DNA of 56,602 nucleotides from Bacteroidaceae bacterium (GTDB lineage Bacteria > Bacteroidota > Bacteroidia > Bacteroidales > Bacteroidaceae). Below, one piece after another: positions 1-56,602 of the stretch (position 1 is its first letter; the number at the start of each line of letters is the position of its first letter). The notes under the pieces were generated by a model. It ran no database searches, was not told where the DNA came from, and was given only the letters and a program-made list of their open reading frames with translations. The stretch is from contig JAFZVW010000065.1 in assembly GCA_017617635.1 (NCBI GenBank), positions 1-56,602 on the forward strand. The letters run 5' to 3'. Both the position numbers and the translations under genes were made by a program.

Positions 1-24
1 CTCTACCAACTGAGCTATGGCACC
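1..24 (-). tRNA. tRNA, 5' part only (probably tRNA-Phe)
   Basis: Read on the minus strand, the first 24 bases form a tRNA 5' acceptor strand (GGTGCCA), the U8-A9 pair of positions and a D-arm start (GCTC AGTTGGTAGAG). The anticodon lies outside the window. The GGTGCCA acceptor is what I recall for Bacteroidales tRNA-Phe(GAA), but the identity cannot be read here. A consensus promoter sits just upstream (50-81). Confidence 0.8.
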
Positions 25-49
25 AGCGATTGTTTCTGTTTTGCGAGTG

Positions 50-81
50 CAAAGGTAAGGTAATTTATTCTAACAGCCAAA
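50..81 (-). promoter_or_regulatory. Bacteroidetes-type promoter of the minus-strand tRNA
   Basis: On the minus strand TTTG (78-81) is followed after 20 bases by TACCTTTG (50-57). This is the -33/-7 consensus of Bacteroidetes (TTTG, N19-20, TAnnTTTG). It lies about 25 bases upstream of the tRNA 5' end. Confidence 0.75.
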
Positions 82-172
82 GAATTTAGTGTATATTTTC
101 GTTTTGTGTAAAAAATTAATCATTATAGCATATTTTTCTTACTATATAAAGCTGTGTTTTATAATAATTTGG

Positions 173-180
173 TAACTTTG
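173..180 (+). promoter_or_regulatory. -7 promoter element of tRNA-Pro
   Basis: TAACTTTG at 173-180 matches the Bacteroidetes -7 element and ends about 22 bases before the mature tRNA 5' end. No clear -33 TTTG is found at the usual distance. Confidence 0.55.
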
Positions 181-201
181 CACAAAATAAAAACAGTTTT
201 T

Positions 202-274
202 CGGATAGTAGCGCAGTTGGTAGCGCACTACGTTCGGGACGTAGGGGTCGGGCGTTCGAATCGCCTCTATCCGA
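202..274 (+). tRNA. tRNA-Pro (CGG)
   Basis: A complete cloverleaf of 73 bases. The acceptor arms are CGGATAG and CTATCCG with discriminator A. The D arm is GCGC/GCGC and the anticodon stem is CTACG/CGTAG. The seven-base loop TTCGGGA gives anticodon CGG with G37, as expected for proline tRNAs. The T arm contains GTTCGAATC. CCA is not encoded directly after the discriminator. The next coding region starts only four bases downstream. Confidence 0.93.
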
Positions 275-278
275 CACA

Positions 279-1223
279 ATGGATATCGCAACCAGACCTA
301 TAATCCGCATCATTATGCCCATTGCTGCATGGTGTTGCGGATTTTTCTTTTGTTTTATAACCGGGCAAGTCCTAAGAGAGCATTGGACACAATGCTCAAT
401 TGGTGCAGGGTTGATACATTGGTGGAATGATATTGCTATACTATTGCAGCATAGACTTGAGACAATGCCTCTAAGCAAGGACACTATGTCGCAATTGATG
501 GCTTTGACTTTGGGTAAACGTGAATACCTGTCTCCTGAACTGAAGAGTCTGTACCGGAATGCCGGGGGAACTCATATATTGGCTCTGTCTGGAATGCACC
601 TTGGCATTGTATACGGGATGTGTCGGATTCTGATTAACAGAATATTCTATACAAAATACAAGTGGTTTGGAGTCATATTCGCTTTAATGCTAATCTGGAG
701 CTTTGCATTGTTGACAGGCTGTCCTATGAGCCTGATAAGGGCTGCGGTCATGGCTTCACTGTTAATTACGCTGCAGGCAACAGGACGTAACAGGAATATA
801 CTGGACATACTGTCCCTAAGCGTCTCGATAATTGTGATGACCGACCCGGCAGCGGCATTTGACATAGGATTCCAATTGTCATGCGCTGCTATGCTGGGAA
901 TTATTCTTATAGCCAATCCAGAAATAACTGATTATGTACGTAATGAAGGGAGCATAAAATTCCTGGTTTCTGCTATATGGATATCTTTTGCCGCACAATT
1001 AGCGACAGCCCCATTATGTATCTGGTATTTTCATTCCCTGGCTCTGTACAGTACACTTACCAGCCTTTTTGCCATACCTATAACAACAGCAATAATATAC
1101 TGCAGCATTGGAATATACCTTGGGTGGGAATTTATGATTCCGGTTGTTGAATTTCTTATTCATCTGGAAAACACGCTCATGGAGTCAGTAAGTGCGCTGC
1201 CTTATTCATATATTACATTCTAA
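279..1223 (+). CDS. ComEC/Rec2-type competence membrane domain protein, short form
   Basis: A 314-residue, very hydrophobic protein. Around residues 95-110 it carries the hallmark of the ComEC/Rec2 competence domain (THILALSGMHLGI), followed by many membrane segments and the conserved F-D-I-G-F-Q-L-S-C-A-A stretch near residues 195-205. Full ComEC proteins (about 650-800 residues) add an N-terminal OB-like domain and a C-terminal metallo-beta-lactamase domain; both are missing. ComEC forms the inner-membrane channel for single-stranded DNA uptake; whether this short form does so is unknown. The ATG lies four bases after the end of tRNA-Pro and no separate promoter is visible, so it is probably co-transcribed with the tRNA. 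It ends just before the terminator of the opposing ribosomal operon. Confidence 0.8.
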   Translation: MDIATRPIIRIIMPIAAWCCGFFFCFITGQVLREHWTQCSIGAGLIHWWNDIAILLQHRLETMPLSKDTMSQLMALTLGKREYLSPELKSLYRNAGGTHILALSGMHLGIVYGMCRILINRIFYTKYKWFGVIFALMLIWSFALLTGCPMSLIRAAVMASLLITLQATGRNRNILDILSLSVSIIVMTDPAAAFDIGFQLSCAAMLGIILIANPEITDYVRNEGSIKFLVSAIWISFAAQLATAPLCIWYFHSLALYSTLTSLFAIPITTAIIYCSIGIYLGWEFMIPVVEFLIHLENTLMESVSALPYSYITF

Positions 1224-1224
1224 G

Positions 1225-1260
1225 AAAAAAAGCGTCCACTCCTATTGGAATGAACGCTTT
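1225..1260 (-). terminator. Rho-independent terminator of the ribosomal protein operon
   Basis: On the minus strand a 7-bp stem (AAAGCGT, 1254-1260, with ACGCTTT, 1229-1235) is followed by a run of T (1225-1231). It lies directly downstream of the rplQ stop and ends the long ribosomal operon. It may also stop the converging ComEC-like transcript. Confidence 0.8.
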
Positions 1261-1282
1261 ATAGTGTCGTTGCTAAAGCTGA

Positions 1283-1777
1283 TTACTCTGCAGTTTCTGC
1301 AACTGGTTCTGCTACGGTTTCTTCTGTAGCCGGAGCAGGAGTTTCCACCTGAGCTTCTGCGCTTTTCTTGCCTGAACGGCGAGTGCGCTTTGCTTTCTTG
1401 GCTGTCTTAGCCATGTTCTCATCAAAATCAACAAGTTCGATGAAGCACATCGGAGCATTGTCGCTTGGACGGTTTCCTGTCTTGATGATACGCGTGTAGC
1501 CACCAGGACGGTCTGCAACCTTAGCACTGATTGTGCCAAACAGCTCTGTTATAGCCTGCTTGTCCTGCAGATAACTGAAAACCACACGACGTGCGTTCGT
1601 TGTATCTTCCTTTGAGCGAGTAATGAGTGGCTCTACATATTTCTTGAGAGCCTTGGCCTTTGCCACAGTCGTAGTGATTCTTTTGTGCATGATCAGAGAA
1701 ACGGCCATGTTGCTCAGCATAGCTGCTCTGTGGGATGCAGTACGACTCAAATGATTGAATTTCTTATTATGTCTCAT
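1283..1777 (-). CDS. rplQ: 50S ribosomal protein L17
   Basis: L17 lines the exit side of the large subunit. The N-terminal 115 residues carry the family core ([13 protein letters not shown] start, HKRITTT near residue 32, the GGYTRIIK motif). At 164 residues it is about 40 longer than E. coli L17 because of a low-complexity tail: first Lys/Arg-rich, then Ala/Glu/Pro/Thr-rich from about residue 130. Such tails are common in Bacteroidetes. It is the last gene of the operon, nine bases after rpoA. Confidence 0.97.
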
Positions 1778-1785
1778 AATTAGCT

Positions 1786-2778
1786 TTAATCTTTATCTAA
1801 TTTGTATTTTGAGATGTCGGTTCCAAACGACAGATTCAGACTCTCCAGCAAATCATCAAGCTCGGTGAGCGATTTCTTACCAAAGTTGCGGAACTTCAAC
1901 AGGTCTGTCTTATTGAATTGTACAAGATCACCGAGTGTTTCAACATCGGCAGCCTTGAGACAATTGAGGGCACGGACACTGAGATCCATGTCTACCAGAC
2001 GTGTCTTCAACAACTGACGCATATGGAGTACCTCTTCATTAAACTCCTCATTGCCGTCTGCATCGCAGTTCTCAAGAGTAATTTTCTCATCAGAGAAAAG
2101 CATGAAGTGATAAATGAGGATCTTTGCTGCCTCCTTCAATGCATCTTTGGGGTGAATGGAACCATCAGTCGTGATTTCCAGAATCAACTTCTCGTAGTCA
2201 GTCTTCTGCTCTACACGGAAGTTTTCAACCGAATATTTCACATTTCTGATAGGTGTGTAAATGGAATCAACAGGAATTACATTGACATCAGTGCAGAACT
2301 CGCGATTTTCCTCTGAAGGAACATAACCACGGCCCTTATTGATACCAATCTCCATCTGCAACGTTGCCTTGGCATCCAAACGGCATATAACCAATTCAGG
2401 GTTTAACACTTCAAATCCGCTCAGATACTTATTGAAATCACCTGCTTTGAGTTCAGTCTTGCCCTCAACCTTGATGCTAACTTTCTCTGTCTCGAATTCT
2501 TCTACTAACTGCTTGAAACGTACCTGTTTCAAGTTAAGTATAATGTTGGTAACATCCTCCTTCACACCAGGAACAGTAGCGAACTCGTGTTCTACACCAC
2601 GAATTGAAACAGTATTGATAGCAAAGCCATCAAGTGAAGAAAGAAGTATGCGGCGCAAAGCATTACCTACAGTAGTACCAAAGCCACCCTCAAGAGGACG
2701 GAACTCGAACTTACCGTACTTGTCATCCGCCTCCAACATTATTACCTTATCTGGTTTCTGAAATGCTAATATCGCCAT
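1786..2778 (-). CDS. rpoA: DNA-directed RNA polymerase subunit alpha
   Basis: A 330-residue alpha subunit, which dimerises to start RNA polymerase assembly. The N-terminal domain shows [18 protein letters not shown] (residues 35-52). The C-terminal domain (about 250-325) holds [20 protein letters not shown] and the helix-hairpin-helix FRNFGKKSL that contacts upstream DNA and activators. Length matches the family. It sits between rpsD and rplQ, the classic alpha-operon order. Confidence 0.98.
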
Positions 2779-2787
2779 CCTTAGTTA

Positions 2788-3393
2788 TTATTTAGAGTAC
2801 AACTCAACGATCAACTGCTCCTTGATATTCTCTGGGATATCTACACGCTCTGGTTTGTGCAGGAGCTTACCTGACTTGGAAGCCTCTTCCCATTCAATCC
2901 AAGGATATTTACTGTGGTTAAAACCTGCCAAAGCATCAGCTATAACCTCAAGATTCTTGGCACGCTCACGCACACCTACAATCTGACCAGGCTTCACTGC
3001 ATAGCTGGGAATGCCACAAACCTTACCATCTACTACAATGTGCTTGTGATTAACCAACTGACGGGCAGCGCGGCGTGTAGGAGCAATACCAAGACGGAAT
3101 ACAATATTGTCCAGACGGCACTCAAGATTCTGTAACAGGATCTCACCAGTAATGCCACTTGTGCGTGCAGCCTTCTCAAACATATTACGGAACTGCTTCT
3201 CCAAAACACCGTATGTATACTTTGCCTTTTGCTTCTCGGCGAGCATTATACCATACTCGCTGGTCTTACGGCGACGGTTGTTTCCATGCTGGCCTGGAGG
3301 GAAGTTTCTACGAGCGCGAACTTTCTCAGAACCCAGGATGGTCTCACCAAAACGACGGTCAATTCTTGACTTAGGGCCAATATATCTTGCCAT
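2788..3393 (-). CDS. rpsD: 30S ribosomal protein S4
   Basis: S4 nucleates assembly of the small subunit on the 5' domain of 16S rRNA and in many bacteria represses the alpha operon. The protein has 201 residues with the N-terminal [12 protein letters not shown] start, the FPPGQHG motif and an S4 RNA-binding domain ([19 protein letters not shown], about residues 92-110). The N-terminal zinc-binding cysteines of some S4 proteins are absent. It follows rpsK by 36 bases. Confidence 0.97.
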
Positions 3394-3429
3394 AATCTAC
3401 TTTGCTTATATTTAGATCTACTTAGATGA

Positions 3430-3819
3430 TTAAACTCTTCTTCTCTTTGGAGGACGGCAACCATTATGTGGCAGTGGAGTTACGTCGACAATCTCAATAA
3501 CCTCAATGCCTGCACCATGAATGGTACGGATAGCAGACTCGCGACCGTTACCGGGACCCTTCACATAAGCCTTCACCTTACGCAGACCCAGATCGTAAGC
3601 AGTCTTTGCACAATCCTGTGCTGCCATCTGAGCTGCATATGGAGTATTCTTCTTACTGCCACGGAAGCCCATCTTGCCGGCGCTTGACCAAGAAATAACC
3701 TGGCCTTCGCTGTTAGCCAAAGACACGATAATATTATTAAAGGAACTGTGAACGTGCAGCTGACCTACAGCGTCAACTTTCACATTTCTTTTCTTTGCTG
3801 CAACAATTTTCTTTGCCAT
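3430..3819 (-). CDS. rpsK: 30S ribosomal protein S11
   Basis: S11 forms part of the mRNA path on the platform of the small subunit. The 129-residue protein shows the family motifs HVHSSFNN (residues 22-29), [14 protein letters not shown] and the C-terminal [15 protein letters not shown]. It has the normal length. It starts eight bases after the rpsM stop, so the two are tightly coupled in the alpha operon. Confidence 0.98.
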
Positions 3820-3827
3820 ATCACTTA

Positions 3828-4208
3828 TTATTTAGTAGCCTTTTTCTTATTAGCAACAGTCTTCTTCTTACCCTTACGAGTACGAGCGTTGTTCTTGGTG
3901 CTCTGGCCACGAACGGGGAGGCCATTACGATGGCGGACACCACGATAGCAACCGATATCCATCAAACGCTTGATGTTCAGGGATATCTCACTGCGTAGAT
4001 CACCCTCTACCTTATATTCGGCTGCAATAACCTCACGGATTTTTCCAGCCTCGTCATCGGTCCAGTCACAAACCTTTTTGTCCTTGTCGACACCAGCCTT
4101 TTCCAAAATCTTGGCTGAGCTACTGCGACCTATACCATAAACATAGGTCAAAGCGATTTCACCTCTCTTATTCTGAGGTAAATCAACACCAACAATTCTA
4201 ATTGCCAT
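3828..4208 (-). CDS. rpsM: 30S ribosomal protein S13
   Basis: S13 sits in the head of the small subunit and bridges to the large subunit. The 126-residue protein begins [16 protein letters not shown] and has the helix-two-turn-helix [15 protein letters not shown] and the basic tail [22 protein letters not shown]. The C-terminus is Lys-rich. It is the first of the alpha-operon-type genes after rpmJ. Confidence 0.98.
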
Positions 4209-4239
4209 ATACTATATTAATTCTTTTTTTCAATGATGA

Positions 4240-4356
4240 TTAACCCTGACGAGTCTTGAACTTAGGGATCTTCTTGTTAATAACATACAGACGGCCCTTT
4301 CTGCGGACAATCTTGCACTCAGGAGTACGTTTTTTTAATGAAGCTCTTGTTTTCAT
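4240..4356 (-). CDS. rpmJ: 50S ribosomal protein L36 (zinc-free type)
   Basis: A 38-codon gene: ATG at 4354-4356, stop TAA at 4240-4242. It starts [15 protein letters not shown] and ends [10 protein letters not shown]. It keeps the [11 protein letters not shown] core of L36 but has only one cysteine in place of the C-C-C-H zinc ribbon of the common form, so it belongs to the zinc-independent class. It lies between infA and rpsM, the usual place. Confidence 0.93.
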
Positions 4357-4367
4357 ATTGATGTCTT

Positions 4368-4589
4368 TTATTTGTATCTAAATACGATGCGTCCCTTGGT
4401 CAGGTCGTATGGACTCATTTCCACCTTAACCTTATCGCCAGGAAGTATTTTGATGTAATGCATTCTCATCTTGCCAGAGATTGTGCAGATAATCTGTGCA
4501 CCTATCTTCTCCAACTCAACACGAAACATTGCGTTCGAGAGAGACTCTACAATAACACCATCTTGCTCTATAACTGCCTGTTTTGCCAT
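4368..4589 (-). CDS. infA: Translation initiation factor IF-1
   Basis: IF-1 blocks the A site during initiation. The 73-residue protein is a single S1-like OB fold, with [20 protein letters not shown] at the start and the IRM(H)[13 protein letters not shown] and [15 protein letters not shown] motifs. It has normal length. It lies between map and rpmJ, the usual order in the spc operon. Confidence 0.97.
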
Positions 4590-4607
4590 AGCTCGTTATT
4601 TGTTGTC

Positions 4608-5399
4608 TTAATACTGATTCTCTATCTTTTCTATTTCCTCGAACGAGGAGAGTATATCGGGTTTTCCATTGTGTATGGCTATTGTATGCTCGTAATGCGC
4701 TGCGAAGCCTCGGTCACGGGTCTTTACCGTCCACTTGTCCGGCATAAGGTAGATTTCGCGACCATACTGAACTATCATGGGTTCTATGGCTATGCATAAT
4801 CCATTACGTATCAATTTGCCGTTACCTGCCTTTCCATAATTTGGAACATGTGGTTCTTCGTGCATTTCGCGTCCAATTCCATGACCGACAAATTCGCGAA
4901 CAACACCATATCCTTGCTCGGTGCAATGTGACTCTATGGCATGGCTGACATCACCTATACGACGACCATTTGCGGCCATTTCAATTCCTTTATATAGAGC
5001 CTCCTTGGTCGTTTTCAGCAGAGCGTTAATCTCTGAGCTGACACTACCGACTCGAAAGGTGTAACATGAGTCGCCGTTAAACCCGTTAAGGAGAGCTCCA
5101 CAATCTATCGATACTATATCACCTTCATTAAGAGGTGTCTCATCCGGTATGCCATGGACTACAACATCATTAACCGATGTGCAGATATTTGCAGGAAAGG
5201 GGGCTCCATTTGGATTGGGAAAACCATAGAATGTCGGAATTGCCCCATTGTCCCGTATAAACTCTCCAGCGACTTTATCCAGTTCCTTGGTCGTAACACC
5301 AGGTTTCACTAACTTTCCAACCTCTGTCAGGGTGCGTGAAACCAACTGGTTTGCTGCGCGCATTAATTCTATTTCATCCTCTGTTTTGAGAAATATCAT
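4608..5399 (-). CDS. map: Methionine aminopeptidase, type I
   Basis: Removes the N-terminal Met from new proteins. The 263-residue protein has the pita-bread fold with all five metal ligands in context: SIDCGALLNGFNGDS (two Asp), GHGIGREMHEEP (His), IAIEPM (Glu) and YEHTIAI (Glu). It lacks the N-terminal zinc-finger extension, so it is the short bacterial type. It follows secY by 20 bases. The adk gene often found between secY and map in other bacteria is absent. Confidence 0.97.
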   Translation of the reverse strand: MIFLKTEDEIELMRAANQLVSRTLTEVGKLVKPGVTTKELDKVAGEFIRDNGAIPTFYGFPNPNGAPFPANICTSVNDVVVHGIPDETPLNEGDIVSIDCGALLNGFNGDSCYTFRVGSVSSEINALLKTTKEALYKGIEMAANGRRIGDVSHAIESHCTEQGYGVVREFVGHGIGREMHEEPHVPNYGKAGNGKLIRNGLCIAIEPMIVQYGREIYLMPDKWTVKTRDRGFAAHYEHTIAIHNGKPDILSSFEEIEKIENQY

Positions 5400-5419
5400 C
5401 CTCTACGAGAATCTCAATA

Positions 5420-6763
5420 TCAATGAACCATTCCTGCACGTCCGTGAATACGTCCGCTGCTTAACAGTCCATCATAATGTCTCATCAACAAATGACTTTC
5501 AATCTGCTGCAATGTATCCAAGACTACGCCAACTAGGATCAGAAGGCTTGTACCTCCGAAGAATTGTGCAAACTCCTGAGAAACGTTCAGCAAACCTGCA
5601 AAAGCAGGCATACATGCTATAGCTGCGAGGAACAGTGAGCCAGGCAATGTTATGTGTGACATTATCTGATCAATATATTCTGCAGTATCATGACCTGGAC
5701 GAACACCTGGGATGAAACCATTGTTTCGCTTCATATCCTCTGCCATCTGAACAGGATTGAGTGTAATAGCCGTATAGAAATAGGTAAATGCAATGATTAA
5801 CAATGCAAATATCAGATTATAGGCTATACTGGTATGATCACTCAGCTGTATAAGCAAGGCAGAAGGATTCTCGCCTCCACTGATAACTCCCATCAATGTG
5901 ATAGGGATAAACATGATTGCCTGAGCAAAGATGATAGGCATCACATTAGCAGCAAAAACCTTCAAAGGAATGTACTGACGTGATCCTCCTACCTGCTGAC
6001 CTGCATACATGCGCTTGGCATATTGTACTGGAATCTTACGTGTACCCTGTACAAGCATGATGGCTGCACATACAACAGCGAGAAGCAGAATCAACTCAAT
6101 TACGAACATAATCATTCCGCCACCGCTGAGGTTGTTAAGACGTGTAACAAACTCCTGACCAAAGGCCTGCGGCAAACGTGCAATGATACCAAGCATGATG
6201 ATCAAAGACACACCATTGCCTATACCCTTGTCCGTAATGCGCTCACCAATCCAAAGAATGAACATACTGCCCGCTGCAAGAATAATTGTGCTGGCAAACA
6301 TAAACAGAGTCCAATCCAATTGGCTGTTCAAAGCTCCGGCAGCCTGCATCTTAAGGTTAATCAGATACGAAGGAGCCTGGAATAGCAGGATAAAGATTGT
6401 GAGCCAGCGAGTATACTGATTCATCTTTCTGCGACCACTCTCTCCCTCACGCTGCATCTTCTGGAAATAAGGTACAACGAATGCAAAGAGCTGAATGACG
6501 ATAGAAGCAGAAATATAAGGCATGATACCCAATGCAAAGATAGATGCATTGGAGAACGCACCGCCTGAGAACATATTCAACAGAGACATAAGGCCTGTGT
6601 TGGTCTGCTCATGTAGTTTAGCCAGAGCATCCGGATTGATACCTGGAAGAACTACAAATGAGCCGAATCTATATACGGCTGCAAAAGCAAGGGTGAAGAG
6701 GATTCTTGTACGCAAATCCTCTACACTCCATATGTTCTTAAGGGTTTCAATAAACTTCTTCAT
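5420..6763 (-). CDS. secY: Protein translocase subunit SecY
   Basis: SecY is the protein-conducting channel of the inner membrane. About 447 residues with ten membrane segments. Typical motifs are RFGSFVVLPGI near the first helix, GIMPYISASIVIQL in the second, and RGMIxGRAGMVH-like basic residues at the end. I take the ATG at 6763 (MKKFIETLKN) as start; a TTG two codons upstream directly abuts the rplO stop and is possible but less likely. Confidence 0.96.
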   Translation of the reverse strand: MKKFIETLKNIWSVEDLRTRILFTLAFAAVYRFGSFVVLPGINPDALAKLHEQTNTGLMSLLNMFSGGAFSNASIFALGIMPYISASIVIQLFAFVVPYFQKMQREGESGRRKMNQYTRWLTIFILLFQAPSYLINLKMQAAGALNSQLDWTLFMFASTIILAAGSMFILWIGERITDKGIGNGVSLIIMLGIIARLPQAFGQEFVTRLNNLSGGGMIMFVIELILLLAVVCAAIMLVQGTRKIPVQYAKRMYAGQQVGGSRQYIPLKVFAANVMPIIFAQAIMFIPITLMGVISGGENPSALLIQLSDHTSIAYNLIFALLIIAFTYFYTAITLNPVQMAEDMKRNNGFIPGVRPGHDTAEYIDQIMSHITLPGSLFLAAIACMPAFAGLLNVSQEFAQFFGGTSLLILVGVVLDTLQQIESHLLMRHYDGLLSSGRIHGRAGMVH

Positions 6764-6769
6764 TCTCAA

Positions 6770-7213
6770 TTATTGTTTTACTGCAGAACCACCTGCTGCT
6801 GTTATTGCAGCCTCTGCGCTCTTAGAGAAAGCGTTTGCTGTAATCTCAACCTTTGCAGTCAGAGTACCATTTCCCAAGACCTTCACCAACTGACCTGCCT
6901 TGGCAATACCAGCCTGTGCAAACTCAGCTGCACCGATGGTGGTAATACCCTTGTCTGCCAGAACCTGAATAGTTGAGAGGTTTACGATCTTATACTCTAC
7001 ATGGTTGATGTTCTTGAAGCCGAACTTAGGCAGACGACGCTGAAGAGGCATCTGACCACCCTCGAAACCGATCTTCTTCTTATAACCAGAACGTGCCTTG
7101 GCACCTTTGTGACCACGGGTGGAGGTACCACCCAGACCACTGCCGGGACCGCGACCGATACGACGCTCACTGTGAGTTGAACCTGCAGCGGGCTTCAAAT
7201 TATTTAACTTCAT
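6770..7213 (-). CDS. rplO: 50S ribosomal protein L15
   Basis: L15 is a late-assembly protein of the large subunit. The first half is Gly/Arg-rich ([21 protein letters not shown]) as in all L15 proteins; the second half carries the globular domain. The ATG at 7213 ([15 protein letters not shown]) is chosen because an AGGAT motif lies eight bases upstream and the product (147 residues) has the usual length; an upstream in-frame ATG at 7234 would add seven atypical residues. Confidence 0.96.
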
Positions 7214-7250
7214 ACTAGTTATCCTATTTATCAATTAACGTTGTATAAAC

Positions 7251-7427
7251 TTAGCCAATAACCTTAACCAGATGGTGAACTGTCTGAATCAGGCCACGAT
7301 TGCTGGCATTATCCTCCAATTCGACAATCTGATTGATTTTCTTCAGTCCCATGGTATCCAGAGTAGCCTTCTGGCGCTGGGGAGCATGGATACGGCTCTT
7401 GACCTGCTGAACTTTAATAGTTGCCAT
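7251..7427 (-). CDS. rpmD: 50S ribosomal protein L30
   Basis: A 58-codon gene (ATG at 7425-7427, stop TAA at 7251-7253). The product starts MATIKVQQVKSRI and continues with QRQKATLDTMGLKKINQ, the L30 ferredoxin-like core, and ends HHLVKVIG. It lies between rpsE and rplO, the usual order. Confidence 0.95.
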   Translation of the reverse strand: MATIKVQQVKSRIHAPQRQKATLDTMGLKKINQIVELEDNASNRGLIQTVHHLVKVIG

Positions 7428-7450
7428 AATTCTCTTTCTCCTTATAATAA

Positions 7451-7966
7451 TTAACCACGGAACACCTTTTCAAGGCTAATACCACGACACTCAGCAACCT
7501 GACGGGCATCACGCATGCTGGCAAGAGCAGCAATTGTAGCCTTAACAAGGTTGTGTGGGTTTGAAGAACCCTTTGACTTTGCCAGACAATCCTTAATGCC
7601 AACACTCTCCAATACAGCACGCATAGCACCACCGGCAACAACACCGGTACCAGTACTTGCAGGCATAATCAGTACATTAGCACCTCCGAACTTGGCAGCA
7701 GCCTCGTGAGGAACAGTTCCCTTTAATACGGGAACTTTCACAAGATTCTTCTTAGCAGCCTCGACACCTTTTGCAATAGCAGCTGTAACCTCACCGGCCT
7801 TACCAAGGCCCCATCCGATTACACCATTCTCGTTTCCGACAACAACTATTGCGCTAAAAGTGAATGTACGACCACCCTTGGTAACCTTTGTTACACGATT
7901 GATAGCAACCAGACGGTCCTTCAATTCTTCGCTATTGATATTAATGTTCTTAATTGCCATAATCAT
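7451..7966 (-). CDS. rpsE: 30S ribosomal protein S5
   Basis: S5 helps keep decoding accurate and lines the mRNA entry. The 171-residue product has the double-stranded RNA-binding N-terminal domain ([19 protein letters not shown]) and the C-terminal fold with [19 protein letters not shown]. Two starts are possible: ATG at 7966, directly after the rplR stop, or the ATG two codons later (MAIKNINI, 7960). Confidence 0.97.
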
Positions 7967-8308
7967 TTAGAATTTAAGTCCACCGTTACGGGCAGCATCT
8001 GCCACTTCCTTCACTCTTCCGTGATACAAATAGCCGTTACGATCGAAAACGACAGTGGTTATTCCTGCCTCGAGTGCCTTTTTAGCAGCCATCTCACCAA
8101 CCTTGGCAGCCTGCTCCTTCTTCGGACAAGCCTCCATACCCAATGAGCTTGCGCTAACCAGGGTATTACCTGTAAGGTCATTGATGATCTGGACATAAAT
8201 CTGCTTATTTGAACGGAAAACGCTCATACGAGGACGCTCAGCAGTACCAGAAACCTTATTACGAACTCTATATTTGATTTTGATTCGTCTTTCAATTTTT
8301 GTTATCAT
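7967..8308 (-). CDS. rplR: 50S ribosomal protein L18
   Basis: L18 binds 5S rRNA together with L5. The 113-residue product shows [21 protein letters not shown]-type basic N-terminus (in two parts), [15 protein letters not shown] and the C-terminal [13 protein letters not shown] motif. The length is normal for bacteria. Its stop is immediately next to the rpsE start, suggesting translational coupling. Confidence 0.97.
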
Positions 8309-8329
8309 AATCCTTTACGATTTAAAGAT

Positions 8330-8896
8330 TTACTTTGCACCGGCACTCTTACCAGACTTTCTGCGAATCTGCTCACCGACAAACAGGATACCCTTACCCT
8401 TATAAGGCTCAGGCTTACGGAAAGAACGAATCTTGGCACATACCTGACCCAGAAGCTGTTTGTCACAGGACTCCAATGTAATCAATGGATTCTGGTTTCT
8501 CTCAGACTTGGTCTCAACTGTTATCTCCTTTGGCAGCTGGAAGAAAATACTATGAGTATAACCCAAAGAAAATTCTACCAAGTTACCCTGATTGCTAACG
8601 CGATAACCTACACCGACAAGTTCCATAGATTTCTTGTATCCTTCGCTGACGCCAACAACCATATTGTTAACCAACGAACGGTACAAACCGTGGAAAGCCT
8701 GCTTCTGCTTTGTATCTACATCTGCCTTCTCGTCAATCTCAAAAACAATCTCATTATCAGAGATCTTAACCTGGATAGAAGGATCAATAGCCTGAGTCAG
8801 CTCGCCTTTCTTACCCTTCACAGTAACCTTGTTGTCACTGTAGGTAACTGTAACCCCTGCGGGGATTGTAATTGGCAATTTACCTATTCTAGACAT
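8330..8896 (-). CDS. rplF: 50S ribosomal protein L6
   Basis: L6 lies near the sarcin-ricin loop and the factor-binding site. The 188-residue protein starts MSRIGKLPITIPAGV and has two L6 repeats, the second ending with the signature PEPYKGKGI. The length is close to that of other Bacteroidetes L6 proteins. It sits between rpsH and rplR. Confidence 0.98.
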   Translation of the reverse strand: MSRIGKLPITIPAGVTVTYSDNKVTVKGKKGELTQAIDPSIQVKISDNEIVFEIDEKADVDTKQKQAFHGLYRSLVNNMVVGVSEGYKKSMELVGVGYRVSNQGNLVEFSLGYTHSIFFQLPKEITVETKSERNQNPLITLESCDKQLLGQVCAKIRSFRKPEPYKGKGILFVGEQIRRKSGKSAGAK

Positions 8897-8912
8897 TACT
8901 TATCCTCCTATA

Positions 8913-9308
8913 TTAATATACATAACACAGGACCTCACCGCCAATCTTCAGGTCAGCTGCTTCCTTGTTTGTCATTACACCTTTGGATGTAGATATTATA
9001 GCAATACCCAACCCATTGATAACACGCGGCATATCCTTATAACCAGTATACTTACGCATACCAGGTGTAGATATACGAATCAATTTCCTGATCGCATTCT
9101 GACGAGTCTTCTCGTCGTACTTCAGGGCAACCTTGATAGTTCCCTGAGGGCCATCCTCGACGAACTTGTAGTTCAGGATATAACCCTTCTCAAAGAGAAT
9201 CTTTGTAATCTCTTTTTTTAGATTTGACGCAGGGCACTCTACAACACGGTGCTTGGCCTGGATTGCATTACGCAAACGCGTCAAATAATCTGCAATTGGA
9301 TCTGTCAT
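8913..9308 (-). CDS. rpsH: 30S ribosomal protein S8
   Basis: S8 is a central-domain 16S rRNA binder and, in E. coli, the repressor of the spc operon. The 131-residue product starts at the ATG at 9308 (MTDPIADYLTRLRNA), the universal S8 start; a longer frame upstream adds 13 residues unlike S8. The C-terminal signature GLGIAIISTSKGVMTNKEA is present. Confidence 0.97.
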   Translation of the reverse strand: MTDPIADYLTRLRNAIQAKHRVVECPASNLKKEITKILFEKGYILNYKFVEDGPQGTIKVALKYDEKTRQNAIRKLIRISTPGMRKYTGYKDMPRVINGLGIAIISTSKGVMTNKEAADLKIGGEVLCYVY

Positions 9309-9396
9309 ATTTGTATTTGTTTTAATTGATCGGGACGTTCCCGACAATATTAAAGAAATATTGACTTGGAATAAGTCTTCCGCTATACGCTGTCAA

Positions 9397-9702
9397 TTAC
9401 CAACTTGCCTTCTTCACACCGGGAATCAGACCTGCCGAAGCCATCTCACGGAACTGAATACGGCTAATACCGAACAGACGGATATAACCCTTTGGACGAC
9501 CGGTAATCTTACAGCGGTTATGCAAACGGATTGGGTTTGCATTGCGAGGGATAGCCTGAAGCTTCTGGGCTGCTTCGTAAGCATCTGCCGGATCACTGTT
9601 AGGATCGTTAACGATCTTCTTCAGCGCAGCACGCTTCTCTGCATAACGGGCAACCAACTTTGCACGCTTTACCTCGCGGGCCTTCATAGATTCTTTTGCC
9701 AT
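9397..9702 (-). CDS. rpsN: 30S ribosomal protein S14 (zinc-free, long type)
   Basis: S14 is part of the small-subunit head. The 101-residue product is the long form: [16 protein letters not shown] start, an insertion around residues 30-55, and the C-terminal [19 protein letters not shown] motif. The four zinc-binding cysteines of the short form are not present. It lies between rplE and rpsH. Confidence 0.97.
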
Positions 9703-9712
9703 AACTTATAAC

Positions 9713-10267
9713 TTAGTTTTTAGCGTTCTTAAAGGGAAGACCGAACTCCTTAAGAAGAGCATAACCCTCCTCGTCAGTCTTAGCCGAAGTAACGAAAGTA
9801 ATGTTCATTCCCAGAATACGATCTATTGTATCAATATTGATCTCAGGGAAGATAATCTGCTCCTGGATACCCAGTGTATAGTTACCACGACCATCAAACT
9901 TACTCTCAATACCCTTGAAGTCACGGATACGAGGCAATGCCACGCGAACCAGTTTCTCCAAGAACTCATACATACGCTCACGACGCAATGTAACCATAAC
10001 GCCGATAGGCATCTTTTTACGTAACTTGAACTGAGCAACATCTTTCTTTGAGATTGTTGCAACAGCCTTCTGACCCGTTATAGCTGTAATTTCGTTGATT
10101 GCAACCTCGATAATCTTCTTATCAGCAGTTGCCATACCGAGACCCTGGTTGATAACAATCTTCTTCAGCACGGGAATCTGCATTGATGAGCTGTAGTTGA
10201 ACTGCTTCATCAGTGCAGGAGCTATACGCTCTGCATATTCTTTCTTAAGGCTTGCTGTATTTGCCAT
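9713..10267 (-). CDS. rplE: 50S ribosomal protein L5
   Basis: L5 binds 5S rRNA and contacts the P-site tRNA. The product, counted from the ATG at 10267 ([15 protein letters not shown]), has 184 residues, the usual length; ten further residues upstream would overlap rplX and are unlikely. Motifs: [35 protein letters not shown] in parts, and [17 protein letters not shown]. Confidence 0.97.
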
Positions 10268-10268
10268 A

Positions 10269-10586
10269 TTAGATTTCCTCTCCGCTCTTTTTAGCATAAC
10301 GGACTAACTTTCCGTCAGCATTCAGTTTTCTACCAATACGAGTAGCCTTGCCTGTCTTAGGATCTACTGGGTTCAGGTTAGAAATATGCAATGGAGCCTC
10401 CATTTCAACAATGCCACCCTGAGGGTTCTTGGCACTTGGCTTTTGGCTCTTCTTAACCTTGTTCACACCCTCGACAATGGCACGCTGCTCTTTAACGAAC
10501 ACCTTCAACACCTTGCCAGACTGACCTTTATTCACGCCAGTATTGACAATTACGGTATCGCCTTTCTTAATGTGTAACTTACTCAT
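10269..10586 (-). CDS. rplX: 50S ribosomal protein L24
   Basis: L24 starts large-subunit assembly by binding the 5' end of 23S rRNA. The 105-residue product has a KOW motif near the N-terminus ([20 protein letters not shown]) and the [14 protein letters not shown] loop. One base separates it from rplE, so the genes are tightly coupled. Confidence 0.97.
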
Positions 10587-10608
10587 TGTACTACTTCGTC
10601 TTTAAATA

Positions 10609-10974
10609 TTAAAGAACCTCAGGTGCCAGTGAAACGACCTTCATGTTTGCTGCACGAAGTTCACGAGCAACAGGACCAAATATACGGCTACCACGCAACT
10701 CGCCTGCATTGTTCAACAGGACACATGCGTTATCATCAAAGCGAATGTATGAACCATCTGCACGACGAACCTCTTTCTTGGTACGCACAATCAAGGCCTT
10801 AGATACTGCACCTTTCTTAACATCACTGGTGGGGATTGCACTCTGCACTGCGACTACAATCACATCACCCACAGAAGCATAGCGGCGACGAGTACCACCC
10901 AGCACACGGATGCACTTTGCCTCCTTTGCACCGCTGTTGTCCGCTACTACTAATCTAGATTCTGCCTGTATCAT
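10609..10974 (-). CDS. rplN: 50S ribosomal protein L14
   Basis: L14 forms an intersubunit bridge. The 121-residue product begins [19 protein letters not shown] and ends with [19 protein letters not shown], both standard. It has the typical [11 protein letters not shown] and [18 protein letters not shown] motifs. The start lies two bases after the rpsQ stop. Confidence 0.98.
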
Positions 10975-10976
10975 TT

Positions 10977-11234
10977 TTACTTAGCTCTTTCTACGATTTC
11001 TACTACTCTCCATCTCTTTGTCTTACTCAGAGGACGAGTCTCGATAATCAGAACCGTATCACCTTTGTGGCAATCGTTCTTCTCGTCATGAGCATGGTAC
11101 TTTTTCGTTTTATTAACGAACTTACCATAAATAGGGTGCTTTTCCTTGAACTTGGCAGCTACAACGATGGTCTTATCCATCTTCTCACTGACAACAACAC
11201 CCATACGAGTTTTTCTTAAATTTCTTGCTTCCAT
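10977..11234 (-). CDS. rpsQ: 30S ribosomal protein S17
   Basis: S17 binds the 5' domain of 16S rRNA. The 85-residue OB-fold protein shows [19 protein letters not shown], the [18 protein letters not shown] motif and [16 protein letters not shown]. Normal length. Located between rpmC and rplN. Confidence 0.97.
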
Positions 11235-11249
11235 ATCTTGGAGTACATT

Positions 11250-11444
11250 TTACTTGTTTAACTCTTTCTGACGCAGAACTGTCTTCATGCGAGCAATATT
11301 ACGACGCGTAGCCTTTATCAGAGAGTTATTCTCCAGAGGAGCAACAGCATGATTCAGTTTCATCTGATTGTAGCTGGCAACCTCTGTCTGGATGCGTTCT
11401 GCCAAGTCAGCAGCAGACATCTTGTTTATTTCTGCAATCTTCAT
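11250..11444 (-). CDS. rpmC: 50S ribosomal protein L29
   Basis: L29 lies at the peptide exit tunnel, next to the docking site of trigger factor and SRP. The 64-residue, two-helix product begins MKIAEINKMSAADLAERI and has the IKATRRNIARMKTVLRQKE helix. It sits between rplP and rpsQ as usual. Confidence 0.96.
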   Translation of the reverse strand: MKIAEINKMSAADLAERIQTEVASYNQMKLNHAVAPLENNSLIKATRRNIARMKTVLRQKELNK

Positions 11445-11450
11445 ATCCTA

Positions 11451-11876
11451 TCAAGCGTTTTTGTCGTAATCTCTTCTTACAATAAACTTAGTCGTTACAG
11501 GAAGCTTCTGAGCCGCCAGGCGCAAAGCCTCCTTTGCTATATCGTAGCTTACGCCCTCGATTTCAAAGATGATTCTACCTGGTGTGATAGGGAATACATA
11601 TCCTACAGGATCACCCTTACCCTTACCCATTCGCACATCAGCAGGCTTCTTTGTGATTGGCTTGTCAGGGAAGATACGAATCCAACTTTGACCCTCACGC
11701 TGCATATAACGAGTCATAGCTACACGAGCTGCCTCAATCTGGCGGGCAGTAATCCAGTGAGTCTCCAGACTCTTTATGCCGAAACTGCCGAATGCCAGCT
11801 GATTGCCACGCTGAGCATTACCCTTACGGGCATTCTTTTGTGGCCTTCTGTATTTGGTTCTTTTTGGTTGTAACAT
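11451..11876 (-). CDS. rplP: 50S ribosomal protein L16
   Basis: L16 shapes the A-site region of the large subunit. The 141-residue product starts [20 protein letters not shown] and carries [23 protein letters not shown] (in two parts) and [14 protein letters not shown]. Normal length. Located directly after rpsC. Confidence 0.98.
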
Positions 11877-11889
11877 TTTACCTCAGTTT

Positions 11890-12621
11890 TTAACGGTTGT
11901 TGTTCTTCTTGCGACGGAAATTCTTGCCACCGCCGTTGCCACCGAAACCACGACCCTGCTCCTTAGCCTGTGAGAAATTGGGGGCCAAGTCCTTTTTACC
12001 GTAAACCTCGCCACGGCAAATCCAAACCTTAATACCCAGCAATCCAACCTTTGTCAAAGCCTCAGTCTTGCAGTAGTCGATATCAGCACGCAGAGTGTGC
12101 AGAGGCGTACGACCTTCCTTAAACATCTCGCTACGTGCGATTTCGGCACCATTCAAACGACCACTTATCAATACCTTGATACCCTCTGCACCAGCACGCA
12201 TTGTGTTGGCAATTGCCATTTTAATGGCACGACGGTATGCAATTTTTCCCTCAACCTGGCGAGCAATATTGTTGCCAACAATTGTTGCATCCAGTTCAGG
12301 CTTTCTTACCTCGAAGATATTAATCTGAATATCCTTGTCAGTAACTTTTCTCAGTTCTTCCTTCAGTTTGTCAACCTTTTCGCCACCCTTACCAATGATC
12401 AATCCAGGACGGGCAGTGCACACCGTGATGGTAACCATCTTAAGAGTGCGCTCGATGACAATACGGGAAATGCTGGCGTCACCCAAACGGGCACCAAGAT
12501 ACTTACGGATCTTACTATCCTCGAGAATAGTGTCACCATAGTTCTTTCCGCCAAACCAATTTGAATCCCAACCGCGGACAATGCCCAGACGATTGCTTAT
12601 AGGATTAACTTTCTGTCCCAT
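11890..12621 (-). CDS. rpsC: 30S ribosomal protein S3
   Basis: S3 forms part of the mRNA entry helicase. The 243-residue product begins [20 protein letters not shown], has a KH domain with the [14 protein letters not shown] loop, and the C-terminal S3 domain ([25 protein letters not shown]). The Gly/Lys/Arg/Asn-rich tail is typical of Bacteroidetes S3. Confidence 0.98.
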
Positions 12622-12642
12622 GTGTTTGTTTACTCTTCTAAA

Positions 12643-13038
12643 TTAATCATTTTTTGTGTCAACGAACAGAGTGATATGGTTGGAACGCTTACGAATCCTA
12701 TAACCACGACCCTGAGGAGCCGGTCTCATACGCTTGAGAGTAGCACCTTCGTTTACAAATATCTTGGTGATATACAATTCACCATCCTCAGCTTTACGCC
12801 CGTTCTTCTGCTCCCAGTTGGCAATGGCAGAGCGGAGCAGTTTCTCAACATCCGCACTTGCAGCCTTGGCACAGAATTTCAAAGTACCCAAAGCCCTGTT
12901 AACCTCCATACCACGAACCAGATCGACAACATATCGCATCTTACGGGGTGAAGAAGGACAGTTCTGCAACTTGGCAAAACTCTGAGCCTTACGTGCTTCC
13001 TTTCTTGCGTCAGCAGCTAATTTCTTTCTTTTTCCCAT
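12643..13038 (-). CDS. rplV: 50S ribosomal protein L22
   Basis: L22 lines the exit tunnel; its loop is a site of macrolide resistance changes. The 131-residue product shows [20 protein letters not shown] and the tunnel loop and tail [21 protein letters not shown]. No obvious insertion or deletion in the loop. It lies between rpsS and rpsC. Confidence 0.97.
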
Positions 13039-13072
13039 TATATTTACTAGTTTTTAACGGTGTTGGTCCTGC

Positions 13073-13342
13073 TTATTTCTTCTTCTTATCACCATGACCG
13101 CCAAACTTACGGGTTGGAGCGAACTCTCCCAACTTATGGCCTACCATGTTCTCAGTCACATAAACAGGAATGAATTTGTTGCCATTATGAACAGCAACAG
13201 TGTGTCCTACGAAATCAGGAGAGATCATAGAAGCGCGTGCCCAAGTCTTGACAACGTTCTTCTTGCCACTCTCATTCATGGCGAGAATCTTCTTCTCGAG
13301 ATTTACCTCAATATATGGACCTTTCTTTAATGAACGACTCAT
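13073..13342 (-). CDS. rpsS: 30S ribosomal protein S19
   Basis: S19 pairs with S13 in the head. The 89-residue product begins [19 protein letters not shown] and has the signature [16 protein letters not shown]. Normal length. It lies between rplB and rplV. Confidence 0.98.
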
Positions 13343-13371
13343 AATATATTTACGCTGTTAACTTGAGTTTA

Positions 13372-14199
13372 TTACTTCTTATTAGCTCTCTCGATAATAT
13401 ACTTGTTGCTCTGCTTCTTAGGAGCACGAGTCTTGAGACCCTTTGCATACAAGCCCTTACGCGAACGCGGGTGACCACCTGACTGACGGCCTTCACCACC
13501 ACCCATTGGATGATCATGAGGATTCATGACAACACCACGGTTGTGAGGACGACGCCCCAGCCAACGGCTACGACCGGCTTTACCTGAAGACTCCAGAGCG
13601 TGATCACTATTGCCGACGCTACCGACTGTAGCCTTACATGCACTAAGAATTTTGCGGGTTTCACCAGAAGGCAACTTTATAACACAGTAACGACCCTCAC
13701 GGGAAGTCAACTGAGCGAAATTACCTGCCGAACGAACCAACATGGCACCCTGACCCGGGCGCAACTCAATGTTATGTATTACAGTACCCACTGGAATGTT
13801 CTGCAAAGGCAGGGCATTGCCAACTTCGGGAGCTGCTTCGGCACCACTCATAAGCGTCATGCCTACCGTCAGACCGTTGGGAGCAATAATATAACGTTTT
13901 TCACCATCAGCATAGAAAAGAAGGGCGATACGAGCCGAACGGTTCGGATCGTACTCGATAGTCTTCACCACTGCTGGAACACCATCCTTCTCACGCTTGA
14001 AATCGATAAAGCGATACTTCTGTCGGTGACCACCGCCAATATAGCGCATAGTCATCTTACCGGTATTATTGCGACCACCAGAAGAGCGCTTACCGTAAAC
14101 GAGAGACTTTTCAGGTACCGATGCAGTAATCTCCTCGAAGGTACCTATAATCTTGTGTCTTTGGCCCGGTGTTGTGGGCTTTAATTTACGTACTGCCAT
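13372..14199 (-). CDS. rplB: 50S ribosomal protein L2
   Basis: L2 is needed for subunit joining and sits near the peptidyl transferase centre. The 275-residue product starts [16 protein letters not shown] and shows the conserved [19 protein letters not shown] and the C-terminal histidine loop [15 protein letters not shown]. Normal length. Located between rplW and rpsS. Confidence 0.98.
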
Positions 14200-14205
14200 C
14201 TCTTA

Positions 14206-14496
14206 TTAAATGTTGCTATAAAAATCAATCACATCACCCTCCTTCAGGGTAACGATAGCCTTCTTGAAGGAATTAGAGCGGCCCTTGATCAAGCCTGCCT
14301 TTGTGTAACGGCTCTTATTTTTACCAGCATAAATGCAAGTATTAATATCAGTTACAGTTACATTATAGCGCTCCTCTATCTCCTTCTTGAGTTCAACCTT
14401 GTTTGCCTCAGGACGCACGATGAAGCCGAACTTGTTCTGCTTCTCTGTGATATTGGTCATCTTCTCAGTGACCAGAGGTTTAATTATATATGCCAT
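14206..14496 (-). CDS. rplW: 50S ribosomal protein L23
   Basis: L23 is the main docking site for trigger factor at the tunnel exit. The 96-residue product starts MAYIIKPLVTEKMT and has the motif NKFGFIVRPEANKVELKKEIE and a basic hairpin GKNKSRYTKAGLIKGRSNS. Normal length, in S10-operon order. Confidence 0.97.
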   Translation of the reverse strand: MAYIIKPLVTEKMTNITEKQNKFGFIVRPEANKVELKKEIEERYNVTVTDINTCIYAGKNKSRYTKAGLIKGRSNSFKKAIVTLKEGDVIDFYSNI

Positions 14497-14509
14497 TTCT
14501 CAGACTCCT

Positions 14510-15139
14510 TTACTTGTTAAGGTTAGCATCAATAACAGGCAGAGCACTCTCCTCCAACACAACTACATCAGCATTCAATACAGAATAAGTATTGAGCAAT
14601 GCAGCAGTGCTTGTTGCGATGCTCTTCACGTTACGGGCTGACAAATATACCGCTTTATCAGCTGCCGGAGTCACAACCAAAGCTTTCTTGTCAGCGATGT
14701 TAAGATTTTTTAACAACTCCAACATGGACTTTGTTTTTGCGACCTCGAATGTAAAGTCCTCGACAACAATAATTGCATTTTCCTGAGCCTTGTATGTCAA
14801 TGCACTTTTACGAGCCAGCTGGCGAAGCTTCTTGTTCAGTTTGAATCCATAATTACGTGGTTTAGGACCAAACACGCGTGCACCGCCAACCAGCACTGGG
14901 CTGTTGATATCACCACGACGTGCACCGCCACCACCTTTCTGGCGACCCAACTTGCGTGTTGAGCCACTCATTTCACTTCTTTCCTTGGTCTTTGCAGTTC
15001 CCTGTCGACGATTAGCCATTATCAGCTTCACATCCAGGTAAATTGCATGGTCGTTGGGCTCGATAGCATAGATAGCATCGTTGAGCACCACTGTACGGCC
15101 AGTTGCCTGACCTTTGATATTCAGAACCTTTGCTTCCAT
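14510..15139 (-). CDS. rplD: 50S ribosomal protein L4
   Basis: L4 reaches into the exit tunnel and in E. coli represses the S10 operon. The 209-residue product has the extended tunnel loop [20 protein letters not shown] followed by [21 protein letters not shown] (in parts), the globular domain and a C-terminal [13 protein letters not shown] stretch. One base separates it from rplC. Confidence 0.97.
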
Positions 15140-15140
15140 A

Positions 15141-15758
15141 TTACTTTACTACGCTAACGATTGAACCTTTATAACCTGGCACACTACCCTTGATCAGGAG
15201 AAGATTGTGCTCAGGAATTACCTTTAACACCTGCAAGTTGTGAGTTGTAACACGGGCATTACCCATCTGACCTCCCATACGCATTCCCTTGAATACCTTT
15301 GCGGGATATGAACATGCACCGATAGAACCGGGCTTGCGCAGACGGTCATCCTGACCATGTGTAGACTGACCTATACCACCGAATCCATGACGCTTTACAA
15401 CACCCTGGAAACCTTTACCCTTGCTGGTACCGATAACATCTACATACTGAGCATCTGCAAAGATGTCTACAGTGACTGTATCACCCAGATTCAACTCACC
15501 ATCAAAATCTGTGAACTCGGCCAAGTGGCGCTTGGGAGTGGTACCAGCCTTCTTGAAATGACCCTGCATTGGAGCAGAAGTATTCTTCTCCTTTGCCTCG
15601 TCATAACCAAGTTGAACGGCACTATAGCCATCCTTCTCTACTGACTTAATCTGGGTAACCACGCAAGGACCAACTTCGATAACAGTGCACGGTACATTCT
15701 TACCGTCGGCACTGAAAACGGATGTCATTCCGATTTTCTTTCCTAATAATCCTGGCAT
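15141..15758 (-). CDS. rplC: 50S ribosomal protein L3
   Basis: L3 starts large-subunit assembly and reaches toward the peptidyl transferase centre. The 205-residue product begins [15 protein letters not shown] and carries the signature [15 protein letters not shown] plus [20 protein letters not shown]. Normal length. Located between rpsJ and rplD. Confidence 0.98.
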
Positions 15759-15796
15759 TTCAGTTTGATTAATTGTTATTAATATTTTTATTCTAA

Positions 15797-16102
15797 TTAC
15801 ACCTTGATTTCTACCTCAACGCCACTGGGAAGCTCCAACTTCATCAAAGCATCAACAGTCTTTTCATTGCTTGAGTAGATATCAATCAGACGCTTGTATG
15901 CACACAACTGGAACTGTTCACGGCTTTTCTTGTTAACGAAAGTAGAACGGTTAACAGTGAAAATACGCTTGTGAGTTGGCAGAGGTATAGGACCGCTGAC
16001 AATAGCACCAGTAATTTTTACCGTCTTTACAATTTTTTCTGCTGACTTGTCAACCAGCATGTGGTCGTAACTCTTCAGCTTAATACGAATTTTCTGACTC
16101 AT
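15797..16102 (-). CDS. rpsJ: 30S ribosomal protein S10
   Basis: S10 is a head protein of the small subunit and, as NusE, a transcription antitermination factor. I take the ATG at 16102 ([16 protein letters not shown]), giving 101 residues, the usual length; 15 residues upstream in frame are atypical. The signature [20 protein letters not shown] is present. It lies downstream of fusA, joining the str and S10 operons. Confidence 0.97.
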
Positions 16103-16200
16103 CTTCCAGATTTTTCTTTTATATTTTTCAAACATTAATTGAAGCAAGGAAGCTCCTGAAGAGTCATTTGCTCAGAAGCCGTCCTCACTCCCAATCCTCA

Positions 16201-18318
16201 TTATAACAAATCAGCACGACCCTTCATCTCCTCCAACACAGCCTTGGCCACGCCAGTGCTTACCGGAGCATGATGATCATAAGTCATTGAACTTGTTGCA
16301 CGGCCCGAGGTAATAGTACGCAAGGCCGTTACATAACCAAACATTTCAGCCAGAGGAACCATAGCCTTGACCAAACGGGCGCCAGTACGTGTGGTATCCA
16401 TACCCTCAACTTGGCCACGACGTTTGTTCAAGTCACCGATTACATCACCCATATTCTCTTCAGGTGTAACAACCTCAAGCTTCATAATAGGCTCCATCAA
16501 TACAGGCTTGGCCTTTGCACAACATGCCTTATAGGCCATCTGAGCTGCAATTTCAAATGACAACTGATCCGAGTCAACCGGATGGAAGCTACCATCCTGC
16601 AGCTCAACCTTCAGACTATCCATCGGAAAACCCCCCAGCACGCCATTTTTCATAGCAGCTTCAAAACCCTTTTGTACAGAAGGTATAAACTCCTTAGGAA
16701 TATTACCTCCGGTTACGCTATTTACAAATTGCAGAGGAGTTTCCTTGTAGTCCTCATCACGTGGACCGACATTAACAATAATGTCAGCAAACTTACCACG
16801 GCCACCAGACTGCTTCTTGTAAACCTCACGATGATTAACAGTTGTTGTAATTGCCTCTTTATAGTTAACCTGTGGCTTACCCTGATTACACTCAACCTTG
16901 AACTCACGCTTCAGACGGTCGATAATGATGTCCAAGTGGAGCTCACCCATACCGCTAATGACTGTCTGACCGCTCTGCTCGTCAGTCTTAACAGTGAAGG
17001 TAGGATCTTCCTCAGCCAGCTTGGCCAAACCATTAGACAACTTGTCAAGATCCTTCTGAGTCTTGGGCTCTACAGCAATACCGATAACGGGATCCGGGAA
17101 ATCCATAGACTCCAGAACAATTGGAGCATCTTCGTCACACAATGTGTCGCCGGTATGAATATCCTTGAAACCGACACCTGCACCGATATCACCAGCACCA
17201 ACAACCTCAACAGGGTTCTGATGGTTAGAATGCATCTGGAACAGGCGGCTGACACGTTCTTTCTTGCCACTACGTACATTGTAGATATAGGAACCAGCCT
17301 CAATCTTACCTGAATATACACGGAAGAATGTCAGACGTCCAACATATGGGTCAGTTGCAATCTTGAAAGCCAAAGCTGCAGTCTTCTCATCCTCACTTGG
17401 CTTACGGTCCTCCTCCTCATTAGTGTCAGGATTTGTACCGACAATGTTAGGAGTATCCAGTGGAGAAGGCAAGAACATACATACATAGTCCAACAATGTC
17501 TGTACACCCTTATTCTTAAAGCTTGAACCGCAAGTCATAGGAACCAGATCCAAAGCCAGAGTTCCTTTGCGGATAGCAGCAATCATCTCCTCTTCAGTGA
17601 TGCTGTCAGGATCTTCAAAGAATTTCTCCATCAAAGTTTCGTCCTGCTCAGCAGCCTGTTCAATCAACTTTGCACGCCATTCCTCACACTCTGCCTTCAT
17701 ATCAGCCGGAATATCCTCAACAGAATACTCAGCACCCATGGTTTCATCGTGCCACAGAATAGCCTTCATCTTAATCAGGTCAACAATCCCCTTGAAAGTT
17801 TCCTCTGCACCGATAGGCACACTCAAAACAGCAGGATTAGCACCCAAAACAGCCTTCATCTGACGGACAACCTCAAAGAAGTCTGCGCCGGAACGGTCCA
17901 TTTTGTTCACGTAGCCGATACGCGGAACATTATACTTGTCTGCCTGACGCCATACAGTCTCGGACTGAGGTTCAACGCCACCTACTGCACAATATGTAGC
18001 AACGGCACCGTCAAGCACGCGCAGAGAACGCTCCACTTCAGCCGTGAAGTCAACGTGTCCCGGAGTGTCAATCAAGTTGAACTTGTACTTTGTGTTGTTA
18101 TATGTCCAATAAGCTGTTGTAGCAGCACTGGTAATAGTAATACCACGCTCTTGCTCCTGAGCCATCCAGTCCATGGTAGCAGCACCCTCGTGCACCTCAC
18201 CTATCTTGTGAGTCTTGCCTGTATAGAACAATATACGCTCCGAGGTAGTTGTCTTACCGGCATCGATGTGAGCCATAATACCGATATTTCGCGTCAAATG
18301 AAGATCTTGCTTAGCCAT
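16201..18318 (-). CDS. fusA: Elongation factor G
   Basis: EF-G drives translocation and, with RRF, ribosome recycling. The 705-residue product has the G1 motif AHIDAGKTT (residues 16-24), the switch-I RGITI element, G3 DTPGH and G4 NKMD, followed by domains II-V with GMGELHLDI near residue 470. Length and motifs match canonical EF-G. It follows rpsG by 28 bases. No tuf gene is next to it, unlike the E. coli str operon. Confidence 0.98.
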
Positions 18319-18346
18319 ATTCGTAATTATGAATTTAAATTATGAA

Positions 18347-18823
18347 TTAGAAGCGGAAATGAGCAAAAGCCCGGTTAGCTTCTGCCATTCGGTGCATATC
18401 CTCCTTACGCTTGAAAGCACCACCCTGCTCGTTGTATGCATCCTGAATTTCAGCAGCCAGTTTGTCTGCCATGGTCTTACCGCCACGCTTACGGGCAAAC
18501 TGAATCATATTCTTCATACTTACACTCTCCTTACGGTCTGCACGGATCTCTGTAGGAACCTGGAATGTAGCGCCACCAATACGACGGCTCTTTACCTCAA
18601 CCTGAGGAGTAATCTTATCCAAAGCTTCCTTCCAAATCTGCAAAGCAGGCTTTTCCTCGCTCTGCATCTTAGTAGCAACGATATCCAATGCATGGTAGAA
18701 GATGTCATAGGAAATACTCTTCTTGCCATCATACATCAGATGGTTCACAAACTTTGAAACCTTCACATCACCGAACTTTGGATCGGGAAGGATAATTCTC
18801 TTTTTTGGTTTAGCTTTACGCAT
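18347..18823 (-). CDS. rpsG: 30S ribosomal protein S7
   Basis: S7 organises the head of the small subunit at the E site. The 158-residue product starts [19 protein letters not shown] and shows [14 protein letters not shown] and the [17 protein letters not shown] signature region. Normal length. It lies between rpsL and fusA, 122 bases after rpsL. Confidence 0.98.
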
Positions 18824-18945
18824 TTTCTTAAACTTTGTTTAGTGTTCAGGCTTGCATCCTGCCTATCTTTACTTCAACTACCGCCTCTGCAGTGTTTACT
18901 CAAGATCTTAGTTCTGCAACACCAAAACGGATTTGTTTCTTAATT

Positions 18946-19326
18946 TTACTTCTTTGCCTTTGGACGTTTAGCACCATATTTGCTGCGACGCTGTGTACGG
19001 TTAGCGACACCAGCTGTATCCAAAGTACCACGGACGATGTGGTAACGAACACCAGGAAGATCCTTTACACGGCCGCCACGCACCAGCACAATACTGTGCT
19101 CCTGCAGGTTATGACCCTCTCCCGGAATGTAACTGTTGACCTCCTTCGAGTTTGTCAGACGAACACGGGCTACCTTACGCATAGCCGAATTAGGCTTCTT
19201 AGGTGTTGTGGTATAAACACGAACACATACGCCACGACGCTGAGGACAGCAGTCCAAAGCAGGGCTCTTGCTCTTGTCTACCAACACCGCACGGCCTTTT
19301 CTTACCAATTGTTGAATTGTAGGCAT
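18946..19326 (-). CDS. rpsL: 30S ribosomal protein S12
   Basis: S12 sits in the decoding centre. The 126-residue product starts [12 protein letters not shown] and has [18 protein letters not shown] and [13 protein letters not shown]. Both lysines whose change gives streptomycin resistance in other bacteria (in PKKPNS and GRVKDLPG) are the sensitive wild-type residues. It is the first gene of the long ribosomal run, with a promoter and a short structured leader upstream. Confidence 0.98.
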
Positions 19327-19372
19327 TTTGTTTTTGTTTTTATATTATTAATTATGTATACACGATTCAACG

Positions 19373-19387
19373 GGGCATACTATGCCC
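19373..19387 (-). promoter_or_regulatory. Perfect inverted repeat at the 5' end of the rpsL leader
   Basis: The leader between the predicted start (about 19393) and the rpsL ATG (19326) opens with GGGCATAGTATGCCC, an inverted repeat symmetrical around the central G. In RNA it would form a 5-bp hairpin within the first ~20 bases. It could protect the 5' end or bind a ribosomal protein; the sequence alone does not decide. Confidence 0.45.
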
Positions 19388-19397
19388 ATTCGGGGCG

Positions 19398-19405
19398 CAA
19401 AGTTA
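19398..19405 (-). promoter_or_regulatory. -7 promoter element of the ribosomal operon
   Basis: TAACTTTG on the minus strand matches the Bacteroidetes -7 element, about 70 bases upstream of the rpsL ATG. No TTTG is found at the normal -33 distance. This is the only plausible promoter I see for the whole 18-kb operon. Confidence 0.55.
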
Positions 19406-19421
19406 CGACAATTATTCGAAA

Positions 19422-19458
19422 ACGCGAGCCTGATTCATAATAGAAATCCGTCTCGCGT
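19422..19458 (-). terminator. Possible terminator of the yqeY-like gene
   Basis: On the minus strand ACGCGAG (19452-19458) pairs with CTCGCGT (19422-19428), and TTTTC follows. The loop is long (23 bases), so the call is weak. It would insulate the upstream gene from the rpsL promoter directly downstream. Confidence 0.35.
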
Positions 19459-19506
19459 CCTCAGAAAATTGATAATTTAAGTTTTTTTAACTCTTATTGG
19501 CTCTTT

Positions 19507-19953
19507 TTATGACAGCAGTTCGCGCACCTTAGCACTAATCGCCTTGCCCTCGGCACGACCTGCAAGCCGTTTAGAGGCTACCCCCATAACCTTACCCATC
19601 TCCTTGGCAGACGAAGCCCCGACCTCGGCAATTATGACCTTCAGCTCCGATATCAGTTCCTCGTCAGACAAAGCCTTGGGCAAATATGCCTCAATCGCCG
19701 CAACCTGAGCCAACTCTTCCTCGGCCAGATCTTCGCGCCCCTGCTCCTTGTACAAAGCGGCAGTATCCTTGCCCTGCTTAACTAACTTTGCCAAAATCTT
19801 AAGAGCAGTCTCATCACTCAATTCGTCGCCTGCACCAGGTGCCGTCTTTGCCTCAATAAAATACTTCTTCACATTTCTCAATGCCATAAGACGAGCCTTG
19901 TCCTTCGCCTTCATAGCTTCCACAATATCGTGGCTAATCAAATCAAATAACAT
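19507..19953 (-). CDS. GatB/YqeY domain protein
   Basis: A 148-residue, helical protein of the YqeY family: MLFDLISHDIVEAMKAKDKARLMALRN start, a central ETALKILAKLVKQGKDTAALY stretch and a C-terminal EMGKVMGVASKRLAGRAEGK segment with the family-typical lysines. The domain is related to the tRNA-binding tail of the GatB subunit of amidotransferases; the free protein has no settled function. It lies 21 bases after the barrel protein gene and may be co-transcribed with it. Confidence 0.9.
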   Translation of the reverse strand: MLFDLISHDIVEAMKAKDKARLMALRNVKKYFIEAKTAPGAGDELSDETALKILAKLVKQGKDTAALYKEQGREDLAEEELAQVAAIEAYLPKALSDEELISELKVIIAEVGASSAKEMGKVMGVASKRLAGRAEGKAISAKVRELLS

Positions 19954-19974
19954 GTTATAATAATTTAATGATAC

Positions 19975-21987
19975 TTAGAACACATACCTCACACCAGCTC
20001 CACCGCAACTCCTTACCTGAGGATACTCACGATAGTAAATGACATCATCGCTGACACTGGCGTCCGTAGTTTTTCCAAAGAGAGAAACACTACCATAGAC
20101 ATAAACACTCCATTTTCGCCAACTCTTATCCAAATTCACTCCAAGACTGGCACTTTCGCCCAAATATTGGTTAACACGGGTAACACGACTATTATATACA
20201 AAATGGGAAACCAAACCCCAATTGCGTGGCAGAGACAGGCTAGGTTGCAAGCATATATTATAATAGGTATAATGATTTACGGTCCCATCTGTTTCCTGCT
20301 TATTATGGAAAACACGGGCGGCAGCCGAAAACTGCATCCAACGATATTTCCATACAGCCATAGCTCCGCCTGCCAGGATGTTATTATGACCGTCATTCTT
20401 GAAAGTCAGATACTTCTGTGTCAGACCTATACCCCCGTCTCCACTTTTTCCTCCAACAATATATTCAACTATTAAATCGCTCACATGATAATAATTAGCG
20501 GCAAGACTCATTTGTAAAGAATGTTGTCCCCACTTATAGTTTGAGATATAGTCTACACCAAGTTGGATTACACCCTCCGGCTTAAGTTCGCTATTACCCT
20601 TTACATACATATATCTCTCCGGATTGAACACATTCAAAGGATATATCTGGACCTTATCGGGACGCCTCAACTTGCGATCCACTATCAAACGCAGGCACTG
20701 TCTGGAATCAAAATGCCACTCTCCAATCATTTTACAGGTGAAATCATTTGCAATATTTGTGTAATCCTCACTATCATTAGAATTTAAACGGCCAGGATTT
20801 ATCAATGTATTCAAATGCTGAAATTCACCGGCAAGATTCAACCTGAACTTGCCCGCCTGTATCTTGATCTTGGCGAAAGGCATCAGATAATACGTATTAT
20901 ACCGGGGCGCATATAGAATACCCTCATTCTTAATCGTTCTGTCCACAAAAAAAACTTCACCGCTCGTAAAAGAGCCGTTTCCCGTCAAGCCTATTGTCAA
21001 TCCGCATGATTTTCTATCCTTAACCGGAAGCAAGTTCGCCTGATACACCACCCTGCCGTTCACATTATGCGATGTCATATGGTTATCCAGAACACGGTTT
21101 TTATGCTCCACAAAATAATCTTCCTGCTCATATCCATCACTGGAAGGAGAGTAGACATACTGAACTTCTGCAGAAATGTTTGAGCGGGAATTGAAAACAT
21201 GAGAATAATTCAGCAAAGTCTGCAACGTGGTATTGGACTGGTATTGCGAACCTATCTTGATTCTTGTATCAACATGATATTGTTCCTGAGATGCTCTTGA
21301 AGAATATTCTCCCAGATTCCATACCAGGACATCATTATCCGAAATATTATATTGAGCATATACACGAGCCAATTCTCCCCATGAAGACACCTTCTCGCGC
21401 GTAACCCTTGGGGCAGAATAGGTTCCGGTCTCAATATTCATATTCCACTCTGTCACATCACTATAGGAACGATAGTATTCACCCAGTGCCAAAGCCCTGA
21501 CCAACCACTTGTCTTTTGCATACCCAAATGTCAATGCAGGCATTATGTCTGTACTGTAAGAACCTTCGATTGCGGCACTGCCCCAGAAGCCATTTTCCTT
21601 CCTGCGAAGAACAAAATTAACGACACCGCCCTGACCATTGTTCTGGTAACTGGATGTCGGGGATTCACTAACCTCGATTCTCTCAACATCGCCTATTCTC
21701 AACTGCGTCAGAGTTGCATCCTTGGCATCAAGAACGCTCATACCCTCAATCAAAACGTCATAATTGGACAGGAGGTCGACACCTGGACGCTCCAGCAACT
21801 CAGGCAGTATCATCAGCACAGTGCTCAACGACGTGTTTTTCGGCATCTGCATCGAATCCGTATACAGAATTTTCAAATCGTAATCAACGCTCATTACCTG
21901 TGCTTCGACATTTGCCAGACTACCTTGCAACACAAAAAAAATAACCAAAACAGCTACCTGTATGCTTCTGTAACACAAACCTGCCAT
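19975..21987 (-). CDS. TonB-dependent-receptor-type outer membrane beta-barrel protein
   Basis: A 670-residue protein with a signal peptide (residues 1-29, ending VEAQ). Residues 55-120 form a plug-like domain (ELLERPGVDLLSNYDVLIEG, LRIGDVERIEVSESP, GQGGVVNFVLR). The rest is rich in alternating aromatic and polar residues, typical of a 22-strand barrel, and ends with VRYVF, an aromatic-terminal outer-membrane signature. It resembles the 'outer membrane protein beta-barrel' group of Bacteroidetes. It lacks the carboxypeptidase-like N-terminal domain of SusC-type proteins and no SusD partner is next to it, so its substrate is unknown. Confidence 0.82.
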   Translation of the reverse strand: MAGLCYRSIQVAVLVIFFVLQGSLANVEAQVMSVDYDLKILYTDSMQMPKNTSLSTVLMILPELLERPGVDLLSNYDVLIEGMSVLDAKDATLTQLRIGDVERIEVSESPTSSYQNNGQGGVVNFVLRRKENGFWGSAAIEGSYSTDIMPALTFGYAKDKWLVRALALGEYYRSYSDVTEWNMNIETGTYSAPRVTREKVSSWGELARVYAQYNISDNDVLVWNLGEYSSRASQEQYHVDTRIKIGSQYQSNTTLQTLLNYSHVFNSRSNISAEVQYVYSPSSDGYEQEDYFVEHKNRVLDNHMTSHNVNGRVVYQANLLPVKDRKSCGLTIGLTGNGSFTSGEVFFVDRTIKNEGILYAPRYNTYYLMPFAKIKIQAGKFRLNLAGEFQHLNTLINPGRLNSNDSEDYTNIANDFTCKMIGEWHFDSRQCLRLIVDRKLRRPDKVQIYPLNVFNPERYMYVKGNSELKPEGVIQLGVDYISNYKWGQHSLQMSLAANYYHVSDLIVEYIVGGKSGDGGIGLTQKYLTFKNDGHNNILAGGAMAVWKYRWMQFSAAARVFHNKQETDGTVNHYTYYNICLQPSLSLPRNWGLVSHFVYNSRVTRVNQYLGESASLGVNLDKSWRKWSVYVYGSVSLFGKTTDASVSDDVIYYREYPQVRSCGGAGVRYVF

Positions 21988-22013
21988 AATTCGAATCTTT
22001 GGATTTACGCATA

Positions 22014-22044
22014 CAAATGTACTAATAAAGCATTAAAATACAAT
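22014..22044 (-). promoter_or_regulatory. Promoter of the barrel protein gene
   Basis: On the minus strand ATTG (22041-22044), 19 bases, TACATTTG (22014-22021). The predicted transcription start is about 20 bases before the ATG at 21987. Confidence 0.55.
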
Positions 22045-22064
22045 AGAAAATCGGCACAATCTGC

Positions 22065-23369
22065 TCAGCAACGCCCAACAAGCACAATTGTACGGCTTAA
22101 AAATGTCAGCACCAGACCACGCATAGCCAAATACATGACAAAAGAAAACCACAAACCATGATTTCCCATTACAGGGGCAAGAATATAACACCCACCCAGG
22201 AACACCGCCATGCCAAAAACAGCAGACGATAACATATACCATGCACGCATAGCCCCGATATAAATACCATCCCACATGAAAGCAGCCATACTTACAACAG
22301 GAACAGAAACTGCCCAAAGCCTATAATCCGCTATTGCGGCCAGTACAGGTTCCGAATCCGTAAACATCGACAGGAACCATCCACTGCCGACAAAGTACAA
22401 TGCAGAAAACAACACAGCTAATCCACCACCCCATGCAAACAGGCTCCTGACAGTTGAATCATACATATTTGAGTCACACCCACCTACCGCTCTACCGACC
22501 AAAGCCTCACCCGCATTGGCAAAACCATCCATAAAATAACTGAAGACAACAAACAACTGTATAATCACCGTATTTGCCGCCAGAGTAACAGCCCCATGCT
22601 TCGAACCAGCCGAAACGAAAACAAAATGCACAATAATCATGCATAATGTACGCAGAAACAACGGCAACGAAACATTTTGTGACAGTTTATCATTACCGCC
22701 ACCGATATTATCCGCCACACTGCCGTGAATCGTCAACCCCTCAGGCAACACCCGTCTGTAACATACATAAGAAAACAAAAAAGCCAACCATGTTGAAATC
22801 GCTGTCCCCAATGCGATACCTGCGATACCCATCTTCAGGCAATAAACAAAAAACAGCGACAACATGATATTCACTATATTCTGCCCTATGGAAACACACA
22901 TGGGAATACGAGTATTCCCCATTCCCACATACCATCCCGCCATTACAAACGTTGCCAGTACAGCCGGCAAACTCCATATACAAATATAGAAGTACGTCGA
23001 AGACAGAAGTTCAATTTCCGCTTCAGGAGCAATAAAATACAGAGAAATGCGCAATATTGCCGGTGACAGAAGCAACATTATGATTCCATAAGCGAATGCT
23101 TTCCTTAGGCCATTACGCAAATAATATAGGATTGCCCTATAGTCACCGCGTCCCAAAGCCTGTGCAGTCAGTCCGCTGGTGCTCATGCGCAGGAAAGCAA
23201 ACAACCAGAACAAGGTATTGAATAACATGCTGCCAACAGCCAAAGCCCCCACAACTGCGGGTGAGCCCATATGTCCGGAAATTGCAGTATCGACAAGACC
23301 CAGCAATGGTACGGTAATATTACTGATAATGCTGGGTAATGCCAGGCGCAGGACAGGGTCGCGCATCAT
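22065..23369 (-). CDS. MATE family efflux transporter (DinF-like)
   Basis: A 434-residue inner-membrane protein with about twelve helices. It begins with PVLRLALPSIISNITVPLLGLVDTAISG, the typical MATE start with VDTA near the cation site; the second half repeats the pattern (FSYFMDGFANAGEALVGRAVGG). MATE proteins export cationic drugs or metabolites using Na+ or H+. DinF-type members are the nearest by pattern. Its start overlaps the thioesterase stop by four bases, so the two genes are co-translated. Confidence 0.9.
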   Translation of the reverse strand: MMRDPVLRLALPSIISNITVPLLGLVDTAISGHMGSPAVVGALAVGSMLFNTLFWLFAFLRMSTSGLTAQALGRGDYRAILYYLRNGLRKAFAYGIIMLLLSPAILRISLYFIAPEAEIELLSSTYFYICIWSLPAVLATFVMAGWYVGMGNTRIPMCVSIGQNIVNIMLSLFFVYCLKMGIAGIALGTAISTWLAFLFSYVCYRRVLPEGLTIHGSVADNIGGGNDKLSQNVSLPLFLRTLCMIIVHFVFVSAGSKHGAVTLAANTVIIQLFVVFSYFMDGFANAGEALVGRAVGGCDSNMYDSTVRSLFAWGGGLAVLFSALYFVGSGWFLSMFTDSEPVLAAIADYRLWAVSVPVVSMAAFMWDGIYIGAMRAWYMLSSAVFGMAVFLGGCYILAPVMGNHGLWFSFVMYLAMRGLVLTFLSRTIVLVGRC

Positions 23370-23749
23370 AGAATCAGTTTATCCAGGTCTGGGCATCCTG
23401 CTATCAGCGTGCCATCCTGCACACAAACAGTATCTACCCGCGCACGTGCACATAATTTTCCATCCCCCTTACGCAGGATATTCTGATAGAACACATATCG
23501 CACATTTTCTTTCACCAGACGCAGTGTACATACAAACTCATCACCGCTGCGTAATGGAATCTTGTAATCTATACGGATACGAGCCACTACAGCATCTATA
23601 CCGGCATCATGCAATGCCGAAAAACTAATTCCACGCGACAACAGGAATTCATGCCTGGTGTGTTCCATATAGTGCTGATAGTTGGCGTTGTTTACAATTC
23701 CCTGCAGGTCGCACTCATAATCGCGAACCTTGAATTCAAGCTCGTACAT
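23366..23749 (-). CDS. Acyl-CoA thioesterase, 4HBT hot-dog family
   Basis: A 127-residue single hot-dog-fold protein. Its active-site segment near residues 13-28 (DYECDLQGIVNNANYQHYME) has the Asp/Asn pattern of 4-hydroxybenzoyl-CoA thioesterase-like enzymes (YbgC/FadM type). The substrate is probably a short acyl-CoA but cannot be assigned. First gene of a two-gene unit with the MATE transporter (ATGA overlap). A -7 element lies about 40 bases upstream. Confidence 0.88.
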   Translation of the reverse strand: MYELEFKVRDYECDLQGIVNNANYQHYMEHTRHEFLLSRGISFSALHDAGIDAVVARIRIDYKIPLRSGDEFVCTLRLVKENVRYVFYQNILRKGDGKLCARARVDTVCVQDGTLIAGCPDLDKLIL

Positions 23750-23789
23750 ACAATTAAACAGTTATGTATCACATATAATAATAGTTTCA

Positions 23790-23797
23790 CAAAGTTA
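23790..23797 (-). promoter_or_regulatory. -7 promoter element of the thioesterase-MATE unit
   Basis: TAACTTTG on the minus strand, about 40 bases before the thioesterase ATG. No good -33 match is visible. Confidence 0.45.
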
Positions 23798-23851
23798 ACG
23801 CTTTATTGTAAAAATAGACTACCATCAAATCAATAATGAATAAAATTATAT

Positions 23852-23859
23852 TATTTTTG
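23852..23859 (+). promoter_or_regulatory. -7 promoter element of the acyltransferase/glycosyltransferase unit
   Basis: TATTTTTG fits TAnnTTTG. It lies inside the first codons of the longest open frame of the next gene, arguing that translation begins downstream, at 23890 or later. No clear -33 box. Confidence 0.35.
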
Positions 23860-23889
23860 TGTATAAAAAAGGTAATTACAGTACCCGAT

Positions 23890-24825
23890 ATGGAGCGAGA
23901 CAGACCAAAGCACTGCATTATGCGGACAATAGCAGGACTGCCATTGGGCATCCTCTACCTGGTAAGCGATATGGCCTACTTCGTCATCTATTATCTAATA
24001 AGGTATAGGCGCTGTCTGGTCAGAGAAAACCTCAGATGCTCCTTTCCGGAAAAGAGTGAAAAGGAAATCAGACGCATAGAGAAAGCCTTCTACCACAATT
24101 TGTGTGATGTCTTTATAGAAGCCTTCAAATGCCTGAATATTTCCAACAAAGAAATGCGTCAGCGAGTGGAAGTAGTAAACTACGAGCTGCCTGAACAGAT
24201 AGCATCCAAGGGAAGGAATATCTTCATGCTGCTGGGGCATTGCGGTTGCTGGGAATGGTTTCAGGAAGTGTGCGTACGCTACGGGAATCCCAAAAGGAAT
24301 TGCGAGATATACAAGCAGATCTCCAACAAGTATTTCTCTTCGCTTATGCATGAAATACGCAGTCGCTGGGACACCGAGCAGATAGAGATGAGACAGGCTG
24401 TGCGGACACTACTCAGATGGAATGCTGCCGGTGAGCCCTTCCTCTGTGGTTTCATTCAGGACCAACGGCCAGACACCAAAGCAAAAGACGACATCATCTT
24501 CCTAAACCAACAGACATGGTATACACCTGGCTCAGAAGAGATAGCCCATAAAATAGACGCTGTTCTTGTATATCTTGATGTAGAACGCACGTCGCGTGGA
24601 CATTATAGGCTGACGTTCGTTGAGATGCAGCCCAACGAGAAGGAAAGTCTCAGCCCCTACCCTCTCTCCAGATGTTTCTGGCGTCTGCTGGAGCAAACCA
24701 TCCGACGACAGCCGGAACTTTGGCTCTGGTCGCACAACAGATGGATGAAATGGGAACTGAGCAGAGCTCTGAAAGACCGTATGAAGGATCGCATTGAAGA
24801 TTTCATGAAGAAAATAAAAGCATGA
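23890..24825 (+). CDS. Lysophospholipid/lipid A late acyltransferase (LpxL/HtrB family)
   Basis: Transfers an acyl chain onto lipid A precursors at the inner face of the cytoplasmic membrane. The product has an N-terminal membrane anchor (GILYLVSDMAYFVIYYLIRY), the RENLRCSFPEKS motif, a catalytic LGHCGCWEWF segment (an H-containing version of the HX4D/E motif) and a FIQDQRPDTKAKD segment. The frame is open upstream to an ATG at 23836, but a promoter element overlaps that part, so the ATG at 23890 is preferred. Its stop overlaps the next glycosyltransferase by four bases. Confidence 0.87.
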   Translation: MERDRPKHCIMRTIAGLPLGILYLVSDMAYFVIYYLIRYRRCLVRENLRCSFPEKSEKEIRRIEKAFYHNLCDVFIEAFKCLNISNKEMRQRVEVVNYELPEQIASKGRNIFMLLGHCGCWEWFQEVCVRYGNPKRNCEIYKQISNKYFSSLMHEIRSRWDTEQIEMRQAVRTLLRWNAAGEPFLCGFIQDQRPDTKAKDDIIFLNQQTWYTPGSEEIAHKIDAVLVYLDVERTSRGHYRLTFVEMQPNEKESLSPYPLSRCFWRLLEQTIRRQPELWLWSHNRWMKWELSRALKDRMKDRIEDFMKKIKA

Positions 24826-25682
24826 TTTCCGTTATCGTACCGATATACAACGTCGAGAAGTACCTGCCCCGTGCACTGGACAGCATTCTCAGCCAGACAT
24901 ACAAAGACTGGGAAGCTATCCTGGTGGATGACGGCAGCACCGACGACAGCGGTAAAATCGCAGACGAATACGCAGCTAGAGACCGCCGCTTCAAGGTGAT
25001 ACACAAGCCCAACGGCGGACAGTCTGAAGCACGCAATACTGGTATAGAGCAAGTGAACGGCATCAACACGCTCTTTCTAGACGCTGACGACTTCCTGCAC
25101 CCCCAACTGATGGAGTTGTGCATAGAAGCTATGCAGTGCGACGCTTCTGATTTGGTGGCCTTTACTTACGACCGCACCTATCGCACCCTTGGCTTCATTA
25201 GACACTTCCTGCACCTTGGCGACCCGACACCGCACTACGGGTTCTACAAGAATCCCCCCTCCCTAGTCACGGACAACATCTTCGACTACGCAACAGAATA
25301 CTCCCGTCCCAAAGACATAGACCGCCGCTGGGCCGTGAAGCACTGCCAAGTGTGGCGCTGCATGTACAAGACGTATATTGTGCGCGACATTAAGTTCATC
25401 CAGGGCATCATCTACGAAGATTTTCCCTGGTGGAGCGAAGTGCTACTCCGAATCAGACGTTGCACTATTCTTAACCTTCCATTATATTTCTATTACCCAA
25501 ATCCACAAAGCGACATCCTTTCTGCAAAACCACCACACAAGATAGAAAGCCTGAGACAAGGCATCGAAGCAGGCAAGCGTATCTACGCATCAGCACCCGC
25601 CGAGAAACGTCAGGCATGGGAACGAAATTTCCTGGCGCCTTTCGAACAAAAACTCAAGCGAAAAGATGGCAACGAACAATGA
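24822..25682 (+). CDS. Glycosyltransferase family 2
   Basis: A 286-residue GT-A enzyme. The N-terminus has VIVPIYNVEKYLPRALDSIL, the donor-binding VDDGSTD (residues 33-39), and the metal-binding FLDADDF near residue 85. It probably adds a sugar to lipopolysaccharide core or another surface glycan. Donor and acceptor are unknown. It overlaps the acyltransferase gene by four bases (ATGA). The next gene is a paralogue of it. Confidence 0.9.
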   Translation: MISVIVPIYNVEKYLPRALDSILSQTYKDWEAILVDDGSTDDSGKIADEYAARDRRFKVIHKPNGGQSEARNTGIEQVNGINTLFLDADDFLHPQLMELCIEAMQCDASDLVAFTYDRTYRTLGFIRHFLHLGDPTPHYGFYKNPPSLVTDNIFDYATEYSRPKDIDRRWAVKHCQVWRCMYKTYIVRDIKFIQGIIYEDFPWWSEVLLRIRRCTILNLPLYFYYPNPQSDILSAKPPHKIESLRQGIEAGKRIYASAPAEKRQAWERNFLAPFEQKLKRKDGNEQ

Positions 25683-25689
25683 TTGTGAT

Positions 25690-26565
25690 ATGAACAAGGT
25701 TTCTGTTATCATTCCCATCTACAATATGGAGCGGTACCTCTGCAGAGCCCTGGACAGTCTGTTGGCACAGACATACCAGAACTGGGAAGCCGTCATGGTG
25801 GACGACGGCAGCACGGACCGCAGCCATGCCATCGCAGAAAGTTATTGCAAAAGGGACAATCGGTTCCGTCTCTTCCGGCAGGAAAACCAGGGGCAGGGCG
25901 TGGCCCGAAACAATGCACTAAGGCAGATAAGCGGCGACTATGTCATGTATCTCGACCCCGACGACATGTTCCACCCGCAGGCAATGGAGATTTGCGTCAA
26001 TGCCTCTCTACGCGACGGTACCGATATGGTCACGTTCACCTACGACCATCTCTACTACACCCTCAACAAATGGCTGCATCGGCTGCACCTCGGAGAAATG
26101 AGCCCTCGCCCCCGTTGCTACAGAAACTATGATTTCCATGTAACGGAGAACATCTTTGAGCATGCTACGGAATGCAACCGTCCCACAGACGTCAACAGGC
26201 AGTGGATGGTCAAGCATTGCCAGGCTTGGCGCTGCCTGCTAAAAGCCGACCTCGCCAGAAAAGCACAGTTTGCGGCAGGCGTGAACTATCAGGATGTGCC
26301 TTGGTGGGGACAGATTCTATTGAATGTCAGGAGAACTACCATCACCCGTTTACCCCTTTATTTTTACTATCCTAACCCAGGAAGCTTTATCATGTCGGCC
26401 AAACTGGAGACGCACATCCGCAGTCTGAAAGTCATCCTAAACCAAAGCGACCTGCTGTTTGAGAATGCCGAGCCAGAACAACGCAGGGCCTGGAACCAGA
26501 ACTTCAGGACATCTTTTTGTAATTACCTCAAGAAGAAGGAAAGAAAACTCGCCAAATTCAAGTAG
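25690..26565 (+). CDS. Glycosyltransferase family 2, paralogue of the preceding gene
   Basis: GT-A enzyme of about 291 residues: VSVIIPIYNMERYLCRALDSLL, VDDGSTD, YLDPDDMFHPQ. It aligns along its whole length with the preceding product, including the C-terminal KHCQ-WRC, PWW and LPLYFYYPNP motifs, so the pair arose by tandem duplication. An in-frame ATG at 25666 overlaps the upstream gene; the ATG at 25690 lies eight bases after its stop and matches the paralogue's start (MNKVSVII), so I prefer it. Confidence 0.9.
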   Translation: MNKVSVIIPIYNMERYLCRALDSLLAQTYQNWEAVMVDDGSTDRSHAIAESYCKRDNRFRLFRQENQGQGVARNNALRQISGDYVMYLDPDDMFHPQAMEICVNASLRDGTDMVTFTYDHLYYTLNKWLHRLHLGEMSPRPRCYRNYDFHVTENIFEHATECNRPTDVNRQWMVKHCQAWRCLLKADLARKAQFAAGVNYQDVPWWGQILLNVRRTTITRLPLYFYYPNPGSFIMSAKLETHIRSLKVILNQSDLLFENAEPEQRRAWNQNFRTSFCNYLKKKERKLAKFK

Positions 26566-26568
26566 GCG

Positions 26569-27456
26569 TCATACCATGCCATTTACAAAATAGTCTGCAA
26601 ATGTTCCCAGACGATGGCTTTGGGCAGACAGGGACTTGTATTCCAGCTTTTGGAATGCGCCATCCGAAACCAGTTGTTCACATTTCTTCTTATCGAAAGG
26701 CATATCCCAATATCCTCCCCATCTAACGGTATGCGTACTGGAATGGGATATATGTGGCATCTGATCAAACAGTTCGGAGACACGCGCATCGGTCAATACC
26801 ACATGACGCAAGAGTCGGTGGGGCAGATAGTAATCAAAAGCCCAGGAATGATGCTCCCAGTAGAAACGAAGTATTTCCCGCCAGGCACCCATGATGGGAT
26901 GGTGTGCATAGGCACGGATGAAACAGTTTTGGACGAACGTGTTATGTGCTTCAGTGCTTAAATAAATAAAGAATGGTGCCTGGACAATAAAGTCCGGCAT
27001 GGGATGGCACATATAGTCAGTGGCATCCATCCAGTATCCGCCATACCTCCACAATAACTCAACGCGACATAGATCTGCCACATGGCAGGCCTTTACATTA
27101 CCTGCCCTCCATTTCTTCAAGAAACCTTCGGGCAAATCAATCCATTGGGTGATGTTGTTTGCATCCAAAACAACCAGTTCCTCTGCACAATGTCGGCGTA
27201 TGCTGTCCCAACAAGACCTCACAATTTGGGGAGCTTGTTCTTCGCCCTGCAGCCACATAGAAAAAATATACTCCTTTGGCATACGCTTGGGAAGCGGACC
27301 CTCCGGAACAACGACAGGAAAGTCTTTCAAGTAAGCCTCGCACAAATCGGCCATCACCCTATTGCGCAAGAATCGCCGCTCGCTTCTATCTTTCCACAAA
27401 GGCACGAGTAAGTGTGCAAAAAGCACCTTCCGTATTAAGAAACTGATATTGTGCAT
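26569..27456 (-). CDS. Capsular polysaccharide synthesis-type glycosyltransferase (GT32-like)
   Basis: A 295-residue protein with the features of the Caps_synth / GT32 group: IFSMWLQGEEQAPQIVRSCWDS near residue 65, and the DXD-bearing segment RYGGYWMDATDYM near residue 155. Such enzymes transfer a hexose or galactose-type sugar to surface glycans. It converges with the preceding paralogue (four bases between stops) and is transcribed with the next minus-strand glycosyltransferase, six bases away. Confidence 0.85.
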   Translation of the reverse strand: MHNISFLIRKVLFAHLLVPLWKDRSERRFLRNRVMADLCEAYLKDFPVVVPEGPLPKRMPKEYIFSMWLQGEEQAPQIVRSCWDSIRRHCAEELVVLDANNITQWIDLPEGFLKKWRAGNVKACHVADLCRVELLWRYGGYWMDATDYMCHPMPDFIVQAPFFIYLSTEAHNTFVQNCFIRAYAHHPIMGAWREILRFYWEHHSWAFDYYLPHRLLRHVVLTDARVSELFDQMPHISHSSTHTVRWGGYWDMPFDKKKCEQLVSDGAFQKLEYKSLSAQSHRLGTFADYFVNGMV

Positions 27457-27461
27457 TGCCT

Positions 27462-28298
27462 CTATAGTATCTCCCTGAACCTTTCCGGTATCCTGACAAC
27501 AATTCTTAGCTCAAACATTGCCGGCTTGTTCCAGGCATAAGGCGGACGGCACCACGTCTGACAAATACGGGCAAATCGTGTCCAACGGTCGAAATCACGC
27601 GCTTTCTTCTCAGTAACATACCTGATGGTGCGACTACGCTTGTAGATGTGTTTCTTCCACCCCTGCGCCACGCGATCCGCATCGCCAAGCCTACCCTCCA
27701 GAATCTTCGTGTCAGCATATCCGAAGTGAAGAAGATACAAGTCCGAAGCTATACGGAAGTTATGTCCCTTGACACGATGGAATCCGCTGCCCCACAGACA
27801 TGGCTGAGCAATAACTGAGGGTTTGGTATAGCGTGTACCGATCTGGGCATAACGACGCTGAGAAAGAAATGTTTCATCAATAGACAGGTCACCCTCCTCA
27901 CCCAGTTTCTGACCAAAGTCAAGACCTAAAGGAGAAAGACACACATCAATATCACAGGCAGAAAGATACTCCCTCAAGCTTACGCCCAACTTGGGGTCAA
28001 CTACAATATACTCGTCAGCATCTGCTCCAATGACCAGATCATAACCCATGGAAAAGAGTGCTGCCGCTTCTTGCGACAGGAACTTCAGCCGGCCTTTCTC
28101 GGCACTCACCACCTGTGTGCCTATCTTGGGGTGCACATAAGCATTTGTCCCATGACAGAAGTCGGCGATTGACTGATCCTCTCCGTCGTAATATATGTAT
28201 AGGTTTTCCCTGCCCAATTCACGCCCGTAATACTCCACCCACTTTCGCAGGAAGAAATCATCGTTACGGACCATGGTAAGAACTGCAATCTTTTTCAA
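27462..28298 (-). CDS. Glycosyltransferase family 2 (Glyco_tranf_2_4 type), TTG start
   Basis: The core begins KKIAVLTMVRNDDFFLRKWVEYY and contains a DXD-type motif VIGADADEYIVVD. This is the pattern of the glycosyltransferase group found in many outer-core clusters. The frame is open upstream to an ATG at 28376, but a good promoter (28318-28347) lies inside that stretch. The best start is the TTG at 28298, directly preceded by AGGAAG; the next ATG is at 28274. The exact sugar is unknown. Confidence 0.8.
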   Translation of the reverse strand: MKKIAVLTMVRNDDFFLRKWVEYYGRELGRENLYIYYDGEDQSIADFCHGTNAYVHPKIGTQVVSAEKGRLKFLSQEAAALFSMGYDLVIGADADEYIVVDPKLGVSLREYLSACDIDVCLSPLGLDFGQKLGEEGDLSIDETFLSQRRYAQIGTRYTKPSVIAQPCLWGSGFHRVKGHNFRIASDLYLLHFGYADTKILEGRLGDADRVAQGWKKHIYKRSRTIRYVTEKKARDFDRWTRFARICQTWCRPPYAWNKPAMFELRIVVRIPERFREIL

Positions 28299-28317
28299 CT
28301 TCCTTGTTTTTGTTCTA

Positions 28318-28347
28318 CAAAGATAAACAAAAAAACAATTCAGCAAA
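28318..28347 (-). promoter_or_regulatory. Promoter of the minus-strand glycosyltransferase pair
   Basis: On the minus strand TTTG (28344-28347), 18 bases, TATCTTTG (28318-28325). Predicted start near 28313, which rules out the ATG at 28376 and points to the TTG at 28298. Confidence 0.6.
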
Positions 28348-28386
28348 TATTTACATTCATTAAATAATTTGTCCACAAAATTTCAA

Positions 28387-28394
28387 TACCTTTG
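28387..28394 (+). promoter_or_regulatory. -7 promoter element of the pyruvyl transferase gene
   Basis: TACCTTTG, ending 28 bases before the ATG at 28423. A TTTG is present (28368-28371) but only 15 bases away, so the -33 box is doubtful. Confidence 0.55.
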
Positions 28395-28422
28395 CATAAG
28401 CCGATTATAAATGCAATGAACA

Positions 28423-29457
28423 ATGCAGGGGAACCGACAAGATATATGCAGCAAACTGCAGGAAACAATTGAGGAACAGTTAGCACCACTGGTCAATTCG
28501 GATTACATTTATCTGGATTTACCCTATCACAGCAATATCGGCGACACTCTGATCTGGCTGGGAACAACTCATTTTCTGAGAAGCATACAACATCAGTGTC
28601 TGGGACAACACAGCATAGACACCTTCGACTTCCGACCATTACCCCCAAACACCATCATACTTTTGCATGGAGGCGGAAACTTTGGTGACGTATGGCGACA
28701 GCATCAGGAGTTCCGGCTGAAAGTCATACAGACATACCCGGACAATCCAATTATCATACTTCCACAAACTGTATATTACGAATCAGATGATATCTTTGAC
28801 AGAGATGTCAGGAAGATGAACAAGCACCGTAAACTGACTATCTGTGCACGTGACAATTACTCAGCAGAGTTACTGAACAGGCACGGATATAACGGTCAAT
28901 TGCTGACACTTCCCGATATGGCATTCTGCATAGACAGAGACTTGCTGTGTGCAGAGAAGAGCAACATCACCAAGGAAGCGTTATTATTACTGAGGATAGA
29001 CAAGGAAGCACCCAAGGGGCGGATGAACAGACAAATCACGCCCCCTAGAATGGATATTGAAGATTGGCCCAATCTGATGACAACGCGTCGTGAAGCCAGA
29101 AGATATATCCGCAGACATACCGCTCAGCAGACAGATACATTCTTCCGTACAACGTTTCTGCCCCAACGTATCCGCGAAGGCGTGAAATTCGTCTCGGAAT
29201 ACAAAATGGTGTACTCCACCCGTCTGCATGTAGCCATCCTGCGTCTACTGTTGGGGTTGCCTGTCAGGATGATGGACAACTCGTACGGCAAGAACCTGAA
29301 CTTCTACAACACCTGGCTAAAGGATAGCGAACTGGTCAGTACACCTGACGAAAACGAACAAAGGTCCCTTGACACGGCTATCTGTCTACACCATAACAAC
29401 TGGTGTCATGCCTTGGGCAGGGCTGTTATTCATCGTCTTTTTCCACTCATAAAATAA
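28423..29457 (+). CDS. Polysaccharide pyruvyl transferase family protein
   Basis: A 344-residue member of the CsaB/PssM-type pyruvyl transferase group. It shows LPYHSNIGDTLIWLGT near residue 35, the ILLHGGGNFGDVW motif near residue 88, and later a STRLHVAILRLLLGLPVRM segment with the conserved R-L-H. These enzymes add ketal-pyruvate from phosphoenolpyruvate to a sugar in surface polysaccharides. It is divergent from the glycosyltransferase pair and followed by another GT2 gene. Confidence 0.88.
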   Translation: MQGNRQDICSKLQETIEEQLAPLVNSDYIYLDLPYHSNIGDTLIWLGTTHFLRSIQHQCLGQHSIDTFDFRPLPPNTIILLHGGGNFGDVWRQHQEFRLKVIQTYPDNPIIILPQTVYYESDDIFDRDVRKMNKHRKLTICARDNYSAELLNRHGYNGQLLTLPDMAFCIDRDLLCAEKSNITKEALLLLRIDKEAPKGRMNRQITPPRMDIEDWPNLMTTRREARRYIRRHTAQQTDTFFRTTFLPQRIREGVKFVSEYKMVYSTRLHVAILRLLLGLPVRMMDNSYGKNLNFYNTWLKDSELVSTPDENEQRSLDTAICLHHNNWCHALGRAVIHRLFPLIK

Positions 29458-29468
29458 CTACTCCGAGG

Positions 29469-30452
29469 ATGTCAGATACACCTATTTCCATCATAGTCCC
29501 TGTCTACAATGTACAGGAATACATCATAGAATGCCTGGAGTCTATTGCTGCACAGACCTATACCAACGGTGTGGAATGCATCCTGGTTGACGACTGCGGC
29601 AATGACGACAGCATGAAGACGGTGCGTGACTATCTGAACCGTTACAAGGGTGAAATAGACTTCAGGGTTGTTAGGCACGAGCATAACCGGGGGCTTTCTG
29701 CAGCCCGCAATACAGGCATAATGGATGCCAAGGGCAAGTATGTGCTCTTTGTGGACAGCGACGACAGTATCTCTGCTGACTGCCTTATGTACTTCATGCA
29801 AGTAGCGCAACAACACCCCGACGCCCAGCTGATAGCAGCAGGCGCCAAGACCACCAAGAAGAAAAGCTATACCATGGAGAAACCCTTCCCCGACTATGCC
29901 GACAATCCCCGATGGATTGCCGCCATGATGCTGACAAGAGGAGGACGCAGAGGTATACCCGTTACGGCATGGAACCGTTTGGTCAGCAGGGACTTCCTCG
30001 TAGAGAACCAGCTGTTCTTCCGCGAAGGGGCGGTGCATGAAGATGAACTGTGGAATTTCATGCTGGCACCTAAGGTCACACGTATTGCCTTCTGCAAGCA
30101 TGACACATACTTTTACCGCATACGTCCGCAGAGTATCATGACCCGTTTCAGGAACAATGACGAAAGGGCCTTGGCCTGCATTCCCGTTTGGAAGGAGATG
30201 CTGAGCCTTATCACGCCTGAATACGAGCGCGAACAGACTGATTGTCTGTGGAACTTCATCAATGACATCCGACCCACCTGTATAGACCGTACGGTAAGAA
30301 AGGAGACACGGGGAATCCTATGGCAGCTGGCAAGGAAAGGCATCTGGCCCACCTCATACCTGATTGTCCTTTACCTGATGCCGTTTATCTTCTATATCAA
30401 GTTCATTCGGAATCTGATACCCAAGATTTCCAGAATCAACCCAGACCGCTAA
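29469..30452 (+). CDS. Glycosyltransferase family 2
   Basis: A 327-residue GT-A enzyme: ISIIVPVYNVQEYIIECLESI, VDDCGNDDS (donor site) and FVDSDDSIS (metal site). A hydrophobic stretch near the C-terminus (YLIVLYLMPFIFYI) may anchor it to the inner membrane. The ATG at 29469 (AGG directly upstream) is preferred over an in-frame ATG at 29403 inside the upstream gene. Probably one operon with the pyruvyl transferase. Confidence 0.9.
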   Translation: MSDTPISIIVPVYNVQEYIIECLESIAAQTYTNGVECILVDDCGNDDSMKTVRDYLNRYKGEIDFRVVRHEHNRGLSAARNTGIMDAKGKYVLFVDSDDSISADCLMYFMQVAQQHPDAQLIAAGAKTTKKKSYTMEKPFPDYADNPRWIAAMMLTRGGRRGIPVTAWNRLVSRDFLVENQLFFREGAVHEDELWNFMLAPKVTRIAFCKHDTYFYRIRPQSIMTRFRNNDERALACIPVWKEMLSLITPEYEREQTDCLWNFINDIRPTCIDRTVRKETRGILWQLARKGIWPTSYLIVLYLMPFIFYIKFIRNLIPKISRINPDR

Positions 30453-30462
30453 TTACCAACTT

Positions 30463-30500
30463 AAATTCGCCTGCCGGTTTTGTTACCAGCAGGCGAATTT
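30463..30500. terminator. Shared bidirectional terminator between two converging genes
   Basis: A perfect 12-bp stem: AAATTCGCCTGC (30463-30474) and GCAGGCGAATTT (30489-30500) with a 14-base loop. It lies between the converging stops of the glycosyltransferase and the BspA-like gene. T-runs beyond the stem are short on both sides. Confidence 0.65.
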
Positions 30501-30531
30501 CGGTTATAGGTTAGTGATTATAGGCTAGCGG

Positions 30532-32502
30532 TTACTCTCCACCTGTTGCCATGATAGTCAGGATGGCTGTAATATCACCGATTTCAATCTTGCCGTTGCC
30601 GTTGGCATCACCTACTATTCCACCACCCATGTTAACACCCTGGATATTGCCGAAATTGTACCACGGAGATGAGTTTTTGTAGTCTTCTAAAGCAGATTTG
30701 GGTACATACAATGTAGCTTCATCGTAAGGAACATACTGGAAGGATGATGACGTTGTTTCAGGAATGCCTTGCGCCTTGCATGTCACGTTGGTAAGTCCTG
30801 TACAGCCATAGAAAGCAGAAGTGCCGATATTGGTCACGCTGCTGGGGATGGTGACAGATTTTATGTTTGAGAAACGATAGAAGGTATATTTTCCAATCTC
30901 TGTAATTCCTTCCGGAATATCCACGTCTGTCACTGCCTTTCCTTCAACATAGAGATACTTATCAATATTTTCGTCATTATTACAGAGGGGATTGGACTGA
31001 GAAGTAAGATACTGAATCCTGCACATACTGGCTATGCTGGCAAAATAAGCCTTGTAAAGTTTTGGGCAATCCAGAAAAGCAAAATTGCCAATACTGGTCA
31101 CGCTTTCGGGAATAGACACGGATTCTAGTATTGTGCAGTTACTGAAGGCATAGTTGCCGATACTGGTAACACCATTTGGAATTGTGATGGATAAAAGAGA
31201 ACTACAGTTAGAGAAGGTATTCGCACTAATCTTGGTCAGACTCTCAGGTAGGGTAACTGAATTCAAATCTTTACAACCAGAAAAAGCTCGGGAGCCAATA
31301 CCAACAACATTGTTTGGTATATCTGCAATTCTCAGCTTTTCACAATTATAGAAGGCATCGTCGCCAATATACCTGAGGCTACTTGGTAAATTAACCTCTA
31401 CGAGATTCGTCCCCCCATAGAAGGCATTGTTGCCAATGCTGGTAACATCGCTGCCAAGGGTAAAGTGCTGTGGGTTATTGAAAATTGTGTTCAAGTTCAA
31501 GCCGGAACTATATGTCTTGGAAACAATGGCGTTGGAATTGATAGTCACATCAGTAAGAGCGCTGCAACCTGAGAAGGCCCCATTGTCAATATTAGTTACA
31601 TTACTGGGGATGGTGATTGAAGACAAAATTGGGCAATTAGAGAAAGTCAGGTTGCCGATAGTCCTCACTCCTGTAGGGATAGATATGGATGAAAGTTGGG
31701 AACAATTATAGAAAGCGTATCTGCCAATACTAATCACACTGTTAGGAATAGTGAATGAAGAAGCAGTGCAACCATAGAAAGCATAGTCGCCAATGTTTTT
31801 CACACTGCTACCAAGGGTGTAATTCTCTACGTTTTTGCCGAAAATAGTAGTGAAGTTGTTGCTGGAACTGTATGTTTTGGAAGCAACCAGATTAGAGTTG
31901 ATTGTTACAGAGGTCAGGCTGGAGCAACCACTAAAGGCCCCATTGCCAATGTTAGCAACATTACTGGGGATAGTTACAGATTTCAAATACATACAGGACC
32001 CAAAAGCATTGGCACCAATACTGGTGACATTGCTGGGAATCGTGATGGATTGCATTTTGCATCCTCTAAAGGCATATTCGCCAATACTGGTTACACTGCT
32101 TGGGATAGTGATGGATTCCAGGCTGGAGCAATTATAGAAAGTATAATCGCCAATGCTCTTTATACTGCTGGGGATTGTAACTGATGTCAGGCCTGTACAT
32201 CCATAGAAAGCATATTCACCAATTTTTGTTACGCTGCTGGGGATTGTAACTGATGTCAGGCCTGTGCAGCCATTAAAGGCATTTGGATTGATACCGACAA
32301 CATCAAATTTTATACTTCCCTTTGTAACTGTAGATGGAATAACTACCGAACCTGAGTAATTTATGCCTTTTGCCACATAAGCAACAGCTGTGTTGCCATC
32401 ATCTGAAAGGCGATTTTCATAACGTATTCCACCATAATCAAAAGTTTCAGCCCATGACAGGGTGCTGATTGCAAGAAAAAATACGGAAACAATAAACCGC
32501 AA
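30532..32502 (-). CDS. BspA-like leucine-rich-repeat surface protein, start interrupted by a C9 tract (phase OFF)
   Basis: The open frame (656 residues from a TTG at 32502) has a hydrophobic signal segment (FIVSVFFLAISTL, then SWA), then about 20 copies of a 23-residue LRR_5 repeat with the core SVTIPSSVTSIGEYAF-GC, and a C-terminal dockerin-like segment GDANGNGKIEIGDITAIL. Such proteins mediate adhesion in oral and gut Bacteroidales. The natural ATG is at 32528-32530, five codons before a run of nine C on the minus strand (32505-32513). With nine C the ATG frame ends at a TGA (32447-32449) after 27 codons. With eight or eleven C it joins the main frame and gives a proper signal peptide beginning MKKQTYPPQLRF. 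The gene is therefore read as switched off in this molecule. Confidence 0.85.
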   Translation of the reverse strand: MRFIVSVFFLAISTLSWAETFDYGGIRYENRLSDDGNTAVAYVAKGINYSGSVVIPSTVTKGSIKFDVVGINPNAFNGCTGLTSVTIPSSVTKIGEYAFYGCTGLTSVTIPSSIKSIGDYTFYNCSSLESITIPSSVTSIGEYAFRGCKMQSITIPSNVTSIGANAFGSCMYLKSVTIPSNVANIGNGAFSGCSSLTSVTINSNLVASKTYSSSNNFTTIFGKNVENYTLGSSVKNIGDYAFYGCTASSFTIPNSVISIGRYAFYNCSQLSSISIPTGVRTIGNLTFSNCPILSSITIPSNVTNIDNGAFSGCSALTDVTINSNAIVSKTYSSGLNLNTIFNNPQHFTLGSDVTSIGNNAFYGGTNLVEVNLPSSLRYIGDDAFYNCEKLRIADIPNNVVGIGSRAFSGCKDLNSVTLPESLTKISANTFSNCSSLLSITIPNGVTSIGNYAFSNCTILESVSIPESVTSIGNFAFLDCPKLYKAYFASIASMCRIQYLTSQSNPLCNNDENIDKYLYVEGKAVTDVDIPEGITEIGKYTFYRFSNIKSVTIPSSVTNIGTSAFYGCTGLTNVTCKAQGIPETTSSSFQYVPYDEATLYVPKSALEDYKNSSPWYNFGNIQGVNMGGGIVGDANGNGKIEIGDITAILTIMATGGE

Positions 32503-32504
32503 CT

Positions 32505-32513
32505 GGGGGGGGG
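32505..32513 (-). repeat. Homopolymer C9 tract (G9 on plus strand) in the BspA-like gene
   Basis: Nine identical bases directly between the ATG (32530) and the signal-peptide codons of the BspA-like gene. A change of one base (to eight) restores the frame. Length changes in such tracts occur by slipped-strand mispairing in known phase-variable genes of other bacteria. Confidence 0.85.
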
Positions 32514-32576
32514 TAAGTTTGTTTTTTCATAAAAATTGGTATTTAGTTTTAATGATAATTGTTACACCTTTTGCGA

Positions 32577-32607
32577 CAAAGATAGTATTTTTTTCAATTG
32601 CACACAA
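32577..32607 (-). promoter_or_regulatory. Promoter of the BspA-like gene
   Basis: On the minus strand TTG (32605-32607), 20 bases, TATCTTTG (32577-32584). Predicted start near 32572, giving a leader of about 40 bases before the ATG at 32530. This supports the ATG, rather than the TTG at 32502, as the real start. Confidence 0.65.
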
Positions 32608-32650
32608 CAAAAACGCGAGAAAAATTGTAACTTTGAACTCGCAAAATATT

Positions 32651-32837
32651 ATTTGCTCACGGAGATGTCATGGAGAAGTCATGCAGATGACTACAAAAAC
32701 TCATGATGGTGTCAGGATGATGTCTAGGTTATCTCTAGGAGATGTCTAGCCTACACCTAGAGAACTCCTAGAGAACTCCTAAAGAACTCCTAAAGAACTC
32801 CATGGGAAATTATAGAGGGACGCCTGGAAAATGCTAG
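32651..32837. repeat. Degenerate 11-bp tandem array, about 17 units
   Basis: From 32651 to 32837 the sequence can be cut into 17 consecutive units of exactly 11 bases with no gap. The centre units are GAGATGTCTAG, CCTACACCTAG, AGAACTCCTAG and AGAACTCCTAA; outer units end TCATG, TCAGG or GCTAG. The last base of the unit is G in 14 of 17, and many units end CTAG or close to it. 11 bp is about one helical turn. It fills the stretch between the cca stop and the promoter of the BspA-like gene, ending about 43 bases upstream of the -33 box. No coding sense is evident. Confidence 0.7.
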
Positions 32838-32876
32838 TTTGGTTTACTGAAAGTAGTTAAGAAGTAAAGTAGACAA

Positions 32877-34355
32877 TTATGCATTGCCCTTCGGGTGGAG
32901 GTTGAGTTTGGCGGCTTCCTGGAGCATGTACTGGAAGGCGGAGTCATGGTCGCCGGGAATCAGTGACTCCCAGATTGCGTCCTTGACTGCCTGTTTCAGG
33001 ATGCCGACTTCGCGGCAGGGCTTCAGGCCGAAGGTCTGCATAATCTCCTCGCCCGTAATGGGGTTCTGCCATGTGCGGTAGTTGTCGCGTGCCTGCAGGT
33101 CGGTGATTTTCTCGCGGACGAGGCGGAAATTGTCCAGGAAACGCTGCTTCTTCTGTGCATTGCGGCTGGTAATGTCTGCCTCGCAAAGTGTCATGAGGTC
33201 GTCGATGTCCTCGCCTGCCTCGAACAGCAGACGGCGTACTGCCGAATCGGTGACCTGGTCGTCTGCAATGGCCTGCGGACGCATGTGCATGGAGACAAGC
33301 TTGGAGACATAGTGCATGCGCTCGTCCATAGGCAGTTTCATACGGCGGAAGAGCGGCTGTATCATCTTCATGCCGATGAAGTTGTGATTGTGGAACGTCC
33401 ACCCTGCCACCGGGTCCCACCGCTTGCTTCTGGGCTTCCCGATATCATGCAGGAGGGCTGCCCACCGGAGCCACAGGTTATCGGACACGCGGGCGACATT
33501 GTCCAGTACCTCGAGAGTGTGATAGAAGTTGTCCTTGTGGGCACGGTCGTTGCGGCTTTCGACACCGCGCATGGCGGCAAGCTCGGGTAGAATGAGTTCG
33601 AGCAGTCCGCAGCGTTCCAGTTCGATGAAACCGATACTGGGAACGGGCGAAAGCATAATCTTGTTGAGTTCGTCGATGATGCGTTCCTGCGATATAATGC
33701 TGATGCGCGAGGCGTTGCGGCACAGGGCTTCCTGTGTCTCGTCCTCGATGCTGAAATTGAGCTGTGTGGCAAAGCGTATGCAGCGCATCATGCGCAGGGG
33801 GTCGTCGCTGAATGTAATATCGGGATCAAGCGGTGTTGCTATGAGCCGGTCCTCCATATCGTCAAGACCGCCGAAACGGTCTGTCAGCTCGCCGAAACGG
33901 TCCTTGTTGAGCTGTACTGCCAGTGCATTGATAGTAAAGTCGCGGCGGTCCAGGTCGTCTGCCAGTGTTCCGTCCTCGACGACCGGCTTGCGGCTGTCAC
34001 GCTGATAGCTTTCGCGGCGTGCACCGACAAACTCGACCTCCTGGCCTTTCCACTTTACCTGAGCAGTGCCGAAATTCCTGAAAACCGAGACGTTTGCTCC
34101 CCTGCCCAACTGCCTGCCCAACTGTCTGGCGAGGGCAATACCGGGATGGTCTGTCTGACCTGCCGCGTCCGACCCGATACCTGCCTTGACTACAACGCAG
34201 TCAATATCCTTGGAAGGGCGTTCGAGGAACAGATCCCTGACATATCCGCCCACCACATAGCATTCCACGCCCATTTCATCGGCAATCTCTCCGATTCTGT
34301 GAAACATGGGCTTGTCCAGCAGCCGTGCAAGGTCGTGGTCGGTCAGGTATCTCAT
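32877..34355 (-). CDS. cca: CCA-adding enzyme / tRNA nucleotidyltransferase with HD domain
   Basis: Adds or repairs the 3' CCA of tRNAs, fitting the tRNA genes without encoded CCA. The 492-residue protein has a class II nucleotidyltransferase head: VGGYVRDLFLERPSKDIDCVV (GG and DxD), RRDFTINALAV and MMRCIRFATQLNF. An HD phosphohydrolase domain follows (HTLEVLDNVAR, LLHDIGKPRS). Its start overlaps the stop of the small lipoprotein gene by four bases, so it is translated from the porU-porV transcript. Confidence 0.93.
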   Translation of the reverse strand: MRYLTDHDLARLLDKPMFHRIGEIADEMGVECYVVGGYVRDLFLERPSKDIDCVVVKAGIGSDAAGQTDHPGIALARQLGRQLGRGANVSVFRNFGTAQVKWKGQEVEFVGARRESYQRDSRKPVVEDGTLADDLDRRDFTINALAVQLNKDRFGELTDRFGGLDDMEDRLIATPLDPDITFSDDPLRMMRCIRFATQLNFSIEDETQEALCRNASRISIISQERIIDELNKIMLSPVPSIGFIELERCGLLELILPELAAMRGVESRNDRAHKDNFYHTLEVLDNVARVSDNLWLRWAALLHDIGKPRSKRWDPVAGWTFHNHNFIGMKMIQPLFRRMKLPMDERMHYVSKLVSMHMRPQAIADDQVTDSAVRRLLFEAGEDIDDLMTLCEADITSRNAQKKQRFLDNFRLVREKITDLQARDNYRTWQNPITGEEIMQTFGLKPCREVGILKQAVKDAIWESLIPGDHDSAFQYMLQEAAKLNLHPKGNA

Positions 34356-34726
34356 TGCCTGAGTATCTTCTTTTTCAGATCTTCCTGTAGTTTACGCTCG
34401 AAGAAACGGCACTTGAGCGAAAGGCGTTCCCTGTCTGGCTCAGTTGCCGTCCCGAGGCTGTCGCGTGCTGCAGCCAATTCGATGCTGTCCAGCAGCAACA
34501 GGCCTGCTGCGCGTGCCTGGACAGCCGCAGGATACCGGCTGCGCATAGCCAGAATAGTGTCCCGTGCTGCCTGGTATTCTCCTGCCGCCAGGTGATGGCG
34601 GCTATGGCTTATCATTGCAAAGGCAGGTGCATTGTCGTCCTGTCTGCCCTCGCATGCCACGAAGGCAACAGATACTGATATGGTTACCAGAATAAAACAG
34701 ATTGCAAGGAAAAACGTCCTTTTCAT
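34352..34726 (-). CDS. Small predicted lipoprotein, unknown function
   Basis: A 124-residue protein with a lipoprotein-type signal sequence ending FVAC (Cys25). The mature part is helical and contains an AAGEYQAARDTILAMRSRYP segment like a single tetratricopeptide hairpin, followed by another helix pair and a Lys-rich end. It overlaps porV upstream and cca downstream by four bases each, so all three are translationally coupled. Its tie to PorU/PorV suggests an envelope role, but I do not recognise it. Confidence 0.8.
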   Translation of the reverse strand: MKRTFFLAICFILVTISVSVAFVACEGRQDDNAPAFAMISHSRHHLAAGEYQAARDTILAMRSRYPAAVQARAAGLLLLDSIELAAARDSLGTATEPDRERLSLKCRFFERKLQEDLKKKILRQ

Positions 34727-35934
34727 CGACGTTTGCGATTGAACAGGTCCTTCATGCCGTCCAGGTCAAACCCAAGGGTGAAGCGCATTGTCTGGTCAAG
34801 GGGATTGCCCGGGTTGGTTGCTATGCAGTATGCAGCATCGACGGTGAACACGCTCATGTGGAAGCCGCCGCCTACGGTGAAGTACTGACGGTTACCCTTT
34901 GACTTGTTCTCGTAATGATAGCCAGTGCGCAGCATGAAACGGTCGTTGTAGTTATACTCGGCACCGAAAGACCAGCGTATCTCCTTGAACTCCTCGCCGA
35001 AACCGCCCGGTGCATCGCCAAAGCTCTTGAAAAATCCGCCTATAGAGCTGACCGAGTAGTAATCCTCGTTCAAGCGGATTTCGTATGCTTCTTGAGTTTC
35101 CTCTTCGTGTCCCTTTTCTCGAAACTGTGGCTTTGTGGGTATACACAGTTTGTATGCCTCGACACCGAAGCTGAGCCTGTTGTACTGGTTGAACGGAATG
35201 GTCATATTCAATCCCAGGCGCAGTGTCGTGGGCAGGAAGTCGGCGCGGTTGTCCTGACCGTTATTCATATTAATCTTGCTGCCCAGGTTATTGATTGACA
35301 AGCCCCATGCCAGGCTGCACTCGCGCGAACCTATCATGAAGTATCCCTGACGGTACATGCTGATGTCTGCAGCAAAAGCCTTGCCCGAGGTTGCCTCGGC
35401 AGAATAGTTCATATCGCTGAGGATGAAACGCAGGGCAATACCCATCGAGAACGTGCGTGTAAGCATACGGCTGTATGCCACGTCGATGGCCAGCTCGTAT
35501 GGCCTGAAGGTAAAACCTTCATCAACGTTGCCACTTACGTCAGATATAGCTACGTCACCTACACCGAAATAGCGCAGGGAGGCACTGATGGCAGAGTAGT
35601 CGCCTATACGGTAGAAGCCCTGGATATTGGCAAGGTTGATACCGCTGACTATCTTGCGCAGCCAAGGGGTATAGGACACGCCTACACCGGCACGGGCTAC
35701 GTTCCAGGGGTACTTGGCACAGTTCCAGTACTGGCTGTTGATGTCCGCCTCGGTAGCGACACCCATGTCACCCATGGAACCTGCACGGGCATCGGGAGCA
35801 ATGGCCAGTGAGGTTACGCCATAGACCTCGGGATTGAACGCCTCGGTGAACGCACTGCTTGGCGTTCCTGTCTGCGCTGATGCAGTAACGAATGCCGCAC
35901 AGCAGGCTACAATATATATAAATAAACGTTTCAT
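34723..35934 (-). CDS. porV: Type IX secretion outer membrane protein PorV
   Basis: PorV (LptO) is the outer-membrane shuttle that receives cargo from the T9SS translocon and delivers it to PorU. The 403-residue product has a signal peptide (residues 1-20), then TSLAIAPDARAGSMGDMGVAT and SQYWNCAKYPW, both characteristic of the PorV/PorQ family, and a beta-rich barrel with FTLGFDLDGMKDLF at the end. Length agrees with PorV (about 390). It lies 25 bases after porU, the same order as in many Bacteroidetes. Confidence 0.9.
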   Translation of the reverse strand: MKRLFIYIVACCAAFVTASAQTGTPSSAFTEAFNPEVYGVTSLAIAPDARAGSMGDMGVATEADINSQYWNCAKYPWNVARAGVGVSYTPWLRKIVSGINLANIQGFYRIGDYSAISASLRYFGVGDVAISDVSGNVDEGFTFRPYELAIDVAYSRMLTRTFSMGIALRFILSDMNYSAEATSGKAFAADISMYRQGYFMIGSRECSLAWGLSINNLGSKINMNNGQDNRADFLPTTLRLGLNMTIPFNQYNRLSFGVEAYKLCIPTKPQFREKGHEEETQEAYEIRLNEDYYSVSSIGGFFKSFGDAPGGFGEEFKEIRWSFGAEYNYNDRFMLRTGYHYENKSKGNRQYFTVGGGFHMSVFTVDAAYCIATNPGNPLDQTMRFTLGFDLDGMKDLFNRKRR

Positions 35935-35959
35935 CTGCTATAATAACTTATCCGACCGT

Positions 35960-38900
35960 CTAATTATTGCGCCAGAGGACGAATTTCTTTTGTCTGGAAT
36001 GTGTTTTGCCGCCGTTGTACGATGCAGTCACGCGTACTGCATATATGCCGTTGCCAAGCGATGCTCCGCTGCCGTTGCAGCATGACCAGGGTACGGATAT
36101 GACGCCGTGACCGTCTGATGCGTCGAATTCGTGCCGGTACTGCAGCATACCGGTGATGCTGAACACCTCGAGCTTGAAGTGGCATGTGAGGCCGGGGTAA
36201 TTGTAGGCGATGTGGAATATGGTACTGCCGGACAAGACGTCGTTTTCCAGCACGAGGTTGAGTATCTCGGGTTCGAGGTCGTGCCCTACGACGAAATCCA
36301 GTGTCTTGACCGTAGTATTGTTGAGCATGTCCCATGCACGGAAGCTGAGTGTATGCGCACCGGGCTCCAGCTCTGCTATGTCGGCAAAGCATACTGTGCC
36401 GCAGGTATAGTCCCCGACATTGGGGATAAAGCTGGAATTCAGATTGTATGTGCGTGACGGCAGACCGTCTATAATCAGTTCCAGGTCGTGACCGAGGCCG
36501 TTACCGCTGCTCTGGATGCCTGCCTCGTCACTGAGCTCGGCAACGAACAGTGGTGAGGGATTGACTATGTCGCCGTTGACGAAGTCCTTGTCGTTGAGGT
36601 AGATGTACATGGACGGGCCTATGGTGTCCGTATCCAGTTCGTGCGACGTGCCTCCGACTAGGAAACTCTCGCTGCTGCCGTTTGCCTCGCGCGAATTGTC
36701 CGAAGTCACCGCATACATGACCAGCCTGCCTGGCAGGTCGCTGTAGTTGATGTCACGGGGCATGACGAACTCGGTTATGAACTCGCCCATGCGGACGCTG
36801 TCGGAACCGCTGATGATTTCCTTGTTCCACACATTGTACTTGAAGGGTTCGTTGCCGTCGTTGCCACGGGTGGTCACGGTCTCCATATTGTCGTACAGGC
36901 GGAAGGCCATAGTGCCTGAGAACTGTGCATCAGCCTCGCCGGGCTTGGACTCGACATGGCCCGAAAGGCGTACGCGGCCGCCGGCCTTGAGCTGCTGGGT
37001 GCCGGTAAGTTCCTCGCCGTTGATGCTGTCAAGCACGACCTTGGCAACGGGATTGCCCATGAGCAGTGCAGGGTCTCCCAGCAGGCAGTATTGCAGTTTG
37101 TTGTATGGACGGTTACCGTCCCTGGGGTGTTCGGCCATGCTGCTCTTTGCCATGCGAAGGGCGTCGCCCAGGAGATAGCGGTTGCCACTGGCGTCGCAGG
37201 ACATCAGATTCTGGCAGAAGAAATTGTTCAGGTAGTAGTTCTGCGTAGAGAATGCGGTATGTGTCGTACCGATGAACGCAACTGCACCGCCTCCGTCGCA
37301 AAGAACTGCCTGCTCGCCCAGGTTCTCGACCCTGGAATCGAAGGGCTGCGTGTCACAGGCTGCGGTGTACCATAGCGGCAGGCGCTTGGATTTCCACGAC
37401 TTGACGTCATCGAGCAGTACAATACGCTCGTTGCTGAGCAGATATGTGCTGGCATGGCCTGTGTAGTTTATCATCAGGCTGCCGTCGGTAACGGCCTTGC
37501 CGATAATATCGTGAACTTCGGGGTACGAATAGTACAGGCCCTCGTTACGACGTACATAGCTGTCGAGCATGACCTTGCGTACGTCGACATCCGGGGCGGC
37601 CTTGCTCAATGTCTCGGCTACCTGGTCTGCCTGTTTCATGTGCTCGTTGTCATCACCGTCGTCGCCTACGAACAGGACATCGTTCTTCCACACACCGGCG
37701 TATGTGGCTGCCAGGTGGTCGATGGTCTTGTCTACCATAATGCGTGCCTGCTCTGCAGTAGTTACGGGGAAACGCCCGATGCCGAGGTCCGTAACGTCCT
37801 TGGTGGGCTGTCCTCCCTCGCCATCGTCCATAAGACCGAAATAATCCTCCCAGCAGTATGCGGACTCGTCGCTGGCACTTTCCTCGCTCTGGCAGCACAG
37901 GAGATAGTTGTTGGGGGAATAGCTGCGCCAGTCGGCGCTCTTCATACGGTTGTCCCAAGCGCAGTCACCGAACAGGAGCAGGTATCTGGGAGCCGTACCG
38001 CCGGACAGTCCGCGGTCGTAGAGCATCTTCATGAAACGGCGGTATGCCGACGCGTCGGGAGTGCCTGACGAGAACTCATTATATATCTTGTCGGCACTGA
38101 CAACCATGCACTTCAATCCCTGGTACTGGGCATGAGCATCGGCAAGACGTTGGGCCTGTGATGTAAGAAGGCCGCCGGAAGGCACGATGATGACCATATC
38201 GGCATTGTCTGACGCATGCAGGTCCTGGTTGGCAACGGATGAGCCTGCAGTAGGCAGCGGGAACTGATAGGACGGGTCGAATGCGATGAAATCGTCCGTA
38301 CCGTCCTGTACCGAAAACTCGGCTGCACCGTTGTTCTGGCCGGTTTCAACGAGTGTTGCAGGCCTGCCGCGCCTGCCAAGGCGCATAACCTTGACGCCCG
38401 GACTGCCTGCTGCGATGTTACTGAACCTGGTTGCTCCTGCATAGCTTACAGTGACATTGGCTGACGTACCGGTGCCCTCGCCCGTACCCGAATAGCCTCC
38501 GCCAAACTGCACATAGCCGTTGCGTAATTCAATCGGGGCGGTATAATTGAGTGCAATATAGTCGAGACGGCCGGTTATCTGATTGCTGCTGTAGGTCTTG
38601 TTGCCTGTGACAAGCCTGAAGGTCCAGTCGGTCCTGCCCTTGGCATAGCCCGAAGCATTGACATTGGTCATGTTACCGACGGCAAAGGCTTCGAATGTTC
38701 CGGGGGGATATATTGTACGTGTGCCGAGAAGGCTGTCGTTGACATAGACGGACAGTGGCGTTATGACCTTGCTTGCCGTAAAGGATACCATTACCTTCTC
38801 GTTTCCCAGACTGTTGACGTCCTTCAGCGTATAGCTGCGGGAATACGCGCCACTGAACAGATTGGAGTCATACAGGTTTCTTCCGCCACGGAACCATGCA

Positions 38901-39778
38901 TAGTCGTCTGTCTCGTATAGTCTGTGTGCAAGGCATGACTGTACGGTTTGGGCAACTGCTCCGGTATAGGGTTCCTCGGTACTGATATCCTGACGCTGTC
39001 CGGCTTCTGTAAGGAAATACGTTGCCTGGCGTGCGTATGCGTTGAACACTCGCCTGACACCATTCCAATGGACAAGTCCGTTTCCCCAGAAAAGCAGGCT
39101 GCCGTCAGGTGCCGTATAGAGGGGGACTTCCTCGAGGTCGTCATAGTCGCTGTCCATATCGAACACTTCATTCTGCTGATGGCCTCCATAGCCATAGAGG
39201 TGAACCTTGGAGGGGTCTTTGAATCCCATTGAAGACAGGAACGAGGATGTCAGACGGTACATGCCGTCAGCAGTTATGTGGATGGTACGCCAGGTTCCCT
39301 GTGCCAGTACCGAATGGTCGGCATAGCGCTTGCCTGTGGCTTCGGACCTGAGGATTTCACGTGCCCTGGCATAACTGACCTTGGGGGTAGGGATGATGGA
39401 TATCTGTGCACTGAGCAGCTTGCGGTAGCGTCCGTGCTTCCTGATGATTGGCACGAAGCTGTAGTTCAGCAGGCCTGTTCCGCGGCTTACTGTTACGTAC
39501 TGTTCAATATCGAGGGTGTCGGAAATGAGCGAGCGGTATTTTCTGGCCAGTGCCGTTTCCCTGGGAGTAAGAGGGCCCCATACGGGATATTCGACTGCAA
39601 CGCGATACGTGCACAGGCGGTAGTTGCTCTCAAGGGGCACGACTTCGCTATAGACGGGTGCAACGGTATCTGCTGCTATGATATTCCAGTCAAGGCTGGT
39701 GATACGCTGCTGCGCACCAAGGGTGGCCGCCATGCAGACGGCAACAGACAACAGGCAGTATCGTATCAGGCTTCTCAC
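35960..39778 (-). CDS. porU: Type IX secretion system sortase PorU
   Basis: PorU cleaves the C-terminal signal of T9SS cargo and links the protein to A-LPS. The 1272-residue protein has a signal peptide (residues 1-21), an N-terminal domain, and a C25 (gingipain-type) peptidase domain. The catalytic pair is visible: His775 in NYTGHAS and Cys808 in YTAACDTQ, 33 residues apart, the same spacing as His211/Cys244 of gingipain RgpB. A beta-rich C-terminal part ends with a SLGNGIYAVRVTASYNGGKT-type domain. It heads the porU-porV-lipoprotein-cca unit. Confidence 0.93.
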   Translation of the reverse strand: MRSLIRYCLLSVAVCMAATLGAQQRITSLDWNIIAADTVAPVYSEVVPLESNYRLCTYRVAVEYPVWGPLTPRETALARKYRSLISDTLDIEQYVTVSRGTGLLNYSFVPIIRKHGRYRKLLSAQISIIPTPKVSYARAREILRSEATGKRYADHSVLAQGTWRTIHITADGMYRLTSSFLSSMGFKDPSKVHLYGYGGHQQNEVFDMDSDYDDLEEVPLYTAPDGSLLFWGNGLVHWNGVRRVFNAYARQATYFLTEAGQRQDISTEEPYTGAVAQTVQSCLAHRLYETDDYAWFRGGRNLYDSNLFSGAYSRSYTLKDVNSLGNEKVMVSFTASKVITPLSVYVNDSLLGTRTIYPPGTFEAFAVGNMTNVNASGYAKGRTDWTFRLVTGNKTYSSNQITGRLDYIALNYTAPIELRNGYVQFGGGYSGTGEGTGTSANVTVSYAGATRFSNIAAGSPGVKVMRLGRRGRPATLVETGQNNGAAEFSVQDGTDDFIAFDPSYQFPLPTAGSSVANQDLHASDNADMVIIVPSGGLLTSQAQRLADAHAQYQGLKCMVVSADKIYNEFSSGTPDASAYRRFMKMLYDRGLSGGTAPRYLLLFGDCAWDNRMKSADWRSYSPNNYLLCCQSEESASDESAYCWEDYFGLMDDGEGGQPTKDVTDLGIGRFPVTTAEQARIMVDKTIDHLAATYAGVWKNDVLFVGDDGDDNEHMKQADQVAETLSKAAPDVDVRKVMLDSYVRRNEGLYYSYPEVHDIIGKAVTDGSLMINYTGHASTYLLSNERIVLLDDVKSWKSKRLPLWYTAACDTQPFDSRVENLGEQAVLCDGGGAVAFIGTTHTAFSTQNYYLNNFFCQNLMSCDASGNRYLLGDALRMAKSSMAEHPRDGNRPYNKLQYCLLGDPALLMGNPVAKVVLDSINGEELTGTQQLKAGGRVRLSGHVESKPGEADAQFSGTMAFRLYDNMETVTTRGNDGNEPFKYNVWNKEIISGSDSVRMGEFITEFVMPRDINYSDLPGRLVMYAVTSDNSREANGSSESFLVGGTSHELDTDTIGPSMYIYLNDKDFVNGDIVNPSPLFVAELSDEAGIQSSGNGLGHDLELIIDGLPSRTYNLNSSFIPNVGDYTCGTVCFADIAELEPGAHTLSFRAWDMLNNTTVKTLDFVVGHDLEPEILNLVLENDVLSGSTIFHIAYNYPGLTCHFKLEVFSITGMLQYRHEFDASDGHGVISVPWSCCNGSGASLGNGIYAVRVTASYNGGKTHSRQKKFVLWRNN

Positions 39779-39805
39779 TCTATTATAACGTACGACCTAC
39801 GTATT

Positions 39806-40459
39806 TTATTTTACGTTGAACTCCAGTACCTTGTCTCCGTCCAGATAACCGGTCAGGTGATCGTCGATGTGCACAGGCCCTACCCCGACGGGTGTTCCGG
39901 TGAATATCAAGTCTCCTGTCTTGAGGGTAAAGAAACTGCTGATGTAGCTGACCAGGCGGTCTGCGTCGTGTATCATCTGACTGCTGATGCCCGACTGCAC
40001 GGTAGTGCCGTTGATGTCAAGGCGGAACTCCATGCCGGCTTTCAGCAGGTCCGAAATATTGCTGAGTTCCACGGGGTTTCTGTTGGGCAACTGGCTGAAC
40101 TCCCTCCACTCGCCTATGACGGCACTTCCGTCAAAGCCCTTGGCCAGATCCCACGGAAGCCCGCGCTCGCGCATCCTGCGCTGTATGTCTCGGGCAGTGA
40201 AGTCTATGCCTACGGTAACGGCATCGTAATAGCGGTGGGCAAAGCGCTGGCTGATGCTGCGCCCCATGCGTGATATGCGGACGACAAGTTCGGTCTCGTA
40301 CTCGCACTTCCGGGTAAAATCGGGAATAAAGAACGGCCTGCCGCGATTGACAAGCGCACTGTCACACTTGGTAAAGACAACGGGCTCGGACGAGGTCCCG
40401 ATATTCCCCAGCTCTGCTATGTGCTCGCGGTAGTTACCAACTACACCGAATATCTTCAT
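39806..40459 (-). CDS. Fumarylacetoacetate hydrolase family protein
   Basis: A 217-residue FAH-fold enzyme: MKIFGVVGNYREHIAE start, RPFFIPDFTRKCEYETELVVRI with the metal-binding glutamates, GIDFTARDIQ, and the C-terminal GDLIFTGTPVGVGPV motif. Relatives include acylpyruvases and oxaloacetate decarboxylase/tautomerase; the substrate is unclear. The ATG at 40459 is chosen because the promoter (40478-40509) lies directly upstream; a longer frame reaching 40522 runs through the tsf terminator. Confidence 0.9.
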   Translation of the reverse strand: MKIFGVVGNYREHIAELGNIGTSSEPVVFTKCDSALVNRGRPFFIPDFTRKCEYETELVVRISRMGRSISQRFAHRYYDAVTVGIDFTARDIQRRMRERGLPWDLAKGFDGSAVIGEWREFSQLPNRNPVELSNISDLLKAGMEFRLDINGTTVQSGISSQMIHDADRLVSYISSFFTLKTGDLIFTGTPVGVGPVHIDDHLTGYLDGDKVLEFNVK

Positions 40460-40477
40460 CGCTTTTTCCTTTTGTGG

Positions 40478-40509
40478 CAAAATTACACAAAAAAAGCGGA
40501 TTAGCCAAA
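40478..40509 (-). promoter_or_regulatory. Promoter of the FAH-family gene, inside the tsf terminator
   Basis: On the minus strand TTTG (40506-40509), 20 bases, TAATTTTG (40478-40485). The -33 box lies in the loop of the tsf terminator hairpin. The predicted start is about 14 bases before the ATG at 40459. Confidence 0.65.
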
Positions 40510-40522
40510 ACGGCCAATCCAC
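40489..40522 (-). terminator. Rho-independent terminator of tsf
   Basis: On the minus strand GTGGATTGGCC (40512-40522) pairs with GGCTAATCCGC (40496-40506), and seven T follow (40489-40495). Strong stem with a five-base loop, just after the tsf stop. Confidence 0.85.
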
Positions 40523-40545
40523 TTTTTATGACTTGAAGGAGAGAA

Positions 40546-41538
40546 TTACTCAGCCTTCAGAGTGAAACGCTTCATATCCACGATAGCGAGATCCTTGTCT
40601 ACGCTCTGCAGATACTGGGCAACGCTCATGTTCTTGTCCCAGATGTACTCCTGGGAAAGCAGGCAGCTTTCCTTGAGGAACTTGTTCAGACGGCCCTTTG
40701 CAATGTTCTGGATCATTGCCTCGTTCAGGTTAGCAGCCTTCTCGGCACTTACCTTGGCAATAATCTCCTTGACTGCAACAACGTCCTCGGCGGTAATCCA
40801 ACCCTTTGTCTGGTTAGACTCCATGTGATCCTCGCTGTCGAAGTGTGCAGGGTTGTAGCCTGCCTTCTTGATAGCTGCCTCTACAGCCTTCTGAATCTGC
40901 TCGGCCTTGGTCTTCTCGATAGCAACGGCAATCTCGTTGTCCTTTACGGACTGGGGAACACCGCTCTCGTCGATGGCAACAGGAGCAGCACTGGCAATCT
41001 GCATGGCAATGTTCTTGCCGCAGTCCTCGTCAGCAACCTCCTTGTTGAAGGCAAGCATGGTGCACAGACCATTGCGGTTCATGTGGTTGTATGTGGCGAT
41101 GCATGCACCCTCGATAGTGCAGTAGCCGTCAAGCTCCATCTTCTCGCCGGTGATACCGCTGCGCTCGGTAACAGCGTCCTGAACGGTACCGTTACCCATT
41201 GGCAGAGCCTTGACCTCGTCCAGGGTCTTGCACTTTGCAGCAACGGCAGCATCCAGAATCTGCTGGGTCAGGGCTACGAAGTCTGCATTGTTGGCTACGA
41301 AGTCGGTCTCGCACTTCAGGGCGATAATGGCAGCAAAACCGCCATCAGCCTTTACCAGCACACAACCTTCTGCAGCCTCGCGGTCACTACGCTTTGCAGC
41401 CACGGCAGCACCCTTCTTGCGCAGGTATGCCACTGCTCCGTCCATATCATCGCTCTCGGCCAAAGCCTTCTTGCAGTCAGCCAGACCGGCGCCGGTCATT
41501 GCACGGAGCTTTTTGATTTCAGTCATTGTAACTTCCAT
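40546..41538 (-). CDS. tsf: Elongation factor Ts
   Basis: EF-Ts exchanges GDP for GTP on EF-Tu. The 330-residue product has the N-terminal UBA-like domain (KKLRAMTGAGLADCKKALAE), the ALKCETDFVANN core motif near residue 74 and a coiled/dimerisation region. It is longer than E. coli EF-Ts (283) as usual in Bacteroidetes. The start MEVTMTEI resembles the M-x-V-T-M-x-x-I start of relatives. It lies 47 bases after rpsB. Confidence 0.97.
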   Translation of the reverse strand: MEVTMTEIKKLRAMTGAGLADCKKALAESDDMDGAVAYLRKKGAAVAAKRSDREAAEGCVLVKADGGFAAIIALKCETDFVANNADFVALTQQILDAAVAAKCKTLDEVKALPMGNGTVQDAVTERSGITGEKMELDGYCTIEGACIATYNHMNRNGLCTMLAFNKEVADEDCGKNIAMQIASAAPVAIDESGVPQSVKDNEIAVAIEKTKAEQIQKAVEAAIKKAGYNPAHFDSEDHMESNQTKGWITAEDVVAVKEIIAKVSAEKAANLNEAMIQNIAKGRLNKFLKESCLLSQEYIWDKNMSVAQYLQSVDKDLAIVDMKRFTLKAE

Positions 41539-41585
41539 CGTACTATCCTATTTTTTAGTTTGACGTTAGTGTTTTGACCACCTGA

Positions 41586-42362
41586 TTACTCAGCAGCCTG
41601 CTCCTCTTCTGCAGGAGTCTCTTCCTTCTTCTCAGCCTTCTTTGTCTCCTTCTGAGCCTCGTCAGCCTTCTCGGCCTTGCGCTCCTCCAGGCCCTCGGCA
41701 ACTGCACCGCATACTACATTCAGTATTGCCTCGATGCTGCTGCTTGCGTCATCGTTTGCAGGGATGACGAAATCTACGGGGTTGGGATTGGAGTTTGTAT
41801 CCACGATACCGAATACGGGGATACCCAGACGGTTAGCCTCGGCTACAGCGATGTGCTCCTTCATAACGTCGACAACGAACAGTGCGCTGGGAAGACGTGT
41901 CAGGTCGGCGATAGATCCCAGGTTCTTCTCCAGCTTTGCACGCTGGCGGGTAACCTGAAGCATCTCGCGCTTTGAAAGATTGCTGTATGTGCCGTCTGCT
42001 GTCAGCTTGTCGATAGTAGCCATCTTCTTCACAGCCTTGCGGATTGTGGGGAAGTTGGTCAGCATACCACCGGGCCAGCGCTCGATAACATAGGGCATAT
42101 TGATGGACTGTGCCTTCTCGGCAACGATGTCCTTGGCCTGCTTCTTAGTTGCAACAAACAGAACCTTCTTACCGCTCTTGGCAATCTGCTTCATAGCCTC
42201 TGCAGCAGTTTCAACCATACCTACGGTCTTGTGAAGGTCGATGATGTGGATACCGTTCATCTCCTTGAAGATATAAGGAGCCATTGCAGGATTCCACTTT
42301 CTCTTGAGGTGACCGAAATGACAGCCAGCCTCCAACAGTGTCTCAAATGATGTTCTAGACAT
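41586..42362 (-). CDS. rpsB: 30S ribosomal protein S2
   Basis: S2 joins late to the small subunit and is needed with S1 for mRNA binding. The 258-residue product has LLEAGCHFGHLKRKWNPAM near the N-terminus and the PGGMLTNFPTIRKAV motif. The C-terminal 35 residues are a Lys/Glu/Ala-rich tail. It is preceded by a 130-base gap with a hairpin and followed by tsf. Confidence 0.97.
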   Translation of the reverse strand: MSRTSFETLLEAGCHFGHLKRKWNPAMAPYIFKEMNGIHIIDLHKTVGMVETAAEAMKQIAKSGKKVLFVATKKQAKDIVAEKAQSINMPYVIERWPGGMLTNFPTIRKAVKKMATIDKLTADGTYSNLSKREMLQVTRQRAKLEKNLGSIADLTRLPSALFVVDVMKEHIAVAEANRLGIPVFGIVDTNSNPNPVDFVIPANDDASSSIEAILNVVCGAVAEGLEERKAEKADEAQKETKKAEKKEETPAEEEQAAE

Positions 42363-42467
42363 GTAACTTTTTTCTTTTAATTGTTTACTTTCCTTTTAAT
42401 TCGTTTTCGCGAACCAACCTGCCGGTAATCTATTATTATATATATTATGTATAAAAAGAGTCCGGCC

Positions 42468-42484
42468 GGTTTAGATGCTAAACC
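42468..42484 (-). promoter_or_regulatory. Hairpin in the rpsI-rpsB gap (possible attenuator or leader)
   Basis: On the minus strand GGTTTAG-CAT-CTAAACC is a perfect 7-bp stem with a three-base loop directly after the rpsI stop. About 10 bases later T5 occurs (42453-42457). The distance is too long for a classic terminator. It may be a partial terminator or part of an rpsB leader. Confidence 0.35.
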
Positions 42485-42492
42485 TGTTCCAA

Positions 42493-42879
42493 TTAGCGCT
42501 TGCTGAACTGGAAGCGACGACGTGCCTTTGGACGACCCGGCTTCTTACGCTCTACCTCACGGGCATCACGTGTCATGAAGCCCTCGGCACGCAGAGCCTT
42601 CTTGTCCTCGGCGTTGATTTTCACCAGTGCGCGTGCGATAGCCAGACGCAGAGCCTGACTCTGGCCTGTGTAGCCGCCACCCTGGAGATTAACCTTGATA
42701 TCATATTTCTCTGCGCAGTCCAAAGTAGTCAGAGGCTGCTTAACGACATACTGCAGAATAGTGCTTGGGAAGTACTCTGTCAAGTCACGCTTGTTGATGG
42801 TGATCTTGCCGCTACCTTCCTGAACATATACGCGGGCTACTGCACTCTTGCGACGGCCCAAAGCATTTACTACTGCCAT
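42493..42879 (-). CDS. rpsI: 30S ribosomal protein S9
   Basis: S9 reaches with its C-terminal tail to the P-site tRNA. The 128-residue product starts MAVVNALGRRKSAVARVYV and ends GRPKARRRFQFSKR, both standard; the central GGGYTGQSQALRLAIARAL motif is present. It starts eight bases after rplM. Confidence 0.98.
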   Translation of the reverse strand: MAVVNALGRRKSAVARVYVQEGSGKITINKRDLTEYFPSTILQYVVKQPLTTLDCAEKYDIKVNLQGGGYTGQSQALRLAIARALVKINAEDKKALRAEGFMTRDAREVERKKPGRPKARRRFQFSKR

Positions 42880-42887
42880 AATATTTC

Positions 42888-43349
42888 TTACTTGTAGAGG
42901 TTAATATCGATTGTCTTTGGAGTCTGAGCCTCGTGCTTGTGCTCTGCACCCTGATAAACGTACAGGTTGCCCAGAATCTTGTCTGCCAGACGGTTCTTGG
43001 GCAGCATGCCCTTTACCGTACGGCGAATCAGCCTTTCATAGCCGTTCTTCTTTGCCAGGATGGTTTCGGGTGTTTCCATGCGCTGACCGCCGGGATAGCC
43101 TGTGTAACGCAGATATACCTTCTCGGTCATCTTGTTGCCTGTGATGACGATTTTGTCTGCATTGATGATGATTACATTGTCACCGCAGTCCACGTGGGGA
43201 GTGAACTCGGGCTTGTATTTACCTCTCAAGATCTTTGCCACCTTAGATGCCAGACGACCCAGGACCTGGCCTGTAGCGTCAACTACAACCCACTCCTTCT
43301 TTACGGTTGCCTTGTTGGCAGAGATGGTCTTGTAACTCAAAGTGTCCAT
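42888..43349 (-). CDS. rplM: 50S ribosomal protein L13
   Basis: L13 is an early assembly protein of the large subunit. I start it at the ATG at 43349 (MDTLSYKTISANKATV), the start typical for Bacteroidales L13, giving 153 residues; an upstream in-frame extension of eight residues is unlikely. Motifs: ATGQVLGRLASKVA, HVDCGDNVIIINADK, GMLPKNRLADKIL. Preceded by a leader of about 130 bases. Confidence 0.97.
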   Translation of the reverse strand: MDTLSYKTISANKATVKKEWVVVDATGQVLGRLASKVAKILRGKYKPEFTPHVDCGDNVIIINADKIVITGNKMTEKVYLRYTGYPGGQRMETPETILAKKNGYERLIRRTVKGMLPKNRLADKILGNLYVYQGAEHKHEAQTPKTIDINLYK

Positions 43350-43487
43350 TTTTGATTTCTTTGTTTGTTGCAATTAATTTCACTGTTCTTCGATACGATT
43401 CACGGACCACTGCCGAGGCCAATCGGACAGCTATCCACACGTATCACGGGACCCTTGTCCGGGGTTCCGTTGATAATAATCGGCGTG

Positions 43488-43518
43488 CAAAGGTAAGACT
43501 TTTCCTTTAACTGACAAA
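43488..43518 (-). promoter_or_regulatory. Promoter of the rplM-rpsI-rpsB-tsf run
   Basis: On the minus strand TTTG (43515-43518), 19 bases, TACCTTTG (43488-43495). Predicted start near 43483, leaving a leader of about 130 bases that contains a GGAC-AAGG-GTCC hairpin sequence and has no obvious small ORF. Confidence 0.75.
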
Positions 43519-43525
43519 CATTTCA

Positions 43526-43550
43526 GGGCCTTTTTTATGAAAAAGAGCCC
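43526..43550 (-). terminator. Possible terminator of the C10 protease gene
   Basis: GGGC (43526-43529) and GCCC (43547-43550) flank an A/T-rich complementary stretch (CTTTTTT and AAAAAGA). It lies 20 bases past the protease stop. No T-run follows the stem, so the call is weak. Confidence 0.3.
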
Positions 43551-43571
43551 CAAAAAGTCTGTCACTAACAG

Positions 43572-46500
43572 TTATTTGACCATTACTTTCCTGCCGTTAA
43601 CTATATACAGGCCGCGAACCGGACGGTTTACACGGCGTCCCTGCAGGTCATGGAAGACACTGCCGTCAGCACTTGCCCCGACATCGGATATACCTGTCGG
43701 ATTCTCGACAGTCAGCGTACCGCTGACATAGGTAATCTCGTAGTTCTGTGTCTCTGCTCCGGATATGCGTATCTCGTATGTTCCGGCAGGACTCTCGGGC
43801 GTGGCATCGCACTCAAGCACTGGCTGCTGCAACAGTATGTCATTTATCTTCTCGCTGTTGCGCAGGGTCGAATTGGTAAACTCGAACACCGGATTCTCCT
43901 CACCTACGTTGCGCTTGTATGACTTTGCCGTGAGGGTTAGCGGAGTACGGTTTATCTTCATGACACCGTTCTGCAGTACGACACCAGGTGTTGTAATGGT
44001 GCCTGCTGCCACGACAATGGGATATTCGCCCGCAGGAGACCTCAGCACAGTCTCGCATGACAGAGCAGGAGCACCGTTTACCGGAGCGCCTGTAACCGTA
44101 AATGTGAGTGAGGGATTGTTACGCCCGTACAGACGCTCCAATTCATTGGCGCTGACAACGGGAGTACCGGTGAATTCGGTAATAGACGCACTGCCCCAAG
44201 TAGCATCTGCAGAATAAGCCTGAATCTGCGATGCAGGCACGAAGAGACGTATCTTGTTCATCGTCAGCGACGAACTGGAGGCATCAACCACGTCTGGCGA
44301 CAGCACCGCAATGTATTTCAGTCCAGAGCAGCTGTAGAACGCCTTCTGCCCTATCGTCGCAACATTCTGCGGGATGTATATCGAAGTCAGTGCAGTACAG
44401 CCGCGGAATGACTCGTCGTCTATGCTGGTGAGCGATGTAAAGTAGCGAAGCTCGTCAAAGCTCTTCATACTGGCGGCACTGCGGAAAGTATTGCCAAGCG
44501 ACGTAACCGCTGCTGCTTCCTCCTGGCTTATTTCGCCGTCATCGTCGTCGTCCCATCTGCCAATTGCTATCGATGCCGCATTGGTGTCTGCAAAGTCAAT
44601 GTAATGCAATTTGCCGCGCAACGACCCTATAGCTCCGTCTATTTCCTCCTCGGTGCTCTGGAAGTTGTCATATACTGCCTGCTCGGCTGTTACATCGAAC
44701 GACTTGCTGCGGGCCTTTCCTATCAGTTCCTTCAGATGCTCGGTCTTGTCATAGAATGCCCTGGCGGCATTGACCTCGTCCACACTGATGAATGCCCACT
44801 GGCAGTTAAGCGGACTGCTCTCGTAGTTGATATCCCAGTACAATCCATAGGTATACGTGGTATAATAACTGATGTGACCGATATTCGTTCCCAGATATTC
44901 CCCGTTTGTATAATCTGAATCAGTTTCGGGGACCTGCAGGGTGAAAACTCCTTCCTTGCCGTCGACAGGAGCCAGTTTCCAGTATGTCGACGAGTTTACC
45001 GTACCGTCCACGAAGCATGCCTTTACGCCCTCACCTACCTTTGTGTCAGTACTTAGACGCTTCAGCACCTTGTTGGTACTGTTTCCCGTTTCCTCGGAGT
45101 ACAGGTAGTATGTACCTTCAGGCATCGAGCTGGTGCGCTTCAGCCGGTATATCATGCCCTTGCTGCCCACTACTGCCTGCGTGCCGTATGCCTCGCCGCG
45201 AGTAATGCTTCTCTTCAGTCCCAGGTTGTAGATATAGTACTCGGTATCAGCCTGAGGCTCAGTTGTATATTCTGCAGCTGCCTGTGCACGCATCTCAACT
45301 ATTGTGCCGAAGTCCTTCCACACCTCGGCATTCTCATACAGGGCCTTGGAACCATACGGTACATACAGTGTGGCACTTGCCAGGGCAGATGCTGAGAACA
45401 CGTTACTGCCCATGGCTATCGTTGAGGGATCTGTCACGTATATACGGAATTCCTTTATAGCATTGTCGTTGTAGAAGGCCTTGTCGGCTATGTTGTAGAC
45501 AAGGCTGCCGACAGACACCGTCTCAAGCTTCGTACATCCGTCGAAAGCCTGGGCGGATATTATCCTCAACCTATCCGGCATGGACACATTGCGCAGTGAA
45601 GTACAGCCGCGGAACGCCATCTCAGCCAGCTCCTCCATACCCGTGAAATAGGACAGGTCACTGAGGTCTGTTACATTGGTATTGCCGTAGAACACCGTCT
45701 TGATATCCGATACCGCAGCAGCCTCGGATATACTGATTTCCCCGTCATTGTTTGCGTCGAAGTTTGCAAGTGCAACACTGCGCACCGCCTGGTCGGCAAA
45801 GTCAATCAGCTGCAGTTTGGCACGCATTCTGCGACAGCACTTGAGCAAGTCATCCGTCGAAGCCTCCATATTGTCGTACTTTTCCTGCTCGTATGCAACA
45901 GCTAGCCCCTGGCTATTGCCTGCATCCAGAAGTTTCTTCAATTCCATGGCAGCCTGATAGTTCGCTGCACGGGCCTCGTCATAGGGCACAAGCATCCACT
46001 GACAGTTGAGCGGATAGTCTGCATACACTATGTCGCTATAAATGCCATACGTAGGCGTGGCGGCATTGCTCATGTGCGTTGTCTGTACGCCCAGGAACTG
46101 CGAAGATGAATATCCCGACTGCGTGCTTGGCATCTGCATGGTATAGACATTGTCAGTACCGTCCACCAGCGCCATTTTCCAATAGCCATTGCTCGCGTCA
46201 CTCGTTGCACCGTCCACGAAGCATGCACTTATGCCCATGCCCACCTTGGTGTCAGAGCTTGAACGGAACAGTATGTGCTTGCTGCTGTTGCCAGTGTCGT
46301 CCGAGTACAGGTAATACACATTGGCGGCCATGCCCGATGTACGGCGCAGTTCAAAGCGCATCGGGCTGTCAGTGTCATCCACTATGGCCTGTGTGCCGTA
46401 TGCCTCACCCTTGGTCAGATAGCGGCCCATACCCACGTTGTAGACATAGAACTTAGTATTCAAAGCCAACGGCGAATAGATTCCATGTGCCAAGGTTCGC

Positions 46501-48335
46501 TCTTCCTGAATCCTGCCGAAGTCCTGCCACTGTCCGGCAGTCCTCAGGTAGGCTCCGTTACCCTGCGGAGTGTATAGAGTGACGGCTGAAAGGTCAACAC
46601 CGCCAAACACCGATTCGCCCAGGGTTATCTTCTGCGGTGTCACGCCCGACAGCCTTACCGAGGCCAGTTTAGTACATCCCTGGAAAGCCTGACTGCCTAT
46701 GTACTGGATATTCTGTGACAGTTCAACGGCTGTAAATGCCGCACAGGTATTGAATGTATTGTCCTCGATGCGCGAGACTCCCTGCGGAAGGGTGACGTTT
46801 GGCAATACCTTGCAATTGTAGAAGGCCTCCTCACCAATACCCGTAAGTCCGTCAGGCAGATTCAGCGTCTTCAGCTTCGTACAACCCTTGAACGTCCTCT
46901 TTCCGATGGTTTTCAGGCTCTTGGGCAGCTTCACCTCCTTCAGGCCCGTGCATCCCATGAATGCCTCGTCAGCCAGCCAGGTAAGACCTGTGAAATAGTA
47001 CAGCTCGGTAAACGAGGTTATGGTTGTCTTGCCCTTGAACACCGTTCCTATGTCAGTAACCGCTGCCGCCTCGCCAAACGAGAATACACCGTCGTTGTTT
47101 GTATCCCAGTTGGTCAGGCACAGATTCTTCAGCGTGGTACTGCTGAACGGCAATGCGCGCTCCATGTAATTCTCGGGCTCACAGCCGATGACGGCCTCTG
47201 CACCGTCGCTGTAGCCGCCGCTGCTGCCGCCTACACCCTGCGAACCCGGATTCAGCCTTGTAATCAGGTAATAGCCGTCGCTGCTGCCGCCCCATCCCCA
47301 GTTGATATGGAAACAGCCCTGGTCGTCATATCCGTCGCAGACAAAGGCATGGCCGCCGCTCGAATTGCTTCCTGCCAGATAGAAAGGCCTGCCCTCGGCC
47401 AGTTCCTTGTAAAGCAGGGCATCCCACTCGTCATCCGTGTAGGCATCGGGCTTGTATAAATATTTCACCGAACTGCCATAACCGAAATACTTCTTCATAG
47501 CATTTGCCACCATATACGAAAATGCACCTGAGCCGGAACTGGAGTAGTCCATCTCTACACTCACGCCGCAGTAATGCATCAGCTGTGCAACCGCCAGCTG
47601 CTGTTTGGCAGTGGCACTGCTCGTATAGGTATCCAGCATGTTGTCCCAGTCTATCGGTGACCCGGCAGGAATTCCTTCCACCGCCAGCTTGCCGTAGTCT
47701 GCATGTGCCGTGCGGGTGGAATAGGCAGGCATGTCAGCCTGTGTCTCCGTAACCGATTTCGCACGCTGGTAGTACAGAACCTGTGCCATGGCCGTAGCGA
47801 CACAACCGGTCACACTCTGGCCCAGCGTAAAATACTGCGGGCATTCGTTGTTATATGGCCAAGTCTGGTTCCATTTTGTGGTAAGCATCGGGGCAACCGC
47901 ATTGTGTATAGGGGCATACCTGGGAGCCTTGGCCAGACATTCGGGGTGCTCGCTAATGTACTTCAGTTCATTCTCGTAATTCTCCAGCCACGAGCGCATG
48001 TTGTCAGGCAGATTGTTGTAGTCAAACTCGCCCTCGTCGGTGTATCCCAACACCGGACGCAGCATGTCATCGCCCGTTGCAATCACATAGCCCTGATTGT
48101 CACCGCGGTTGAATACATAGTAGAGTTCCGTTTTCTCCGAACCCTTCTTTGCAATTCGTCGCGGAGACAGCCTTGCACGGTTCACAACGGGAGCCAGCTG
48201 ACGGCTTCCGGATGCCTTTTCCAAGAAACTGACTGCACGCTGGCGTGCCTGCTCTCGGGTAATTGGCTCAGCGTTGAGCATGAGCGCCACCATCATGCAT
48301 ACGAGCATGAAAAAAGATTTTCTGAGACTGAACAT
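43572..48335 (-). CDS. C10 (streptopain-type) cysteine protease with LRR/EF-like repeats, MBG domains and T9SS-like tail
   Basis: A 1587-residue secreted protein. Order of parts: signal peptide (1-22); Spi-type propeptide (about 23-125); C10 peptidase with Cys178 in SVTGCVATAMAQV and His329 in SSGGHAFVCDGY, plus HINWGWGG; then three calcium-loop/LRR_5 units starting near residues 410, 860 and 1260 (D-x-N-x-DG-x-x-S-x-x-EAAAV). Between them lie two copies of a ~190-residue beta module (GEAYGTQA near 645 and 1048), each followed by a helical hairpin. MBG-type domains follow (about 1405-1540). The tail (HDLQGRRV, GLYIVNGRKVMVK) looks like a type A T9SS sorting signal. PorU and PorV are nearby in the window. 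It probably degrades host or dietary protein at the surface; targets are unknown. Confidence 0.9.
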   Translation of the reverse strand: MFSLRKSFFMLVCMMVALMLNAEPITREQARQRAVSFLEKASGSRQLAPVVNRARLSPRRIAKKGSEKTELYYVFNRGDNQGYVIATGDDMLRPVLGYTDEGEFDYNNLPDNMRSWLENYENELKYISEHPECLAKAPRYAPIHNAVAPMLTTKWNQTWPYNNECPQYFTLGQSVTGCVATAMAQVLYYQRAKSVTETQADMPAYSTRTAHADYGKLAVEGIPAGSPIDWDNMLDTYTSSATAKQQLAVAQLMHYCGVSVEMDYSSSGSGAFSYMVANAMKKYFGYGSSVKYLYKPDAYTDDEWDALLYKELAEGRPFYLAGSNSSGGHAFVCDGYDDQGCFHINWGWGGSSDGYYLITRLNPGSQGVGGSSGGYSDGAEAVIGCEPENYMERALPFSSTTLKNLCLTNWDTNNDGVFSFGEAAAVTDIGTVFKGKTTITSFTELYYFTGLTWLADEAFMGCTGLKEVKLPKSLKTIGKRTFKGCTKLKTLNLPDGLTGIGEEAFYNCKVLPNVTLPQGVSRIEDNTFNTCAAFTAVELSQNIQYIGSQAFQGCTKLASVRLSGVTPQKITLGESVFGGVDLSAVTLYTPQGNGAYLRTAGQWQDFGRIQEERTLAHGIYSPLALNTKFYVYNVGMGRYLTKGEAYGTQAIVDDTDSPMRFELRRTSGMAANVYYLYSDDTGNSSKHILFRSSSDTKVGMGISACFVDGATSDASNGYWKMALVDGTDNVYTMQMPSTQSGYSSSQFLGVQTTHMSNAATPTYGIYSDIVYADYPLNCQWMLVPYDEARAANYQAAMELKKLLDAGNSQGLAVAYEQEKYDNMEASTDDLLKCCRRMRAKLQLIDFADQAVRSVALANFDANNDGEISISEAAAVSDIKTVFYGNTNVTDLSDLSYFTGMEELAEMAFRGCTSLRNVSMPDRLRIISAQAFDGCTKLETVSVGSLVYNIADKAFYNDNAIKEFRIYVTDPSTIAMGSNVFSASALASATLYVPYGSKALYENAEVWKDFGTIVEMRAQAAAEYTTEPQADTEYYIYNLGLKRSITRGEAYGTQAVVGSKGMIYRLKRTSSMPEGTYYLYSEETGNSTNKVLKRLSTDTKVGEGVKACFVDGTVNSSTYWKLAPVDGKEGVFTLQVPETDSDYTNGEYLGTNIGHISYYTTYTYGLYWDINYESSPLNCQWAFISVDEVNAARAFYDKTEHLKELIGKARSKSFDVTAEQAVYDNFQSTEEEIDGAIGSLRGKLHYIDFADTNAASIAIGRWDDDDDGEISQEEAAAVTSLGNTFRSAASMKSFDELRYFTSLTSIDDESFRGCTALTSIYIPQNVATIGQKAFYSCSGLKYIAVLSPDVVDASSSSLTMNKIRLFVPASQIQAYSADATWGSASITEFTGTPVVSANELERLYGRNNPSLTFTVTGAPVNGAPALSCETVLRSPAGEYPIVVAAGTITTPGVVLQNGVMKINRTPLTLTAKSYKRNVGEENPVFEFTNSTLRNSEKINDILLQQPVLECDATPESPAGTYEIRISGAETQNYEITYVSGTLTVENPTGISDVGASADGSVFHDLQGRRVNRPVRGLYIVNGRKVMVK

Positions 48336-48373
48336 ATATACCTGACTTTATTGATTATGCACTTTTTCTTGCG

Positions 48374-48381
48374 TAAAGGTA
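48374..48381 (-). promoter_or_regulatory. -7-like element of the C10 protease gene
   Basis: TACCTTTA on the minus strand (last base A instead of G), about 39 bases before the ATG. A TTTG lies 23 bases upstream (48405-48408), a little far. Divergent from the promoter of the GH2 gene. Confidence 0.4.
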
Positions 48382-48411
48382 ACAAAATATTTTTTAAAAG
48401 ACACCAAAATA

Positions 48412-48443
48412 CTTGCGCGTGATATATAAAAAAAGTACCTTTG
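48412..48443 (+). promoter_or_regulatory. Promoter of the GH2 gene, placed for a leaderless transcript
   Basis: CTTG (48412-48415), 20 bases, TACCTTTG (48436-48443). Four bases later comes the ATG (48448). With the usual distance from the -7 box, transcription would start at or very near the A of the ATG. Confidence 0.7.
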
Positions 48444-48447
48444 CGTT

Positions 48448-51400
48448 ATGATTCAGACATTCAAGAACATATTGGCAGTACTCGCCATTGCTACGGCAAC
48501 CGCTGCCCATGCAGCATCCGACGTACAGCCACGCTGGATGGATCCAAGCGTAAACCGTGTTAACACATTGCCCCTGCACGCATCGTTCTTCGCCTTCGAA
48601 AGCGAGGACCTGGCACTTGCAAACGACAAGAGCCGCAGCAGCCGCTACCTGTCGCTCGAAGGTGACTGGAAATTCAACTTCAGCAAGGACCACGACAAGG
48701 CGCCTAAGAACTTCTGGCAGACAGACTTCGACGACTCGCACTGGGTCAGTTTCCCTGTCCCTGGACTTTTCGAAATGCACGGCTACGGTGACAAGATATA
48801 CAAGAACATCGGTTATGCCTGGGCCAAGCAGTTCAAACCCAATCCGCCATACATCGAAGAGAAGAACAACTATACCGGTTCATACCGCCGCATCGTTGAC
48901 ATTCCCTCCACATGGAACGGCCAGCAGATTATCATGTATGTAGGCTCAGCAACCAGCAACCTGACCCTGTGGGTGAACGGGCAAGAGGTCGGATACAGCG
49001 AGGACTCGAAGGATGCAGTGGAGTTTGACCTGACAAGTTACCTGAAACCAGGACAGAAGAACCTCATCTGCATGCAGGTCATGCGCTGGTGCGACGGCTC
49101 TTACGGAGAGGACCAGGATTTCTGGCGCTTTACCGGAATTGCCCGCGAGGTATATCTCTATGCACGTCCCCTGTCACATATACAGGACATCATAATTACA
49201 CAGGATCTGAACCCAGGAAACACCGTCGGCCAGTTGGGATTCGAACTGTACACCACAGGATGCAAGGGCAAGGACATCGTCATGAAACTGAATGACCCTA
49301 ACGGCAGCAACGTATGGCACAGCAAAGGCAAGATAGGCGGCGACATGGTATTCATGAAGGAGCCCATAGTGAACGTCGAGCCATGGAGTGCCGAGCAGCC
49401 CAGCCTCTATACCCTGACGGTCACCATATCCGACCACGGGCGCACCATACAGAGCATACGCCAGCGCATAGGCTTCCGTCACATCGAAATCCGTGACGGA
49501 CAACTGCTGTTCAACGGCAAGCCCATTCTGATAAAGGGTGCCAACCGCCATGAGATGGACCCTGATGGGGGATATGTTATCAGCCCCGAGCAGATGAAGG
49601 CGGACATCCTTGCCATCAAGCAGCTGAACATAAATGCAATACGCACATGCCACTACCCTGACGATCCCCGTTGGTACGACCTGTGTGACGAATACGGAAT
49701 CTATCTCTGTGCAGAAGCCAATTTCGAGAGTCACGGCATGGGATACGGAGAGACAAGGCTGGCACAGAATCCCGACTACCGCACAACCATCCTGGAACGC
49801 AACATTGCAAACGTCACCGTCCAGCGCAACCACCCCAGCATAATCATCTGGAGCCTGGGCAACGAAAGCGGACACGGAGACAATTTCAGGGAAGCATACC
49901 GTACCGTCAAGAATATGGACCATACCCGTCCCGTACAGTACGAACGGGCTGAACTGGATGCGGCAACAGACATCTTCTGCCCTATGTACTACGGTTACGA
50001 TCAATGTGCAAGATATGCCCAAGGCAATGACCCGCGTCCGCTGATACAATGCGAGTATGCCCACGCCATGGGCAATTCAATGGGAGGATTCATGGACTAC
50101 ATGGACCTTATCCGCAAATATCCCAAATACCAGGGCGGATTCATCTGGGACCTGATTGACCAGGGAGTGCGCGGGAAGAGCCGTAAGACCGGCAGGCAGA
50201 TATGGATGTACGGAGGTGACGAAGGAGAGAATCCTGCCAGTGACCACAACTTCAACTGCAACGGCATACTGGCGCCCGACCGTACCTTCAATCCACATGC
50301 CTACGAAGTGCAGTACGGATACCAGAACTTCTGGATCAGGGACTTTGACGAGGAGACTGGCCAGATTGGCGTCTACAACGAGAATTTCTTCCGCATCGGT
50401 GACAATATCGCCATGCAGATACACCTTGTTGCTGATGGCATCGAACGCTGTTCGGACCATGCCAACTTCCTGTACCTGCCCACTCAGGAGACGACCAGGG
50501 TGCGGATACCTCTGGCAAAGATGGGTCCTGCACTGAAACAATACAGGAACAGCAATGTCTACCTTAATGTCGAGTTCGTGACAAAGGAGCAGGAAGGCAT
50601 CCTGCCTGCAGGAACGGTTGTATCACGCGGACAGCTGCACCTGCACCCCGCTGCTGCAGAAACACCGCAGCCGGTATTTGCCGAAAAAGTGACTGTCGAC
50701 AGTACTGCAGACAGATACATACTCTGTACCGGAAAGCTCAAAGTCACCGTCAGCCGCAACACGGGACTGATCGAAAGCCTCATGAACCGCAGGGCTGAAA
50801 TGATGCAGGACGGATTCTCCGTCACTCCCAGCTTCTGGCGTGCCCCCACCGACAATGACTATGGTGCAGGGCTGCAGAACAGGTTTGCAGCATGGAAGTC
50901 CCCGTCATACACCCTGCAGAGCCTGAAGCTGGCAGACAACGGGGACGGCAGCACATCCGTCTGTGCGAGCCTCAAGGTCAGGGACATCGATGCCACTATC
51001 AATATCACTTATACAGCAACTACACAGGGCGAGATACAGGTTGTACAAAATCTGGATGTCGATGAAAACGCCAAGAAACAGCCACAGCCCATGCGTTTCG
51101 GAATGCAGTGGGTAATGCCCGGACAGTACGGGAACCTGTGCTACACAGGACGCGGGCCTATTGAGAACTACACCGACCGCAAGACCTCGCAACAGATAGG
51201 CACATACACATCGCAGGTATCCGAACAGTATTACAACTACATACGTCCCCAGGAGTCAGGCAACCACTGCGACGTTACATCGTGGCAGCTGACTGACGGT
51301 GACGGACACGGACTTCTGTTCCTATGCCCCGACAGCATGGAATGCTCGTCCCTCAACTTCCTGCCACAGGACCTGGACGACGGTAAGGACAAGAACCTGC

Positions 51401-51567
51401 ATCAGAGCCATTCGGGCGACCTCACCCCACGCCCGTACACCGTCACGCAGATATGCCAGACACAGATGGGACTGGGCTGCGTGGATTCATGGGGAGCATG
51501 GCCACGCAGACAATACCAGATGCTGTGGCGCGACCGCACGTTCAAATACATTATACGTGCCATTTAA
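48448..51567 (+). CDS. Secreted beta-galactosidase-type glycoside hydrolase, family 2
   Basis: A 1039-residue LacZ-like enzyme with an N-terminal signal peptide (about residues 1-22, ending AAHA), so it acts in the periplasm or at the surface. Domain order: sugar-binding jelly roll, two immunoglobulin-like domains, TIM barrel, and the C-terminal beta-sandwich (Bgal_small_N). The catalytic acid/base is Glu473 in GNESGHG and the nucleophile is Glu536 in IQCEYAHAMGNS. The ATG is required for the signal peptide; the next Met is about 30 residues in. It hydrolyses terminal beta-galactosides; the exact linkage is not known. rpe follows after 25 bases. Confidence 0.95.
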   Translation: MIQTFKNILAVLAIATATAAHAASDVQPRWMDPSVNRVNTLPLHASFFAFESEDLALANDKSRSSRYLSLEGDWKFNFSKDHDKAPKNFWQTDFDDSHWVSFPVPGLFEMHGYGDKIYKNIGYAWAKQFKPNPPYIEEKNNYTGSYRRIVDIPSTWNGQQIIMYVGSATSNLTLWVNGQEVGYSEDSKDAVEFDLTSYLKPGQKNLICMQVMRWCDGSYGEDQDFWRFTGIAREVYLYARPLSHIQDIIITQDLNPGNTVGQLGFELYTTGCKGKDIVMKLNDPNGSNVWHSKGKIGGDMVFMKEPIVNVEPWSAEQPSLYTLTVTISDHGRTIQSIRQRIGFRHIEIRDGQLLFNGKPILIKGANRHEMDPDGGYVISPEQMKADILAIKQLNINAIRTCHYPDDPRWYDLCDEYGIYLCAEANFESHGMGYGETRLAQNPDYRTTILERNIANVTVQRNHPSIIIWSLGNESGHGDNFREAYRTVKNMDHTRPVQYERAELDAATDIFCPMYYGYDQCARYAQGNDPRPLIQCEYAHAMGNSMGGFMDYMDLIRKYPKYQGGFIWDLIDQGVRGKSRKTGRQIWMYGGDEGENPASDHNFNCNGILAPDRTFNPHAYEVQYGYQNFWIRDFDEETGQIGVYNENFFRIGDNIAMQIHLVADGIERCSDHANFLYLPTQETTRVRIPLAKMGPALKQYRNSNVYLNVEFVTKEQEGILPAGTVVSRGQLHLHPAAAETPQPVFAEKVTVDSTADRYILCTGKLKVTVSRNTGLIESLMNRRAEMMQDGFSVTPSFWRAPTDNDYGAGLQNRFAAWKSPSYTLQSLKLADNGDGSTSVCASLKVRDIDATINITYTATTQGEIQVVQNLDVDENAKKQPQPMRFGMQWVMPGQYGNLCYTGRGPIENYTDRKTSQQIGTYTSQVSEQYYNYIRPQESGNHCDVTSWQLTDGDGHGLLFLCPDSMECSSLNFLPQDLDDGKDKNLHQSHSGDLTPRPYTVTQICQTQMGLGCVDSWGAWPRRQYQMLWRDRTFKYIIRAI

Positions 51568-51592
51568 TTACATACAAAACAATAAAGGCAAT

Positions 51593-52231
51593 ATGTTAGC
51601 TCCATCATTACTAAGTGCCGACTTCGGCAACCTGGAACGCGAATTCCAATGGCTTAACAACAGTGCTGCCCAGTGGCTGCATATCGACGTCATGGACGGC
51701 GTCTTCGTACCCAACATCTCATTCGGATTCCCCGTTCTCAAACACGTGGCACGCCTAAGCCGGAAACCTCTGGACGTACACCTGATGATTGTCGAACCGC
51801 AGAAGTTCATACCCGAGGTGAAAGCCTTGGGCGCATATATCATGAACGTACACTACGAAGCCTGTACACACCTTCACAGGGTCATCGCACAGATTCACGA
51901 CGCCGGAATGAAGGCAGGCGTCACCCTCAACCCTGCAACACCGGTGTCGGTATTGCAGGACATCGTACAGGACGTTGACCTGGTGCTGCTCATGAGCGTG
52001 AATCCCGGATTTGGCGGACAGAAATTCATTACGCACACATATAATAAGGTAAGGCAATTGCGCCAGCTGATCGACAGTACGGGTTCGCACGCACTTATCG
52101 AGGTAGACGGAGGCGTTGACCTGACCAACTATCAGGAACTGCGCCGCCTGGGAGCAGACGTGCTTGTAGCGGGCAATGCCGTATTCGGTGCAGATGATCC
52201 CGCAGCCGTATGCGAGAAAATGAGTGTATGA
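51593..52231 (+). CDS. rpe: Ribulose-phosphate 3-epimerase
   Basis: Interconverts ribulose-5-phosphate and xylulose-5-phosphate in the pentose phosphate pathway. The 212-residue TIM-barrel product starts MLAPSLLSADFGNLE and has HIDVMDGVFVPNISFG, the DVHLMI segment, MSVNPGFGGQKFI and EVDGGVD, covering the metal and phosphate sites. The frame stays open far upstream into the GH2 gene, but the family start at 51593 is clear. Its stop overlaps the next gene by four bases (ATGA). Confidence 0.97.
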   Translation: MLAPSLLSADFGNLEREFQWLNNSAAQWLHIDVMDGVFVPNISFGFPVLKHVARLSRKPLDVHLMIVEPQKFIPEVKALGAYIMNVHYEACTHLHRVIAQIHDAGMKAGVTLNPATPVSVLQDIVQDVDLVLLMSVNPGFGGQKFITHTYNKVRQLRQLIDSTGSHALIEVDGGVDLTNYQELRRLGADVLVAGNAVFGADDPAAVCEKMSV

Positions 52232-53100
52232 CACACAAAAACCACATTGCCTTGAAGAACAAGAGCCTGTATATCTTCATACTCATGCTTATGGCCCTGC
52301 TGCCTGTCAGGGCCCAGGATGACTATGCCGCAGTCATAGGGAATGCCATGAAAGCCATGGAACAGGATTCGCTTAGCAAGGCAGAAACCCTCATCCTCCA
52401 GGCAATGCACCTGAAACCTGCCGACAAGGCAAATGCCGTCCTATACCAATACCTGGGCGAGATATACGTCCGACAGAAACGCCACAAGGACGCACTGCAG
52501 GCATTCAGCGACGGGCTTACTTTACAAAGCGGCAACCAGAACCTGCTCATCGACCGCGCATCGCTCTACCTGACCATGGGCAGCGAAGGACGTGCCCTTA
52601 CGGACCTGGACAACCTGCTGACCATCAACCCTGACCACCTGCAGGGCCTCTTCTACCGTGCCTACGTCTACCGCAAACAGCATCTTATGATGAAAGCCCG
52701 CAGGGACTACGAACGCCTCATCATGCTGCAGCCGGAAAACCGCGAGGCACGCATATCGCTTGCAATGCTCAATGCCGACGACAACCGCCCGCAGGAGGCA
52801 ATGGAACAGGCCGACATCATAGTCCGCTACTGGCCCAACTATGCCGTTGGATGGATTGTACGCGGAGGACTGTACCAGAAACGACGCAACTTCGAACTGG
52901 CACTGCAGGACATGAACCAGGCAATCCGTATGGAGCCTGACAACCCCGATTTCTACATTTCACGAGCCATCCTTTACCGTGATTTCAAGAAAAAATCCCT
53001 TGCACGCGCAGATTTTGCACGCGCCGTACAACTGGGAGCCGACCCTGCAGAATGTGCCGGACTGATGCTCACGGACCGACGGGGCAAAGAGGCAAAATAA
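52228..53100 (+). CDS. Tetratricopeptide repeat protein, exported
   Basis: A 290-residue protein with an N-terminal signal segment (YIFILMLMALLPVRAQ) and about six TPR hairpins; typical units are ALQAFSDGLTLQSGNQNLLIDRA in parts, ALTDLDNLLTINPDHLQGLF and ALQDMNQAIRMEPDNPDFY. TPR proteins act as scaffolds; no partner can be named. The ATG at 52228 overlaps the rpe stop and is preferred over an upstream in-frame ATG (52210). Confidence 0.88.
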   Translation: MTHKNHIALKNKSLYIFILMLMALLPVRAQDDYAAVIGNAMKAMEQDSLSKAETLILQAMHLKPADKANAVLYQYLGEIYVRQKRHKDALQAFSDGLTLQSGNQNLLIDRASLYLTMGSEGRALTDLDNLLTINPDHLQGLFYRAYVYRKQHLMMKARRDYERLIMLQPENREARISLAMLNADDNRPQEAMEQADIIVRYWPNYAVGWIVRGGLYQKRRNFELALQDMNQAIRMEPDNPDFYISRAILYRDFKKKSLARADFARAVQLGADPAECAGLMLTDRRGKEAK

Positions 53101-53117
53101 AACTTTATTACAAAAAA

Positions 53118-53148
53118 TTTGCTCATTTAGTAAAAAGTAATACCTTTG
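53118..53148 (+). promoter_or_regulatory. Promoter of the phosphoethanolamine transferase gene
   Basis: TTTG (53118-53121), 19 bases, TACCTTTG (53141-53148). Predicted start about 14 bases before the ATG at 53167. One of the best consensus matches in the window. Confidence 0.8.
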
Positions 53149-53166
53149 CACTCGCAATTACAATAA

Positions 53167-54831
53167 ATGAAGCAAAAAGTTCTATTTTTCCTATATCTGA
53201 CAGTCCTGATACTGCCCAACCTGATTCTCTGCTATACCGAGACCATGCCTTGGTATGGCAAGGCAACGCTGCTATTGCTGCCGCTTTCAGTATACTGGAC
53301 AGTCATGACACTGAGCCACCGCCCGTCGAAGGTCTGCCTGTGGATGTTCCCCATAATGTTCCTGGGCGCATTCAACATCGTTCTCTCGTACCTGTTCGGC
53401 AAGGGAGTCATAGCCGTTGACATGTGGCTCAATGTCGCCACATCCAGTCCCAACGAGGCAGGCGAAATGCTTGCCCAGTTGTACCCCTCGGTCATAGCCG
53501 TCGTAGTTATCTACATACCCACCCTGATATACGCCATATATGACATACGTAGGAAAGGCAGGCTTACCAGACAGTTCATACGCAGGCAACGCTGGGTTGC
53601 AGGCACGCTGCTGCTGGCGGCAGTACCGCTCACTGGAGCCACTCTGGCAACAGGTAAATGGAACATCCTGGACGACCTCTTCCCCGTCAACGTATGCTAC
53701 AACCTGAAACTTGCCGTACAGCGCCAGGCAATATCACTCAAGTATCTCGACAACATTCACGACTTCAGTTTCGATGCCACATGTCAGGATGCAGACAGCA
53801 TTCCGCAGGTACTCGTCCTCGTTATCGGTGAGACAAGCCGTGCCGCCAACTGGCAGATAATGGGATACGAACGGGAGACAAACCCACAGCTGAGCAGTAC
53901 ACCGGGAGTGATTGCATATCGCGACTGCCTGACCCAGAGCAACGCCACGCACAAGAGCGTTCCCATATTGCTCTCACCGGCAACGGCCGAGGATTTCCCC
54001 TTACTATACCACTCCAAAGGACTCCTGGCAGCATTCCGCGAGGCAGGCTATCACACCACATTCGTCAGCAACGAACCGCGCAATCACTCGTTCAACGACC
54101 ACCTGGGCGAACAGGCAGACACCACAATCTTCCTGCGCGACCACATCAGCGGCGACCCCAAGGACACACTGCTCCTGCCCTACGTCAGCCAGACACTGGC
54201 CCTTGGCAGGCAATATCCGCACCAGCTTATCGTCCTGCACAGCTACGGGAGCCACAGCACCTATTCCGACCGCTACGAGGACTACCAAAGCCACTTCCAC
54301 CCCGACAACGTGGTCAAGGCTACCGCAAGCTGCCGCGACATACTGATAAATGCGTATGACAACACCATACGCCTGACCGACCACATCCTGGCAAGCATCA
54401 TCGATATGCTCAACAAGAGCGGACGGCCAAGCGCACTTGTATATACCAGCGACCACGGCGAGGACATCTACGATGACGAGCGCAATCTGTACCTGCACGC
54501 ATCCCCATGGCCCAGCTACTATCAGCTGCACACACCATTGGTATTCTGGTTCAGCCAGGGATACAGACAACTCTATCCGCAGCGTGCCGACCTGGTCGCC
54601 AAGCACCGCAAGGACCCCGTACAGAGCGACTGCATATTCCCCACAATGCTGACACTCGGAGGCATCAATACCAAGATTAACCAAGATACACTGTCACTGG
54701 CATCCCCCGGCTACCGCATCAAGGCACAGCGACATTACCTGACCGACCACAACCAGTCGGTAACACTGGACCGCTGCCTGGAGCCGCAGGACTTTGTCCA
54801 GATAAAGAAACGCAATATGCGACCTTACTGA
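53167..54831 (+). CDS. Phosphoethanolamine transferase (EptA/sulfatase superfamily)
   Basis: Transfers phosphoethanolamine to lipid A or a core sugar at the outer face of the inner membrane. The 554-residue protein has about five N-terminal membrane helices (to about residue 165) and a periplasmic catalytic domain. The nucleophile is Thr223 in VIGETSRAANWQIMGYERETNP, broken here as VIGETSRAAN and MGYERETNP. Metal-binding residues follow in TSDHGEDIYDDE and the histidine in YLHASPWP. In other bacteria this modification lowers binding of polymyxin and host peptides. It has its own promoter and is followed after one base by the next gene. Confidence 0.92.
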   Translation: MKQKVLFFLYLTVLILPNLILCYTETMPWYGKATLLLLPLSVYWTVMTLSHRPSKVCLWMFPIMFLGAFNIVLSYLFGKGVIAVDMWLNVATSSPNEAGEMLAQLYPSVIAVVVIYIPTLIYAIYDIRRKGRLTRQFIRRQRWVAGTLLLAAVPLTGATLATGKWNILDDLFPVNVCYNLKLAVQRQAISLKYLDNIHDFSFDATCQDADSIPQVLVLVIGETSRAANWQIMGYERETNPQLSSTPGVIAYRDCLTQSNATHKSVPILLSPATAEDFPLLYHSKGLLAAFREAGYHTTFVSNEPRNHSFNDHLGEQADTTIFLRDHISGDPKDTLLLPYVSQTLALGRQYPHQLIVLHSYGSHSTYSDRYEDYQSHFHPDNVVKATASCRDILINAYDNTIRLTDHILASIIDMLNKSGRPSALVYTSDHGEDIYDDERNLYLHASPWPSYYQLHTPLVFWFSQGYRQLYPQRADLVAKHRKDPVQSDCIFPTMLTLGGINTKINQDTLSLASPGYRIKAQRHYLTDHNQSVTLDRCLEPQDFVQIKKRNMRPY

Positions 54832-54832
54832 C

Positions 54833-55552
54833 ATGAATATACAGAACCGAATAGTCAAGGCAATAATCGTCATTCAGGAGGCAGGCATAGGCCTGACACG
54901 CAACCAACTGCAGGACATTCTCACAGGAAAGGAAAGCGAGGATGTGCAGAACAATGAATTCGACCAACTCGATTCCTTCGGAATTGCCGAAGGCAGCGAG
55001 GACGAAGACTGGAATGCCATCTTCGACCGCGCCATCGAGGAAGGCCTGCTCAAAATCAAAAACCAGAAACACCGCACCCTGACCTATACACCCGACGGAA
55101 AGAAGTTCCGCAAGAAACCGCGTCCCGTCATGCTCGGAGAAGGTGCTGACGACGAAGACTACAATGGCATAGACGACCCCGATTTGGTTTCAGTAATGCG
55201 CGGAGCAATGAAGGATGGAGTCATGTCCATTGACCAGAAAGTCCGCAATCCGCGCACCAAGCGGCAGATCAAGCTCATCCAGGCCATCGACCGCAAGATT
55301 GCCCTGGACGACTTTGCACAAAACGAGAACATCGATTTGGACGAAGTCATAGACGAACTGGAGGCACTACGCAACAACGGCAAGAATCTGGACATCACGT
55401 ACTTCACCGATGAAGTAATCGGCCCTGACGAAGTCCAGGAAGTACGCGAAAGCCTTGCCGAACAGGAATGCAACATCCAGAAACTGCGCAAGGAATGGGG
55501 AGACGTATACAACGAACAGGAACTCCGCCTGCTCGCATATATACTGTCATAA
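54833..55552 (+). CDS. Free-standing protein resembling the C-terminal part of Bacteroidetes RecQ
   Basis: A 239-residue soluble protein without helicase motifs. Residues 1-95 look like a winged-helix (RQC-type) domain: VKAIIVIQEAGIGLTRNQLQDIL, AIEEGLLKI, LTYTPDGKKFRKKP. The C-terminal 90 residues (IALDDFAQNENIDLDEVIDELEALR in parts, NGKNLDITYFTDEVI, EQELRLLAYIL) resemble the tail that follows the RQC domain in Bacteroidetes RecQ, as I recall it. It may be a remnant or an independent DNA-binding adaptor. It is translated with the phosphoethanolamine transferase (one base between them), an odd neighbour. Confidence 0.6.
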   Translation: MNIQNRIVKAIIVIQEAGIGLTRNQLQDILTGKESEDVQNNEFDQLDSFGIAEGSEDEDWNAIFDRAIEEGLLKIKNQKHRTLTYTPDGKKFRKKPRPVMLGEGADDEDYNGIDDPDLVSVMRGAMKDGVMSIDQKVRNPRTKRQIKLIQAIDRKIALDDFAQNENIDLDEVIDELEALRNNGKNLDITYFTDEVIGPDEVQEVRESLAEQECNIQKLRKEWGDVYNEQELRLLAYILS

Positions 55553-55619
55553 CAATCACCTCACGGCTTGATATAAATCAAGAAAACAGGCAAATATCCA
55601 AAATAAACCACCAATAATA

Positions 55620-55649
55620 TTGCAAGTATCACGAAAAGCACTACCTTTG
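55620..55649 (+). promoter_or_regulatory. Promoter of a short transcript
   Basis: TTG (55620-55622), 19 bases, TACCTTTG (55642-55649). Only about 70 bases lie between the predicted start and a strong terminator. Confidence 0.7.
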
Positions 55650-55654
55650 CATCG

Positions 55655-55723
55655 TGTTTTTCATGGTATTAGATTTAAGGTTAACTAAAGATTGGTTGTC
55701 GTGAGACAACCTTCTTTTTTTTT
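55655..55723 (+). ncRNA. Short promoter-to-terminator transcript (small RNA)
   Basis: A transcript of roughly 70 bases is defined by the promoter (55620-55649) and a terminator (55694-55723). Its middle carries TTTAAGGTTAACTAAAGATT. AAGGTT (55677-55682) can pair with AACCTT (55708-55713), competing with the terminator stem, so two folds are possible. No convincing ORF is inside. The layout resembles the Bacteroidales-1 RNA motif, described as bounded by such a promoter and terminators; I cannot confirm membership without a covariance-model search. Confidence 0.55.
55694..55723 (+). terminator. Rho-independent terminator of the short transcript
   Basis: GGTTGTC (55694-55700), a GTGA tetraloop, GACAACC (55705-55711), then TTC and ten or more T up to 55723. 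A perfect 7-bp stem with a GNRA loop; one of the strongest terminators in the window. Confidence 0.88.
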
Positions 55724-55803
55724 ACGCACCTTTCCCATAGTGATGCCATACTGTCCGGAAGAGTAGGATTGTCTGGACTATTTCATAAATATTTGCAGTA
55801 AGG

Positions 55804-55834
55804 ATTGGCTTTTTTCAAATTATTTATATCTTTG
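55804..55834 (+). promoter_or_regulatory. Promoter of the leader ORF and GLUG-type gene
   Basis: ATTG (55804-55807), 19 bases, TATCTTTG (55827-55834). Predicted start near 55839, about 20 bases before the leader ATG and 170 bases before the main gene. Confidence 0.65.
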
Positions 55835-55871
55835 CATCGTAAAACAATAAAAAGCAATATGTACAAAACTA

Positions 55872-55880
55872 CCCCCCCCC
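55872..55880 (+). repeat. Homopolymer C9 tract in the leader ORF
   Basis: Nine C in a row five codons after the leader ATG. It has the same length and a similar upstream context (AAAACTA here, AAACTTA at the BspA-like gene) as the tract at 32505-32513. Confidence 0.8.
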
Positions 55881-55904
55881 GGAATTCGTAAAGATTTCTG
55901 TTAT

Positions 55905-55969
55905 CGCGCATTGGCGCGGAATGCTATATACGGCACGCTGTGACTCTGGAAACGGAGCGCGGTGTGCCG
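55905..55969 (+). promoter_or_regulatory. Two hairpins in the leader (possible attenuator)
   Basis: First hairpin: CGCGC-ATTG-GCGCG (55905-55918). Second: outer stem CGGCAC (55931-55936) with GTGCCG (55964-55969) and an inner CTC/GAG pairing, followed by CTTTTC. The second has the shape of a weak terminator. Both lie inside the long version of the leader ORF, so ribosomes reading it would open them. Confidence 0.5.
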
Positions 55970-56008
55970 CTTTTCGTATGTATAAACAATTAAAATCAAA
56001 ATAACTGT

Positions 56009-56602
56009 ATGAAAAAACTATTTACACTTTTGCTCCTTGTCTGCGGAATGTCGACAGGAGGGTGGGCTCTTGAACAGGACGGCGAGGGCTACTATCTTCT
56101 CAGCTCCGTGCAAGACTGGCAGGACTTCGCCACACTTGTTCAGACCACACCTACGGCTAATGCCCGCATGACGGCAGACATTGACCTCGGCGACGACCAG
56201 ACGAAGATAGGCGATTATGATGTTGCTTACGCCTATCAGGGAGTCTTTGACGGACAAGGACATACGCTTAATGTCAACTATTATTCAACGTCCTCAACTG
56301 TTGCAGAAGGTTATACTATCGCTCCGTTCCGAAATATTAAGGGGGCTACCATCAAGAACCTTACTGTGACAGGCTCCATTACGGGTTATAGGCACCCTGC
56401 CGGTGTTGTCGGTTATACTGTTAGCCCAAGCACTAACTTAATAAGCAATGTGACAGTTTCTGCGACAATTAACATGGTAGACTCGCATGGAGGTGGTTTT
56501 GTTGGACATTGTGATAAATCAACCACGACAATACAGGATTGTTTGTTTAATGGTACTATCAATGGTAAAGCTGGTGGAAGCACAGTTGGCGTCTTCTTCG
56601 GA
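56009..56602 (+). CDS. GLUG-motif surface protein, 5' part (runs off the window)
   Basis: The frame is open from the ATG at 56009 to the last base (198 codons, no stop). It begins with a signal peptide (KKLFTLLLLVCGMSTGGWA). Then comes YYLLSSVQDWQDFATLV and the pattern of GLUG-type surface proteins: ARMTADIDLGDD, GVFDGQGHTLNV, IKNLTVTGSIT, GGGFVGH. These form a beta-solenoid found in large exported adhesins or glycan-active proteins of Bacteroidetes. The C-terminus and any sorting signal lie outside. It is preceded by the C9 leader described above, which probably controls it. Confidence 0.85.
   Translation, partial: MKKLFTLLLLVCGMSTGGWALEQDGEGYYLLSSVQDWQDFATLVQTTPTANARMTADIDLGDDQTKIGDYDVAYAYQGVFDGQGHTLNVNYYSTSSTVAEGYTIAPFRNIKGATIKNLTVTGSITGYRHPAGVVGYTVSPSTNLISNVTVSATINMVDSHGGGFVGHCDKSTTTIQDCLFNGTINGKAGGSTVGVFFG

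Follow-up and report, generated by a model that had tools for sequence, protein, structure and literature searches.

In Candidatus Mycoplasma girerdii, CA dinucleotide repeats switch BspA-like genes; length variants are counted in reads there and the commonest state is often predicted to be off (PMC5476646). Homopolymeric contingency loci are known from Neisseria, Campylobacter, Helicobacter and others, as outlined in a review on phase variation (PMC11868660), and poly-C/poly-G tracts occur in methylase genes (PMC3711429). Where the consulted part of the review treats Bacteroides, it does so under inversions and older phase shifts (PMC11868660). Our search of the open-access literature found no report of homopolymer switching in Bacteroidales. 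Surface switching in this order has been described mainly via DNA inversion. Here we describe a locus in a 56,602-nucleotide window (the whole stretch of DNA analysed) from a Bacteroidaceae bacterium, in which a run of nine C is probably the contingency tract of a BspA-like leucine-rich repeat (LRR) surface protein, with slippage moving an upstream ATG into and out of phase. The CA-repeat BspA genes of Candidatus Mycoplasma girerdii are the closest known case: repeat length switches BspA-like LRR surface proteins there and would do so here, and the state assembled in the window is likewise a predicted off state (PMC5476646). Unlike that case, which lies in another phylum and involves a dinucleotide repeat with read-counted variants, the tract here is poly-C, sits inside the start of a signal peptide, and is known from assemblies. 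As in the loci of Neisseria, Campylobacter and Helicobacter, a single-base run in the 5' coding part would set the frame of surface or methylase genes; here, in contrast, the host belongs to the Bacteroidaceae and we infer slippage from sequence.

The locus is read from the minus strand. An ATG at 32530-32528 opens a short frame (32447..32530) that passes through the C9 tract (32505..32513), which is directly preceded by TA and begins 17 bases past the first base of the ATG, and that ends after 27 codons at a TGA (32449-32447). The main frame (30532..32502; 656 codons plus a stop at 30532-30534) is listed from a TTG at 32502, which directly follows the tract. It is closed upstream by a TGA at 32529-32527 with no ATG in between, and its earliest ATG codon comes about 150 codons past the tract. 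The two frames meet at the C9 tract without sharing a phase, so that gain or loss of one C there would change the frame read from the ATG. Recounting the codons upheld the frame arithmetic of the original prediction, in which nine C puts the ATG out of phase with a main frame that has no start ATG. The 47 bases that it gave between promoter-like boxes and the ATG are also correct. Directly after the tract and beside the TTG, the main frame encodes a putative signal-peptide core (LRFIVSVFFLAISTLSWA, 32449..32502), judged by eye and by hydropathy (best 10-residue mean 3.1), whose hydrophobic stretch ends in SWA; the charged start of this signal peptide depends on the phase of the ATG or on the TTG.

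In the proposed mechanism, translation would begin at ATG 32530 on a transcript started about 40 bases further upstream. Its first codons would supply the positively charged start of the signal peptide, followed by the tract and then by the hydrophobic core in the main frame. Slippage by a number of bases that is not a multiple of three would change whether the ATG is in phase with the 656-codon frame, presumably reversibly. At the assembled length a 27-residue peptide would be all that the ATG yields, leaving the surface protein off, save for leak through TTG initiation or ribosomal slippage.

The promoter-like boxes (32577..32607, minus strand) were identified by sequence and consist of a TTG at 32607-32605, a 20-base spacer, and TATCTTTG at 32584-32577. 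We take this TTG-N20-TATCTTTG arrangement to be a putative Bacteroidales-type promoter. The box TTTGTCGCA recurs before a homologue in a second genome of the genus (G053) and before a gene in a third (G001). A repeat search also returned 11-base direct repeats and imperfect inverted repeats at 32723..32781, upstream of the promoter. Within 32380-32900 no inverted repeats flank the promoter, and the two inverted pairs present both fall within 32723-32781. Because neither pair brackets the promoter, DNA inversion by an invertible promoter was rejected, which favours the homopolymer mechanism originally predicted. The locus would share with the invertible promoters of Bacteroides, members of the same order, a random on/off control of surface features (PMC11868660); those promoters, however, need inverted repeats around them, whereas here the repeats lie upstream.

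The main-frame protein matches LRR_5 (PF13306) repeats in Pfam with 554 bits over six stretches, identifying a BspA-type LRR protein with a predicted surface and possibly adhesive role. By eye, its C-terminus (GDANGNGKIEIGDITAIL, 30532-30620, minus strand) resembles a dockerin-type repeat, with no Pfam match there. Elsewhere in the window, a 1587-residue frame (43572-48335, minus strand) carries an LRR stretch 39% identical to the BspA protein, and in several relatives similar matches fall in frames of about 1590 residues.

Our comparison material comprised one genome per species. Among 139 genomes of the genus, a query around the start of the gene returned one clear DNA homologue, in G053 (69% identity over 28-241 of 241); the nine other matches, including that of the window's own genome (G000), were the query locus itself or short matches near the promoter. 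The G053 gene retains the promoter box, the ATG, the tract and the signal core, with eight C in place of nine and with an ATG-to-main-frame phase of 2, against 1 in the window. A TTG is found there too, four codons past the tract and before the signal core. The near flanks of the two tracts have diverged (14/30 and 10/30 bases equal). Over 573 aligned codons, 292 residues are common to the two proteins and dN/dS is about 0.34; in the first 55 of these codons it reaches about 0.47. This ratio indicates purifying selection on the main frame, even though the assembled ATG is in phase with it neither in the window nor in G053. The original prediction had proposed searching relatives of the strain for lengths that place the ATG in phase; this yielded the G053 locus with another length and phase, itself out of phase. 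The nearest named relative, RUG795 (L096), carries no BspA gene at the corresponding place: its CCA enzyme is 93% identical, and a different gene follows the CCA gene, so that neighbour synteny offers no allele there.

Other BspA genes extend the comparison. A further tract-bearing gene, in G001 (LRR_5, 217 bits), has nine C and is out of phase, and its alternative starts are limited to GTG and TTG codons inside the hydrophobic core. None of the three tract-bearing BspA genes found in the window's own genus (G000, G053 and G001) is therefore in phase. In a sister genus, two BspA-like genes (G503 and G454; LRR_5, 44 and 47 bits) have a C8 tract in phase with the ATG before it; the two are homologous and equal in tract length, and show no length change between them. 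Three close homologues (G461:C18, G461:C38 and G503:C46) have an ordinary ATG as their start, and the two G461 homologues instead have tracts of C11 and C13 in their leaders. Among the paralogue starts listed, a tract was seen in the G053 gene alone, and the arrangement is therefore the minority one.

How far such runs exceed chance depends on what is counted. In the window's own genome (2.05 Mb in 65 contigs, 85% complete), no run of C or G exceeds nine bases and five reach that length. Under a first-order Markov model about 6.4 runs of this length or longer would be expected; the decay of shorter runs extrapolates to about 0.7. Since the first-order model expects as many C9 runs, the count alone proves nothing, and we dropped an excess of such runs as an argument. 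TA precedes all five nine-base runs of the genome, compared with 85 of the 909 C-runs of at least three in the window, and four of the five C9 runs are non-coding. TAC8 occurs 125 times in 31 genomes of the genus against 69 for a reversed control. Across 399 genomes of the family, ATGAARAR-N(3-14)-TAC7 gave 16 rows against 2 reversed, and ATGA-N(4-16)-TAC8 gave 109 against 33; a similar pattern in 45 genomes of the sister genus gave 27 against 10 (the last two controls summed by hand). The reversed pattern controls for composition only. It is the position of the window tract and its presence in homologues, not the number of C9 runs, that raise it above chance.

We then considered N-terminal tracts in other genes of the family. 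In two of the tract sets examined, 5 of 90 and 3 of 93 open tracts were left out, and in two sets with 166 distinct contexts every locus was read. An ATG frame stays open through 172 distinct tracts, giving 39 ORFs of at least 150 codons. Hand sorting kept 17 of these as N-terminal coding tracts and dropped 22, because the main frame was open far upstream (making the tract internal), had its own ATG, encoded nothing recognised, or was a housekeeping gene. Eleven of the 17 are out of phase: LRR_5 genes (G000, G053, G001); Acyl_transf_3 genes with an N-terminal C-tract in three genera (G150, G197 and G442; L280, L379, L497); a C5 cytosine DNA methylase with a C8 tract (L443, G479:C139); a CotH gene (G462); a hexapeptide transferase (G094); and two genes that lack a Pfam match, a lipoprotein-like frame (G298) and a membrane or secreted frame (G215). 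The methylase gene has no other ATG, GTG or TTG near the tract. The six in phase encode LRR_5 proteins (G503, G454), a DUF2264 protein (G472), a sulfatase (G430), a polysaccharide-synthesis protein (G439) and a secreted protein without a Pfam match (G510). Weaker members of the 17 are those of G094 (its own ATG 14 codons past the tract), G439 (a later ATG), G298 (open 74 codons upstream, with a GTG) and G150 (seven C only).

Six of 17 in phase equals the random third that an unrelated ATG would give, and this split was dropped as proof. Among the dropped rows, argininosuccinate synthase in G015 has an in-phase tract near its start, and an in-phase tract therefore need not mean a switch; another, at G081:C39, holds an out-of-phase frame resembling a response regulator. 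The absence of an alternative start and a signal or domain starting at the tract are better evidence than the phase split. The classes of the 17 sorted genes are typical of contingency loci, whose usual cargo consists of surface proteins, surface-structure modifiers and restriction-modification genes (PMC11868660).

Tract lengths were compared between near-identical loci, using 273 contexts of C7 or more and pairs at least 88% identical over at least 190 bases, with two same-locus pairs left out. Nine pairs resulted: four differ in the number of C, and five are equal, three of these within one trio. L444 and L451, intergenic loci of two species, are 99% identical over 410 bases with near flanks equal at 30/30 and 29/30 bases, and carry C9 and C10. 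The three other differing pairs (L454/L462, C8 and C9; L298/L306, C11 and C13; L322/L323, C9 and C8) each have one diverged near flank. A tract of this kind can thus apparently change while its flanks stay, on the evidence of the single pair L444/L451, where an assembly error is possible.

C-tracts also occur in non-coding leaders. The second C9 of the window (55872-55880, plus strand) lies in the 5' leader (55859-56010) of a secreted-protein gene, 13 bases past an ATG that opens a frame of 10 codons, and a GC-rich hairpin followed by a T-run separates it from the gene. The leader is repeated in the same genome, at 95% at G000:C65 and as shorter pieces at C35 and C47. Leaders with a tract and a hairpin, C8 to C15, precede other secreted proteins in the sister genus (L377, L382, L391, L405, L406). 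An Rfam search of ten loci assigned no family to the tract leaders. Just upstream of the window leader it matched the Bacteroidetes sRNA family FopS (55654-55724, plus strand; RF04319, 84.5 bits, gathering 56), with two weaker overlapping sRNA matches beside the same leader; with no family assigned to the leaders themselves, a known RNA element was rejected as their explanation. At two further loci, a non-coding C9 (L001, G000:C1:49220-49228) lies directly upstream of a promoter-like region, its boxes judged by eye, and a TAC8 tract with a G12 run (L276, G152:C41) lies beside repeats that by eye resemble a CRISPR array.

In the main rival to the switch, initiation at TTG 32502 produces the protein, with a short signal peptide, at every tract length, and the ATG and tract are only a 5' leader. 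The TTG stands in the main frame beside the signal core, its counterpart in G053 likewise precedes the core, and other C-tracts of G000 lie in non-coding leaders. A signal peptide begun at the TTG, however, would open with a minimal charged segment. In paralogues of the genus the leucine at this position is retained, yet they start at an ATG 8-9 codons upstream, which weakens conservation of the TTG as a start signal. Also against this rival, the G001 gene lacks a start codon ahead of its core, the G479 methylase gene has no alternative start near its tract, and G503 and G454 have an in-phase ATG ahead of the tract. We consider a TTG start unlikely. A programmed frame change, in which slippage of ribosomes or RNA polymerase along the C-run would yield a constant fraction of full-length protein, is less likely still, at a low probability. 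Proline-codon runs favour +1 slippage, and the main frame is +1 to the ATG in G000, G001, G150, G197, G442, G215, G462 and G094, but the genes of G053, G479 and G298 need the opposite shift and six genes need none. With shifts mixed in this way no single programmed shift fits, and a programmed +1 frameshift was rejected. Least probable of all is a decayed gene or a base-count error. The G000 assembly consists of 65 contigs and is 85% complete, and homopolymers are error-prone in some sequencing methods, which could also account for the C9/C10 pair. Against this stand 656 stop-free codons with low dN/dS, the intact long ORFs neighbouring the BspA-type gene, and the recurrence of out-of-phase tract genes in separate genomes.

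A slippage switch is the reading that we consider probable. The claim that a one-base slip switches the protein gains from the promoter, ATG and tract ahead of a signal-bearing frame that lacks an ATG, from the other length and phase in G053, from the in-phase layout in the sister genus, and from the one-C difference between L444 and L451. It loses in that the TTG could start the protein at any tract length, that none of the three tract-bearing BspA genes of the genus is in phase, and that C9 runs do not outnumber a simple model.

For the family, we hold as evenly balanced a broader proposal: that Bacteroidaceae of gut and rumen may possess an overlooked poly-C phasome, with TA-C(7-10) between the ATG and the gene body. 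Its genes would encode BspA-like proteins, O-acyltransferases, a C5 DNA methylase, and CotH-like and other secreted proteins, with leader tracts reaching C15, and it would add to DNA inversion a second layer of surface switching that works by slippage. If this is true, the targets of poly-C switching in these bacteria would include surface proteins, glycan acyltransferases and a DNA methylase, and genes that seem to lack a start or to be damaged may just be in an off state. Existing metagenome reads could then be screened directly for poly-C switching, and work on phage, immunity and colonisation in gut and rumen Bacteroidaceae would need to allow for a second cause of variation between cells.
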